Shown in pieces: positions 1 through 50,872 of a stretch of DNA of 50,872 nucleotides. The notes under the pieces were generated by a model that saw nothing but the letters and a program-made list of their open reading frames with translations, had not been told where the DNA came from and searched no databases. Each line of letters begins with the position of its first letter. Position 1 is the first letter of the stretch. The translations under genes and the position numbers were made by a program. Source of the DNA: Ferrovibrio sp. (GTDB lineage Bacteria; Pseudomonadota; Alphaproteobacteria; Ferrovibrionales; Ferrovibrionaceae); the NCBI RefSeq assembly GCF_029255545.1, contig NZ_JANLJJ010000018.1, positions 1 to 50,872 of the forward strand, given 5' to 3'.

Positions 1-1436
<1,436 letters not shown>

Positions 1437-1440
<4 letters not shown>

Positions 1441-1889
1441 AATTCCGGCTCGCCACCAGGGCCGACCTGCCCGAGATCGTGCGGCTGCTGGCCGATGACC
1501 ATCTGGGCGGCTCACGCGAGCGCTACATCGATCCGCTGCCCGCTGAATACGGCGCAGCATTCGATGGCCTGCAAAAGATCGGCGCTGAGGTAATCCTGGC
1601 GCTGGACGATGCCGGGCACGTCATCGGTTGCCTGCAGCTGCTGGTGCTGCCCGGCCTGGGCAGCCTGGGCAAGCAACGCGCGCAGATCGAAGCGGTGCGC
1701 ATTGAATCTGCTTTGCGCGGCAAGGGTCTCGGTTCGCAGCTTATTGCCCATGCCATCGCGCGGGCGAGGGAACGCGGCTGCAAGCTGGTGCAGCTCACCT
1801 CCGACAACAGTCGCCAGGGCGCGCATCGCCTGTATGAACGGCTCGGCTTCAAGGCCAGCCATGTCGGGATGAAGCTTCCCCTCGGCTGA
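1437..1889 (+). CDS. GNAT-family N-acetyltransferase
   Basis: 150 aa. The start is a GTG whose last bases form the metH stop (GTGA overlap), which suggests translational coupling. The acetyl-CoA pyrophosphate loop of the GNAT fold is visible as RGKGLG (residues 94-99) inside ESALRGKGLGSQLI, followed by the C-terminal motif ARLYERLGF-like stretch (RLYERLGFKASH). GNAT enzymes move an acetyl group from acetyl-CoA to an amine; the substrate cannot be told from the sequence. The N-terminus (MKFRLATRADLPEIVRLL) is a normal family start, so the protein is full length. Linkage to metH is positional only; I see nothing tying it to methionine metabolism. Confidence 0.85.
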
Positions 1890-1959
1890 TTCTGTTATGC
1901 CGCCCTGGCAACTATTTCCATTTTCCTTCGTTTGACATCTATGCGCATTCCCCGGCCTG

Positions 1960-1974
1960 TGGGTATTCTACCCA
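1960..1974. promoter_or_regulatory. Small inverted repeat upstream of the 1997 gene
   Basis: TGGGTA-TTC-TACCCA, six-base arms with a three-base centre, 22 bp upstream of the start of the degenerate GGDEF/EAL-like gene. It lies in the only gap (1890-1996) in front of that gene. It could be an operator or chance; no regulator is encoded next to it. Confidence 0.25.
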
Positions 1975-1996
1975 GACCTGATCATGGGCGGCTGAA

Positions 1997-3436
1997 ATGA
2001 ACGATCCGGATCACAAGACGCCTGACAAAAAAACGCCGTTGCAGCGGGTCGGCGATTTTCTTTTCGGAGCAGAGCAGGCCGACTCAGCACGGGCGCACAA
2101 ATCGCGGGTGGCCAGTTCTGCCCCCATAACTGGCGTCGTGCAACAGTCAGCCGCGCCGATACCGGCCAGGATGCAGGCGGGCACGCTGCAATTGGTCGGA
2201 TTGGACCATATCCGCGCAACGCTAGGGACGCAGTGGGAGCTGTGGCGCGATGAGATTCAGGCAATCGTTGAAAACGTGTTCCGGCGTTATCTCGAGCCGG
2301 TCGATCCTTATTACAGGATCGACGACGAACGTTTCCTGGTTCTGTTCACGCGCCTGACGCACCAGCAGTCCGAAGCTAAGGCCGAGGCGATGGCGCGGGA
2401 GATTGAAAGGCTGATCCTGGGTGAAAGGCCGGGCTGCGACATCACGATCAAGTCAAGGGTCGCGGAGGTTGATCACAGCCTGCTGACCGAAAAGGTCCAG
2501 ACTCTCGATGAATTGCTGCGTTACGTCGAGTCTGGTGCTTTCGCGGAAGAGATGCAGGACCTGCTCTCATTCGATGAGGTCGGCGACGCACAGGCCGCTG
2601 CCGGGGTGGATCCCGGCCGCGTTGGGCCAGGACCCGACCTGACCGATCTCGATCAGTCCCTTGCCGGGCTGTTCCAGAAGATCAGTCCGGCCGCTTATCT
2701 GAAGGAATGCAGCATCCGGTTCGATCCGGTTTTTAATGTCAGGCGGCGGATGTTCACCGCTTTCTTGGTTACCCCCCTGTTCCGTGGCGAGCCCGCGCTG
2801 GGCGATGACGATCCTCTGGTCGACAATCCGGAGGAGCTGCGCTTCCACCTCGACCGTTATGCCCTGCTGAGCGCCGCGCTGGGGTTGCAGCCGATGCTGC
2901 AACAGAACCCAGACGGCATCATGGTCATTCCTGTCCATTGCGAAACCCTGACCGTGGGTCAGACGCGGAATACCTACCTGCAGCGCCTGCGCGAGGTGCC
3001 GGCCGGCCTCTACAAACATCTTGCCTTCAGCGTCGTCGGTGTGCCCAGCGGCACGCCGAGCGGCCGGATCGCCGACATTATCTCTTATCTACAGCCGGTT
3101 TCGGTCCGGCAATCGGTGCGGGTATCGCCAGATCCTCGATTGATCGACCTCTATCGGTCTGCCGGCTGCCACGCCTTTTCGACGTCAGCCACTGCTTTTG
3201 CCGAGCAATCGATCAAGCAGGTCGAGACGATGGCCCTGTTTGCCCGGCGTGCGCGGACCGGGCAGATCGAGGGCGTTTTATACGATATCGACGACAAGGA
3301 TATGCTGCATCTGGCGGTTGCCACCGGGTTTACCCTGCTGATCGGCGCTGCCGTCGCGCCGGGGCTGATCCAGCCTGGCGCATTGGCCGGGATCGGCAAG
3401 AGCCATATCCTCGGGCTGATCGACAGCGCGACCTGA
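1997..3436 (+). CDS. Putative degenerate GGDEF/EAL-type regulatory protein
   Basis: 479 aa, no signal peptide or membrane segment. Residues about 60-185 read like a worn GGDEF domain: LVGLDHIRATLG, then RIDDERFLVLF (107-117) where a working cyclase has RxGGDEFxxL, then a long helix rich in A/E. Residues about 235-470 read like a worn EAL domain: IRFDPVFNVRRRMFTAFLVTP at the place of the xxPIVxxxxxxxxGxEALxR strand, with the EAL triplet gone, and at the end GVLYDIDDKDMLHLAVATG, which matches the shape of the EAL-domain C-terminus. The catalytic residues of both activities are absent, so it is probably a scaffold or sensor, not a c-di-GMP enzyme. The family link is my inference from pattern; a separate unknown family is possible. 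The ribosome-binding site is weak. Confidence 0.6.
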   Translation: MNDPDHKTPDKKTPLQRVGDFLFGAEQADSARAHKSRVASSAPITGVVQQSAAPIPARMQAGTLQLVGLDHIRATLGTQWELWRDEIQAIVENVFRRYLEPVDPYYRIDDERFLVLFTRLTHQQSEAKAEAMAREIERLILGERPGCDITIKSRVAEVDHSLLTEKVQTLDELLRYVESGAFAEEMQDLLSFDEVGDAQAAAGVDPGRVGPGPDLTDLDQSLAGLFQKISPAAYLKECSIRFDPVFNVRRRMFTAFLVTPLFRGEPALGDDDPLVDNPEELRFHLDRYALLSAALGLQPMLQQNPDGIMVIPVHCETLTVGQTRNTYLQRLREVPAGLYKHLAFSVVGVPSGTPSGRIADIISYLQPVSVRQSVRVSPDPRLIDLYRSAGCHAFSTSATAFAEQSIKQVETMALFARRARTGQIEGVLYDIDDKDMLHLAVATGFTLLIGAAVAPGLIQPGALAGIGKSHILGLIDSAT

Positions 3437-3447
3437 ACTGCTGCCCT

Positions 3448-4194
3448 TTAGCGTCCGCCAGCCACGTCCAGCAGCGCGCCGCTGACATAGCTGCTGGCAT
3501 CATCCAGCAGCCAGATGATCGCCTCGGCGACTTCCATCGCGGTGCCGGCTCGGCCCAGCGGCGCAGTGGGGCCCAGGCGGGCAGCGCGGTCCGGTTCGCC
3601 GGCGCTGGCATGGATTTCGGTTTCGATGATGCCCGGGCGCACGGCATTGACGCGAATACCCTCAGGGCCAAGCTCTTTCGACAACCCGATGGTCAGCGTA
3701 TCGATGGCGCCTTTTGAGGTGGCATAATCGACAAACAGGTTGGGTGAGCCGAGTTTGGCAGCCACCGACGACAGGTTGACGATCACGCCTCCCTTGCCGC
3801 CGCGTCGTAATGACATGCGCCGCGCGGCCTCCCGCGCGCAAAGCACGCTGCCCAGGATATTGGTGTCGAACAGCCGTTTCAGCCGTTCGAGCGGCATATC
3901 GGCCAGGTCGGCGGTCGGCGCCACGATGCCGGCATTGTTCACCAGGCCGTCCAGTTTGCCGAAAACTTTCTCCACCGCGTCGAACATGGCGGTCACGTCG
4001 GCCTCCACCGCCACGTCGCCCTTGATGGCAATGGCCTTGCCGCCAGCGGCCAGAACAGCCTGCACCGTCTCCTGCGCCGCCGGTTCGTTGCCGGCATAAT
4101 TCACGCCGACCGACCAGCCGCGTTGGCCGGCCATGATCGCCACCGCCCGGCCGATGCCCCGGCTGCCGCCGGTGATCAGGATTGTTTTCACCAT
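3448..4194 (-). CDS. Short-chain dehydrogenase/reductase (FabG-like)
   Basis: 248 aa, a complete classical SDR. The NAD(P)-binding motif TGGSRGIG is at residues 8-15, NNAG at 86-89, the catalytic serine at about 142-143, and YATSK (Y157, K161) supplies the active-site Tyr and Lys. The closest naming is 3-oxoacyl-ACP-reductase-like or glucose 1-dehydrogenase-like oxidoreductase; the substrate is not predictable. Its start overlaps the 3' end of the upstream SDR gene by 7 bp, so the two are co-transcribed and probably translationally coupled. The 3' end faces the 1997-3436 gene with an 11-bp gap. Confidence 0.9.
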   Translation of the reverse strand: MVKTILITGGSRGIGRAVAIMAGQRGWSVGVNYAGNEPAAQETVQAVLAAGGKAIAIKGDVAVEADVTAMFDAVEKVFGKLDGLVNNAGIVAPTADLADMPLERLKRLFDTNILGSVLCAREAARRMSLRRGGKGGVIVNLSSVAAKLGSPNLFVDYATSKGAIDTLTIGLSKELGPEGIRVNAVRPGIIETEIHASAGEPDRAARLGPTAPLGRAGTAMEVAEAIIWLLDDASSYVSGALLDVAGGR

Positions 4195-4868
4195 GGGATT
4201 TCGCTGCCGTCGTAGTTGAAGAATTTTCCGGTGTCTTTTAGCGCCGCGCCATCGATCACCTGTTTCAGGCCGCTGACGCTGGTTTCCACCGTGATATCGG
4301 CGCCCTGGCCGCCCATGTCGGTCTTCACCCAGCCGGGATGCAGCACGATGCAGGTGATGCCGGCGGGTTTGAGGTCCAGCGCCAGGTTATGCATCGCCGC
4401 GTTGATCGCGGCTTTCGAGGCGCGATAGACATAGGAGCCGCCGGCGCCGGCGCCGATCGAGCCCATGCGGCTGGAGATGGTGGCGATTTTCGCTGCCCTG
4501 GCCTTTTTCAGTGCGGGCAGCAAGGCCAGCGCCATCTTCATCGGCGCCACGCTGTTGACCTGCAGGACTTTGAGATAGGTATCGAAATCGCTGATGCTCA
4601 GCGCGCCATCGCGGTTGCCGTAGATGCCGGCGTTGTTCAGCAGCAGGTCGATGGCGGTGTCGGCGTATCCCGCCGCCAGCGTATCCACCGCCGCATAGTC
4701 GGTGACCTCCAGTCTCTCGATTGTCACCTTGCCCGGCACGGCCTGCAGGGCGGTGGCGGCCTGCGGGTCGCGGCAGCAGGCGATCACCTGCCAGCCCTCG
4801 GCGGCATAGCGCTTGACGAATTCCAGGCCGATGCCGCGATTGGCGCCGGTGATCAGCAGGGTCGGCAT
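4188..4868 (-). CDS. Short-chain dehydrogenase/reductase
   Basis: 226 aa, classical SDR with TGANRGIG (7-14), NNAG (78-81), serine near 132 and YRASK (Y148, K152). It resembles the C-factor/carbonyl-reductase-like branch (short, ending FNYDGSEIPW). The first gene of a two-SDR pair, overlapping the next by 7 bp. The BASS transporter gene ends only 33 bp upstream on the same strand, so all three may form one transcription unit. Oxidation or reduction of a small alcohol or ketone is expected; the substrate is unknown. Confidence 0.9.
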   Translation of the reverse strand: MPTLLITGANRGIGLEFVKRYAAEGWQVIACCRDPQAATALQAVPGKVTIERLEVTDYAAVDTLAAGYADTAIDLLLNNAGIYGNRDGALSISDFDTYLKVLQVNSVAPMKMALALLPALKKARAAKIATISSRMGSIGAGAGGSYVYRASKAAINAAMHNLALDLKPAGITCIVLHPGWVKTDMGGQGADITVETSVSGLKQVIDGAALKDTGKFFNYDGSEIPW

Positions 4869-4901
4869 GATTTATCTCTCCTCGATCTGGGTCGGCCTGC
4901 T

Positions 4902-5861
4902 CTAGGCTGGCCGCGTTGCCAGCCGGCGATAGACTGGCTGCAGCAGGCCGGGCAGCATGTACATCGGCAGCTGGCCCATGGCGAAGAACACCACCATGTC
5001 GAATACCGCGCGGTCGGCCAGCGACACCATTACCAGGCCCATGTTGCAGTTGCCGGTCAGGATGCCGAGCGTCAGCGCCGCCGGCTGGCCGAGCCGGAAG
5101 AGATGGCGGCCGACACCATAGCCCAGCGCCTGCAGCAGCAGGTTGGCGATGAAGGCCGATGCCGTGGCCAGGATCACATAGCCCGGCTGGGCCATCAGCT
5201 TGGCGGCGACGCCGTCCATGATGGCGATGGCGAACAGCACCAGGGCCACCACCGAGCAGCCATCGATCAGCCGGCTGTTCTCGCGCAGCCACTCGGGCTT
5301 CACGCGCCAGCGCACCAGCAGCGCGCCACCGAAGGCGACGCCCACCATCAGCGCCAGCCGGCCCATGAATTCGACCAGGGACATCTGGATCTCGATGTTG
5401 AGCAGCATCAGCGCCAGCGGCGGCAGGGTGAAGGGCACCAGGGCGGTGGCGATCACCATGACGATCACCGCCAGCGCGGCATCCAGCCCGAGGATCAGCG
5501 CGATCGCCACCGTGCCGGTGATCGGCGGCGCCGCGGCCATCAGCACGATCGCCTCCATCAGTGGGCGCGGCAGGCCGAGCGGCTCAAGCGCGGCGAACAC
5601 CAGCAACGGACAGGCCAGCAGCAGGAAGGCCACCATCGGCAGCACCAGCAGGGGCCGCTTCGCATAGGCATGGAAGGCGCTCCAGTCCAGCCGCATCAGC
5701 GCCATGGTCAGCGGCAGCAGCAGGAACACCACCAGGCCCGGCCGCAGCAGGGCCGCCAGCGGGGGCAGGGCCAGCCCGACCAGCACGCCGCCGAACAGGA
5801 ATTTGGTGGCATGCCGGCCGATGAAATCGAGCGGGCGGCGCAGCAGGGCCTGCAGGATCAT
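4902..5861 (-). CDS. BASS/bile-acid-sodium-symporter-family permease
   Basis: 319 aa made almost wholly of hydrophobic helices, about nine to ten membrane segments. The stretch AAPPITGTVAIALILGLD at the middle and LTGNCNMGLVMVSL near the end match the two crossing, unwound helix regions of the SBF-like (BASS/ACR3) fold, where Asn/Gly residues and the Pro-rich turn bind substrate and ions. Family members carry bile acids, pantothenate, pyruvate or arsenite; which applies here is not visible. It diverges from an arsR-type gene across a 206-bp region that carries two inverted repeats, so it may be under ArsR control together with the CDF gene on the other side. Confidence 0.75.
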   Translation of the reverse strand: MILQALLRRPLDFIGRHATKFLFGGVLVGLALPPLAALLRPGLVVFLLLPLTMALMRLDWSAFHAYAKRPLLVLPMVAFLLLACPLLVFAALEPLGLPRPLMEAIVLMAAAPPITGTVAIALILGLDAALAVIVMVIATALVPFTLPPLALMLLNIEIQMSLVEFMGRLALMVGVAFGGALLVRWRVKPEWLRENSRLIDGCSVVALVLFAIAIMDGVAAKLMAQPGYVILATASAFIANLLLQALGYGVGRHLFRLGQPAALTLGILTGNCNMGLVMVSLADRAVFDMVVFFAMGQLPMYMLPGLLQPVYRRLATRPA

Positions 5862-5988
5862 CGCATGATCCCCCGGTCGTCAGGATGCGGACGGGACAGG
5901 CATGGGAGGGGGCGGAACGGCATGGCGAAACGGACCGGGTTATCCTTATGAAACCGCAGCATAGCCGCGATGCCATAAGCGGGCGAGG

Positions 5989-6009
5989 TGACAATTGTGC
6001 CAATTGTCA
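5989..6009. promoter_or_regulatory. Inverted repeat in the divergent BASS/arsR region
   Basis: TGACAATTG-TGC-CAATTGTCA: perfect nine-base arms with a three-base centre. It lies 128 bp upstream of the BASS permease start and 59 bp upstream of the arsR start. Its sequence differs from the second repeat at 6041-6078, so it may be bound by another protein or act on the permease promoter. Confidence 0.5.
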
Positions 6010-6029
6010 TGATACGGAGGGCAGGCTGG

Positions 6030-6058
6030 TTGACAGGTCAGGAGCAAACATTTAAATA
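6030..6058 (+). promoter_or_regulatory. Predicted promoter of arsR-CDF operon
   Basis: TTGACA at 6030-6035 and TAAATA at 6053-6058 are separated by 17 bp, close to the sigma-70 consensus. The expected transcription start (about 6065-6068) coincides with the arsR ATG at 6068, which implies a leaderless or near-leaderless mRNA; no Shine-Dalgarno could fit between them. The -10 box lies within the inverted repeat at 6041-6078. Confidence 0.6.
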
Positions 6059-6078
6059 CCTGTTTAAATGTTTGCTCC
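6041..6078. promoter_or_regulatory. Perfect 16-bp inverted repeat, probable ArsR operator
   Basis: Left arm GGAGCAAACATTTAAA (6041-6056), centre TACCTG (6057-6062), right arm the exact reverse complement (6063-6078). The repeat spans the predicted -10 box, the transcription start and the arsR start codon (6068-6070). The A/T-rich inner arms with ATTTAAAT-type sequence are typical of ArsR/SmtB-family operators, which are imperfect 12-2-12 repeats; this one is longer and perfect. Binding here would block RNA polymerase directly. Confidence 0.75.
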
Positions 6079-6388
6079 GGAACCCATCCCTGATCACCGC
6101 GCCGATCTGCTGGCCGACATGTTCCGCCTGCTGGGCGATCCGAGCCGGCTGAAGCTGGTGCTGATCCTCTGCCGGGGGCCAAGCGCCGCCTCGGCCGCCG
6201 CCGCCCGGGCCGGCCTGTCGCCGCAACTCGCCAGCCACCATCTGCGCCTGCTGAAAGCGGCTCGGCTGGTGCGGGCGATGCGCAAGGGCCGCGAGATCCA
6301 TTACGACGTTGCCGACGACCATGTGCGCCACATGCTGGCCGACATGGTGGCGCATGTCAGCGAACCGCATCACGATGAGAAAGGCTGA
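6068..6388 (+). CDS. ArsR/SmtB-family transcriptional regulator
   Basis: 106 aa. A compact winged-helix repressor: LADMFRLLGDPSRLKLVLIL (helix 1-2, residues 15-38), recognition region ARAGLSPQLASHHLRLLKAARLV (about 45-70), wing MRKGREIHYDVADDHV (72-88), and a C-terminal dimer helix carrying HMLADMVAHVSEPHHDE. The C-terminal His/Asp-rich end could be the alpha-5 metal site used by zinc sensors such as SmtB and CzrA; the CxC of arsenic sensors is not present. It is followed 4 bp later by a CDF-family metal efflux gene, so it is probably the zinc- or divalent-metal-responsive repressor of that gene. The ATG lies inside its own operator. Confidence 0.88.
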   Translation: MFAPEPIPDHRADLLADMFRLLGDPSRLKLVLILCRGPSAASAAAARAGLSPQLASHHLRLLKAARLVRAMRKGREIHYDVADDHVRHMLADMVAHVSEPHHDEKG

Positions 6389-6392
6389 AGCC

Positions 6393-7049
6393 ATGGGTGC
6401 TTCCTGTTGCCAGCACGACCATCATCAGCATCACCGCCATGAGCACGATCATGGCGCCGGCAGCCCGCGTTTCGCCCTGTGGATCGCCCTGGTGCTGAAT
6501 GCGGCGATGTTCGTGGTCGAGATCGGCGCCGGCCTGGCCGCCGGCTCCACCTCGCTGCTGGCCGATTCCGTCGATTTCCTGGGTGATGCCGTCAATTACG
6601 CGCTGGCGCTGGCGGTTCTTTCGATGGCGCTGGCCTGGCGCGCCCGCGTTGCCCTGCTGAAGGGGATCGCCATGGGCCTGTTTGGCCTGTGGGTAGCGGG
6701 CATGGTGATCCGCCACCTGCTGGCCGGCACAATGCCCGAGGCTTTCACGATGGGCGTGGTCGGCTTTGCCGCCCTGGTGGTGAACGTGACGGTCGCGTTG
6801 CTGCTCTATCGCTTCCGCGCCGGCGACAGCAATATGCGCGCGGTGTGGATCTGCAGCCGCAACGATGCGCTCAGCAACATCGCCGTGCTGCTGGCGGCCA
6901 GCGGCGTTTTCGCCACCGGCACGCCCTGGCCCGATCTGGCCGTCGCCGCCTTCATGGCCGGCCTGGCGCTCTGGGGCTCGGCCCAGGTGCTGCGCCATGC
7001 CCGTGCCGATCTGCGCGCTGCCGCGCCGGCAGCCGGGGCCGCCGACTGA
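6393..7049 (+). CDS. Cation diffusion facilitator (CDF) family metal transporter
   Basis: 218 aa from the ATG at 6393, which is 4 bp after the arsR stop; an in-frame ATG at 6375 overlapping arsR is possible. The N-terminus is a metal-binding tail (MGASCCQHDHHQHHRHEHDH), followed by about six membrane helices. STSLLADSVDFLGDAVNY in helix 2 holds the paired acidic metal ligands, and CSRNDALSNIAVLL in helix 5 holds the second pair, here D and N where many zinc exporters have H and D. CDF proteins export Zn, Co, Cd or similar ions in exchange for protons. It lacks the long C-terminal cytoplasmic dimer domain, which short CDF members also lack. Confidence 0.85.
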   Translation: MGASCCQHDHHQHHRHEHDHGAGSPRFALWIALVLNAAMFVVEIGAGLAAGSTSLLADSVDFLGDAVNYALALAVLSMALAWRARVALLKGIAMGLFGLWVAGMVIRHLLAGTMPEAFTMGVVGFAALVVNVTVALLLYRFRAGDSNMRAVWICSRNDALSNIAVLLAASGVFATGTPWPDLAVAAFMAGLALWGSAQVLRHARADLRAAAPAAGAAD

Positions 7050-7061
7050 ACGGCAAGGGCC

Positions 7062-7089
7062 TTGAAATCGCCGTAAACGGCTATAGATT
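7062..7089 (+). promoter_or_regulatory. Possible terC promoter
   Basis: TTGAAA (7062-7067) and TAGATT (7084-7089) are 16 bp apart. If used, transcription would start near 7096, exactly where the first stem of the structured leader begins. Agreement with consensus is moderate, and TATAGA at 7082 would be an alternative -10 with too short a spacer. Confidence 0.35.
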
Positions 7090-7097
7090 TCCCTCCA

Positions 7098-7164
7098 CGT
7101 CCGGGCCCCTCTGGCTGCCATGTACGGGATGGCAGCGATGTCGGACGGCTTCTCTTAAAAAGCC
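7098..7164 (+). ncRNA. Candidate structured 5' leader of the TerC-family gene
   Basis: Between the CDF stop and the TerC-family start (7050-7181) the DNA can form nested hairpins. CGTCCG (7098-7103) pairs with CGGACG (7142-7147); inside, GCTGCCAT (7114-7121) pairs with ATGGCAGC (7129-7136) around the loop GTACGGG; and GGCTT (7147-7151) can pair with AAGCC (7160-7164), sharing a base with the outer stem and so competing with it. TerC genes in many bacteria carry the manganese-sensing yybP-ykoY riboswitch; I could not find that motif's conserved GGGGAGUAG-type segment, so I leave the class open. Confidence 0.4.
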
Positions 7165-7181
7165 CCGCCCAGGATATCTCC

Positions 7182-7976
7182 ATGGATCTCTCGGTTTTCC
7201 TCGAACCGGCGGCCCTGCTCGCGTTGGCCGGTCTTGTCGCGCTTGAACTTGTCCTTGCCGTCGACAACCTGATCTTCATCACCATCCTCACGGGTCGCCT
7301 GCCGCCCGAGCAGCAGAAAATGGGCCGCCGCCTCGGCCTGCTCGGCGCGGTGATCACCCGCATCATGCTGCTGCTCTCGGCCGCCTGGCTGATCACGCTC
7401 ACCGCTCCCTGGTTCACGGTATTCGGCGTCGAGATTTCCGGCCGCGACCTGGTGCTGATCCTGGGTGGTCTGTTCCTGATCTGGAAGGCGACCATGGAAA
7501 TCCATGAGCGCGTCACGCCGAAATCCAGCGACGAGATGGATGAGAACGGCGCCGGCGGCGCCGAGCCCGCGAAGAAGAAATATCCGGCCTTCTGGGCGGT
7601 GATCGGCCAGATCGCCGTGCTCGACATCGTCTTCTCGCTGGACAGCGTGATCACTGCCATCGGCCTGTCGCGCCAGATCGAGATCATGGTGGTGGCCGTG
7701 CTGCTGTCGGTCGCCATCATGGTGGCTCTGGCCGAGCCGCTGGCCCGCTTCGTCAACAAGAATCCCAACGTGGTGATGCTGGCGCTGTCGTTCCTGGTGA
7801 TGATCGGCATGGCCCTGGTGGCCGAGGGCTTCGACGTCGAGATCCCCAAGATCATGATCTACGGCGCGATGGGTTTCTCGGTCGCGGTCGAGGCGCTGAA
7901 CATGCTGTCGCGCCGCGCCCAGCTCAGCCGCACCTTCCGTGGCATCCGCGACCCGGAGGGGCGCGAGGCCGAGTGA
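7182..7976 (+). CDS. TerC-family integral membrane protein
   Basis: 264 aa, seven or so membrane helices. The two family signatures are present: LELVLAVDNLIFITILTGRLP with D28-N29 in helix 1, and AVLDIVFSLDSVITAIGL with D148 and D154 in the middle helix; these acidic residues face each other in the membrane and are thought to bind a metal. A soluble linker (about 110-135, DEMDENGAGGAEPAKKK) separates the halves. Members include tellurite-resistance TerC and the Alx/MeeY/MeeF manganese exporters; the manganese role is the better guess. It sits directly downstream of a CDF metal-efflux operon. The ribosome-binding site AGGATATCTCC precedes the ATG. Confidence 0.9.
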   Translation: MDLSVFLEPAALLALAGLVALELVLAVDNLIFITILTGRLPPEQQKMGRRLGLLGAVITRIMLLLSAAWLITLTAPWFTVFGVEISGRDLVLILGGLFLIWKATMEIHERVTPKSSDEMDENGAGGAEPAKKKYPAFWAVIGQIAVLDIVFSLDSVITAIGLSRQIEIMVVAVLLSVAIMVALAEPLARFVNKNPNVVMLALSFLVMIGMALVAEGFDVEIPKIMIYGAMGFSVAVEALNMLSRRAQLSRTFRGIRDPEGREAE

Positions 7977-8006
7977 AGCCGGCCCGAAACGGTACCCGAA
8001 ACGTGG

Positions 8007-8030
8007 AAAGGCGGCCGCAAGGCCGCCTTT
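8007..8030. terminator. Hairpin terminator between the TerC-family and aidB-like genes
   Basis: AAAGGCGGCC-GCAA-GGCCGCCTTT, a perfect ten-base stem with a GCAA tetraloop, 31 bp after the TerC-family stop. The stem ends supply A and T runs on either side, so it could stop transcription from both the TerC-family gene (+) and the convergent acyl-CoA dehydrogenase gene (-). Confidence 0.75.
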
Positions 8031-8050
8031 CTGCCGCTACTCAGCTCTGT

Positions 8051-8095
8051 CCGGCCTGAATCACACCGGCCTGAATCACACCGGCCTGAATCACA
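8051..8095. repeat. Three perfect 15-bp tandem repeats spanning a stop codon
   Basis: The unit CCGGCCTGAATCACA occurs three times without a mismatch, followed by a partial fourth copy. On the minus strand each unit holds a TGA in the same frame as the acyl-CoA dehydrogenase gene: its stop is in the unit at 8081-8095, and two more in-frame stops follow at 15-bp intervals. Replication slippage is the likely origin. Confidence 0.9.
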
Positions 8096-9743
8096 CTGGC
8101 CTGGCGCGCTCCGCGATTGCCCGCGTGTCGATGCCTTTGGGCAGGGTGCCGAAGGCATGGCCCCAGTCGCCGCCGAGGCGGCTGGCGCAGAAGGCATCGG
8201 CGATGGCCGGTATGGAATGGCGCACCAGCAGGGCGCCTTGCAGGGTCACCATCATCTTTTCCACCACGCGCCGCGCGCGATGCTCGATTTCGCCCAGGTC
8301 GTCGAATTCGGTCTTCAGGTCGGCAATGGCGGCATCCAGCCGCCGGTCGCTGCCCCGCGCCGGGTTGAGTTCGGCGAAATAGGCTTCCAGCCCGTCCGGG
8401 TTTTTCTGCATCGCGCGCAGCACATCGAGGCACATCACGTTGCCCGAGCCTTCCCAGATCGAGTTGAGCGGGATTTCCTTGTACAGCATGCCCAGCGGGC
8501 CTTCATCCACATAGCCGTTGCCGCCATGCACCTCCATGGCCTCGACCACGGCATTGGGCGCGCGCTTGCACACCCAATATTTTACCGCCGGGGTGCAGAG
8601 GCGGCGGAAGGCGGCCTCCTGCGGGTCATGGTCAGCCCGGTCGAAGGCGCGCGCCAGCCGCATCGCCAGCATGGTGGCGGCTTCCGATTCCACCGCTAGG
8701 TCTGCCACCACATTGGTCATCAGCGGCTGGTCGATCAGGTGACGCTGGAAGGCGCGGCGATGGAACACGTGATGCAGCGCCTGCGACACCGCGCCGCGCA
8801 GCAGCCCGGCCGAACCGAGCGCGCAGTCCAGTCGCGTATAGGTGCCCATTTCGATGATGGTGGGCACGCCGCGGCCTTCCTCGCCCAGCAGCCAGCCATG
8901 GGCGTTATGGAATTCGACCTCCGACGAGGCATTCGACTTGTTGCCGACCTTTTCCTTCAGACGCTGGATATGGATGGCATTCTTGGATCCGTCGGGCAGC
9001 CAGCGCGGCACGAAGAAGCAGCTCAGGCCTCCCGGCGACTGTGCCAGCACCAGATGCGCATCAATCTGCGGGCAGGAGAAAAACCATTTATGCCCGCTGA
9101 TGATGTATTCCGCGCCGGGACCACCGGCGCCTACCGGCATTGCCTTGGTGGTGTTGGCGCGCACATCCGAGCCGCCCTGCTTCTCGGTCATGCCCATGCC
9201 GATCAGCGCGCCGGTTTTCTGCGCCACCGGCTTGTTGGCGGCATCGTATTGCCGGGAATAGATCTTGGGCAGCCATTCGGCGGCAATCGCGGCATCGCGC
9301 TTGATCGCCGGTACGCAGCCATAGGTCATGGTGGTGGGGCACTGGCTGCCCGGTTCGATCTGCGCATGCATGATATAGGCGGCCGCGCGGGCCACATGGG
9401 CGCCGGCTTTCGGCTCGGCCCAGGGGGCGGAATGCAGGCCCTCGCCAATGATCAGGTTCATGATGCCGTGCCAGGCGGGATGGAATTCCACCTCGTCGCG
9501 GCGATGGCCGAAGCGGTCGAACAGTTTCAGCTGCGGCGGAAATTTATGCGCCAGCCGGCCCATTTCGATGGTCTCGGCGTCGCCCAGCCGGCTGCCATAG
9601 ACGGTGAGGCGGTCCTTCGCCCAGCCGGCGCCATTGCGATCGGCGGCGTCCATCAATGCCCGGTCGGTGGTGAACAGGTTGTAATTCTCCAGCGCGGGCG
9701 GCTGGTTCAGTACTTCATGGGTCTCGTAGGCGGCGGTGCTCAT
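8091..9743 (-). CDS. aidB: AidB-like acyl-CoA dehydrogenase family flavoprotein
   Basis: 550 aa from the ATG at 9743, preceded by AAAGGGA; a second ATG at 9758 has no better site. The N-terminus THEVLNQPPALENYNLFTTD is the AidB signature, not that of ordinary acyl-CoA dehydrogenases. FAD-domain motif MTEKQGGSDV is at 185-194, and EVHGGNGYVDEGP with SIWEGSGNVMCLDVLRAM marks the C-terminal active-site region; the extra C-terminal helical domain used by E. coli AidB to bind DNA is included in the length (E. coli 541 aa). AidB is induced by alkylation stress and may inactivate alkylating agents. The gene follows its TetR-type regulator by 17 bp. An AlkC-like repair gene lies 2.5 kb away. Confidence 0.85.
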   Translation of the reverse strand: MSTAAYETHEVLNQPPALENYNLFTTDRALMDAADRNGAGWAKDRLTVYGSRLGDAETIEMGRLAHKFPPQLKLFDRFGHRRDEVEFHPAWHGIMNLIIGEGLHSAPWAEPKAGAHVARAAAYIMHAQIEPGSQCPTTMTYGCVPAIKRDAAIAAEWLPKIYSRQYDAANKPVAQKTGALIGMGMTEKQGGSDVRANTTKAMPVGAGGPGAEYIISGHKWFFSCPQIDAHLVLAQSPGGLSCFFVPRWLPDGSKNAIHIQRLKEKVGNKSNASSEVEFHNAHGWLLGEEGRGVPTIIEMGTYTRLDCALGSAGLLRGAVSQALHHVFHRRAFQRHLIDQPLMTNVVADLAVESEAATMLAMRLARAFDRADHDPQEAAFRRLCTPAVKYWVCKRAPNAVVEAMEVHGGNGYVDEGPLGMLYKEIPLNSIWEGSGNVMCLDVLRAMQKNPDGLEAYFAELNPARGSDRRLDAAIADLKTEFDDLGEIEHRARRVVEKMMVTLQGALLVRHSIPAIADAFCASRLGGDWGHAFGTLPKGIDTRAIAERARPV

Positions 9744-9760
9744 GGCGTTCCCTTTCATTC

Positions 9761-10381
9761 TTATAATTTTCGCGGCGGCATCGGCCCGAGGGCCTGCACG
9801 CAGAACAGCGCCAGGCCGTTGATCAGTTTCTCCTGGTCGGTCTTTTTCGCCTGCGGTGCCAGCGGCCCGATCAGGGCCTCGTTCAGCGCGCCGACGATGG
9901 CCGAGGCCGTCAGCAGGGCATCCTGCGCGGCGATCTCGCCCGCGCGCATGCCGTCCTCGATGATGCCGATGAAGATGTCGCGATAGGGCAGGCGATAGCG
10001 CAAGCGCTCGGCCTCGATCAGCGGGTCGACCGGCTCGGCCAGCAGGGCATAGGCCAGTCGCCGGCCTTTCAGGGCGCGCCGGGCAAACACCTCCACCACG
10101 CGGGTCAGCCGCTGGCGCGCCCGCCCGCCCTGGGCGGCTGCCTCGGCGCAGACGTCGATCTCGCGTTGCGAGCCGCGACGGAACACCTCGTCGAACAATT
10201 CGGCCTTGGAGGGGAAATAGCGATACAGCGCGCCGGTGCTCAGACCCGCTTCGGCGGCAATCGCCGGAATGCCGGCGCCGCCATAGCCTTCCCGGGCCAC
10301 CAGCTTCAGGGCAGCCGTAACGATGCGCTCCCGCGTCTCAGCCAGGCGCGCCACCACGGTCTCGGTCCGGCGATAGGCCAT
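9761..10381 (-). CDS. TetR-family transcriptional regulator
   Basis: 206 aa from the ATG at 10381, chosen because AGGAGGAG lies 8-16 bases upstream; a TTG at 10402 would overlap the operator. The N-terminal helix-turn-helix is clear: RIVTAALKLVAREGYGGAGIPAIAAEAGLSTGALYRYFPSKAELFDEVF (residues about 19-67). The C-terminal two thirds is a variable helical ligand domain with no known signature. It lies immediately upstream of the aidB-like gene (17-bp gap, same strand), and a perfect 28-bp palindrome stands 20 bp before its start, so it most likely represses itself and aidB until a ligand binds. Confidence 0.9.
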   Translation of the reverse strand: MAYRRTETVVARLAETRERIVTAALKLVAREGYGGAGIPAIAAEAGLSTGALYRYFPSKAELFDEVFRRGSQREIDVCAEAAAQGGRARQRLTRVVEVFARRALKGRRLAYALLAEPVDPLIEAERLRYRLPYRDIFIGIIEDGMRAGEIAAQDALLTASAIVGALNEALIGPLAPQAKKTDQEKLINGLALFCVQALGPMPPRKL

Positions 10382-10400
10382 CTGCCGTGTCTCCTCCTGC

Positions 10401-10428
10401 AAAGAAGTGAAACATGTTTCACTTCTTT
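10401..10428. promoter_or_regulatory. Perfect 28-bp palindrome, probable TetR operator
   Basis: Half-site AAAGAAGTGAAACA (10401-10414) is followed at once by its exact reverse complement (10415-10428). It stands in the 63-bp gap between the beta-barrel gene and the tetR-like gene, 20 bp upstream of the latter's ATG. Length, perfect symmetry and position fit a TetR-family autoregulatory operator. Confidence 0.85.
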
Positions 10429-10444
10429 GGGCAAGCTGAATGAC

Positions 10445-11527
10445 TCAGAACTTCATCGCCAGATTCAGCCGGGCCCGGGTCAGGTAGGGATCGGCCACGC
10501 CATCGGTGGCTTCCTGGCTGACGCTGTAGCCGGCCATCAGGGTCATCGCCCGGCTGGCCAGCACCGCCGGTGTCCAGTGCAGCTGCAAATCCAGGCTCTG
10601 GCGGCTGCCGGCCAGCGGCAGGGCGCTGCCGGTGCTGAAATCGCGTTTTTCGCTCAGGCCGAATTCATGGTTGGCGGTGAAGGCCAGGTCCTCGCCCAGC
10701 GGCAGGCCAATCATCAGGCCGAGGATGTTGAGGTCCTTTTCCTGCTGGTAGCTGTATTCGTTGCGGCGCTGGGCCGAGGCGCCGAGACGCCAGCCGCCGG
10801 CGAAATGCCGCGCCAGCGCGATGCGGTGGCGTTCGGTGCTGTTATCCGCGGCCGGATTGCCGGGATGGAACTGCGCATCATAGCCTGACGACAGCGTCAG
10901 TGTCAGGTCGCGCGCCAGCGTGGTGGAGATCTGGTTGTCGACGCCGACCCGCCGGCTGGCGCTGCCAGCCAGTTCGCCCCAGTTGATCGCCGCATTCGGA
11001 TTGACCCGGAAACGGATGCCGTAATCTTCATAGGCAAGGCCGAAGCGGCTGCTGACGGATTTTTCGTCCTGGTCCGCGCCGCTCTCGATCTGGTTCACCG
11101 CACTGGCATTGGTGAGCTGCAATCCACCGAATACCGGCAGGTCATAGGCGGCGGAAACCGCGCCGGGCTGCAGGGCGGCCAGCTCCTCGCTGTAGACCCG
11201 CAGCTTCAGGTCATCCTCGGCATCGCGGCCGTAGAAGGGTGGCGGGTTGGCGATGCCGGCGATGTCGGTCGGGCCAAAGAGCGGCCGGCGCGCCAGCAGG
11301 CGCAGGCCGGCATCGGGATCGAAACTGAGCGGCAAGATGGACTGCGGCAGGGCAGCCGGCAGTATCGGCTCGATGCTGCAATAGGCCGGGGCGGCGGCGC
11401 TGGCGAAAAGCGGGCAGTCGGGCAGGGCCTGTTGCGCCACCGCGGCCTGCGCCCACAGGCCATGCATCCACAGGCCAGGCAGCAACAGAAAAAGAATGGC
11501 GAATCTGCGGGCCAGGATGCCCCCCAC
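10445..11527 (-). CDS. Predicted outer-membrane beta-barrel protein of unknown function
   Basis: 360 aa, GTG start. A signal peptide is evident (ARRFAILFLLLPGLWMHGLWAQAAVA, residues 6-31). From about residue 110 the sequence alternates polar and hydrophobic residues in strands separated by Asp/Asn-rich turns, and the chain ends TRARLNLAMKF: a terminal Phe after alternating hydrophobics is the C-terminal signature recognised by the BAM complex. I do not recognise the family; the strand count suggests a barrel of 12 or so strands. It lies upstream of the tetR-aidB pair on the same strand but is separated from it by the palindrome. The start has no clear ribosome-binding site, so a different start is possible. 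Confidence 0.7.
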   Translation of the reverse strand: MGGILARRFAILFLLLPGLWMHGLWAQAAVAQQALPDCPLFASAAAPAYCSIEPILPAALPQSILPLSFDPDAGLRLLARRPLFGPTDIAGIANPPPFYGRDAEDDLKLRVYSEELAALQPGAVSAAYDLPVFGGLQLTNASAVNQIESGADQDEKSVSSRFGLAYEDYGIRFRVNPNAAINWGELAGSASRRVGVDNQISTTLARDLTLTLSSGYDAQFHPGNPAADNSTERHRIALARHFAGGWRLGASAQRRNEYSYQQEKDLNILGLMIGLPLGEDLAFTANHEFGLSEKRDFSTGSALPLAGSRQSLDLQLHWTPAVLASRAMTLMAGYSVSQEATDGVADPYLTRARLNLAMKF

Positions 11528-11671
11528 AATGCACGCTGGCGATGGCCGGCATCAGGCGGAGCCATCGACTGCGAAATCCCAATCGCACCTTTAACGCAGA
11601 TTCCTGTGGCAAGATTGCGGCGCTGCGGTTAGGCAATAGGGGTTGCGCATGAAGGAAACCCGATCCAAGCC

Positions 11672-12217
11672 ATGAAACTGGTGTTCATCTACGGCAAACC
11701 CGCCACCGGCAAGCTTACCGTCGCCCGCGAGCTGGCGGCGCTCACCGGCTACAAGCTGTTTCACAACCAGATGACGGTCGACCTGCTGCTGCCGGTTTTC
11801 GAATTCGGCAGCCCATCCTTTGTCGAACTGCGCGAACAGATCTGGTTGTCGGTGATCGAGCAGGCGGCAAGGGCACGCCTGTCTGGCCTGATCTTCAACT
11901 TCGCGCCGGAGACGACCGTACGGAAGAATTTCATCGACCGCGTCATCGACGTGGTCGCCGGGGCCGGCAGCCGGGTGCATTTCGTCGAGCTGACCTGCCC
12001 GATGGACGAGGTCTATCGCCGCATCGACAGCAAATCGCGCCGCAAGACCGGCAAACTCACCTCGCACGAGGATTACAAAAAGCTGGAAGCGGCCGGCGTA
12101 TTCAGCACGGCGCATATGCCCAAGGCGGACCTGACCGTCGATACGTCGCAGCTGCAGCCGGCCGAGGCCGCCGAAGCAATCCTCAAGGGCCTGCGCCTGC
12201 CACGCGCGACGGCCTGA
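11672..12217 (+). CDS. P-loop kinase-like ATPase
   Basis: 181 aa. It opens with MKLVFIYGKPATGKLTVARELA, a Walker A loop GKPATGKLT at residues 8-16, followed by TGYKLFHNQMTVDLL and, mid-chain, SGLIFNFA, which fits a Walker B strand. HFVELTCPMDEVYRRIDSKSR resembles the LID region of shikimate kinase-like and AAA_33 proteins that phosphorylate small molecules. No specific substrate can be named. It is divergent from the beta-barrel gene across 144 bp and its 3' end is only 3 bp from the convergent AlkC-like gene. Confidence 0.75.
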   Translation: MKLVFIYGKPATGKLTVARELAALTGYKLFHNQMTVDLLLPVFEFGSPSFVELREQIWLSVIEQAARARLSGLIFNFAPETTVRKNFIDRVIDVVAGAGSRVHFVELTCPMDEVYRRIDSKSRRKTGKLTSHEDYKKLEAAGVFSTAHMPKADLTVDTSQLQPAEAAEAILKGLRLPRATA

Positions 12218-12220
12218 AGG

Positions 12221-13363
12221 TTATAGCAGAAGCCTGAACGTCCCGTCCGCCAGGCTTTGCCCATTCACCAGGATTTCCAGCTTATGCTCGCCGGCATAAT
12301 AGCGGCGGGTGGTGATGGGTTTGAGCGAGTGCACCTTGTCCAGTGTCACGGATTCGCCGGGGCCCAGCCGAGGCTTGGCCAGCTTGAACACCTTGGCCTG
12401 CAGGCCGCCGCGGGCATTGCGCCAATGGATGGCGTAGTCCACCGATAACCGGGCCGCCTTTTTGCCGTCATGGCGCAGGCTGACGCTGAAGGCCAGCGTG
12501 TCGCCCACGCGGTAGCGTTGTTTGGCGATGGCGAAATCCAGTGCGGCGACCGGTGCCCTGTGATCAAAGCCCAGCAGGTCGAGTGCCCGGCGGTCACCCT
12601 TCTTCACCAGGGTGCGCAGGCCGTGGCGCACGCTGTCGGCCGTGCCGTCGCGATCCTCGGCCTGCCAGCGTCGGACCGTGGCGATCACGGCGTCGGGATT
12701 GTCCTTGGCGATGTCGTTCAGGTTGTTGGCCACTGAGCGGCGCACGGACTCGTGCGGGTCGGCGCGCAGCGTTTCGATGATCTCCAGCACCGGCGCCGGG
12801 TCGGCGATGAACCGCTTCAGCCGCAAGCCCCAGGGCAGGCGCGGGCGCAGGCCCTCCGAACACAGCCGTCGCACCGCCCAGTGCGGATCGTCGGTCCAGC
12901 CACGCACGGCCTGCATGGCCAGGTCGTAATGCCGTTCCACGTAATAGCGGATATCGAACTCGGCGCTGAAATGCCGCGTCATCTGGCGCAGGGCATCGAG
13001 CGATAGCTCGGGATGGTCCAGCCCGTAAGCGCCAACGAAATTCAGTAGCGGCAGATGGCGGAAACCGCCCATGCCGTCGATGCCGCCTGTGTTGTCATCG
13101 GGACCCAGGCTGTTCAGCAGGATCTCCAGCGCGTCGGGGTAATCCGGCGGCAGATGGCGGCGCAGGCCATCGGCAATCGCCCGTGCCCGCTGCATCAGCG
13201 ACAGCGGCGGCAGCACGGCCATCACCGCCTTGCGGAAATGATCGACCGGGAATGCCGGATGGGCCGCGCTCACCCGCTCGGCGATGTCGCCCACGATGGC
13301 GCTGTTATAAAAATCCTTCAGGGCGTCGGCCACGGATGGACCCGGGTTGATAGAGACAGTCAA
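12221..13363 (-). CDS. DNA alkylation repair protein, AlkC-like (HEAT-like repeats plus Ig-like domain)
   Basis: 380 aa with a TTG start at 13363 (weak GGAA just upstream); a GTG eleven codons later is an alternative. Residues 1-265 are helical HEAT-like repeats, including DDPHWAVRRLCSEGLRP (158-174) and PHESVRRSVANNLNDIAKD (203-221), hallmark sequences of the AlkC/AlkD fold. Residues about 268-380 are beta-rich (RYRVGDTLAFSVSLRHDGK, ending HKLEILVNGQSLADGTFRLLL) and fit the immunoglobulin-like domain that distinguishes AlkC from AlkD. These glycosylases excise cationic N3- or N7-alkylated bases without flipping them. The linkage to aidB 2.5 kb away suggests a local alkylation-defence group, but each has its own transcription unit. 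Confidence 0.85.
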   Translation of the reverse strand: MTVSINPGPSVADALKDFYNSAIVGDIAERVSAAHPAFPVDHFRKAVMAVLPPLSLMQRARAIADGLRRHLPPDYPDALEILLNSLGPDDNTGGIDGMGGFRHLPLLNFVGAYGLDHPELSLDALRQMTRHFSAEFDIRYYVERHYDLAMQAVRGWTDDPHWAVRRLCSEGLRPRLPWGLRLKRFIADPAPVLEIIETLRADPHESVRRSVANNLNDIAKDNPDAVIATVRRWQAEDRDGTADSVRHGLRTLVKKGDRRALDLLGFDHRAPVAALDFAIAKQRYRVGDTLAFSVSLRHDGKKAARLSVDYAIHWRNARGGLQAKVFKLAKPRLGPGESVTLDKVHSLKPITTRRYYAGEHKLEILVNGQSLADGTFRLLL

Positions 13364-13542
13364 AGTTCCATATATGTTCCTGAATCGCCTGTCCAGCGGT
13401 AACCGGCCGAATGGCGAGAATCCCGCAAAGTGATTGGATTTGATGGAAAACGGATCGTGCAGGCTGGCAAGCGGCGGCTTTTGCCGGAAAGCGTCAGGAA
13501 AGGCTCAATCACGTCGAAAACCGACGCAAAAGGGTCGAAATA

Positions 13543-13564
13543 ATATCAGTGATATCACTGATAT
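13543..13564. promoter_or_regulatory. Perfect 22-bp palindrome between hydantoinase and alkC-like genes
   Basis: Half-site ATATCAGTGAT (13543-13553) followed by its exact reverse complement. It contains two overlapping GATATC-centred boxes. It sits 36 bp after the hydantoinase stop and about 180 bp upstream of the AlkC-like start, on the same strand order, so it may be an operator for the repair gene. No T-run follows, so it is not a normal terminator. The remaining 237-bp gap shows nothing else I can name. Confidence 0.45.
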
Positions 13565-13600
13565 CATTCCGCCGGCTGATCGGGCGAATACTGTTGTAGG

Positions 13601-17248
<3,648 letters not shown>

Positions 17249-17301
17249 CTGAGGAGGCTCCGGAAGGTCGGCCAGGATGGATCAGGGCCAGACGGTTACA
17301 A

Positions 17302-17324
17302 AACGTTGATAAATTGTCAACGTT
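17302..17324. promoter_or_regulatory. Inverted repeat upstream of the hydantoinase gene, probable MarR-type operator
   Basis: AACGTTGA-TAAATTG-TCAACGTT: perfect eight-base arms around a seven-base A/T-rich centre, in the 92-bp gap between the winged-helix regulator's stop and the hydantoinase ATG, 54 bp before the latter. The size and TTGA/TCAA core fit MarR-family sites. Confidence 0.65.
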
Positions 17325-17340
17325 GGCCGGCGGATTTTCA

Positions 17341-17934
17341 TCACAGCGAGGCGGCGGCCCGGGCGGCCTGGTCGTACATCCCAGACAGGGCCCGCATCAG
17401 GTCAGCGATCCGCGACAGGTCAGCCTGGCCTTCTCCGATCTTGGCCTGGCCCATCTGGGGCTGGCCGATCAGGGCATAGGCCTCGCCGAGCAGTTCCTCG
17501 CGGATCTTGCGATATTCCAGGCACAGCGCCCGGCCCTTGGCGGTGGTGGAATAGAAGATTTCCTTGCCGCGCCGCTCGCCGCTGACCAAGCCCAGGCGCA
17601 CCATTTTCTTAAGGCCGTAATTCACCGTGTGGCTGTCCTCGACATTCAGCACCAGGCAGAGATCGGCCAGCCGTTTGGGGCGATCCCGGTGGTTGATGCT
17701 GTGCAAAACCATGACGTCCAGCGCGGCCAGGTCGGGCTGCCCGGCTGCCGTCATGCAGCGCACGATCCAGCGCGCGAAGGCATTGCCGCTCATCATCAGG
17801 GCGAATTCGAATTCGCTCAGGGCTGTCAGTTTCTCGCTGGCCAGATGGGCCGAGGAGACGATGGGGCGCCGCCGGGGTGCAGGCTTTCCGGTCCTGGCTT
17901 TGCCGCTTGCGCCGCTTGTTTTTGATTTTCCCAT
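17341..17934 (-). CDS. Winged-helix (MarR-like) transcriptional regulator
   Basis: 197 aa from the ATG at 17934; the frame stays open 65 codons upstream, but that stretch (Arg/Gly-rich, overlapping the divergent permease start) looks non-coding. A basic Lys/Arg tail (1-25) precedes the fold. LDVMVLHSINHRDRPKRLADLCLVLNVEDSHTVNYGLKKMVRLGLV (about 72-117) is the helix-turn-helix and SGERRGKEIFYSTTAKGRAL (118-137) the wing, as in winged-helix proteins of the MarR superfamily. It is the gene just before the hydantoinase and probably regulates it through the repeat at 17302-17324. A GAAA-capped hairpin at 17959-17979 lies upstream of its start. Confidence 0.82.
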   Translation of the reverse strand: MGKSKTSGASGKARTGKPAPRRRPIVSSAHLASEKLTALSEFEFALMMSGNAFARWIVRCMTAAGQPDLAALDVMVLHSINHRDRPKRLADLCLVLNVEDSHTVNYGLKKMVRLGLVSGERRGKEIFYSTTAKGRALCLEYRKIREELLGEAYALIGQPQMGQAKIGEGQADLSRIADLMRALSGMYDQAARAAASL

Positions 17935-18085
17935 ATTGCTGCCTGTTTGCTGTCCTGACCTGCCGCGAAAGCGGGCAGGCCGCGCCGGCCGGAGGGCTTT
18001 CGCATACCCCCCTTGCATGCGGCGCATAACCATACCGGAAAGAAGCGTAGCCCCTGACCGGTCGGGTTTGCTAGGGTCCCCGCCC

Positions 18086-19006
18086 ATGAAGCCCCAGCAC
18101 CTTGCCCTGATGCTGCTGATCTGCGCCATCTGGGGCTACAATTTTGTCGCCTCTAAGATAGCGGTTTCGCAGTTTCCGCCGGTATTCTTTACCGGGCTGC
18201 GTTTTCTTGGCCTCGCCCTGCTGATGGCGCCGTGGCTAAAATGGCAGAAGGGGCAGATGCATCTGGTCCTGCCCGCCGCCCTGATGATGGGGACCCTGCA
18301 CTTCTCGCTGATGTTCAACGGTATCGCCCTGGCCGACGACGTGTCTGTGGTGGCCGTGGTGGTGCAACTGGGCGTGCCGATTTCCACCCTGATGGCCTGG
18401 GGCATGCTAGGAGAGCGCGTGCGATGGAAACGTGGGCTGGGCATCGCTCTGGCCTTTCTGGGCACCATGGTCATCAGTTTCGACACCAGGGTTATGGGTT
18501 ATCAGGGTGCCATCCTGTTCTGTATCGGCAGCGTGCTGGCCATGTCGTATGGCCAGATTCTCGTACGCCGCATTCGCGGAGTTGATACTTTCACCATGCA
18601 GGCCTGGGTCGGCGCGATCAGTGCGCCTAGCCTTTTGCTGATCTCCTTCATGACCGAAAGTGGCCAGGTCGACAGCGCTATGATGGCGGACTGGACACAC
18701 TGGGCGACGCTCGGCTATGCCGTTCTCGGCGTTTCTCTGATCGGCCATGGCGGCGCCTATTTCCTGCTGCGCCGCTATCCCGTCAGTATCGTGAATCCCG
18801 GTTTCACTCTGGCGCCGATCCTGGGTATCGCCTCCGGCATCGTTTTTCTTAACGAGAGCCTGAGCGGCCGGGTGCTGATCGGTTCGGCCATGACGCTTGT
18901 GGGCGTTCTGATCGTGACATTGCGTGAGGCGCAGGCGGCAGAGGCACGCGGACTGACGCCCGCCGAGGCGCCAGACAAGATTGTTGGTAAGGTAGCGGGC
19001 GAGTAG
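18086..19006 (+). CDS. DMT-superfamily (EamA) permease
   Basis: 306 aa from the ATG at 18086; an upstream extension of the frame overlaps the divergent regulator and is not credible. Two EamA repeats of five helices each: residues about 5-130 (LALMLLICAIWGYNFVASKIAV, the classic DMT opening with W-G-x-N/S-F) and 145-285 (GHGGAYFLLRRYPVSIVNPGFTLAPILGIASGIVFLNE, with the usual APILG and E before the last helix). These proteins export amino acids or other metabolites; the substrate is unknown. Only 2 bp separate its stop from the amidase start, so the two genes are probably co-transcribed. Confidence 0.9.
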   Translation: MKPQHLALMLLICAIWGYNFVASKIAVSQFPPVFFTGLRFLGLALLMAPWLKWQKGQMHLVLPAALMMGTLHFSLMFNGIALADDVSVVAVVVQLGVPISTLMAWGMLGERVRWKRGLGIALAFLGTMVISFDTRVMGYQGAILFCIGSVLAMSYGQILVRRIRGVDTFTMQAWVGAISAPSLLLISFMTESGQVDSAMMADWTHWATLGYAVLGVSLIGHGGAYFLLRRYPVSIVNPGFTLAPILGIASGIVFLNESLSGRVLIGSAMTLVGVLIVTLREAQAAEARGLTPAEAPDKIVGKVAGE

Positions 19007-19008
19007 TC

Positions 19009-19773
19009 ATGCGTCTGATCGATCATCCTTCGCCAAATTTCGACGAGCGCAGCGGGCGCCGTCCGGTCAATATCGTCGTGCTGCATTATACCGGCATGCC
19101 GGATGCCGCCGTGGCGTTGCAGCGATTGTCGGATCCGGAATCGAAGGTCAGCGCGCATTACGTGATTGATGAGGACGGTACGGTCTACCGTCTGGTGCCC
19201 GAGGATAAGAGGGCCTGGCATGCCGGCGTGTCGTTCTGGCGCGGGGTGCGCGATGTGAATGCGCGTTCGATCGGCATCGAGCTGGTCAATCCGGGTCATG
19301 AATTCGGCTATCGCGAATTCCCGGCGGCGCAGATCGACGGCCTGCTGGAATTGCTGGGCGATATCGCCTCGCGACATGAGGTGATGCCAGGCAATTATGT
19401 TGGCCATTCGGATATCGCGCCGCAGCGCAAGGATGATCCGGGCGAGCTGTTTCCCTGGCACCGGCTGGCGGCGGCCGGCTTCGGTCGCTGGTGGGCCCCG
19501 GATTTCAAGGTTTCGCCGCATGCTCCGGCCCTGCATCCGGGTGATCGCGGCGGCGCCGTGCTGGAACTGCAGGTGGCGCTGGACCGCATCGGTTATGGCA
19601 TCGAAGGCAGCGGCGTTTACGACCAGCTTACCGAGGCTGTTGTGCGCGCTTTCCAGCGGCATTACCGGCCGGCCCTGCTGGACGGGGTCAGCGATCCGGA
19701 AACCACCAGCCTGATCCATCACATCTCGGAGCAGGTCAGCATGCGGCGCGCCTGCACGGATAAAACCGCCTGA
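19009..19773 (+). CDS. N-acetylmuramoyl-L-alanine amidase (AmpD-like) with peptidoglycan-binding domain
   Basis: 254 aa, no signal peptide, so a cytoplasmic or leaderless enzyme. Amidase_2 domain at about 15-155: LHYTGM gives H26, GHSDIAPQRKDDPGELFPW gives H133 and D143, matching the three zinc ligands of AmpD with the same spacing, and IGIELVN gives the catalytic Glu E91. Residues about 175-245 are a PG_binding_1 domain (GDRGGAVLELQVALDRIGY, AVVRAFQRHY). It cleaves the bond between MurNAc or anhydroMurNAc and L-Ala in recycled muropeptides. Its position beside the cell-wall cluster fits this. Confidence 0.93.
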   Translation: MRLIDHPSPNFDERSGRRPVNIVVLHYTGMPDAAVALQRLSDPESKVSAHYVIDEDGTVYRLVPEDKRAWHAGVSFWRGVRDVNARSIGIELVNPGHEFGYREFPAAQIDGLLELLGDIASRHEVMPGNYVGHSDIAPQRKDDPGELFPWHRLAAAGFGRWWAPDFKVSPHAPALHPGDRGGAVLELQVALDRIGYGIEGSGVYDQLTEAVVRAFQRHYRPALLDGVSDPETTSLIHHISEQVSMRRACTDKTA

Positions 19774-19791
19774 TCAGGCCCGGTTTCTGCC

Positions 19792-19820
19792 TTGACGGCG
19801 GCGGCGGGCGAGCCTACCTG
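19792..19820 (+). promoter_or_regulatory. Predicted rnpB promoter
   Basis: TTGACG (19792-19797), 17-bp spacer, TACCTG (19815-19820), starting 18 bp after the amidase stop. The predicted start (about 19827) agrees with the 5' strand of the RNase P P1 helix at 19826. Confidence 0.6.
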
Positions 19821-19825
19821 TGCCC

Positions 19826-20240
<415 letters not shown>

Positions 20241-20276
20241 TTTTCCTCGATGAGGCTGGTGGGAAGGGTACCTTGC

Positions 20277-20828
20277 CTAGCGGTTGACGCGCAGCAGGAA
20301 GGCATCCGGGATCTGCTCCGGGCATTCGCTGAAATGCGGCTCGAAGATTGCCGAGAAGCCCGGTTTCGAGCGCGTGTCGAGACACCATTTCTTGCCATCG
20401 GTGCCCTTCAGCGACAGGCCGCCGGCCTTGATGTCCCACAGTTGGGGCAATTGCTCGAGCATCGTGGTGTTGAGCGCACAGGCCGAGACCACCAGCAGCT
20501 GGCTGCGCGGTTCCATGGCCAGGCAATAGGCGGGATTGGCGGCGAAGAAGACCTGATAGCCATCCTGTTGCAGGGGCCGGCTGACGAAAAAGCCCTGGCT
20601 CTGGTTGTCGATGTTGAACTCGCAGGGCGACAGCAAAACGGCGGCGCGGATGCGCTTGGGGTCGTTATTGACCAACTGGGCCGTGAAGCACTGGTTGTTG
20701 GCGGTTCCGGCGACGATGGCGAAGCGTTTCAGGGCCGGAACATCGCGCGGCAGGAACTCGTTGACGGTCGTCTGGGCGGCAGCGCCGGTGGCCAGCAACA
20801 TCGCGCATAAAAAGAGAATTGCCCGCAT
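20277..20828 (-). CDS. Secreted ricin-type beta-trefoil-like protein
   Basis: 183 aa from the ATG at 20828, chosen because it gives a clean signal peptide, MRAILFLCAMLLATGAAA, cut before Q19; an upstream in-frame start adds 17 residues that spoil it. The mature part has paired cysteines and the pattern CLAMEPRSQLLVVSACAL, QLWDIKAGGLSLKGTDGKK and WCLDTRSKPGF, that is repeats of C-L-x(n)-C with Q-x-W, as in ricin B-like trefoils that bind sugars. Only two of the three repeats are easy to see. The role is unknown; a periplasmic glycan-binding job would fit its place beside cell-wall genes but is inference. Confidence 0.6.
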   Translation of the reverse strand: MRAILFLCAMLLATGAAAQTTVNEFLPRDVPALKRFAIVAGTANNQCFTAQLVNNDPKRIRAAVLLSPCEFNIDNQSQGFFVSRPLQQDGYQVFFAANPAYCLAMEPRSQLLVVSACALNTTMLEQLPQLWDIKAGGLSLKGTDGKKWCLDTRSKPGFSAIFEPHFSECPEQIPDAFLLRVNR

Positions 20829-21038
20829 GAAGGCTTTCTTTTGGTTGCATCCCGCCGCAGGAAGCAGTGTTTCGGCCACGGCACCCTGCTGCGTCGATGT
20901 GTAAACGGACAGGGGGTTGGAGACAAGTGTAGATCGAAGGAATATTAAACGAACAAAGTATGAATTTTATAGGATCGATTTAGGCGCAAGTGCCCGTGAT
21001 CATTGGCTCGAATCGCCATATCAAACCGTTAAAATCCA

Positions 21039-21067
21039 TTGACGCCCATATAGGCCCATGTTATCCC
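21039..21067 (+). promoter_or_regulatory. Predicted mraZ (dcw cluster) promoter
   Basis: TTGACG (21039-21044) and TATCCC (21062-21067) with a 17-bp spacer. The -10 is weak, but the element coincides with the MraZ boxes at 21045-21078, as expected for the autoregulated promoter of the division cluster. Confidence 0.5.
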
Positions 21068-21078
21068 ATCTCATCCCA
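21045..21078 (-). promoter_or_regulatory. MraZ-binding repeats (four TGGG boxes, 10-bp period)
   Basis: CCCA occurs at 21045-21048, 21055-21058, 21065-21068 and 21075-21078, i.e. TGGGN boxes on the minus strand separated by five or six bases with an exact 10-bp period. This is the known MraZ operator format (TGGGN-N5 repeats). The boxes begin right after the -35 element and run past the -10, so MraZ binding would block the promoter. The repeat is 58 bp upstream of the mraZ GTG. Confidence 0.85.
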
Positions 21079-21135
21079 GATCGTGGGCGCCCAATGGGGG
21101 TGCGCGACCGGGAATTGCAGCTTGGGGGCGGCTGA

Positions 21136-21591
21136 GTGGAACTCTTCCTCTCAACCTTTCGGAACAGGATCGACGCAAAGGGACGGGTGTCCGTGCCGGC
21201 GCCGTATCGTGCTCTGCTGTCCCGCAAGCAGCCGGAAGGCGGACTGATCCTCGGTCCCGACATTTCCGCCCCGGCCCTGGTCGCTGGCGGCCGCGACTAT
21301 CTCGACGGCGTCAATCGCCGGATCGACGAACTGCCCGACCTGCATCCCGAGCGCGAGATGCTGATCGACGGCCTGCTGCCCTTTCTCAGTGAACTGAGCC
21401 TCGACCAAGAGGGGCGCATCCAGCTCGGCCCGCAATTCCTGGATCATGCCGGCCTCGCCGTGCCGGGCGAGGCGGTCTTCGTCGGTCGTCGCCATTCCTT
21501 CCAGATCTGGGAACCCAAGGCCTGGGATGCCCGCGCCGCCGAGGCGCGCGCCAAGGCAGCCGCCTATCTGCGCGGGGAGAGTAAATCGTGA
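21136..21591 (+). CDS. mraZ: Transcriptional regulator MraZ
   Basis: 151 aa with a GTG start. It has the two AbrB-like halves of the family: [23 protein letters not shown] (6-28) with the DxKGRxxxP motif, and [21 protein letters not shown], the second copy. MraZ binds the TGGGN repeats before its own gene and represses the cluster. The stop overlaps the start of rsmH by 4 bp (GTGA), so the two are coupled. Confidence 0.97.
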
Positions 21592-22607
21592 GCGCGGCGG
21601 GCCGTTTCCGCTCCTCGACAGAAACCGGCCACGAAAAAGCCGCAAGGACAGCGCATCTTTCGGTGATGTGTGCGGAAGTGGTGTCGGCGCTCAATCCTCG
21701 TGCCGGCGACCTGGTGGTGGACGGTACGTTCGGTGCGGGTGGTTACAGTTCAGCCCTGTTGGCGGCGGCGGAGTGCCAGGTGATCGGCATTGACCGCGAC
21801 CCTCGCGTCCGCGTTCATGCCGACCGGCTCAGCGCGTTATATCCCGACCGTTTCCGCCTGCTGGAAGGCTGCTTCGGCGACATGGCCGAATTGCTGGCCG
21901 CCATTGGTATCGCTGCCGTGGATGGCGTGGCGCTCGATATCGGCGTGTCGTCCATGCAGCTCGACCAGGCCGAACGCGGCTTTTCCTTCCAGCAGGATGG
22001 TCCGCTCGACATGCGGATGGGCGTGGCCGGCGAGACCGCGGCCGATATCGTGAATACCCGTGACGAGGCCGAGCTGGCCGACATCATCTTCCTCTATGGC
22101 GAGGAGAGGCGGGCCCGCGCCGTGGCGCGCGCCATCGTTTCTGCCCGCGCGGAAAATCCGATCACCCGCACACGGCAACTGGCCGAAATCGTCGCCCGTG
22201 TGGTACGGGCCGCACCGGGCATCCATCCGGCGACCCGCACTTTCCAGGCGTTGCGCATCGTGGTGAATGACGAGCTGGGCGAACTGAGGCGCGGCCTGCT
22301 AGCGGCCGAGAAACTGCTCAAGCCGGAAGGCCGCCTGGCCGTGGTGTCGTTCCATTCACTGGAAGACCGTGTGGTGAAGCGTTTCCTGGATCGTCGCAGC
22401 GGCAAGCAGGCCGGCGCCTCGCGTCATCTGCCACAGGCTATCGGCGAAGCGCGCGCGCCGTCTTTCGTGCCGCTGCACAAGGGCGCGCTGGTGGCCGGCG
22501 AAGCGGAAATCGCCGGCAATCCGCGGGCGCGTTCGGCCAAGCTGCGGGCTGCGAAACGCACGGCCGCACCGGCCTGGCCTGACGACGACATGCGGGAGGC
22601 AGCATGA
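21588..22607 (+). CDS. rsmH: 16S rRNA (cytosine-1402 N4)-methyltransferase
   Basis: 339 aa, GTG start overlapping the mraZ stop by 4 bp. The SAM-binding motif [12 protein letters not shown] (43-54) follows [43 protein letters not shown] and [15 protein letters not shown] are family hallmarks. RsmH (MraW) methylates the N4 of C1402 in the ribosomal P site. A 20-residue N-terminal extension precedes the usual start, and an ATG at 21666 lies inside the conserved part, so the GTG is favoured. Confidence 0.97.
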
Positions 22608-23125
22608 GCCGCGGCCTCTCCCTGATCGCTCTGCTGCTGCTCGCCGCGGTCTCCTTCGGCCTTTACCAGCTGTCCTATGAAGTGCAGCGGCTGGAGGAAG
22701 AGCTGATCGAGATGAACCGCGCTCTGAGTCAGGAGCGCGAAACGATCGGCGTGCTGCAGGCCGAGTGGAGCTATCTGAGCCGGCCGGAATACCTGCAGGA
22801 TAAGGCGCAGCGCCTGCTGCAGATGCGGCCGGCCACCGCCAAGGATATCGTTGCCATCGAGGCTTTGCCCTGGCGCCAGGATCGTGGCCAGCCGATGTCG
22901 AATATGCCCGCGCCGGCATTGCCGCCCATGGCCGCGGCGCCGGCTGCGGCGCCGGCCCAGCCGGCGGCTGTTCCCGCCGCGCCGCCAGCTCCGGTCGTGC
23001 CACCGGTGCAGGTTGCCGCCAAGCCGGAGGCGGCGCCCGCCCAGGCAAACGATTTCGACGCCGAAGTGGCGGCCGTGCTGGGCGCCATGCAGCGTCCGGG
23101 CAATGACAAGCGGAGGGCTCCGTAA
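22604..23125 (+). CDS. ftsL: Cell division protein FtsL, with Ala/Pro-rich tail
   Basis: 173 aa, ATGA overlap with rsmH. One membrane helix ([21 protein letters not shown], 5-25) is followed by a coiled coil ([49 protein letters not shown]), which in other bacteria pairs with FtsB and docks to FtsQ. The family is usually 90-130 aa; here residues about 100-160 form an extra tail of Ala and Pro repeats with a final short helix-like end ([17 protein letters not shown]). Identification rests on position and topology as much as on sequence. Confidence 0.9.
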
Positions 23126-24951
23126 TGGCGCTGCTTCGCCGTCAGCTGAAGCCCAAACCGCCCTGCACGCCGGCGGATATTCCGGGCAGTCCTGCCCTGG
23201 TCCGGCTGGAAGGTGCCGCCAAGCAGGCGCTGGATGCCAGCCGCGGTCGCCTGGTGATCGGCATCGGCCTGTTCTCGCTGGCTTTCATCCTGCTGGCCGG
23301 ACGGCTGGTCGAGCTTACGGTTTTGCGCGGCGCCGCCGAGCCGGTGGTGGCGCGCGGCGTCAATCCGGAACTGATCGCCAAGACCGCGCTGATGGAACGC
23401 CAGTCGATCGTTGACCGCAGCGGTAATATCCTGGCGACCAACCTGAAGATCGCCTCGCTCTATGCCGATCCGCGCAAGGTGCTGAATCCGAGCGAAGCAG
23501 CGACTCGCCTGGCGCAGGCGCTGCCCGAGCTCGCCACCGGCGAGGTGCAGGCCAAGCTGATCTCGGGCAAGAGCTTTGTGTGGCTCAAGCGCGGTTTGAC
23601 GCCGCGTGAGCAGTATGAGGTCAACCGCCTCGGCATTCCCGGCCTGTATTTCCACAACGAACAGCGCCGCGTTTATCCGCAGGGCCCGCTGGCGGTGCAC
23701 GTGCTTGGTTATACCGATATCGACGGCAAAGGCATTTCCGGCGTCGAGCAGTATTTCGACGAGCAGTTGCGCGATCCATCGCGTACCGGCGACCCGCTGG
23801 AGCTGAGCATCGACCTTCGCGTACAACATGTGGTGCGCGACGAAGTCGCCAGGGCGGTCGAGGCTTTCAACGCCATCGGCGGCGGCGGCATTGTGCTCGA
23901 CGTCCATACCGGCGAGGTAATCGCCATGGTCAGCCTGCCGGATTTCGATCCGGCCGAACCCGGCACGGCCAGCAAGGATGCGCGTTTCAACCGCATCACG
24001 CTGGGCGTTTACGAGATGGGCTCGACCATGAAGACGCTGAACACGGCGATGGCGCTGGATTACGGCACCGTCAAGCTGAATGGCGGTTACGACGCCACGC
24101 ATCCGATCCAGATTTCGCGCTTCACCATCAAGGACGACCATGCCAAGAAGCGCTGGCTGAGCGTGCCGGAAATCTTCATGTATTCGTCCAATATCGGTTC
24201 GGCCAAGATGGCCGTCGACGTCGGCCCCGAGCGCCAGCGCGAGTTCATGCAGCGCATGGGCATGCTGAACAAGCCGACCATCGAGCTGCCGGAAGTCGGC
24301 GGTCCCCTGGTGCCACGCAACTGGAAGACCGTCGAGACGATGACCATTGCCTTCGGCCATGGCCTGTCGGTCACGCCGCTGCAGCTCGCCACTGCTACCG
24401 CTGCCATCGTCAATGGCGGCGTGCTGCATCCTCCCACCCTGGTCAAGCGGCCATTGGGCCTGCCGGCACCGGGCCGTCAGGTGATCCGCCGCGATATCAG
24501 CGACACCATGCGCAAGCTGATGTTGCTGGTCGTCGAGGAGGGTACCGGCAAGAAGGCGGAGGTCGACGGCTATCTGGTCGGTGGCAAGACCGGCTCGTCG
24601 GAAAAGGTCAACGACCGCGGCGGCTACAACAAGAAAGCTAATTTCAACACCTTCGTGGCCGGCTTTCCGATGCATAACCCGCGCTACATCGTGCAGGTGA
24701 TGGTCGACGAACCGAAGGGCAACAAGAGCACCTACGGTTTCGCCACCGCCGGCTGGACTGCCGCGCCGGCTGCTGGCCGCATCATCAGCCGCATCGCGCC
24801 CTTGCTGGGCGTGCCGCCGGTGGATGAATCCTCGCCGGCGCTCAAGCAGGCGATGTATGTGCCGATCCCGGGCCAGCCGCTGCCGAATTTCAGCAATCCG
24901 AATGTCACCATCACCGGCCGGACGCAGGAGAAAAAACTTGCGTCTCAGTGA
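23125..24951 (+). CDS. ftsI: Peptidoglycan DD-transpeptidase FtsI (PBP3)
   Basis: 608 aa; its ATG shares one base with the ftsL TAA. After a cytoplasmic tail there is one membrane helix (about 42-62), then the pedestal domain (RQSIVDRSGNILATNL, 92-107) and the transpeptidase domain. The three active-site motifs are in place: STMK (300-303), SSN (354-356) and KTG (488-490). FtsI cross-links septal peptidoglycan with FtsW. Size is normal. The 3' end overlaps murE. Confidence 0.98.
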   Translation: MALLRRQLKPKPPCTPADIPGSPALVRLEGAAKQALDASRGRLVIGIGLFSLAFILLAGRLVELTVLRGAAEPVVARGVNPELIAKTALMERQSIVDRSGNILATNLKIASLYADPRKVLNPSEAATRLAQALPELATGEVQAKLISGKSFVWLKRGLTPREQYEVNRLGIPGLYFHNEQRRVYPQGPLAVHVLGYTDIDGKGISGVEQYFDEQLRDPSRTGDPLELSIDLRVQHVVRDEVARAVEAFNAIGGGGIVLDVHTGEVIAMVSLPDFDPAEPGTASKDARFNRITLGVYEMGSTMKTLNTAMALDYGTVKLNGGYDATHPIQISRFTIKDDHAKKRWLSVPEIFMYSSNIGSAKMAVDVGPERQREFMQRMGMLNKPTIELPEVGGPLVPRNWKTVETMTIAFGHGLSVTPLQLATATAAIVNGGVLHPPTLVKRPLGLPAPGRQVIRRDISDTMRKLMLLVVEEGTGKKAEVDGYLVGGKTGSSEKVNDRGGYNKKANFNTFVAGFPMHNPRYIVQVMVDEPKGNKSTYGFATAGWTAAPAAGRIISRIAPLLGVPPVDESSPALKQAMYVPIPGQPLPNFSNPNVTITGRTQEKKLASQ

Positions 24952-26428
24952 CCTCTGCGCCGACCTGAAGCTCGACCCGCGGGCCGCGGCGCTGGATGTC
25001 GCCGGACTGACGGCCGACAGCCGCGCGGTGCGCCCGGGTTATGTCTTTGCCGCATTGAAGGGCGTGCAGGCCGATGGTCACCGCTTCATCCCCGACGCGC
25101 GCGCCAAGGGCGCCGTGGCGGTGCTGAGCGACCATGTCGATCCGGCCTATGCCGACCAGATCGCCTTTGTCACCGATGCCAATCCGCGTCGCCGGCTGGC
25201 CTTGATGGCGGCTGCCTTTTTCAACGCCCAGCCGAAACACATCGCTGCCGTCACCGGCACCAACGGCAAGACCTCGGTGGCCAATTTCGCCGCTCAGATC
25301 TGGCAGCGGCTCGGCCTGAAAAGCGCCAGCCTTGGCACGCTTGGCCTGCATGGCGCCGGCCTGAATGAGGCGGTGGCGCATACCACGCCGGATCCGGTGC
25401 GGCTGCATGAACTGCTCAGCATTGCCAGGGGCGCGGGCATCGATCATCTGGCGCTGGAAGCCTCCAGCCATGGCCTCGACCAGTTCCGCCTCGATGGCGT
25501 CGCGCCCGAAGCCGCGGCTTTCACCAACCTGACTCGCGACCACATGGACTACCATCCGACGGTCGAAACCTATTTCGCCGCCAAGCTGCGGCTGTTCGAT
25601 ACGCTGCTGCCGGAAAAGGGCGCGGCGGTGATCAACATGGACAGCGATTTCGGCAAGCGGGTGGAAGAGGTCTGCCTGCGCCGCGGTCACCGCCTGATCC
25701 GCTACGGCCTGCTGGGCCGTGAACTGAAGCTGCTCTCGGCGATGCCGCATGCCGGTGGCTTACAGGTTGAGGCGGAAGTTTTCGGCGTGCGCCGCTCGGT
25801 CGATCTGCCGTTGATCGGCGGTTTCCAGGCAGGCAACGTGCTGGCGGCCTATGGCCTGGTGATCGGTTGCGCCGCCCATCCGGCGGCAGCCTGGGAAACC
25901 CTGGCAGGCCTTGAGGGTGTGCCCGGCCGCATGCAGCAGGCGGCGCGCCGTGCCAATGGCGCCAGCGTCTATGTCGATTACGCCCACACCCCCGATGCGC
26001 TGGAGACCGTGCTGAAGGCGGCGCGGCCACATGCCGCGCAGCGGCTGGTGGTGGTGTTCGGCTGTGGCGGCGACCGCGATCGCGGCAAGCGGCCGCTGAT
26101 GGGCGCCGTCGCCACCAAACTGGCCGACCGCGTCTATGTCACCGATGACAATCCGCGCAGCGAGCAGCCGGACGCGATCCGTGCCGCGATCATGGCGGCA
26201 GCAGGCGGCGCCACCGAGATCGGCGATCGTCGCGCCGCAATCTTTGCCGCGGTCAGCGAACTCAAGGCCGGCGATCTGCTGCTGGTCGCCGGCAAGGGGC
26301 ATGAGCAGGGCCAGATCATCGGCAGCGAAACGCGTCCCTTCGCTGACCTGTCCGTCGCGCGCGAAGCCGTGTCTGCGGCGGATGCAGGGTCTGCTTCGGG
26401 CAGCGCACCATACGGGGGTAAATATTAA
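24938..26428 (+). CDS. murE: UDP-MurNAc-L-Ala-D-Glu:meso-DAP ligase
   Basis: 496 aa from a TTG start at 24938, inside the last codons of ftsI. AGGAG at 24926-24930, seven bases upstream, supports it; the frame runs farther upstream, but that part lies in ftsI. LTADSRAVRPG (23-33), the ATP loop GTNGKTS (107-113) and the DNPR motif (404-407) are present; DNPR selects meso-diaminopimelate over lysine. The enzyme adds the third amino acid of the stem peptide in the cytoplasm. It overlaps murF by one base. Confidence 0.97.
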   Translation: MRLSDLCADLKLDPRAAALDVAGLTADSRAVRPGYVFAALKGVQADGHRFIPDARAKGAVAVLSDHVDPAYADQIAFVTDANPRRRLALMAAAFFNAQPKHIAAVTGTNGKTSVANFAAQIWQRLGLKSASLGTLGLHGAGLNEAVAHTTPDPVRLHELLSIARGAGIDHLALEASSHGLDQFRLDGVAPEAAAFTNLTRDHMDYHPTVETYFAAKLRLFDTLLPEKGAAVINMDSDFGKRVEEVCLRRGHRLIRYGLLGRELKLLSAMPHAGGLQVEAEVFGVRRSVDLPLIGGFQAGNVLAAYGLVIGCAAHPAAAWETLAGLEGVPGRMQQAARRANGASVYVDYAHTPDALETVLKAARPHAAQRLVVVFGCGGDRDRGKRPLMGAVATKLADRVYVTDDNPRSEQPDAIRAAIMAAAGGATEIGDRRAAIFAAVSELKAGDLLLVAGKGHEQGQIIGSETRPFADLSVAREAVSAADAGSASGSAPYGGKY

Positions 26429-27858
26429 TGGAAGCTTTCGCGCTCTGGACCTCCGCCGAAGCCGCCTCCGCCACCCATGGCAACAGCGACGGCTTCTGGA
26501 CCGCCACTGGCGTTTCGATCGACAGCCGCAGCGTTGCGTTCGGCGACCTGTTCATCGCCCTGCGCGGTCCGAATTTCGACGGCCATGTCTTTGTTGCCGA
26601 TGCATTGGCCAAGGGCGCGGCGGCAGCGATGGTGGACCGCGATCCGGAAACGCTGCAGGCCGGCACTAACCTGTTGCGCGTGAAGGATACCTTCCAGGGG
26701 CTGAACGATCTGGCGGCGGCGGCGCGGCAGCGTTGTGGCGCGAAGGTGATCGGCGTCACCGGCAGCGTCGGCAAGACCTCGACCAAGGAAATGCTGCGCC
26801 TTGTGCTGGCCGATCAGGGGGCGACGCATGCCACGACCGGGAACCTGAACAATCAATGGGGCGTGCCGCTGACGCTGTCGCGCATGCCGGTCGACAGCCG
26901 TTATGCCGTCATTGAGATGGGCATGAATCACGCCGGCGAAATCCTGCCGCTGTCGAAGCTGGCGCGGCCGCATATCGCCATCATCACCGCGGTCGAGGGC
27001 GTCCATCTGGAGAATTTCGCCAGCATCGAAGGCATCGCCGATGCCAAGGCGGAAATCTTCGCCGGCCTGGAACCGGGCGGCATCGCGATCGTCAATCGCG
27101 ACAATCCGCATTTCGAGCGCGTTGCCGCCGCTGCCCGTGCCGCGGGCGCCGCCGAAGTGATCGGTTTCGGTGAGCATCCACAGGCCCAGGCAAAGCTGGT
27201 GAAGTATGCGCCGCATAGCGCCTGTTCATGTGTGGCCGCCGACATCCTCGGCCACCCGATGACCTTCAAGATTGGCGCGCCGGGCCGCCATTGGGTGCTC
27301 AACGCTCTTGGTGTGCTGGCCGCGGCCCATCTGGCCGGCGCCGATCTGGCGGAGGCCGGCATGGCGCTGGCCGGCGTCACGGCGCCGAAGGGTCGTGGCG
27401 AGCGCCATAAGTTCGACTGGCGCGATGGCGGCAGCGTTGAGCTGATCGATGACAGCTACAATGCCAGCCCGCCCAGCATGCGGGCGGCCATCTCGGTGCT
27501 GGCCATGGCCAAGCCGGGCGTGGCGCGCGGCCGCCGTATCGCCGTGCTGGGCGACATGCTGGAGCTTGGTCCCGATGCCGAAGCCGCTCATGCCGGGCTG
27601 GCCGAAGACCTGGTGCGCGAGAATATCGACCTGGTTTTTGCCGCCGGCCCGCTGATGCGCGCGCTTTACGAGGGCCTGCCAGCCCAGAAGCGTGGCCACC
27701 ACGCCGCCAATTCAGCCGAACTGGTGCAGCCCCTGCGTCGGGCCATCCGCGGCGGCGACGTGCTGCTGGTGAAGGGCTCGCTCGGCAGTCGCATGCGCCT
27801 CATCGTTGACGATCTGCTGACTCCGGCGCCGCAGCCGCGCGCCGCCAACGGCTGGTGA
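26428..27858 (+). CDS. murF: UDP-MurNAc-tripeptide:D-Ala-D-Ala ligase
   Basis: 476 aa, ATG sharing a base with the murE stop (TAATG). N-terminal domain [23 protein letters not shown] loop [11 protein letters not shown] (111-121), central [11 protein letters not shown] and C-terminal [19 protein letters not shown], all typical of MurF. It adds the D-Ala-D-Ala dipeptide, made by Ddl of the same cluster, to complete the pentapeptide. 16 bp separate its stop from mraY. Confidence 0.98.
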
Positions 27859-27874
27859 CAAGGACACCGACAGA

Positions 27875-28960
27875 ATGCTGTATCACCTGCTGTATCCCCT
27901 GGCGGACGAGTTCAACATCCTGAACCTGTTCCGCTACATCACCTTTCGCACCGGCGGCGCGATCCTGACCGCCATGGTGTTGTCCTTTGTGATCGGTGAG
28001 CCACTGATCAACTGGCTGCGCGCCAAGCAGGGGCGTGGTCAGCCGATCCGTGACGATGGTCCGGAAGGCCATCTGGTCAAGCGCGGCACGCCCACCATGG
28101 GCGGCTTCCTGATCCTGCTCGGCATCGGCGTCGGCACGCTGCTCTGGGCCGACCTGACCAATCGCTATGTCTGGGTCGTGCTGCTGGTCACTTTCGGCTT
28201 CGGCCTGATCGGCTTCTATGACGACTATCTCAAGGTGACCAAGCAGAATCCGAAAGGCGTGCCGGGAAAGCTCAAGCTGGCGCTGCAGATCGTGATTGCC
28301 GGCATCGCCGCCGTCTGGATCAACCAGATCGCCGCGGCGCCGCTCAACACCAGCCTCGCGGTGCCCTTTCTCAAGGACGTGTTGCTCAATCTCGGCTGGT
28401 TCATGATCCCGTTCGCTGCCTTCGTGATGATCGGCGCGTCGAATGCCGTGAACCTGACCGACGGCCTGGACGGTCTGGCCATCGTGCCGGTGATGATCGC
28501 CGCCGCCAGCTTCGGCCTGATTTGCTACCTGGTCGGCAATACCGTTTTCGCCAACTACCTGCAGATCCACAATGTCGCCGGCGCCGGCGAACTGGCGGTG
28601 TTCTGCGGCGCGCTGGTCGGTGCCGGCATCGGCTTCCTGTGGTTCAACGCGCCGCCGGCCATGGTGTTCATGGGCGATACCGGTTCGCTCAGCCTGGGCG
28701 GCGCGCTCGGCACCGTCAGCGTGATCGTGAAGCATGAGCTGGTGCTGGCCATCATCGGCGGCCTGTTCGTGCTGGAAACCGTGTCGGTGATGGTGCAGGT
28801 GGCGAGCTTCAAGCTGACCGGCAAGCGCGTCTTCCGCATGGCGCCGCTGCACCACCATTATGAAAAGAAAGGCTGGAAAGAGCCGACCATCGTGATCCGC
28901 TTCTGGATCGTCGCGGTGATCCTGGCGCTGGCCGGCCTGTCCACCCTGAAGCTGCGGTGA
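27875..28960 (+). CDS. mraY: Phospho-N-acetylmuramoyl-pentapeptide transferase
   Basis: 361 aa, ten membrane helices. It has [21 protein letters not shown] (cytoplasmic substrate loop), GFYDDYLKV with the catalytic acidic pair, [14 protein letters not shown] with the metal-binding Asp, and [15 protein letters not shown] with the HHH motif, all diagnostic. MraY links phospho-MurNAc-pentapeptide to undecaprenyl phosphate to give lipid I. ATG with AAGGACA upstream. Confidence 0.98.
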
Positions 28961-28967
28961 TGCCGGC

Positions 28968-30356
28968 ATGATCGCACTCACGCATACACGCGGACAGACC
29001 TGGGCGGTGTTCGGCCTCGCACGCAGCGGGCTGGCCACGGCGCAGGCGCTGGTTGCCGGTGGCGCGGAGGTGCGATTGTGGGACGACAACGAGGCGTCGC
29101 GGGCCGCGGCTGAAGCAGCCGGGTTCCGCGCCACGCCGCTGGACGAAGCTGCCCTGGCCGGCTGTGCCGGACTGGCGCTGGCACCTGGTGTGCCGCTCAC
29201 GCATCCGATGCCGCATCAGGTGGTTGCGAATGCCCATCGCGCGGGTGTGCCGGTGCTGGGCGATATCGAATTGCTGTTGCGCGAACTTAAACCGGCAATC
29301 TATGGCGTCACCGGCACCAACGGCAAATCCACCACCACGGCCCTGCTGGCGCATGTGTTGTCAGGTGCGGGGCGCAGGATCGCACTCGGCGGCAATATCG
29401 GAATGCCTGTACTGGCGCTGCCGCGTCTTGGCATGGGCGAAGGCATCTATGTGCTGGAGATGTCGTCATTTCAGATCGACCTGACGCCCGGGTGGCAGGC
29501 GCGGATCGCGGTGCTGCTCAATATTACGCCGGACCATCTTGACCGCCATGGCAGCCTGGAGAATTACGCCGCCATCAAGGCGCGGATTTTCGCCGGCCAG
29601 GGCGCGGGCGATACGGCGGTGATTGGCGTCGATGACGAGCATTGCCGCGCCATCCATGCTGCGCTGGTTGCCCAGAATAGTGGCCGCCACATCGTGCCGG
29701 TCTCCATCGACCGCATTCTTGAAGACGGCGTCAGTGCCGTGGGCGGCAGGCTGTATGATAATGGCCGCGAGGTCTTCGCGCTGGATTTCCCGGCCCTGCC
29801 AGGCGCGCATAACGGCCAGAATATCGCCTGCGTCTATGCCGCCGCCCGTGCCGCCGGACTGGATGCGGGAGCCATCCGCGCGGGCATCGCCTCCTTCCCG
29901 GGCCTGAAGCATCGCCTGCAGCGTGTCGGCAGCATCGACGGCATCGCCTGCATCAACGATTCCAAGGCCACCAATGCCGATTCCACAGCCAAGGCGCTGG
30001 CGTCCTTCGAGACGATCTACTGGATCGCCGGCGGCAAGGCCAAGGAAGGCGGCATCGCCAGCCTGAAGCCGTTCTTCCCGCGCATCCGCCATGCCAGCCT
30101 GATCGGCGATGCGGCATCTGCCTTCGCTACCACGCTGGGCGACGCGGTGTCGCATACGCTGTGCGGCACGCTCGACAAGGCACTGGACGATGCGCTGGCC
30201 GCGGCGAAGCGCGACAGGCTGAAGGATGCCGTCGTGCTGTTGTCGCCGGCCTGCGCCTCCTACGATCAGTTCAAGAGTTTTGAGCATCGCGGCGATGAAT
30301 TCATCCGGCTGGTGGCCGGCCGTGGCGGCCAGGCGGAACAGGGGGCGGCGGCATGA
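28968..30356 (+). CDS. murD: UDP-MurNAc-L-Ala:D-Glu ligase
   Basis: 462 aa. N-terminal Rossmann-like start WAVFGLARSGLATAQAL, ATP loop TGTNGKST (115-122), EMSSFQIDLTP, NITPDHLDRHGSLENY and INDSKATNADSTAKAL, all MurD-specific blocks. It adds D-glutamate to UDP-MurNAc-L-Ala. The gene starts 7 bp after mraY and ends with an ATGA overlap into ftsW. Confidence 0.98.
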   Translation: MIALTHTRGQTWAVFGLARSGLATAQALVAGGAEVRLWDDNEASRAAAEAAGFRATPLDEAALAGCAGLALAPGVPLTHPMPHQVVANAHRAGVPVLGDIELLLRELKPAIYGVTGTNGKSTTTALLAHVLSGAGRRIALGGNIGMPVLALPRLGMGEGIYVLEMSSFQIDLTPGWQARIAVLLNITPDHLDRHGSLENYAAIKARIFAGQGAGDTAVIGVDDEHCRAIHAALVAQNSGRHIVPVSIDRILEDGVSAVGGRLYDNGREVFALDFPALPGAHNGQNIACVYAAARAAGLDAGAIRAGIASFPGLKHRLQRVGSIDGIACINDSKATNADSTAKALASFETIYWIAGGKAKEGGIASLKPFFPRIRHASLIGDAASAFATTLGDAVSHTLCGTLDKALDDALAAAKRDRLKDAVVLLSPACASYDQFKSFEHRGDEFIRLVAGRGGQAEQGAAA

Positions 30357-31477
30357 TCACCTTCTCGCGCACCGATACCTCCGTGCTCGGCCGCTGGTGG
30401 TGGACGGTCGACCGCTGGCTGCTGGTTGCCATCGCCGTACTGATCGCCGTGGGCACCGTGCTGACCCTGGCAGCCTCGCCGGCGGTGGCCAACCGCATTG
30501 GGTTGGCCAGCTTCCATTTCGTGCAGCGTCAGCTGGTTTTTCTGATGCCGGCCCTGTTGATCATGATCGGCACCTCTCTGCTTGACCCCATCGGCGTGCG
30601 TCGCGTGGCCACCATCGTCTTCCTCGGGGCGCTGTGTGGCGTAGGGCTCACCTTCTTCATGGGCATGGAAGTGAAAGGCGCGCATCGCTGGATTTCCTTC
30701 GGCGGCGTCTCGCTGCAGCCGTCGGAATTCGTCAAGCCGGCTTTCGCCGTGGTGGCCGCCTGGCTGTTTTCCGAATGGCGCAAGGGCACCGGTTTTCCCG
30801 GTTGGGCGATCTCGACCGGTTTGTGCGCCCTGGTGGTCGGCCTGCTGCTGCTGCAACCCGATCTCGGCATGGCGGTGGTGGTCTGCGCCGTCTGGCTGGC
30901 GCAGTTCTTCATCGCCGGCCTGCCCATCGTGCTGGTGCTGGCGCTGGGCGGCCTCGGCCTGGCCGGCATCTTCGGCGCCTATCTGGTCTTCCCCCACGTG
31001 GCCAGCCGTATCGACAGGTTCATCGATCCGGCCAACAAGGAGAATTACCAGATCGAGCGCGCCATGGAGGCTTTCGCCACAGGGGGCATCTGGGGTCGCG
31101 GGCCGGGCGAGGGCGCGGTCAAGAGCGTGCTGCCCGACGCCCATACCGATTTTATCTTCGCCGTGGCCGGCGAGGAATTCGGCCTGTTTGCCTGCCTGTT
31201 CATCGTCGGCATCTTCGCCTTTATCGTGCTGCGCTGCTTCTCGCGCCTGATGACCGAGAACAACCTGTTCGTGCTGCTGGCTGCCGCAGGCCTGACCACC
31301 CAGTTCGGCCTGCAGGCCGTGATCAATATCGGCGTGAACCTGCATCTGCTGCCGACCAAGGGTATGACCCTGCCATTCATCTCCTATGGCGGCTCGTCGC
31401 TGCTCGCGCTGGCCTTTGCCATGGGCATGCTGCTGGCGCTGACGCGCTGGCGGCCCGACAGCGGAGCGGTGCGATGA
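30353..31477 (+). CDS. ftsW: Peptidoglycan glycosyltransferase FtsW (SEDS family)
   Basis: 374 aa, ten membrane helices. KGAHRWISFGGVSLQPSEF is the SEDS signature, PDLGMAVVV marks helix 5-6, and PDAHTDFIFAVAGEEFG with LPTKGMTLPFISYGGSS are the extracytoplasmic and last-helix motifs of FtsW. It polymerises septal glycan from lipid II with FtsI as partner. Start ATGA overlaps murD; stop overlaps murG the same way. Confidence 0.98.
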   Translation: MITFSRTDTSVLGRWWWTVDRWLLVAIAVLIAVGTVLTLAASPAVANRIGLASFHFVQRQLVFLMPALLIMIGTSLLDPIGVRRVATIVFLGALCGVGLTFFMGMEVKGAHRWISFGGVSLQPSEFVKPAFAVVAAWLFSEWRKGTGFPGWAISTGLCALVVGLLLLQPDLGMAVVVCAVWLAQFFIAGLPIVLVLALGGLGLAGIFGAYLVFPHVASRIDRFIDPANKENYQIERAMEAFATGGIWGRGPGEGAVKSVLPDAHTDFIFAVAGEEFGLFACLFIVGIFAFIVLRCFSRLMTENNLFVLLAAAGLTTQFGLQAVINIGVNLHLLPTKGMTLPFISYGGSSLLALAFAMGMLLALTRWRPDSGAVR

Positions 31478-32649
31478 CTGCGGCAGCGGATACCCCGATC
31501 CTGCTGGCGGCCGGCGGCACCGGTGGCCATGTCTTCCCGGCCGAAGCGCTGGCGGCCGAGTTGCTGCGCCGGGGCCATCGCGTCGGCCTGGTGACCGATA
31601 CGCGCGGCAAGGGCTTCGGCCAGTCGCTGCCGGAACTGCCGCTGTATCGCATTCCGGCCGGCACGCCGAGTGGCCGCAGTTTCATGGGCAAGCTGTTCAG
31701 CGTGGTCGAAATCGCGCAGGGCGTGCTGGCGGCTTTGTCGCTGCTGGCGCTGACCCGGCCGACTGCCGTGGTTGGCTTCGGCGGCTATCCGTCGCTGCCG
31801 CTGCTGCTGGCGGCGCGGCTGAAGAAAATCCCGATTCTCATCCATGAGCAAAATGCCGTGCTCGGCCGGGTCAATCGCCTGGTGGCAAAACGGGCCGCGC
31901 GCATCGCCACGTCATTTCCTGCCACGCATTTCCTGCCGGCCCAGGCCGCCGTCACCGTCACCGGCAATCCGGTGCGGCCGGCGATCCTGACTGCCGCCGA
32001 CGTGCCCTATACGGCGCCAGAGCAGACCCTGCGCCTGCTGGTGATGGGCGGCAGCCAGGGCGCGCGGGTATTGTCCGATGTGGTGCCGGCCGCGCTGGCG
32101 CAACTGCCGGCCGAGATGAAGCGCCGCCTGCGCGTGCAGCAGCAATGCCGTCCGGAAGATCTTGAGCGCGTGCGCGCCGCCTATGCCACCGCCGGCATTG
32201 CGGCCGAAACAGCCGGGTTTTTCAGCGATGTGGCCGACCGCCTGGCCGCTGCGCATCTGGTGGTCAGCCGCTCGGGTGCCAGCAGCACGGCGGAGATCGC
32301 TGTGGTCGGCCGGCCTTCGCTGCTGGTGCCCTATGCCCACGCCACCGACGACCACCAGACCGCCAACGCCCAGGCGCTGGCCCAGGCCGGTGGTGCGCAG
32401 GTGATCGCCCAGGACAAGTTCACCGTTGAACGCGTGGCCGCCGCTTTCGCCGATCTGCTCGGCGATACGGCGCAGCTGGCCGACATGGCGGCTCATGCCC
32501 GCAGTGTGGGCCGGCCACTGGCAACCCAGGCGCTAGCCGATCTGGTCGAGCGCGCCGTGGCCGAACAGCGCAATCCGCAGCCGCAACCGGCGGCGGCGAA
32601 GGATCAGTCCCAGTCAGCGAACCCGTCAGTGAAAAGGACCGCGGCATGA
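31474..32649 (+). CDS. murG: UDP-GlcNAc:lipid I GlcNAc transferase
   Basis: 391 aa from the ATG at 31474 (ATGA overlap with ftsW). The frame is open far upstream, but [26 protein letters not shown] is the family N-terminus. Motifs: GGTGGH (14-19), [35 protein letters not shown] and [36 protein letters not shown], which binds UDP-GlcNAc. It makes lipid II on the inner membrane face. The C-terminal tail (about 365-391) is Gln/Pro/Ala-rich and extra. Confidence 0.98.
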
Positions 32650-34079
32650 GAGCTTTGCCGCTCGATATCGGTATCATCCACTTCGTTGGCATCGGCGGCA
32701 TCGGCATGTCGGGCATTGCCGAGGTGATGCACAATCTTGGCTACCAGGTGCAGGGTTCCGACCTGTCGGCCAATTACAACGTCAAACGCCTGCGCGATCT
32801 CGGCATCACCGTGTTCGAGGGGCACCGCGAAGAGAACATCGCCAATGCCGAAGTGCTGGTAATCTCCTCGGCGGTGAAGCCCGACAATCCGGAAGTGAAA
32901 GCGGCCCGCGCCCGCCTGATCCCGGTGGTGCGCCGCGCCGAGATGCTGGGCGAGCTGATGCGCCTGAAATGGGCCATCGCCATCGCTGGCACCCATGGCA
33001 AGACCACGACGACCTCGCTGGTCGCCGCTTTGCTGGAAGCCGCCGGCATGGATCCCACCGTGATCAACGGCGGCATTATCAATGCCTATGGCACCAATGC
33101 CCGCCTTGGCGCCGGCGAATGGATGGTGGTGGAAGCCGACGAGAGCGACGGCACTTTCCTGAAACTGCCAGCCACCATCGCCGTGGTCACCAATATCGAC
33201 CCCGAGCATCTCGACCATTACGGCACCTTCGACCGCGTGCGCGAGGGCTTCAAGCAGTTCGTCGAGAGCATTCCATTCTATGGCTTTGCCGCGCTGTGCA
33301 TCGACCATCCGGAAGTGCAGGCGATGATCGGTCGCATCACCGACCGCCGCATCGTCACCTACGGCTTCTCGCCGCAGGCCGATATACGCGCCGTCAATGT
33401 CCGCTTCGACAACCGCGGCGCCCATTACGACATCCTGATGGCAGATCGTGCCCGCGGCGAGAGCGACATCGTTGCCGGCGTATATCTGCCGATGTTCGGT
33501 CGCCACAATGTTCAGAACTCCCTGGTCGTCGCGGCCATTGCCCGCGAAATGGGTTTTGGCGCCGACGTGATCAAGCGCGCCCTGGGTGGTTTCCGTGGCG
33601 TGAAGCGCCGCTTCACCATCACCGGCGAGGCGAACGGCATCACCGTGGTGGACGATTACGGCCATCATCCGGTGGAAATCTCCGCCGTGCTGGCCGCCGC
33701 GCGGCTGGCGGTCGGCGATCGGCCGGAAGCCAAGGTGATCGCCGTGGTGCAGCCGCATCGTTACACCCGCCTGCGCGACCTGTTCGAGGATTTCTGCGCC
33801 TGCTTCAACGATGCCGACACGGTGATCGTGGCCGATGTCTATGCTGCCGGCGAGGCGCCGATCGACGGCGTCAGCCGCGAGGCCCTCGTGGAAGGTCTGC
33901 GCAACCGCGGCCATCGCCGTGTGCTGCCGCTGCCAGCGCCGGAACAGCTTGCCAGCATCATTGAACAGGAAGCCGTGCCCGGCGACCTCGTGGTCTGCCT
34001 CGGCGCCGGCAGCATCACCACCTGGGCGAATGCCCTGCCGGGCGAATTGCAGGCCCTGCAGGCGAAGGAGCAGGCATGA
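32646..34079 (+). CDS. murC: UDP-MurNAc:L-alanine ligase
   Basis: 477 aa, ATGA overlap with mur[16 protein letters not shown] (13-27) is the MurC nucleotide-binding start, AGTHGKTTT (114-122) the ATP loop, and [16 protein letters not shown] and [17 protein letters not shown] lie in the C-terminal domain. It adds the first amino acid, L-Ala. The next gene, murB, overlaps by 4 bp. Confidence 0.98.
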
Positions 34080-35017
34080 TGGCCGCCGAACAGCTCCGGC
34101 ATGACGACCTGATCGCGCGGCTGCCCGCCGTGCGCGGTCGGCTGTCGGCGCAGGCCGGCCTTGCCGACATCACCTGGTTCCGCGTCGGCGGTCCGGCGGA
34201 CGTGATGTTCCGCCCGGCCGACCGCGACGACCTGATCGCCTTCCTGAAGAACAAACCCGCCGATGTGGCGGTTACCGTGCTGGGCGTGGGCTCGAACACC
34301 CTGGTGCGCGACGGCGGCGTGGATGGCGTTGTGATCCGCCTGGGCCGCGATTTCGCCATTGTCACGGCTTGCGACAATAACGAAATCGAGGCCGGCGCCG
34401 GCGCACTGGACGTGAATGTGGCGCAGACCGCGCAGATGCATGGCATCGCGGGGCTGGAATTCCTGCGCGGCATCCCGGGCACCGTCGGTGGCGGCCTGCG
34501 CATGAATGCCGGCGCCTACGGCACCGAGTTCAAGGACGTGCTGGTCTGGGCCGAGGCCGTGGATGTTCAGGGCAACCTGCATCGCCTGTCACCCGCCGAG
34601 ATGAAATTCGGCTATCGCCATTGCGGCGTGCCGGAGGACTGGATTTTCCTGGGCTGCCGCCTGAAAGGCCGGCCGGGCGACAAGACGGACATTCAGGCGC
34701 GCATGGACGAGATCCAGGCCGCCCGTGAAGGCAGCCAGCCGATCCGCTCGCGCACCGGCGGCAGCACGTTTGCCAATCCGGAAGGACACAAGGCCTGGCA
34801 GCTGATCGACGCGGCCGGCTGTCGCGGCCTGGTGGTCGGCGATGCGCAGGTTTCCGAGCAGCATTGCAACTTCCTGATCAACCGCGGCAATGCCACCGCC
34901 ACCGATCTGGAGACGCTGGGCGAAACGGTGCGCCGCCGGGTGAAGGAAACCAGTGGCGTGGACCTGCGCTGGGAAATCAAGCGTATCGGCAGGCAGAAGG
35001 ATGGCGGCCATGAGTAA
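34076..35017 (+). CDS. murB: UDP-N-acetylenolpyruvoylglucosamine reductase
   Basis: 313 aa, ATGA overlap with murC. Flavin-binding motifs [15 protein letters not shown] (33-47) and [21 protein letters not shown], then [45 protein letters not shown] with the active-site Ser, and [11 protein letters not shown] near the catalytic Glu. This is a type II-like MurB lacking the long extra loop. It reduces the enolpyruvyl group to give UDP-MurNAc. Confidence 0.98.
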
Positions 35018-35924
35018 GCACGTCGCGGTCCTGATGGGCGGCTGGTCGTCGGAGCGCGAGGTCTCGCTCACCTCCGGCCGCGCCTGCGCGAAAGCCCTGC
35101 GCGAGGAAGGCTTCAGGGTTTCGGAAGTCGATGTTGGCCGCGATCTGGCCGAACAACTGGCCCGGATCAAGCCCGATATTGCCTTCAATGCCTTGCACGG
35201 CCCCTATGGCGAAGATGGCGCCGTGCAGGGCCTGCTCGAGATCCTTGGCATTCCCTACACCCATTCCGGCGTGCTGGCTTCGGCGCTGGCGATGAGCAAG
35301 CCGATGGCCAAGGATGTCTGGCGCGCCCATGGCCTGCCGATGGCCGAGGGCCGCGTGGTGCACCGCTCGGCCTTCACCGGCGGCGCCGTGATGCCGCATC
35401 CCTACGTGATCAAACCGCTGAACGAGGGTTCCTCGGTCGGCGTGCATATCGTCATGAACGGCGACAACTACCAGCCGCAGGACGATGCCGGCTGGCATTT
35501 CGGCGAGCATGTGCTGGTCGAGCGTTATATTCCCGGCCGCGAGATTCAGGTGGCAGTGATGGGCGACCGCGTGCTGGGCGCCATCGAGATCCGCGCCCAT
35601 GGTCGTTTCTACGATTACGAAGCCAAGTATACCGACGGCAAGGCCACGCATCTGATGCCGGCGCCAATCCTGAAATCGGCCTATGACGAAGTCTGCGCGC
35701 TGGCGCTGAAGGCGCATCAGACTTTGGGTTGCCGTGGCGTGACGCGTTCAGACTGGCGTTACGACGATACCAATGGCGAACCGGGCAAATTCTACCTGCT
35801 GGAGATCAACACCCAGCCGGGCATGACGCCACTGTCGCTGGTGCCGGAAATCGCCGCGCACCAGGGCATCTCGTTCGGCCAGCTGGTGCGCTGGATGGTG
35901 GAGGACGCCTCATGCGGTCGCTAG
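35010..35924 (+). CDS. ddl: D-alanine--D-alanine ligase
   Basis: 304 aa from ATG 35010, overlapping murB by 8 bp; an ATG at 35001 would add three residues. Conserved blocks: [62 protein letters not shown] (ATP grasp), and [20 protein letters not shown], with the metal-binding Glu and Asn. ATP-grasp fold. It supplies the dipeptide used by MurF. The stop lies inside the start of ftsQ. Confidence 0.98.
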
Positions 35925-36841
35925 TCGTGCTGCCGGAAGATCGTCCCTGCGCGCCCTGTGCGCCGAGCCAGCCGCCGGCGCGGCCCAAGGGTTACTGCCG
36001 GCCGCTGCCGCCGGCACGCCGCAAGCCCAGGTCGGTGCTGTGGCGGCGGCTGAAATGGGTGCTGCTGGGGGCTGCCCTGATCGGTCTGTCCGGCGGCAGC
36101 GGCTATGTCTGGTTCAAGACCGACCTGCCGGCGCAGGTCCGCCTGGCCGTACAGGACATGGCTGGCGAGGCGGGCGCCACCGTCGACATGCGGCTGGGCG
36201 AAGTCAACCTGCAGGGCCGTGTGCATGCCCCGCTGGAAGCTCTGGCCGAGGCCGTGGGAGTCGAACGCGGCGATCCGATGCTGTCGCTTGACCTGGATGC
36301 CATCCGCCGTCGTGTCGAGGGCATCGGCTGGGTCCGGCAGGCAACCGTATGGCGCCAGCTGCCCGATACGCTGCATATCGAGATCGTCGAGCGCGAGGCT
36401 TTCGCGCGCTGGCAGATCGACGGCCGCGTCTATCTGATTGATACCATCGGCAAGGTGCTGGAAGAGGGCGATCGCCCAGAATTCCATCATCTCTTCCTGC
36501 TTGTGGGCGCCGGCGCGTCCGACAAGGCGCATGACCTGCTCGACATGCTGGGTCGTGAACCGGTTCTGGCCAGCCGCGTCGTCAATGCGATCCGTGTGCG
36601 CGGCCGGCGCTGGGACATCGAATTCGACAACGGCATTGTCGCCCGCCTGCCGGAGGAAAATCCGGAACAGGCCTGGAGCCGCCTGATCGAGCTGGAACGG
36701 CAATACGGCCTGCTGCGTCGCGACATCAAGACCGTGGACCTGCGGCTGGAAGACCGCCTGACCGTTCAGCTCAACCCGGACGCCGAATCGCCGGTGCCGA
36801 AGGCAGGACCGGGCAGGAAACCGGCGGGGAAACGCACATGA
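35912..36841 (+). CDS. ftsQ: Cell division protein FtsQ
   Basis: 309 aa from ATG 35912, overlapping ddl by 13 bp. Cytoplasmic basic Pro/Arg-rich tail, then one membrane helix (about 48-66, LKWVLLGAALIGLSGGSGYVW). The POTRA domain runs from about 85 to 165 (EVNLQGRVHAPLEALAEAVGVERG to LHIEIVEREAFARWQ), and the beta domain to about 290. FtsQ bridges early and late divisome proteins in the periplasm. Residues 290-309 are a basic tail. Confidence 0.95.
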   Translation: MRSLVVLPEDRPCAPCAPSQPPARPKGYCRPLPPARRKPRSVLWRRLKWVLLGAALIGLSGGSGYVWFKTDLPAQVRLAVQDMAGEAGATVDMRLGEVNLQGRVHAPLEALAEAVGVERGDPMLSLDLDAIRRRVEGIGWVRQATVWRQLPDTLHIEIVEREAFARWQIDGRVYLIDTIGKVLEEGDRPEFHHLFLLVGAGASDKAHDLLDMLGREPVLASRVVNAIRVRGRRWDIEFDNGIVARLPEENPEQAWSRLIELERQYGLLRRDIKTVDLRLEDRLTVQLNPDAESPVPKAGPGRKPAGKRT

Positions 36842-36873
36842 CACAACGCTTGGCACGCGAGGGGAAGTAAGCC

Positions 36874-38115
36874 ATGGCTGTATCGCGCAATGGATTGATT
36901 GCCGCTCTGGACGTGGGCTCGTCCAAGGTTTGCTGCTTCATCGCCCGCGCCGATGGCGGCACCTTGCGGGTGATCGGCATCGGACACCAGCTCTCGCGCG
37001 GCCTGCGCAACGGCAACGTGATCGACATGGAAGGCGCCGAGCAGTCGATCCGGGCTGCAGTGGAAACCGCCGAGCGCATGTGCGGCGAGACCATCCGCGA
37101 CGTCTATGTCAGCGTGAATGCCGGCAATCCGCAGTCGCACAGCGTTGGCGTCGAGGTCGACCTGGCCGGCCATGAGGTGACCGAGCATGATGTTGCCCTG
37201 GTGCTCGACCAGGGTCGCCGCCACGAACATCCGGGCGACCGCGAGATCGTCCATTCGATCCCGGTCGGCTATACCATCGATGGTTCACGCGGCATCAAGG
37301 ATCCGCGCGGCATGGCCTGCGAGCGCCTCGGCGTCAACATGCATGTCATCACCGCGGGCTCCGGCCCACTGCGCAACCTGGCTACCTGCGTGGCTCGTGG
37401 TCATCTGCGTATTGCCGGCCGGATCGTCGCGCCTTTTGCCGCCGGGCTGGCCTGCCTGGTCGAGGACGAGATGGATCTCGGCGTCACCCTGCTCGACATG
37501 GGCGGCGGCACCACCAGCCTGGCGGTGTTCTACGACGGCCAGTTGGTGCATGTGGATATGGTGCCGCTGGGCGGCGGCCATGTCACCAACGACATCGCCC
37601 GCGGGCTTTCCACGCCGCTGGCCCATGCCGAACGGCTCAAGACCCTGTACGGCACCGTGCTGCCGAGCCCCTCGGACGATACCGAGACCATCGACGTGCC
37701 GCAGGTCGGCGAGACCGACGATCATGCCCATAACCAGGTGCCGCGCTCGATTCTCACCGGCATTATCAAGCCGCGTCTGGAAGAGACGCTGGAGCAGGTG
37801 CGCGAGCGACTCGCGCAATCGGGATTCGAGAAGCTGGCCGGCCGCCGCGTCGTGTTGACCGGCGGGGCCAGCCAGCTGCAGGGCGTGCGTGAACTGGCCG
37901 CCCGCATTCTCGACAAACAGGTGCGTCTGGGCCGGCCGATTCGAGTCGGCGGCCTGGCGGAAGCAACCGGCGGTCCGGCCTTTTCGGCCTGTGCCGGCCT
38001 TCTCTCTTATGCACAACAGCAGGCGGCTGAACGCACCATCCGACTGCCTGAACCAGAGCCCGTATCCAACGGCGCGATTTCGCGAATCGGCCGTTGGCTG
38101 CGGACCAATTTCTGA
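36874..38115 (+). CDS. ftsA: Cell division protein FtsA
   Basis: 413 aa, ATG preceded by AGGGGAAG. Actin-type ATPase motifs: ALDVGSSKVCCFIA (10-23, phosphate 1), DMGGGTTSLAVF (phosphate 2) and VVLTGGASQLQGVRELA (adenosine). The 1C domain with GDREIVHSIPVGYTIDG is present. The C-terminus SRIGRWLRTNF is the amphipathic helix that anchors FtsZ to the membrane. 32 bp separate it from ftsQ and 120 bp from ftsZ. Confidence 0.97.
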   Translation: MAVSRNGLIAALDVGSSKVCCFIARADGGTLRVIGIGHQLSRGLRNGNVIDMEGAEQSIRAAVETAERMCGETIRDVYVSVNAGNPQSHSVGVEVDLAGHEVTEHDVALVLDQGRRHEHPGDREIVHSIPVGYTIDGSRGIKDPRGMACERLGVNMHVITAGSGPLRNLATCVARGHLRIAGRIVAPFAAGLACLVEDEMDLGVTLLDMGGGTTSLAVFYDGQLVHVDMVPLGGGHVTNDIARGLSTPLAHAERLKTLYGTVLPSPSDDTETIDVPQVGETDDHAHNQVPRSILTGIIKPRLEETLEQVRERLAQSGFEKLAGRRVVLTGGASQLQGVRELAARILDKQVRLGRPIRVGGLAEATGGPAFSACAGLLSYAQQQAAERTIRLPEPEPVSNGAISRIGRWLRTNF

Positions 38116-38173
38116 CCGCGTGGCCAAGACGATGAACACCACACTCAAAACAACCAGCATCCACGCGGTTTTT
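38115..38173 (+). other. Long-loop hairpin in the ftsA-ftsZ gap
   Basis: ACCGCGTGG (38115-38123, starting on the last base of the ftsA stop) is the exact reverse complement of CCACGCGGT (38161-38169), with a 37-base loop, followed by TTTT. It could be an attenuator or a processing site that sets the FtsA:FtsZ ratio. The 120-bp gap also repeats TTGCAT twice (38172 and 38183 region), a possible part of an internal ftsZ promoter. Confidence 0.35.
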
Positions 38174-38235
38174 GCATTGTCGCTTGCATCGCAACGCGAC
38201 TTTGGTCATTGCAACAGTTAACCCTGGAGGAGAAC

Positions 38236-39978
38236 ATGGGTATCAATCTCACCATGCCGACCACGCGGGAGCTGAAGCCCCGTATCGTCGTCTTCGGCGT
38301 CGGCGGCGCCGGCGGAAACGCAGTCAACAACATGATCGCCGCCCAGCTCGAGGGCGTCGAATTCGTTGCCGCCAATACCGATGCCCAGGCGCTGAACATG
38401 TCGCTCACCGAGCGGCGCATCCAGCTGGGCGTTTCGCTCACCCAGGGGCTGGGCTGCGGCGCCAAGCCGGATGTCGGCCGGGGCGCGGCGGAAGAATCGC
38501 TCGACCAGATCCTGGAGCATATGCAGGGCAGCCATATGGCTTTCGTCGCCGCCGGCATGGGCGGCGGCACCGGCACCGGCGCTGCCCCGGTGATTGCCCG
38601 CGCCGCCAAGGAGATGGGCATCCTCACCGTCGGCGTTGTCACCAAGCCGTTCTCGTTCGAGGGCAGCCAGCGCATGAAGCTGGCCGAAGCCGGCATCCGC
38701 GAACTGCAGCAGTATGTCGATACCCTCATCATCATCCCGAACCAGAACCTGTTCCGGGTGGCCAACGAGAAGACCACCTTCGCCGATGCCTTCAAGATGG
38801 CGGACAACGTCCTGCAGTCGGGCGTACGCGGCATCACCGACCTGATGGTCATGCCGGGCCTGATCAACCTCGATTTCGCCGACGTGCGCTCGGTGATGAG
38901 CGAGATGGGCAAGGCGATGATGGGCACCGGCGAGGCCGATGGCGAGCACCGTGCCATCGAGGCGGCCGAGCGGGCGATCGCCAACCCGCTGCTGGACGAC
39001 ATCTCGATGAAGGGTGCCCGCGGCGTGCTGATCAACATCACCGGCGGTCCTGACCTGACTCTGTTCGAGGTCGATGAAGCGGCCAACCGCATCCGCGAGG
39101 AAGTCGACCCCGAAGCCAACATCATCGTCGGCTCCACCCTGGACGCCAACATGCAGGGGAAGATGCGCGTTTCCGTCGTCGCTACCGGCATCGATGCTGC
39201 TGCTCAGATGATGCCGCAGCCGCAGGCCAATCCGTCGCTGCGCCTGGTGACGCCGCCTCAGGCCAAGCCGATTGCCTTTGGCGCCATGCCCCGTCCGGCC
39301 ATGCCGGCCCAGCCGGCCGTTGCCCAGGCCGTGATGGCGCCGCAGCCGATGACGGCTGGCGCCACGGCGCTGGCGATGCCCGAAATGGCCGCGGAAGCCG
39401 AAACCGGCATCGAATTGCCGGCACCGGCCGCATTACCGGACGCGGCAATGGCGCCTGTGGCCCAGCCTGTTGCCGAGCCGGCAGTCGCCGTCGCGGCAAC
39501 GCCGGCCATCGAACCCCAGGCTCAGCCAGCCATGGCGCGGCCGTTTGCCGCCCAACTCGCCGAAGCCCAGGCTGCCGCGCCGCAGTTCGTGCCGCCGGCT
39601 GCGCAGGCGTTGCCGCCGCGCGCACCAGAGGGCCTGCGCCAGCCGAATCCCTTCGCCGAGGCCGACATGGTGAACAAGCCGGCCGAGCCGAAGAAGAAGG
39701 CCAGTCTGTTCGATCGCATCACGGGCGTGGCCCGTGGCCGCGCTGGCGATGCCGAACCGGCGCCGGCGCGTCAGGCCGAGCCGCAATTCACCCGCGTGCA
39801 GGCTCCGGCGGCACCAGCTCCGGCCCAGCAGGCTCCGGCCGCGACTGTCACCCGTACCGAACAGGCGCCGCGCCAGGCTGATCTGGGCCTGATCACCACG
39901 GCTGAACGCCCGGTTCCGAGCCGCCCGCAGGATGATCTGCTGGACATCCCGGCCTTCCTGCGCCGGCAGGCCAATTGA
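38236..39978 (+). CDS. ftsZ: Cell division GTPase FtsZ with very long linker
   Basis: 580 aa from ATG 38236, placed by the strong GGAGGAG seven bases upstream; in-frame TTG at 38209 is less likely. The GTPase and C-terminal tubulin-like domains span about 13-325: [22 protein letters not shown] (109-115), the NxDxQAL block at 47-53 and [11 protein letters not shown]. Then comes about 235 residues of Ala/Pro/Gln-rich linker, and the conserved C-terminal peptide [13 protein letters not shown] that binds FtsA. E. coli FtsZ is 383 aa. Members of the Rhodospirillales often have such long linkers. Confidence 0.98.
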
Positions 39979-40059
39979 GTGTTAAAAAGTACAGTCGATA
40001 CAATGAGTTAATAGGTATCGGCGGCGTTACAGTTAGAAACATAGAGTGATTTGTTGTTG

Positions 40060-40098
40060 CCGGGGGTGGTTGCTACAACCATCCCCGGTTTTGTTTTT
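40060..40098 (+). terminator. Intrinsic terminator after ftsZ
   Basis: A 13-bp stem (CCGGGGGTGGTTG at 40060-40072 against CAACCATCCCCGG at 40076-40088, one G-T pair) with the three-base loop CTA, followed by TTTTGTTTTT. A strong rho-independent terminator that ends the mraZ-ftsZ operon. It stands only 45 bp before the lpxC start. Confidence 0.9.
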
Positions 40099-40143
40099 AC
40101 GCGGGTCGCCCGATTCGCTATTTCGGTTCAAGGAGTTCGCTGC

Positions 40144-41103
40144 GTGCTGACTGCTGGAAAAATTGCCCAGAAGACGCTGAAGAACCGCATCAAGTGCTCG
40201 GGTATCGGTCTGCATAGCGGCGCCAAGGTCCATATGGTGCTCAACCCGGCCGCGCCGGATACCGGCGTGGTGTTCCGCCGCACCGACCTGGCCGGCCAGC
40301 CGCTGGTCCACGCCCGTTATGACCAGGTTTCCGATTTGCGCATGTGCACCACGGTTGCCGCCGGCGAGGGTGTATCGATCGGTACCGTCGAGCATCTGAT
40401 GGCCGCCCTGTCGGGTATGGGCGTCGACAATGTGCTGGTTGATCTCGATGGCCCGGAAGTGCCGGTGATGGACGGTTCGTCGGCTCCGTTCGTATTCCTG
40501 ATCGAGTGTGCCGACCTGATCGATCAGGTGGCGCCGCGCCGTTATCTGAAAGTGCTGAAGAGCATCGAAGTTCGTGAGGGCAATGCCGGCGCCGCCCTGC
40601 ATCCCGATGACGGCTTTACCATCGATTTCGAGATCGAGTTCGCCAACCAGATGATCGGCCGCCAGAGCGCCGAGTTCCAGCTCGAGCCTGGCCGCTTCAA
40701 GGCCGACATTGCCCGTGCCCGTACCTTCGGTTTCGTTCAGGAAGTCGAGCAGCTGCGGTCGATGGGTTTGGCGCGCGGGGGGTCGCTGGAGAACGCCGTG
40801 GTACTTGGCCATGACCGCATCCTCAATGACGATGGCCTGCGCTACGACGACGAATTCGTGCGCCACAAGATCCTGGATGCCCTGGGTGATCTTTATCTGG
40901 CCGGCGCACCGATCATTGGCCGTTATGAAGGCCACCGTTCCGGCCATGCGCTGAACAACAAGCTGCTCAAGACGCTGTTTGCCGACCAGAGCGCCTATGC
41001 CTGGACCACGCATGCCAAGGGTCGCGAAAGTGCCCGTCTCATGCCTGCGGCCGAGGCCGGCTTGCGGCAGCGCCCGGCAGTGGCTGCCGAAGCCGCGTTC
41101 TGA
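40144..41103 (+). CDS. lpxC: UDP-3-O-acyl-N-acetylglucosamine deacetylase
   Basis: 319 aa from GTG 40144; AAGGAG lies at 40130-40135, eight bases before it, and LTAGKIAQKTLKNRIKCSGIGLHSG is the family start. Zinc ligands: H84 in VEHLMAAL, H241 and D245 in HKILDALGD; the general-acid H268 is in GHRSGHALNN. The enzyme makes the first committed step of lipid A synthesis in the cytoplasm. Upstream extension of the frame passes through the terminator and is not real. Its place after ftsZ is the normal proteobacterial order. Confidence 0.98.
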   Translation: MLTAGKIAQKTLKNRIKCSGIGLHSGAKVHMVLNPAAPDTGVVFRRTDLAGQPLVHARYDQVSDLRMCTTVAAGEGVSIGTVEHLMAALSGMGVDNVLVDLDGPEVPVMDGSSAPFVFLIECADLIDQVAPRRYLKVLKSIEVREGNAGAALHPDDGFTIDFEIEFANQMIGRQSAEFQLEPGRFKADIARARTFGFVQEVEQLRSMGLARGGSLENAVVLGHDRILNDDGLRYDDEFVRHKILDALGDLYLAGAPIIGRYEGHRSGHALNNKLLKTLFADQSAYAWTTHAKGRESARLMPAAEAGLRQRPAVAAEAAF

Positions 41104-41125
41104 TCAAGGGCTGAAATACTGCAGC

Positions 41126-41155
41126 AAAAAAGCCCCGCGCAAGCGGGGCTTTTTT
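41126..41155. terminator. Bidirectional terminator between lpxC and the XRE gene
   Basis: AAAAAAGCCCCGC (41126-41138), loop GCAA, GCGGGGCTTTTTT (41143-41155): a 13-bp perfect stem with A-run and T-run at the ends. It can stop lpxC (+) and the convergent XRE gene (-), which ends 25 bp away. Confidence 0.95.
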
Positions 41156-41179
41156 ATTCGGCAAAGTTCTGCCGGCAGC

Positions 41180-41581
41180 TCAGTCGGCGGCGCCGGCAGC
41201 TTCTTCCTCGTCCTTGTAGCGGCTGGCGATGCTTTTGATCAGGCCGGCCACGGCGGAACGGATCGTGGTGTCTTCGATATCGCTGAAATTGCGTACCAGT
41301 TCGATGGTCGAGCGGTTCTTGCCGCCATGCTCCATCGGCTTGCTTTCCAGCTTGGCTTCCAGGCCGTCGAAGAAATAGGCCATGTCGACCTGCAGGCGCT
41401 GGGCGATCTCGAACAGCCGGCCGGCGCTGACGCGATTGGCGCCGGTTTCGTATTTCTGTACCTGCTGGTACGAAATCTTCAGTGAGTTCGCGAGTTCTTC
41501 CTGGGTCAGGCCAAGTTCCGTGCGGCGGGCGCGAATCCGCTCACCGACATACTCATCAACACGCGTTGCGATCTTGCCCAT
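41180..41581 (-). CDS. XRE-family HTH regulator
   Basis: 133 aa. The helix-turn-helix spans about 13-67: VGERIRARRTELGLTQEELANSLKISYQQVQKYETGANRVSAGRLFEIAQRL, a Cro/C1-type domain close to the small alphaproteobacterial regulators of the PraR/PhrR type. The C-terminal part (68-133) is helical and ends in an acidic tail (KDEEEAAGAAD). Such proteins control stress, quorum or biofilm genes in rhizobia; the target here is unknown. It is convergent with lpxC and opens into the 453-bp gap upstream of bamD. Confidence 0.9.
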   Translation of the reverse strand: MGKIATRVDEYVGERIRARRTELGLTQEELANSLKISYQQVQKYETGANRVSAGRLFEIAQRLQVDMAYFFDGLEAKLESKPMEHGGKNRSTIELVRNFSDIEDTTIRSAVAGLIKSIASRYKDEEEAAGAAD

Positions 41582-42034
41582 AGTCTCACCTCATGGCGGG
41601 GCCGGTCGAACCGGCCTTTGAACACTGAGAACCGGCCGCAGCCGGCTTACTCTTCATATGGTGCCCGAAACCGGTCCTGCTGTCCGGGCTGGCATGACAC
41701 AGGGCGACAAAACGTCCGCACCCTGATCTAACTGCGGCCTATTCTATCCGTCTTTTTAGCCGGCGCTACTCGCGGCAGGCGATTAAACGTAAACGCAAAC
41801 TGTCCGAAACCGAGTGTCGGTACATGTAATAGGAGAATTTACAGATAGTGGAAATCGTTCAGAAGTATAGGTTGTAGTGAGGGGGGAAATTCTCAGGAAT
41901 ATTGCATACATAGCGGCCTGCCCTTGGGAAGGTTGTTCCAAAGGCGTAGCTGGCCAGGGGCTTATCGGCCCGACAGGTTGCCGAATCAGGCGGCAACCTT
42001 GATTTTCACAGGGCCCCATGCGACAGAATTCACC
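41582..42034. other. 453-bp gap between the XRE gene and bamD
   Basis: No credible gene, tRNA or known RNA was seen. Bases 41600-41700 hold GGCCGG-rich inverted pieces near the XRE promoter side (CCGGTCGAACCGG at about 41604). Bases 41760-41930 are AT-richer than the surroundings and hold TATAGG- and ATATTGCAT-like pieces, so promoters for the XRE gene and bamD probably lie there. A single clean hairpin (41975-41999) is listed separately. Confidence 0.5.
41975..41999. other. Hairpin upstream of bamD
   Basis: AGGTTGCCG (41975-41983), loop AATCAGG, CGGCAACCT (41991-41999): a perfect nine-base stem, followed by TGATTTTC. It could end a short upstream transcript or form part of the bamD 5' leader. 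It starts 60 bp before the chosen bamD ATG. Confidence 0.4.
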
Positions 42035-42949
42035 ATGCCGATGCTTCGCCGATTGGATTCGTCGCGGGTTGTGCCCTCCGCGCGCCGCGCTTTTGCCACT
42101 CCCGCCGTAAACCCGGGGGCGGCCGGGGGGCGTAGCCTGGGCATCAGGCTGGTCCTGCCGCTGTTTTTCTCTCTGGTCCTGGCTGCCTGCGGCGCCAAGG
42201 ATCCCCCCTATGTCGAGCGCCCGGTCGAGGAACTGTATAACACCGCCATGGACGCGGTGGCGGTGAGCGAATGGGAGGCGGCCGCCAGGGGATTCGATGA
42301 GGTCGAGCGGCAGCACCCCTATTCGGTCTGGGCCACGAAAGCCCAGTTGATGGCAGCCTATGCCCATTACCAGAAGAATTCCTACACCGACGCGATCTCG
42401 GCCGCCGAGCGGTTCATCCAGCTGCATCCCGGCAGCAAGGAAACGCCATACGCCTATTATCTGGTCGGAATCTGCTATTACGAGCAAATCACCGATGTCG
42501 GCCGCGACCAGAAGATCACCCAGCAGGCGCTGAACGCCCTGGAGGAGGTGGTGCGCCGCTATCCGAACAGCGAATATGCCCGCGATGCGCGCCTGAAAAT
42601 CGACCTGACCCGCGACCATCTCGCCGGCAAGGAAATGACGATCGGTCGTTATTATCTGCGCAGCGGCCAGCAGATCGCCGCGATCAACCGCTTCCGCGCG
42701 GTGATCGAGAAGTACCAGACCACCACCCATGTGCCAGAAGCCCTGCATCGCCTGGCCGAAGCCTATATGTCGCTGGGCGTTCTGGACGAAGCGCAGAATG
42801 TGGCGGCCGTGCTCGGTTACAACTATCCGGGCAGCGAATGGTATGTCGACACCTATACCCTGGTAACCGGCGAGGCGGTGCCCGGCACCAAGTCGGCGAA
42901 TGGCGAAAGCAAGGGCTGGTTCGGCCGCACCTGGAACTCGATTTTCTGA
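42035..42949 (+). CDS. bamD: Outer-membrane assembly lipoprotein BamD
   Basis: 304 aa from the ATG at 42035; ATG 42041 and GTG 42071 are in-frame alternatives and none has a good ribosome-binding site. The lipobox SLVLAACG puts the lipidated Cys at residue 52, an unusually long leader, which argues for a later start. Then come TPR-like helical repeats: EELYNTAMDAVAVSEWEAAARGFDEVERQHPYS and AYAHYQKNSYTDAISAAERFIQLHPGS, both typical BamD. BamD is the essential partner of BamA in folding outer-membrane proteins. It is followed 4 bp later by recN. Confidence 0.95.
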   Translation: MPMLRRLDSSRVVPSARRAFATPAVNPGAAGGRSLGIRLVLPLFFSLVLAACGAKDPPYVERPVEELYNTAMDAVAVSEWEAAARGFDEVERQHPYSVWATKAQLMAAYAHYQKNSYTDAISAAERFIQLHPGSKETPYAYYLVGICYYEQITDVGRDQKITQQALNALEEVVRRYPNSEYARDARLKIDLTRDHLAGKEMTIGRYYLRSGQQIAAINRFRAVIEKYQTTTHVPEALHRLAEAYMSLGVLDEAQNVAAVLGYNYPGSEWYVDTYTLVTGEAVPGTKSANGESKGWFGRTWNSIF

Positions 42950-42953
42950 CGCC

Positions 42954-46744
<3,791 letters not shown>

Positions 46745-46746
46745 CC

Positions 46747-47430
46747 ATGCTGGTGCAGCAGGCGATTCCGTCCGTCGATGCCGTATCCGGTGCTTCCGCC
46801 ATCGCGCTGGATTTCGAAACCGCCAGCCCCAGCGCCGGCAGCATCTGCTCGGTCGGCCTGGCCTGGATTGTTGGCGGGCAGGTGGCACAGACGGCGCATT
46901 GCCTGGTTCGCCCGCATGACATGCGCTTCGATCCCTGGCATGTCAGCATCCATGGCATCCAGCCCCATGACGTGGAATTCGAGCCGGAATTTCCTTTGGT
47001 GTGGGAGGAGTTGCTGCCGCATCTGGAGGCCACGCCTCTGCTGCTGGCCCATAACGCCCCCTTCGATATCGGCGTGCTGCGGGCAGCGCTGAACCATTAC
47101 GACCTGGCCTGGCCGACTCTCTCTTATCTCTGCACGGTGAAGATCGCCCGGGCCGCCTGGCCCGACCTGCCGAACCACAAATTACCCACGGTGGCCGAGC
47201 ATATCGGCGTCGCGCTGCAGCATCATGCGGCCGATAGCGATGCGGCGGCCTGTGCCGGCATCGCCCTGCGCGCCATGACGCATGCCGGCAGCGGCGACCT
47301 GATGGGATTGCTGCCGCGGTTTGGGATCAAGCCCGGCCGGCTGGAGCCGGGATATCACGAAGCCTGTTCTTCGGCGACGGAACGGCGTTCGGCCTTCCGC
47401 CGCCACCGTCCGCCGCCCTGGCTGCGCTGA
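46747..47430 (+). CDS. DEDDh-family 3'-5' exonuclease (DNA polymerase III epsilon-like)
   Basis: 227 aa from ATG 46747, two bases after the ligA stop. Exo I is IALDFETASP with D22 and E24; Exo II is LLAHNAPFDIGVLRAAL; Exo III is HHAADSDAAACAGIAL with H and D. This matches the exonuclease-domain family of DnaQ, which includes RNase T and the epsilon proofreading subunit, but no polymerase-binding tail is recognisable. The C-terminus (about 190-227) is Arg-rich and disordered-looking. A repair or trimming role beside recN and ligA is inference. Confidence 0.9.
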   Translation: MLVQQAIPSVDAVSGASAIALDFETASPSAGSICSVGLAWIVGGQVAQTAHCLVRPHDMRFDPWHVSIHGIQPHDVEFEPEFPLVWEELLPHLEATPLLLAHNAPFDIGVLRAALNHYDLAWPTLSYLCTVKIARAAWPDLPNHKLPTVAEHIGVALQHHAADSDAAACAGIALRAMTHAGSGDLMGLLPRFGIKPGRLEPGYHEACSSATERRSAFRRHRPPPWLR

Positions 47431-47434
47431 AGGC

Positions 47435-48139
47435 TCAGCCGCCCTTTTTCATCTCCGCCTCATAGCGCGCCTTGGTCTCGGCATTGGGTGGATAAAGGCC
47501 GGGCAGGGGCGTGCCTTTCTCGACCTCGCCCATGATCCAGGTTTCCAGCTTCTCCTGCTCCACGGCTTCGGCCGTCACTTCGGTCACCAGGGCCTGCGGG
47601 ATCAGCACGGCGCCATCGGCATCCAGCACGATCACGTCGCCGGGGAAGACGGCCACGCCGCCGCAGCCGATCGGCTCCTGCCAGTTCACGAAGGTCAGGC
47701 CGGCCACGCTGGGCGGCGCCGCGACGCCATCGCACCAGACCGGCAATTGCGTGCCGATCACCCCGGCGCCGTCGCGCACCACGCCATCGGTGACCAGGGC
47801 GGCCACGCCACGTTTCTGCATGCGGGCGCAGAGGATGTCGCCGAAGATGCCGGCATCCTTGATGCCCATGGCATCCACCACGGCGATGCAGCCTTCCGGC
47901 ATGTCCTCGATGGCGCCGCGCGTGGAGCGCGGCGAGGCCCAGCTGGCCGGCGTGGCGAGGTCCTCGCGGGCCGGCACGAAACGCAGGGTGAAAGCTTCGC
48001 CGACGATGCGCCTGTCCTGCGGCGTCAGTGGTTTGGCGCCGCGAAGCCACACGTTGCGCAGGCCCTTCTTGAGCAGGACCGTCGTAAGGGTCGCCGTGGT
48101 GACCAGTTCCAGGGCGGCCTTGATCCGTGCATCCAGCAT
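47435..48139 (-). CDS. RraA-family protein (ribonuclease regulator RraA or HMG aldolase-like)
   Basis: 234 aa; ATG 48139 with AAGGAG nine to fourteen bases upstream. LVTDGVVRDGAGVIG carries the Arg-Asp pair that binds pyruvate and the metal in the aldolase branch (HMG/CHA aldolases), and GGVAVFPGDVIVLDADGAVLIP is the family signature. The protein is longer than the 160-aa E. coli RNase E inhibitor RraA, with a helical C-terminal tail ending EMKKGG. That, and the intact R-D pair, favours an aldolase or oxaloacetate decarboxylase. It is convergent with the exonuclease gene (4-bp gap). Confidence 0.85.
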   Translation of the reverse strand: MLDARIKAALELVTTATLTTVLLKKGLRNVWLRGAKPLTPQDRRIVGEAFTLRFVPAREDLATPASWASPRSTRGAIEDMPEGCIAVVDAMGIKDAGIFGDILCARMQKRGVAALVTDGVVRDGAGVIGTQLPVWCDGVAAPPSVAGLTFVNWQEPIGCGGVAVFPGDVIVLDADGAVLIPQALVTEVTAEAVEQEKLETWIMGEVEKGTPLPGLYPPNAETKARYEAEMKKGG

Positions 48140-48239
48140 AATCGTCGCTCCTTCGCTCAGGAGAAGCAGGCTAGGCGTGGCGGCCCCGGACTGGCAAGCG
48201 GGGGAATCGGATTTTCTAAGGCTGCTTGCGCTGGATCAA

Positions 48240-50246
48240 TCAGGTCCCTAACGGGGCGGTCGCCTGTTTCAGCCAGGCACGCGTCTCGTCATCCAGCAGC
48301 GGCGCGATGTCGCGCCAGACCAGCGCATGATAGGCATCCATCCAGGCGACCTCGGCCGGCGTCAGCAGACCGAGATCGATCAGGCGGCGGTCGATGGGCG
48401 CGCGGGTCAGCGTCTCGAAGCCAAGCCAGCGTTTGCCGCTTTCGGCCTTCTCGGTCTCGACGCGCACGGCGACCAGGTTTTCGATGCGGATGCCGTAGCC
48501 GCCGGTCTTGTAATAACCCGGCTCGTTCGAGACGATCATGCCGGGCTTCAGCGGCACCGCGCTGCCGGCCTTGGCGATGCGCTGCGGGCCTTCATGTACC
48601 GACAGGTAGCTGCCGACGCCATGGCCGGTGCCATGATCGTAATCCAGCCCGATTTCCCATAATGGCTTGCGCGCCAGGGCATCGAGTTGCTGGCCGGCGG
48701 TGCCTTCGGGGAATTTCGCCATGGCGATGGCGATGTGGCCTTTCAGCACGCGGGTGAAGCGGTCGCGCATTTCCTCCGTCGGCGTGCCGATGGCTACTGT
48801 CCGCGTGATATCCGTGGTGCCGTCGGGATACTGGCCGCCGGAATCGACCAGATAGAGGCTGCCGCTTTCCAGGTTGCGGTTGGTGGCCTGGGTGACGCGG
48901 TAATGCACGATGGCGCCATTGGGCCCCGCGCCCGAGATCGTGCTGAACGACAGGTCGCGCAGGCCATTATCCAGCCGGCGGAAACTCTGCAGTTTGTCTG
49001 CCGCGCCGATCTCGTCGACCACAACGCCTTTCGCCGTCTGCTGGTCCAGCCAGGCCAGGAAACGCGTGATGGCGGCTCCATCGCGGCGATGCGCCGCGCG
49101 GGTGCCATCCAGTTCGGCGGTCGTCTTGCAGGCCTTGGGCAATAGGCAGGGATCTTCGGCGCGGACCAGTTTCGCGCCAGCCTGCTCCAGATGATGCAGG
49201 ATATAGGCGCCGCTGGTGGCGGGATCGACCTGTACCGTCTTGCCGGTCTCGCCCAATACGTCGAGGGCCGCCGCGAAGGCGGGTGGTTCATGCAGTCGCA
49301 CATCGTCCAGGTGAGCGTGGACTTCCGGCGTCAGTTTGCGGCTGTCGATATAGAGATCGACGTCGCCATTGGCGTCCATGACCGCCATCGAAAGCGGCAG
49401 CGGCGTATGCGGTACGTCGCCACCGCGGATATTCAGCAGCCAGGCAATCGATTCCGGCAGGGTGAGCACAACCGCCTCGACGCCGCGTGCCCTGATGCTT
49501 GTGGCAATCTCGGCGCGTTTATCTGCCGCCGTTCTGCCGGCCAGTGCGGTATCCTGTATCCGGACCGGGGCGAGTGGCGGTGGCGGTTGATCCTCCCAGA
49601 CCGCATCGATCGGGTTGCCGTCTGCCGCAACCAGTTCAGCGCCCACGCTGGCGCAGGCCGCGGCAAAGCGTTTCACGCTCTCTTCGGTATGCAGCCAGGG
49701 ATCGTAGGCGAGGCGGGCGTTGGGCCGGAGGGTGGCCTTTAGCCAGTCGACCGGCGGATTGTCGATACTGTGCAGTCGCTCGAACAAAGCGCCATCCACC
49801 TGCTGGGCCAGTTGCAGGGTGTAGCGGCCGTCGCTCCAGATCGCCGCCTTGTCGGTCAGCACGATAGCCAGCCCGGCCGAGCCGGTGAAACCAGTCAGCC
49901 AGCTCAGGCGCTGGGCCCGCAGGGGCACATATTCGCTCTGGTATTCGTCGGTCAGCGGCACGATCACGCCAGCCAGGCCACGTCGGGCCAGTTCGGCGCG
50001 TAAGCTCGCCAGCCGGCCGGCAACGGCGCTACGATCCTCGATGGCGGCGGCAAAGCGGGTGGCCAGCTCGGCCACCAGGGCGGCGGCCTTGTCGGCGGGC
50101 AGGGCCGCATCGGCCGGCAGCAGGGCGAGGCCGGGGAAACCATCGAAAACCCTCGGCGCGGCGGCAATCCCACGTAACCAATTGGTAAGCACGGGCGGCA
50201 GGCCGGCGGTGAGGGCGGAAAGCGGGCCTGGCTGATGCAGTGTCAT
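48240..50246 (-). CDS. Aminopeptidase P-family metallopeptidase (M24), with N-terminal extension
   Basis: 668 aa. Creatinase-like N-domain (about 75-200), a second copy (about 230-385) and the M24 pita-bread catalytic domain (about 390-610) with metal ligands in LVDSGGQYPDGTTDITRT (two Asp), GTGHGVGSYLSVHEGP (His), VSNEPGYYKTGGYGIRIEN (two Glu). It removes an N-terminal residue before proline. Usual alphaproteobacterial members begin near residue 75; here MTLHQPGPLSALTAGLPPVL plus an Ala-rich helix precede. The start has no clear ribosome-binding site, but no in-frame ATG follows nearby. Confidence 0.9.
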   Translation of the reverse strand: MTLHQPGPLSALTAGLPPVLTNWLRGIAAAPRVFDGFPGLALLPADAALPADKAAALVAELATRFAAAIEDRSAVAGRLASLRAELARRGLAGVIVPLTDEYQSEYVPLRAQRLSWLTGFTGSAGLAIVLTDKAAIWSDGRYTLQLAQQVDGALFERLHSIDNPPVDWLKATLRPNARLAYDPWLHTEESVKRFAAACASVGAELVAADGNPIDAVWEDQPPPPLAPVRIQDTALAGRTAADKRAEIATSIRARGVEAVVLTLPESIAWLLNIRGGDVPHTPLPLSMAVMDANGDVDLYIDSRKLTPEVHAHLDDVRLHEPPAFAAALDVLGETGKTVQVDPATSGAYILHHLEQAGAKLVRAEDPCLLPKACKTTAELDGTRAAHRRDGAAITRFLAWLDQQTAKGVVVDEIGAADKLQSFRRLDNGLRDLSFSTISGAGPNGAIVHYRVTQATNRNLESGSLYLVDSGGQYPDGTTDITRTVAIGTPTEEMRDRFTRVLKGHIAIAMAKFPEGTAGQQLDALARKPLWEIGLDYDHGTGHGVGSYLSVHEGPQRIAKAGSAVPLKPGMIVSNEPGYYKTGGYGIRIENLVAVRVETEKAESGKRWLGFETLTRAPIDRRLIDLGLLTPAEVAWMDAYHALVWRDIAPLLDDETRAWLKQATAPLGT

Positions 50247-50312
50247 GGGATAACCCGTTGCTGTGTCGTTGAAATTATGGGGCGGCAGAGGGCATTCGTC
50301 CAGACCAAGCTA

Positions 50313-50325
50313 TGCAGTTTCTGCA
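50313..50325 (+). promoter_or_regulatory. T-N11-A inverted repeat, possible LysR-type box
   Basis: TGCAG-TTT-CTGCA fits the T-N11-A rule of LysR-type sites. It is centred about 74 bp before the start predicted from a TTGTTT (50359-50364) and CAATAT (50381-50386) promoter of the DUF1127 gene, where LysR activators usually bind. In Brucella and relatives the LysR protein VtlR activates DUF1127 genes; no LysR gene is in this window. Confidence 0.4.
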
Positions 50326-50440
50326 ATACTGCGTAAGCAAACGATCATGGGTAAGTCATTGTTTTTTCATAGGTGCAGTGCAATATTCTGCCCGTGGCCG
50401 CGATGCACAGAGAAGCCCGGACCACAGAACGGAGACTACC

Positions 50441-50803
50441 ATGAACACCCTGCGCACCCAGACCGCTTTTGCCATCCCGGCCAACCTGGCGCCCATGAGC
50501 GCCGCCGAGATCGAGGCCTACGCGCGTCGTATCCGCGCCGAAGCCATTGCCAACCTGATCGTCGGCGCCTGGACCGCCCTGAAGGGCGTGACCACCCGCT
50601 TCAAGGCTTATCTCGCCCAGCAGCGTGCGATGGACGAACTGAACGGCCTCGACGACACCATGCTGCGCGATATCGGCCTCAGCCGCTCCCAGATCCCGGC
50701 CGCCGTGGCCGGCCTGATCGAGCGCCCGGCCCCGGTCGCCCATGTGAACGAGAACGTCGCCACCGCCAAGGTGACCCGCCTGGTGCCGCGCGAAGCGGCC
50801 TAA
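50441..50803 (+). CDS. DUF1127-domain small protein
   Basis: 120 aa from ATG 50441, with GGAG at 50431-50434; the frame extends upstream without a site. The DUF1127 core is TRFKAYLAQQRAMDELNGLDDTMLRDIGLSRSQIPAAV (about 51-88): a basic helix, then LDDxMLxDIGLxRxxI. DUF1127 proteins in alphaproteobacteria bind RNA or link phosphate, carbon and stress control. The N-terminal 50 residues, helical and Ala-rich, are longer than in the minimal 50-aa forms. The strand continues past the window with no gene seen. Confidence 0.9.
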   Translation: MNTLRTQTAFAIPANLAPMSAAEIEAYARRIRAEAIANLIVGAWTALKGVTTRFKAYLAQQRAMDELNGLDDTMLRDIGLSRSQIPAAVAGLIERPAPVAHVNENVATAKVTRLVPREAA

Positions 50804-50872
50804 AGCGGCAAAAGTTCCCCCCGCCGGTACCGGCTGAGTATCGCGTCCGCCTCTTCTGTCTCCTCCCCCTGA

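Follow-up and report, generated by a model that had tools for sequence, protein, structure and literature searches.

The 12-2-12 inverted repeats of ArsR/SmtB-family repressors occur upstream of or within the genes that they regulate, and the examples named in the available part of one account precede the start codon, lying 36 nt before nmtA and between the -10 box and the start of ziaA (PMC8790569). Leaderless mRNAs, defined by a 5' leader of <5 nt (PMC7563307), are described for the repressor CvkR (PMC9938897) and for arsR and zniR of Cupriavidus metallidurans CH34 (PMC7563307), and a leaderless signal, TANNNT, is reported approximately 10-12 bp before the start codon (PMC3160421). In the Mesorhizobium nickel operon headed by nreA, whose product belongs to the CsoR/RcnR family, the control region comprises 39 bp with an operator from -30 to -12, and 5'-RACE on a reporter fusion in Agrobacterium fabrum placed the mRNA start at the A of the AUG (PMC12724321). 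All five sources are cited here from excerpts.

The window analyzed here, a 50,872-nt stretch of Ferrovibrio sp. DNA, contains an arsR gene whose start codon lies within its probable operator. A perfect 16-bp inverted repeat over the -10 region and the ATG of this gene had been noticed in a preliminary description and was confirmed: the arms are GGAGCAAACATTTAAA (6041-6056) and TTTAAATGTTTGCTCC (6063-6078), separated by the 6-nt spacer TACCTG (6057-6062). The extended operator thus spans 6041-6078, with its dyad centre between 6059 and 6060, and covers the ATG at 6068 of an SmtB/CzrA-like repressor gene. Its layout is that of an ArsR-type 12-2-12 site stretched to 18 positions per side, with a single broken pair (6057/6062). 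The 22-bp operator core, CATTTAAATACCTGTTTAAATG (6049-6070), ends in three bases that are the start codon, and constitutes the 12-2-12 inverted repeat at a regulated promoter that is characteristic of ArsR/SmtB metalloregulators. We infer that the repressor protein binds to this core. A search of the genome for further copies that could form a regulon returned none at ≤3 mismatches, 6049-6070 being the sole place.

No longer perfect inverted repeat with a short spacer is present in the window, where the ranked arms measure 16, 15, 13, 11 and 11 bp. A second perfect dyad, TGACAATTG-TGC-CAATTGTCA (5989-6009), lies in the intergenic region between arsR and a divergent, minus-strand ORF (4902-5861) that is SBF-like at 21.7 bits, under the Pfam cut-off of 24.3; in the related locus L021, AATTTGTCA...TGACAAATT is present upstream of arsR. 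A 15-bp perfect palindrome, CAAAGAAGTGAAACA/TGTTTCACTTCTTTG (10400-10429), is found just before a minus-strand ORF that looks by eye like a TetR gene (ATG 10381), and the good Shine-Dalgarno sequence between the two, AGGAGGAG, makes it a leadered contrast to arsR. The symmetrical repeat AAAAAAGCCCCGC...GCGGGGCTTTTTT at 41126-41155 is probably a two-way terminator.

The preliminary description had also placed a TTGACA-17-TAAATA promoter here, and both hexamers are found where it put them. The -35 element TTGACA (6030-6035, + strand) carries all six consensus bases, and is followed after 17 nt by the candidate -10 element TAAATA (6053-6058, + strand), which carries three of six and lies inside the left arm of the operator; a further 9 nt lead to the ATG (6068-6070). 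The candidate -10 is weak: its final T is missing, and it is not part of any promoter listed by a sigma-70 scan of 5500-7000, which gave none of 9/12 or better on the + strand. Measured against the TANNNT signal, TAAATA occupies the positions 15 to 10 nt before the ATG, with the TA present and the final T absent. The placement of TTGAC relative to the operator and the ATG matches within 1 nt in six related loci (L005, L006, L022, L023, L025 and L043). Two of them, L005 and L022, have TAAATA in the equivalent position, and L006 has it with a 16-nt spacing.

The repressor gene (6068-6388, + strand) encodes 106 amino acids, and the protein scores above the curated cut-offs of NF033788 (69.7 bits, cut-off 55) and of two ArsR-type winged-helix families (PF01022, 32.3, cut-off 22; PF12840, 30.8, cut-off 27). 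The scores against the NCBIfam equivalogs CmtR (53.7 of 150), TsoR (45.1 of 115) and BigR (28.7 of 155) stay below the cut-offs. Among proteins of solved structure, SmtB and CzrA are the nearest in sequence. Residues D83, H85, H96 and E99 of the predicted zinc-type sensor align with D, H, H and E of SmtB chain 1r22_A, which we take to be its metal (zinc) ligands, and the α5 motif D-x-H-x10-H-x2-E/H, presumably a zinc site likewise, is present. By these comparisons, the repressor resembles zinc-sensing SmtB/CzrA more than an arsenic sensor. Arsenic sensing is not favoured, with zero NCBIfam equivalogs over cut-off and SmtB and CzrA as the closest solved relatives. The repressor is present in eight of ten genomes of the window's genus, the window's own counted (E 1e-12), and plasmid relatives were not found at the same E value. 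Because the TAA at 6053-6055 closes the frame upstream of 6068, and the following in-frame ATG/GTG/TTG (6119) would cut away the first part of the conserved domain, ATG 6068 is, as far as the reading frame tells, the sole usable ATG/GTG/TTG start.

Four nucleotides past the repressor stop begins a CDF-type cation exporter of 218 amino acids (6393-7049, + strand; ATG 6393), for which the mechanically called ORF opens earlier, at a TTG. The exporter carries the Cation_efflux domain (PF01545, 56.5 bits, cut-off 26.6), and its TIGR01297 score of 67.7 stays below the cut-off of 82.35. The protein is short, with a His-rich N-terminus, and by eye leaves scant room for the usual cytosolic C-terminal domain. 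A CDF motif lies downstream of arsR in all eight genus genomes that have the repressor. The repressor and the exporter probably form an operon.

For comparison, 134 loci were gathered, 11 of which lack the anchor motif (L003, L004, L013-L019, L075 and L076). Named genome contigs contributed 15 of the loci, and seven of these (L013-L019, with actinobacterial titles) are among those without the motif and fall outside the layout test. Two sets of relatives were used: 30 of 48 places were analyzed from one, with two already in the set (L029, L061) and 16 left out, and 30 of 37 from the other, with three already in the set (L034, L065, L068) and four left out. Seventeen of the 123 loci with the anchor motif scored <22 because they have no clear operator or, in L087, because the upstream side is missing; the remaining 106 scored ≥22, a threshold picked after viewing the ranked list. 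Once identical contexts were dropped, 101 distinct loci, the window included, show a clear operator core near the repressor start. Genus labels were assigned by hand, and locus counts are non-independent across related species.

In 55 of these 101 loci the right arm of the operator ends in ATG, and 41 of them have it in frame and open. The layout at arsR is shared by all eight loci of the window's genus, and the in-frame ATG is likewise found in 29/29 loci of a distant genus that belongs to another family (group g73), in 2/2 of g95, 1/2 of g176 and 1/3 of g46. The operator-end ATG is absent or out of frame in 23 of 28 genus-level groups. Five of the 11 groups with an ATG-ended operator use the ATG in frame, which is not far above the chance expectation of one in three; the argument therefore draws on how uniform the layout is within genera and on the distance between the -35 element and the ATG.

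The perfection of the repeat beyond 12-2-12, to which the preliminary description had drawn attention, is real, but it varies among species and is missing in two of the eight genus loci (L023 and L025). Eight consecutive outer pairs extend past the 22-bp core in the window, ten in L022 with different letters, six in L028, five each in L005 and L027, and three in L021. Outer arms also occur in distant loci, with at least 12 bp in L069, 8 bp in L134 and 6 bp in L050 and L107. In the distant relative L069, the dyad round the operator is near-perfect over about 22 positions per arm, and 12/12 outer positions pair. Over the outer 10 bp, the matches of each arm to its own partner exceed those to swapped partners (30 of 20000 permutations with the eight genus loci; 14 of 5040 with the seven non-redundant ones). 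The core shows no covariation beyond shared sequence with the same loci, since 19125 of 20000 permutations give a sum at least as high as the one observed, and no signal with the seven non-redundant loci (4704 of 5040).

The outer arms therefore covary in the window's genus, a pattern that would fit either selection on a longer dyad or template switching. Under the second explanation, which we consider slightly better than an even bet, the outer arms (6041-6048 and 6071-6078) are non-functional and were made during replication, when one arm of an imperfect palindrome was copied onto the other, giving perfection. Template switching has been reported as a source of perfect stems and as a means of their repair (PMC8794818, cited from an excerpt), and the extended arms are sporadic, differ in sequence and are absent in L023 and L025. 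The matching of own partners, on the other hand, fits selection equally well, and L021 retains, by eye, the outer pieces TCATAT/ATATGA despite a duplication. In L021, an 8-bp piece of the operator, ACATTTAA, appears by eye in tandem duplicate just before the arsR ATG. Because the outer extension is patchy, template switching is ranked as more likely than selection, and the absence of the extension from two of eight genus loci indicates that it is dispensable for the basic switch.

TTGAC was sought in the 45 nt before the operator, and is present there in 63 of the 97 loci that entered the start analysis. L030, L059, L060 and L064 were dropped from it, as their first ATG lies outside the stretch available; a downstream start was taken, from the sequence, as the first in-frame ATG past the operator (GTG or TTG if there is no ATG). 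Twelve analyzed loci have TTGAC ≤20 nt from the operator, and in every one of these the distance from the start of TTGAC to the ATG is 36-38 nt. Seven of them have the ATG inside the operator (L001, which is the window's locus, L005, L006, L022, L023, L025 and L043) and five have it 1-7 nt past the operator (L026, L050, L054, L077 and L097). The layout with the ATG inside the operator and 37-38 nt from TTGAC recurs in the window's genus and in one other family. The operator thus shifts its position in these 12 loci while the distance from the -35 element to the ATG stays fixed. The other 51 loci have 43-46 nt (32 loci, 29 of them g73, where the spacing is 43-45 nt) or at least 53 nt (19 loci), and no distance of 39-42 or 47-52 nt was found among the 63.

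The spacer between -35 and -10 elements is typically 16-18 nt, and transcription typically starts 6-8 nt past the -10. With these values, a distance of 36-38 nt corresponds to a leader of approximately 0-3 nt, and one of 43-46 nt to a leader of approximately 7-10 nt. At arsR, the transcription start is predicted at 6065-6068 (+ strand) from the -35/-10 spacing and the fixed TTGAC-to-ATG distance, with a leader of 0-3 nt. The earlier proposal that the mRNA begins at the ATG is thereby supported as to the region, but the start need not be the A of the ATG. Among the sampled loci, the operator-ATG layout would be commonest with a short leader and not with a zero leader. Strict leaderlessness seems not to be invariant even within the window's genus, as the congener L021 has TTGAC 46 nt from the ATG and a predicted leader of about 10 nt. 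Two further loci of the genus, L027 and L028, have TGGAC as the -35 element, by eye 37 nt from the ATG, and are outside the TTGAC counts. L030, in which TTGAC lies 6 nt before the operator, was excluded with an ambiguous start, and its GTG at 57 nt would break the 36-38 nt rule; by eye, two operator-like sites overlap in this locus.

A Shine-Dalgarno-like match of ≥4 occurs in 3 of 41 operator-ATG loci vs 24 of 56 downstream-ATG loci (Fisher p 8e-5), and in 4 of 44 loci with distances ≤46 nt vs 12 of 19 beyond; the template includes a GATC tail, and the match of 5 in L026 is probably false. No match to the template longer than 2 nt precedes 6068, in agreement with the lack of space for a Shine-Dalgarno sequence noted before.

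Taken together, the locus is probably an autorepressed metal-efflux promoter whose operator holds the start codon and whose transcript has a leader of 0-3 nt. In the absence of excess metal, an SmtB/CzrA-like dimer would occupy the core (6049-6070), so that -10 element, transcription start and start codon would all be covered and RNA polymerase could not start. Zinc or a similar ion would bind the repressor and release it from the DNA, as anticipated from the family, and transcription would then proceed from about 6065-6068. The resulting mRNA, with a leader of 0-3 nt and lacking a Shine-Dalgarno sequence, would direct leaderless translation of the repressor from the ATG that terminates the operator, which the reading frame designates as the start codon. 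The exporter would be translated from the same transcript, and the outer 8 bp per side may be an add-on that differs among species. The combination of promoter repression and leaderless translation suggested in the preliminary description is therefore partly supported, in that sequence comparison reveals a recurring layout and a distance of 36-38 nt held in 12 loci.

An alternative that we regard as unlikely, though deserving of attention, retains the operator as described but assigns the mRNA a short or ordinary leader of ≥6 nt, with a start upstream or, for example, at G6062, and with ordinary or Shine-Dalgarno-less initiation. TAAATA is a poor -10 element and the scan of 5500-7000 yielded no + strand promoter of at least 9/12, as this alternative would have it, and the spacings of L021 and g73 predict leaders of 7-10 nt. 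It has to be set against the perfect TTGACA, with the distance to the ATG fixed at 36-38 nt in 12 loci, and against the template matches before 6068, which never exceed 2 nt. In addition, the ATG would end up inside a stem in any transcript begun 5' of 6041.

The burial of the start codon in RNA was analyzed by folding. The RNA of 6030-6130 reaches -36.5 kcal/mol, vs -20.1 for shuffled sequences (z -5.35), and locks the AUG within a 17-pair stem, whereas the RNA of 6065-6130 folds like shuffles (-11.2 kcal/mol, z 0.25). The earlier suggestion that the repeat could fold in RNA and hide the start codon may thus hold for transcripts begun upstream, but is impossible for a transcript from 6065-6068, because the left arm is not transcribed. 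An RNA hairpin as the main control was rejected, as the predicted mRNA is without the left arm and four of eight genus loci have a weak stem.

A more restricted role of the RNA is quite improbable in our estimate: the outer arms would have been selected as a filter that hides the AUG in upstream-born transcripts, and translation would be restricted to mRNAs from the repressor-controlled promoter. The contrast between the two folds and the covariation of the outer arms are consistent with such a role. Against it, four of the eight genus loci form a weak hairpin from the operator and 12 nt per side (-8.6, -6.5, -3.0 and -2.2 kcal/mol), and the hairpin medians are close to one another in the genus (-10.4), in other operator-ATG loci (-10.7) and in the remaining loci (-9.6). 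Moreover, the upstream gene is divergent, and a source of read-through is not evident. That the dyad doubles as a DNA site for the repressor and an RNA lock on the AUG of upstream-born transcripts, in effect a 'promoter-proof' start codon, is improbable. If true, only mRNAs born at the metal-controlled start would be translatable, and selection would have shaped the covarying outer arms of the genus as the RNA half of the device. That the repeat arose by chance, or is a terminator or the site of another protein, is very improbable even though a perfect dyad does not by itself identify its binder, given the 16-bp arm (20 sequences of window length simulated by a first-order Markov model have best arms of 9-12 bp), the similar core at the start of a related gene in 101 distinct loci, the window counted, and the missing T run after the repeat.

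The preferred reading, an autorepressed promoter whose operator holds the start codon, implies that about 40 bp can accommodate a merged repressor site, promoter and start codon, and that the end of an operator can supply a start codon. The constancy of the 36-38 nt between TTGAC and the ATG, irrespective of operator position, would provide a simple sequence test for leaderless autorepressors. Gene callers should be cautioned against relocating starts of this type so as to gain a Shine-Dalgarno sequence. The needs of DNA binding would also shape the first codons of the repressor, a testable overlap of code and control.

A limited search of the open-licence literature returned no description of an ArsR/SmtB operator that supplies the start codon of its own gene. 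The nreA system of Mesorhizobium resembles arsR in that an autoregulated metal-sensor gene heads an efflux operon in an alphaproteobacterium, with a TTG -35 element, a -10 element close to the ATG and a palindromic operator within the promoter (PMC12724321, available part). By our own reading of this excerpt, the nreA layout would imply about 36 nt from the -35 element to the ATG, as at arsR. It differs in the protein family and in the operator, TATCC...GGATA, which sits in the spacer between the -35 and -10 elements and leaves the start codon outside, whereas the arsR operator includes the ATG (PMC12724321). The systems of the SmtB, ZiaR and AzuR type share with arsR an ArsR/SmtB-family repressor and a 12-2-12 repeat close to the transcription start or overlapping it; compared with the operators in the excerpted account, the arsR repeat surpasses them in length and perfection, and holds the ATG of the repressor gene itself (PMC8790569). 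CvkR and the arsR and zniR of C. metallidurans are likewise regulators made from leaderless mRNAs, but the available portions of these reports do not describe an operator with the start codon inside, as found here (PMC9938897, PMC7563307). Each ingredient is thus known by itself, and the Ferrovibrio locus, in merging operator and start codon, represents a compact variation on an established self-repression switch.
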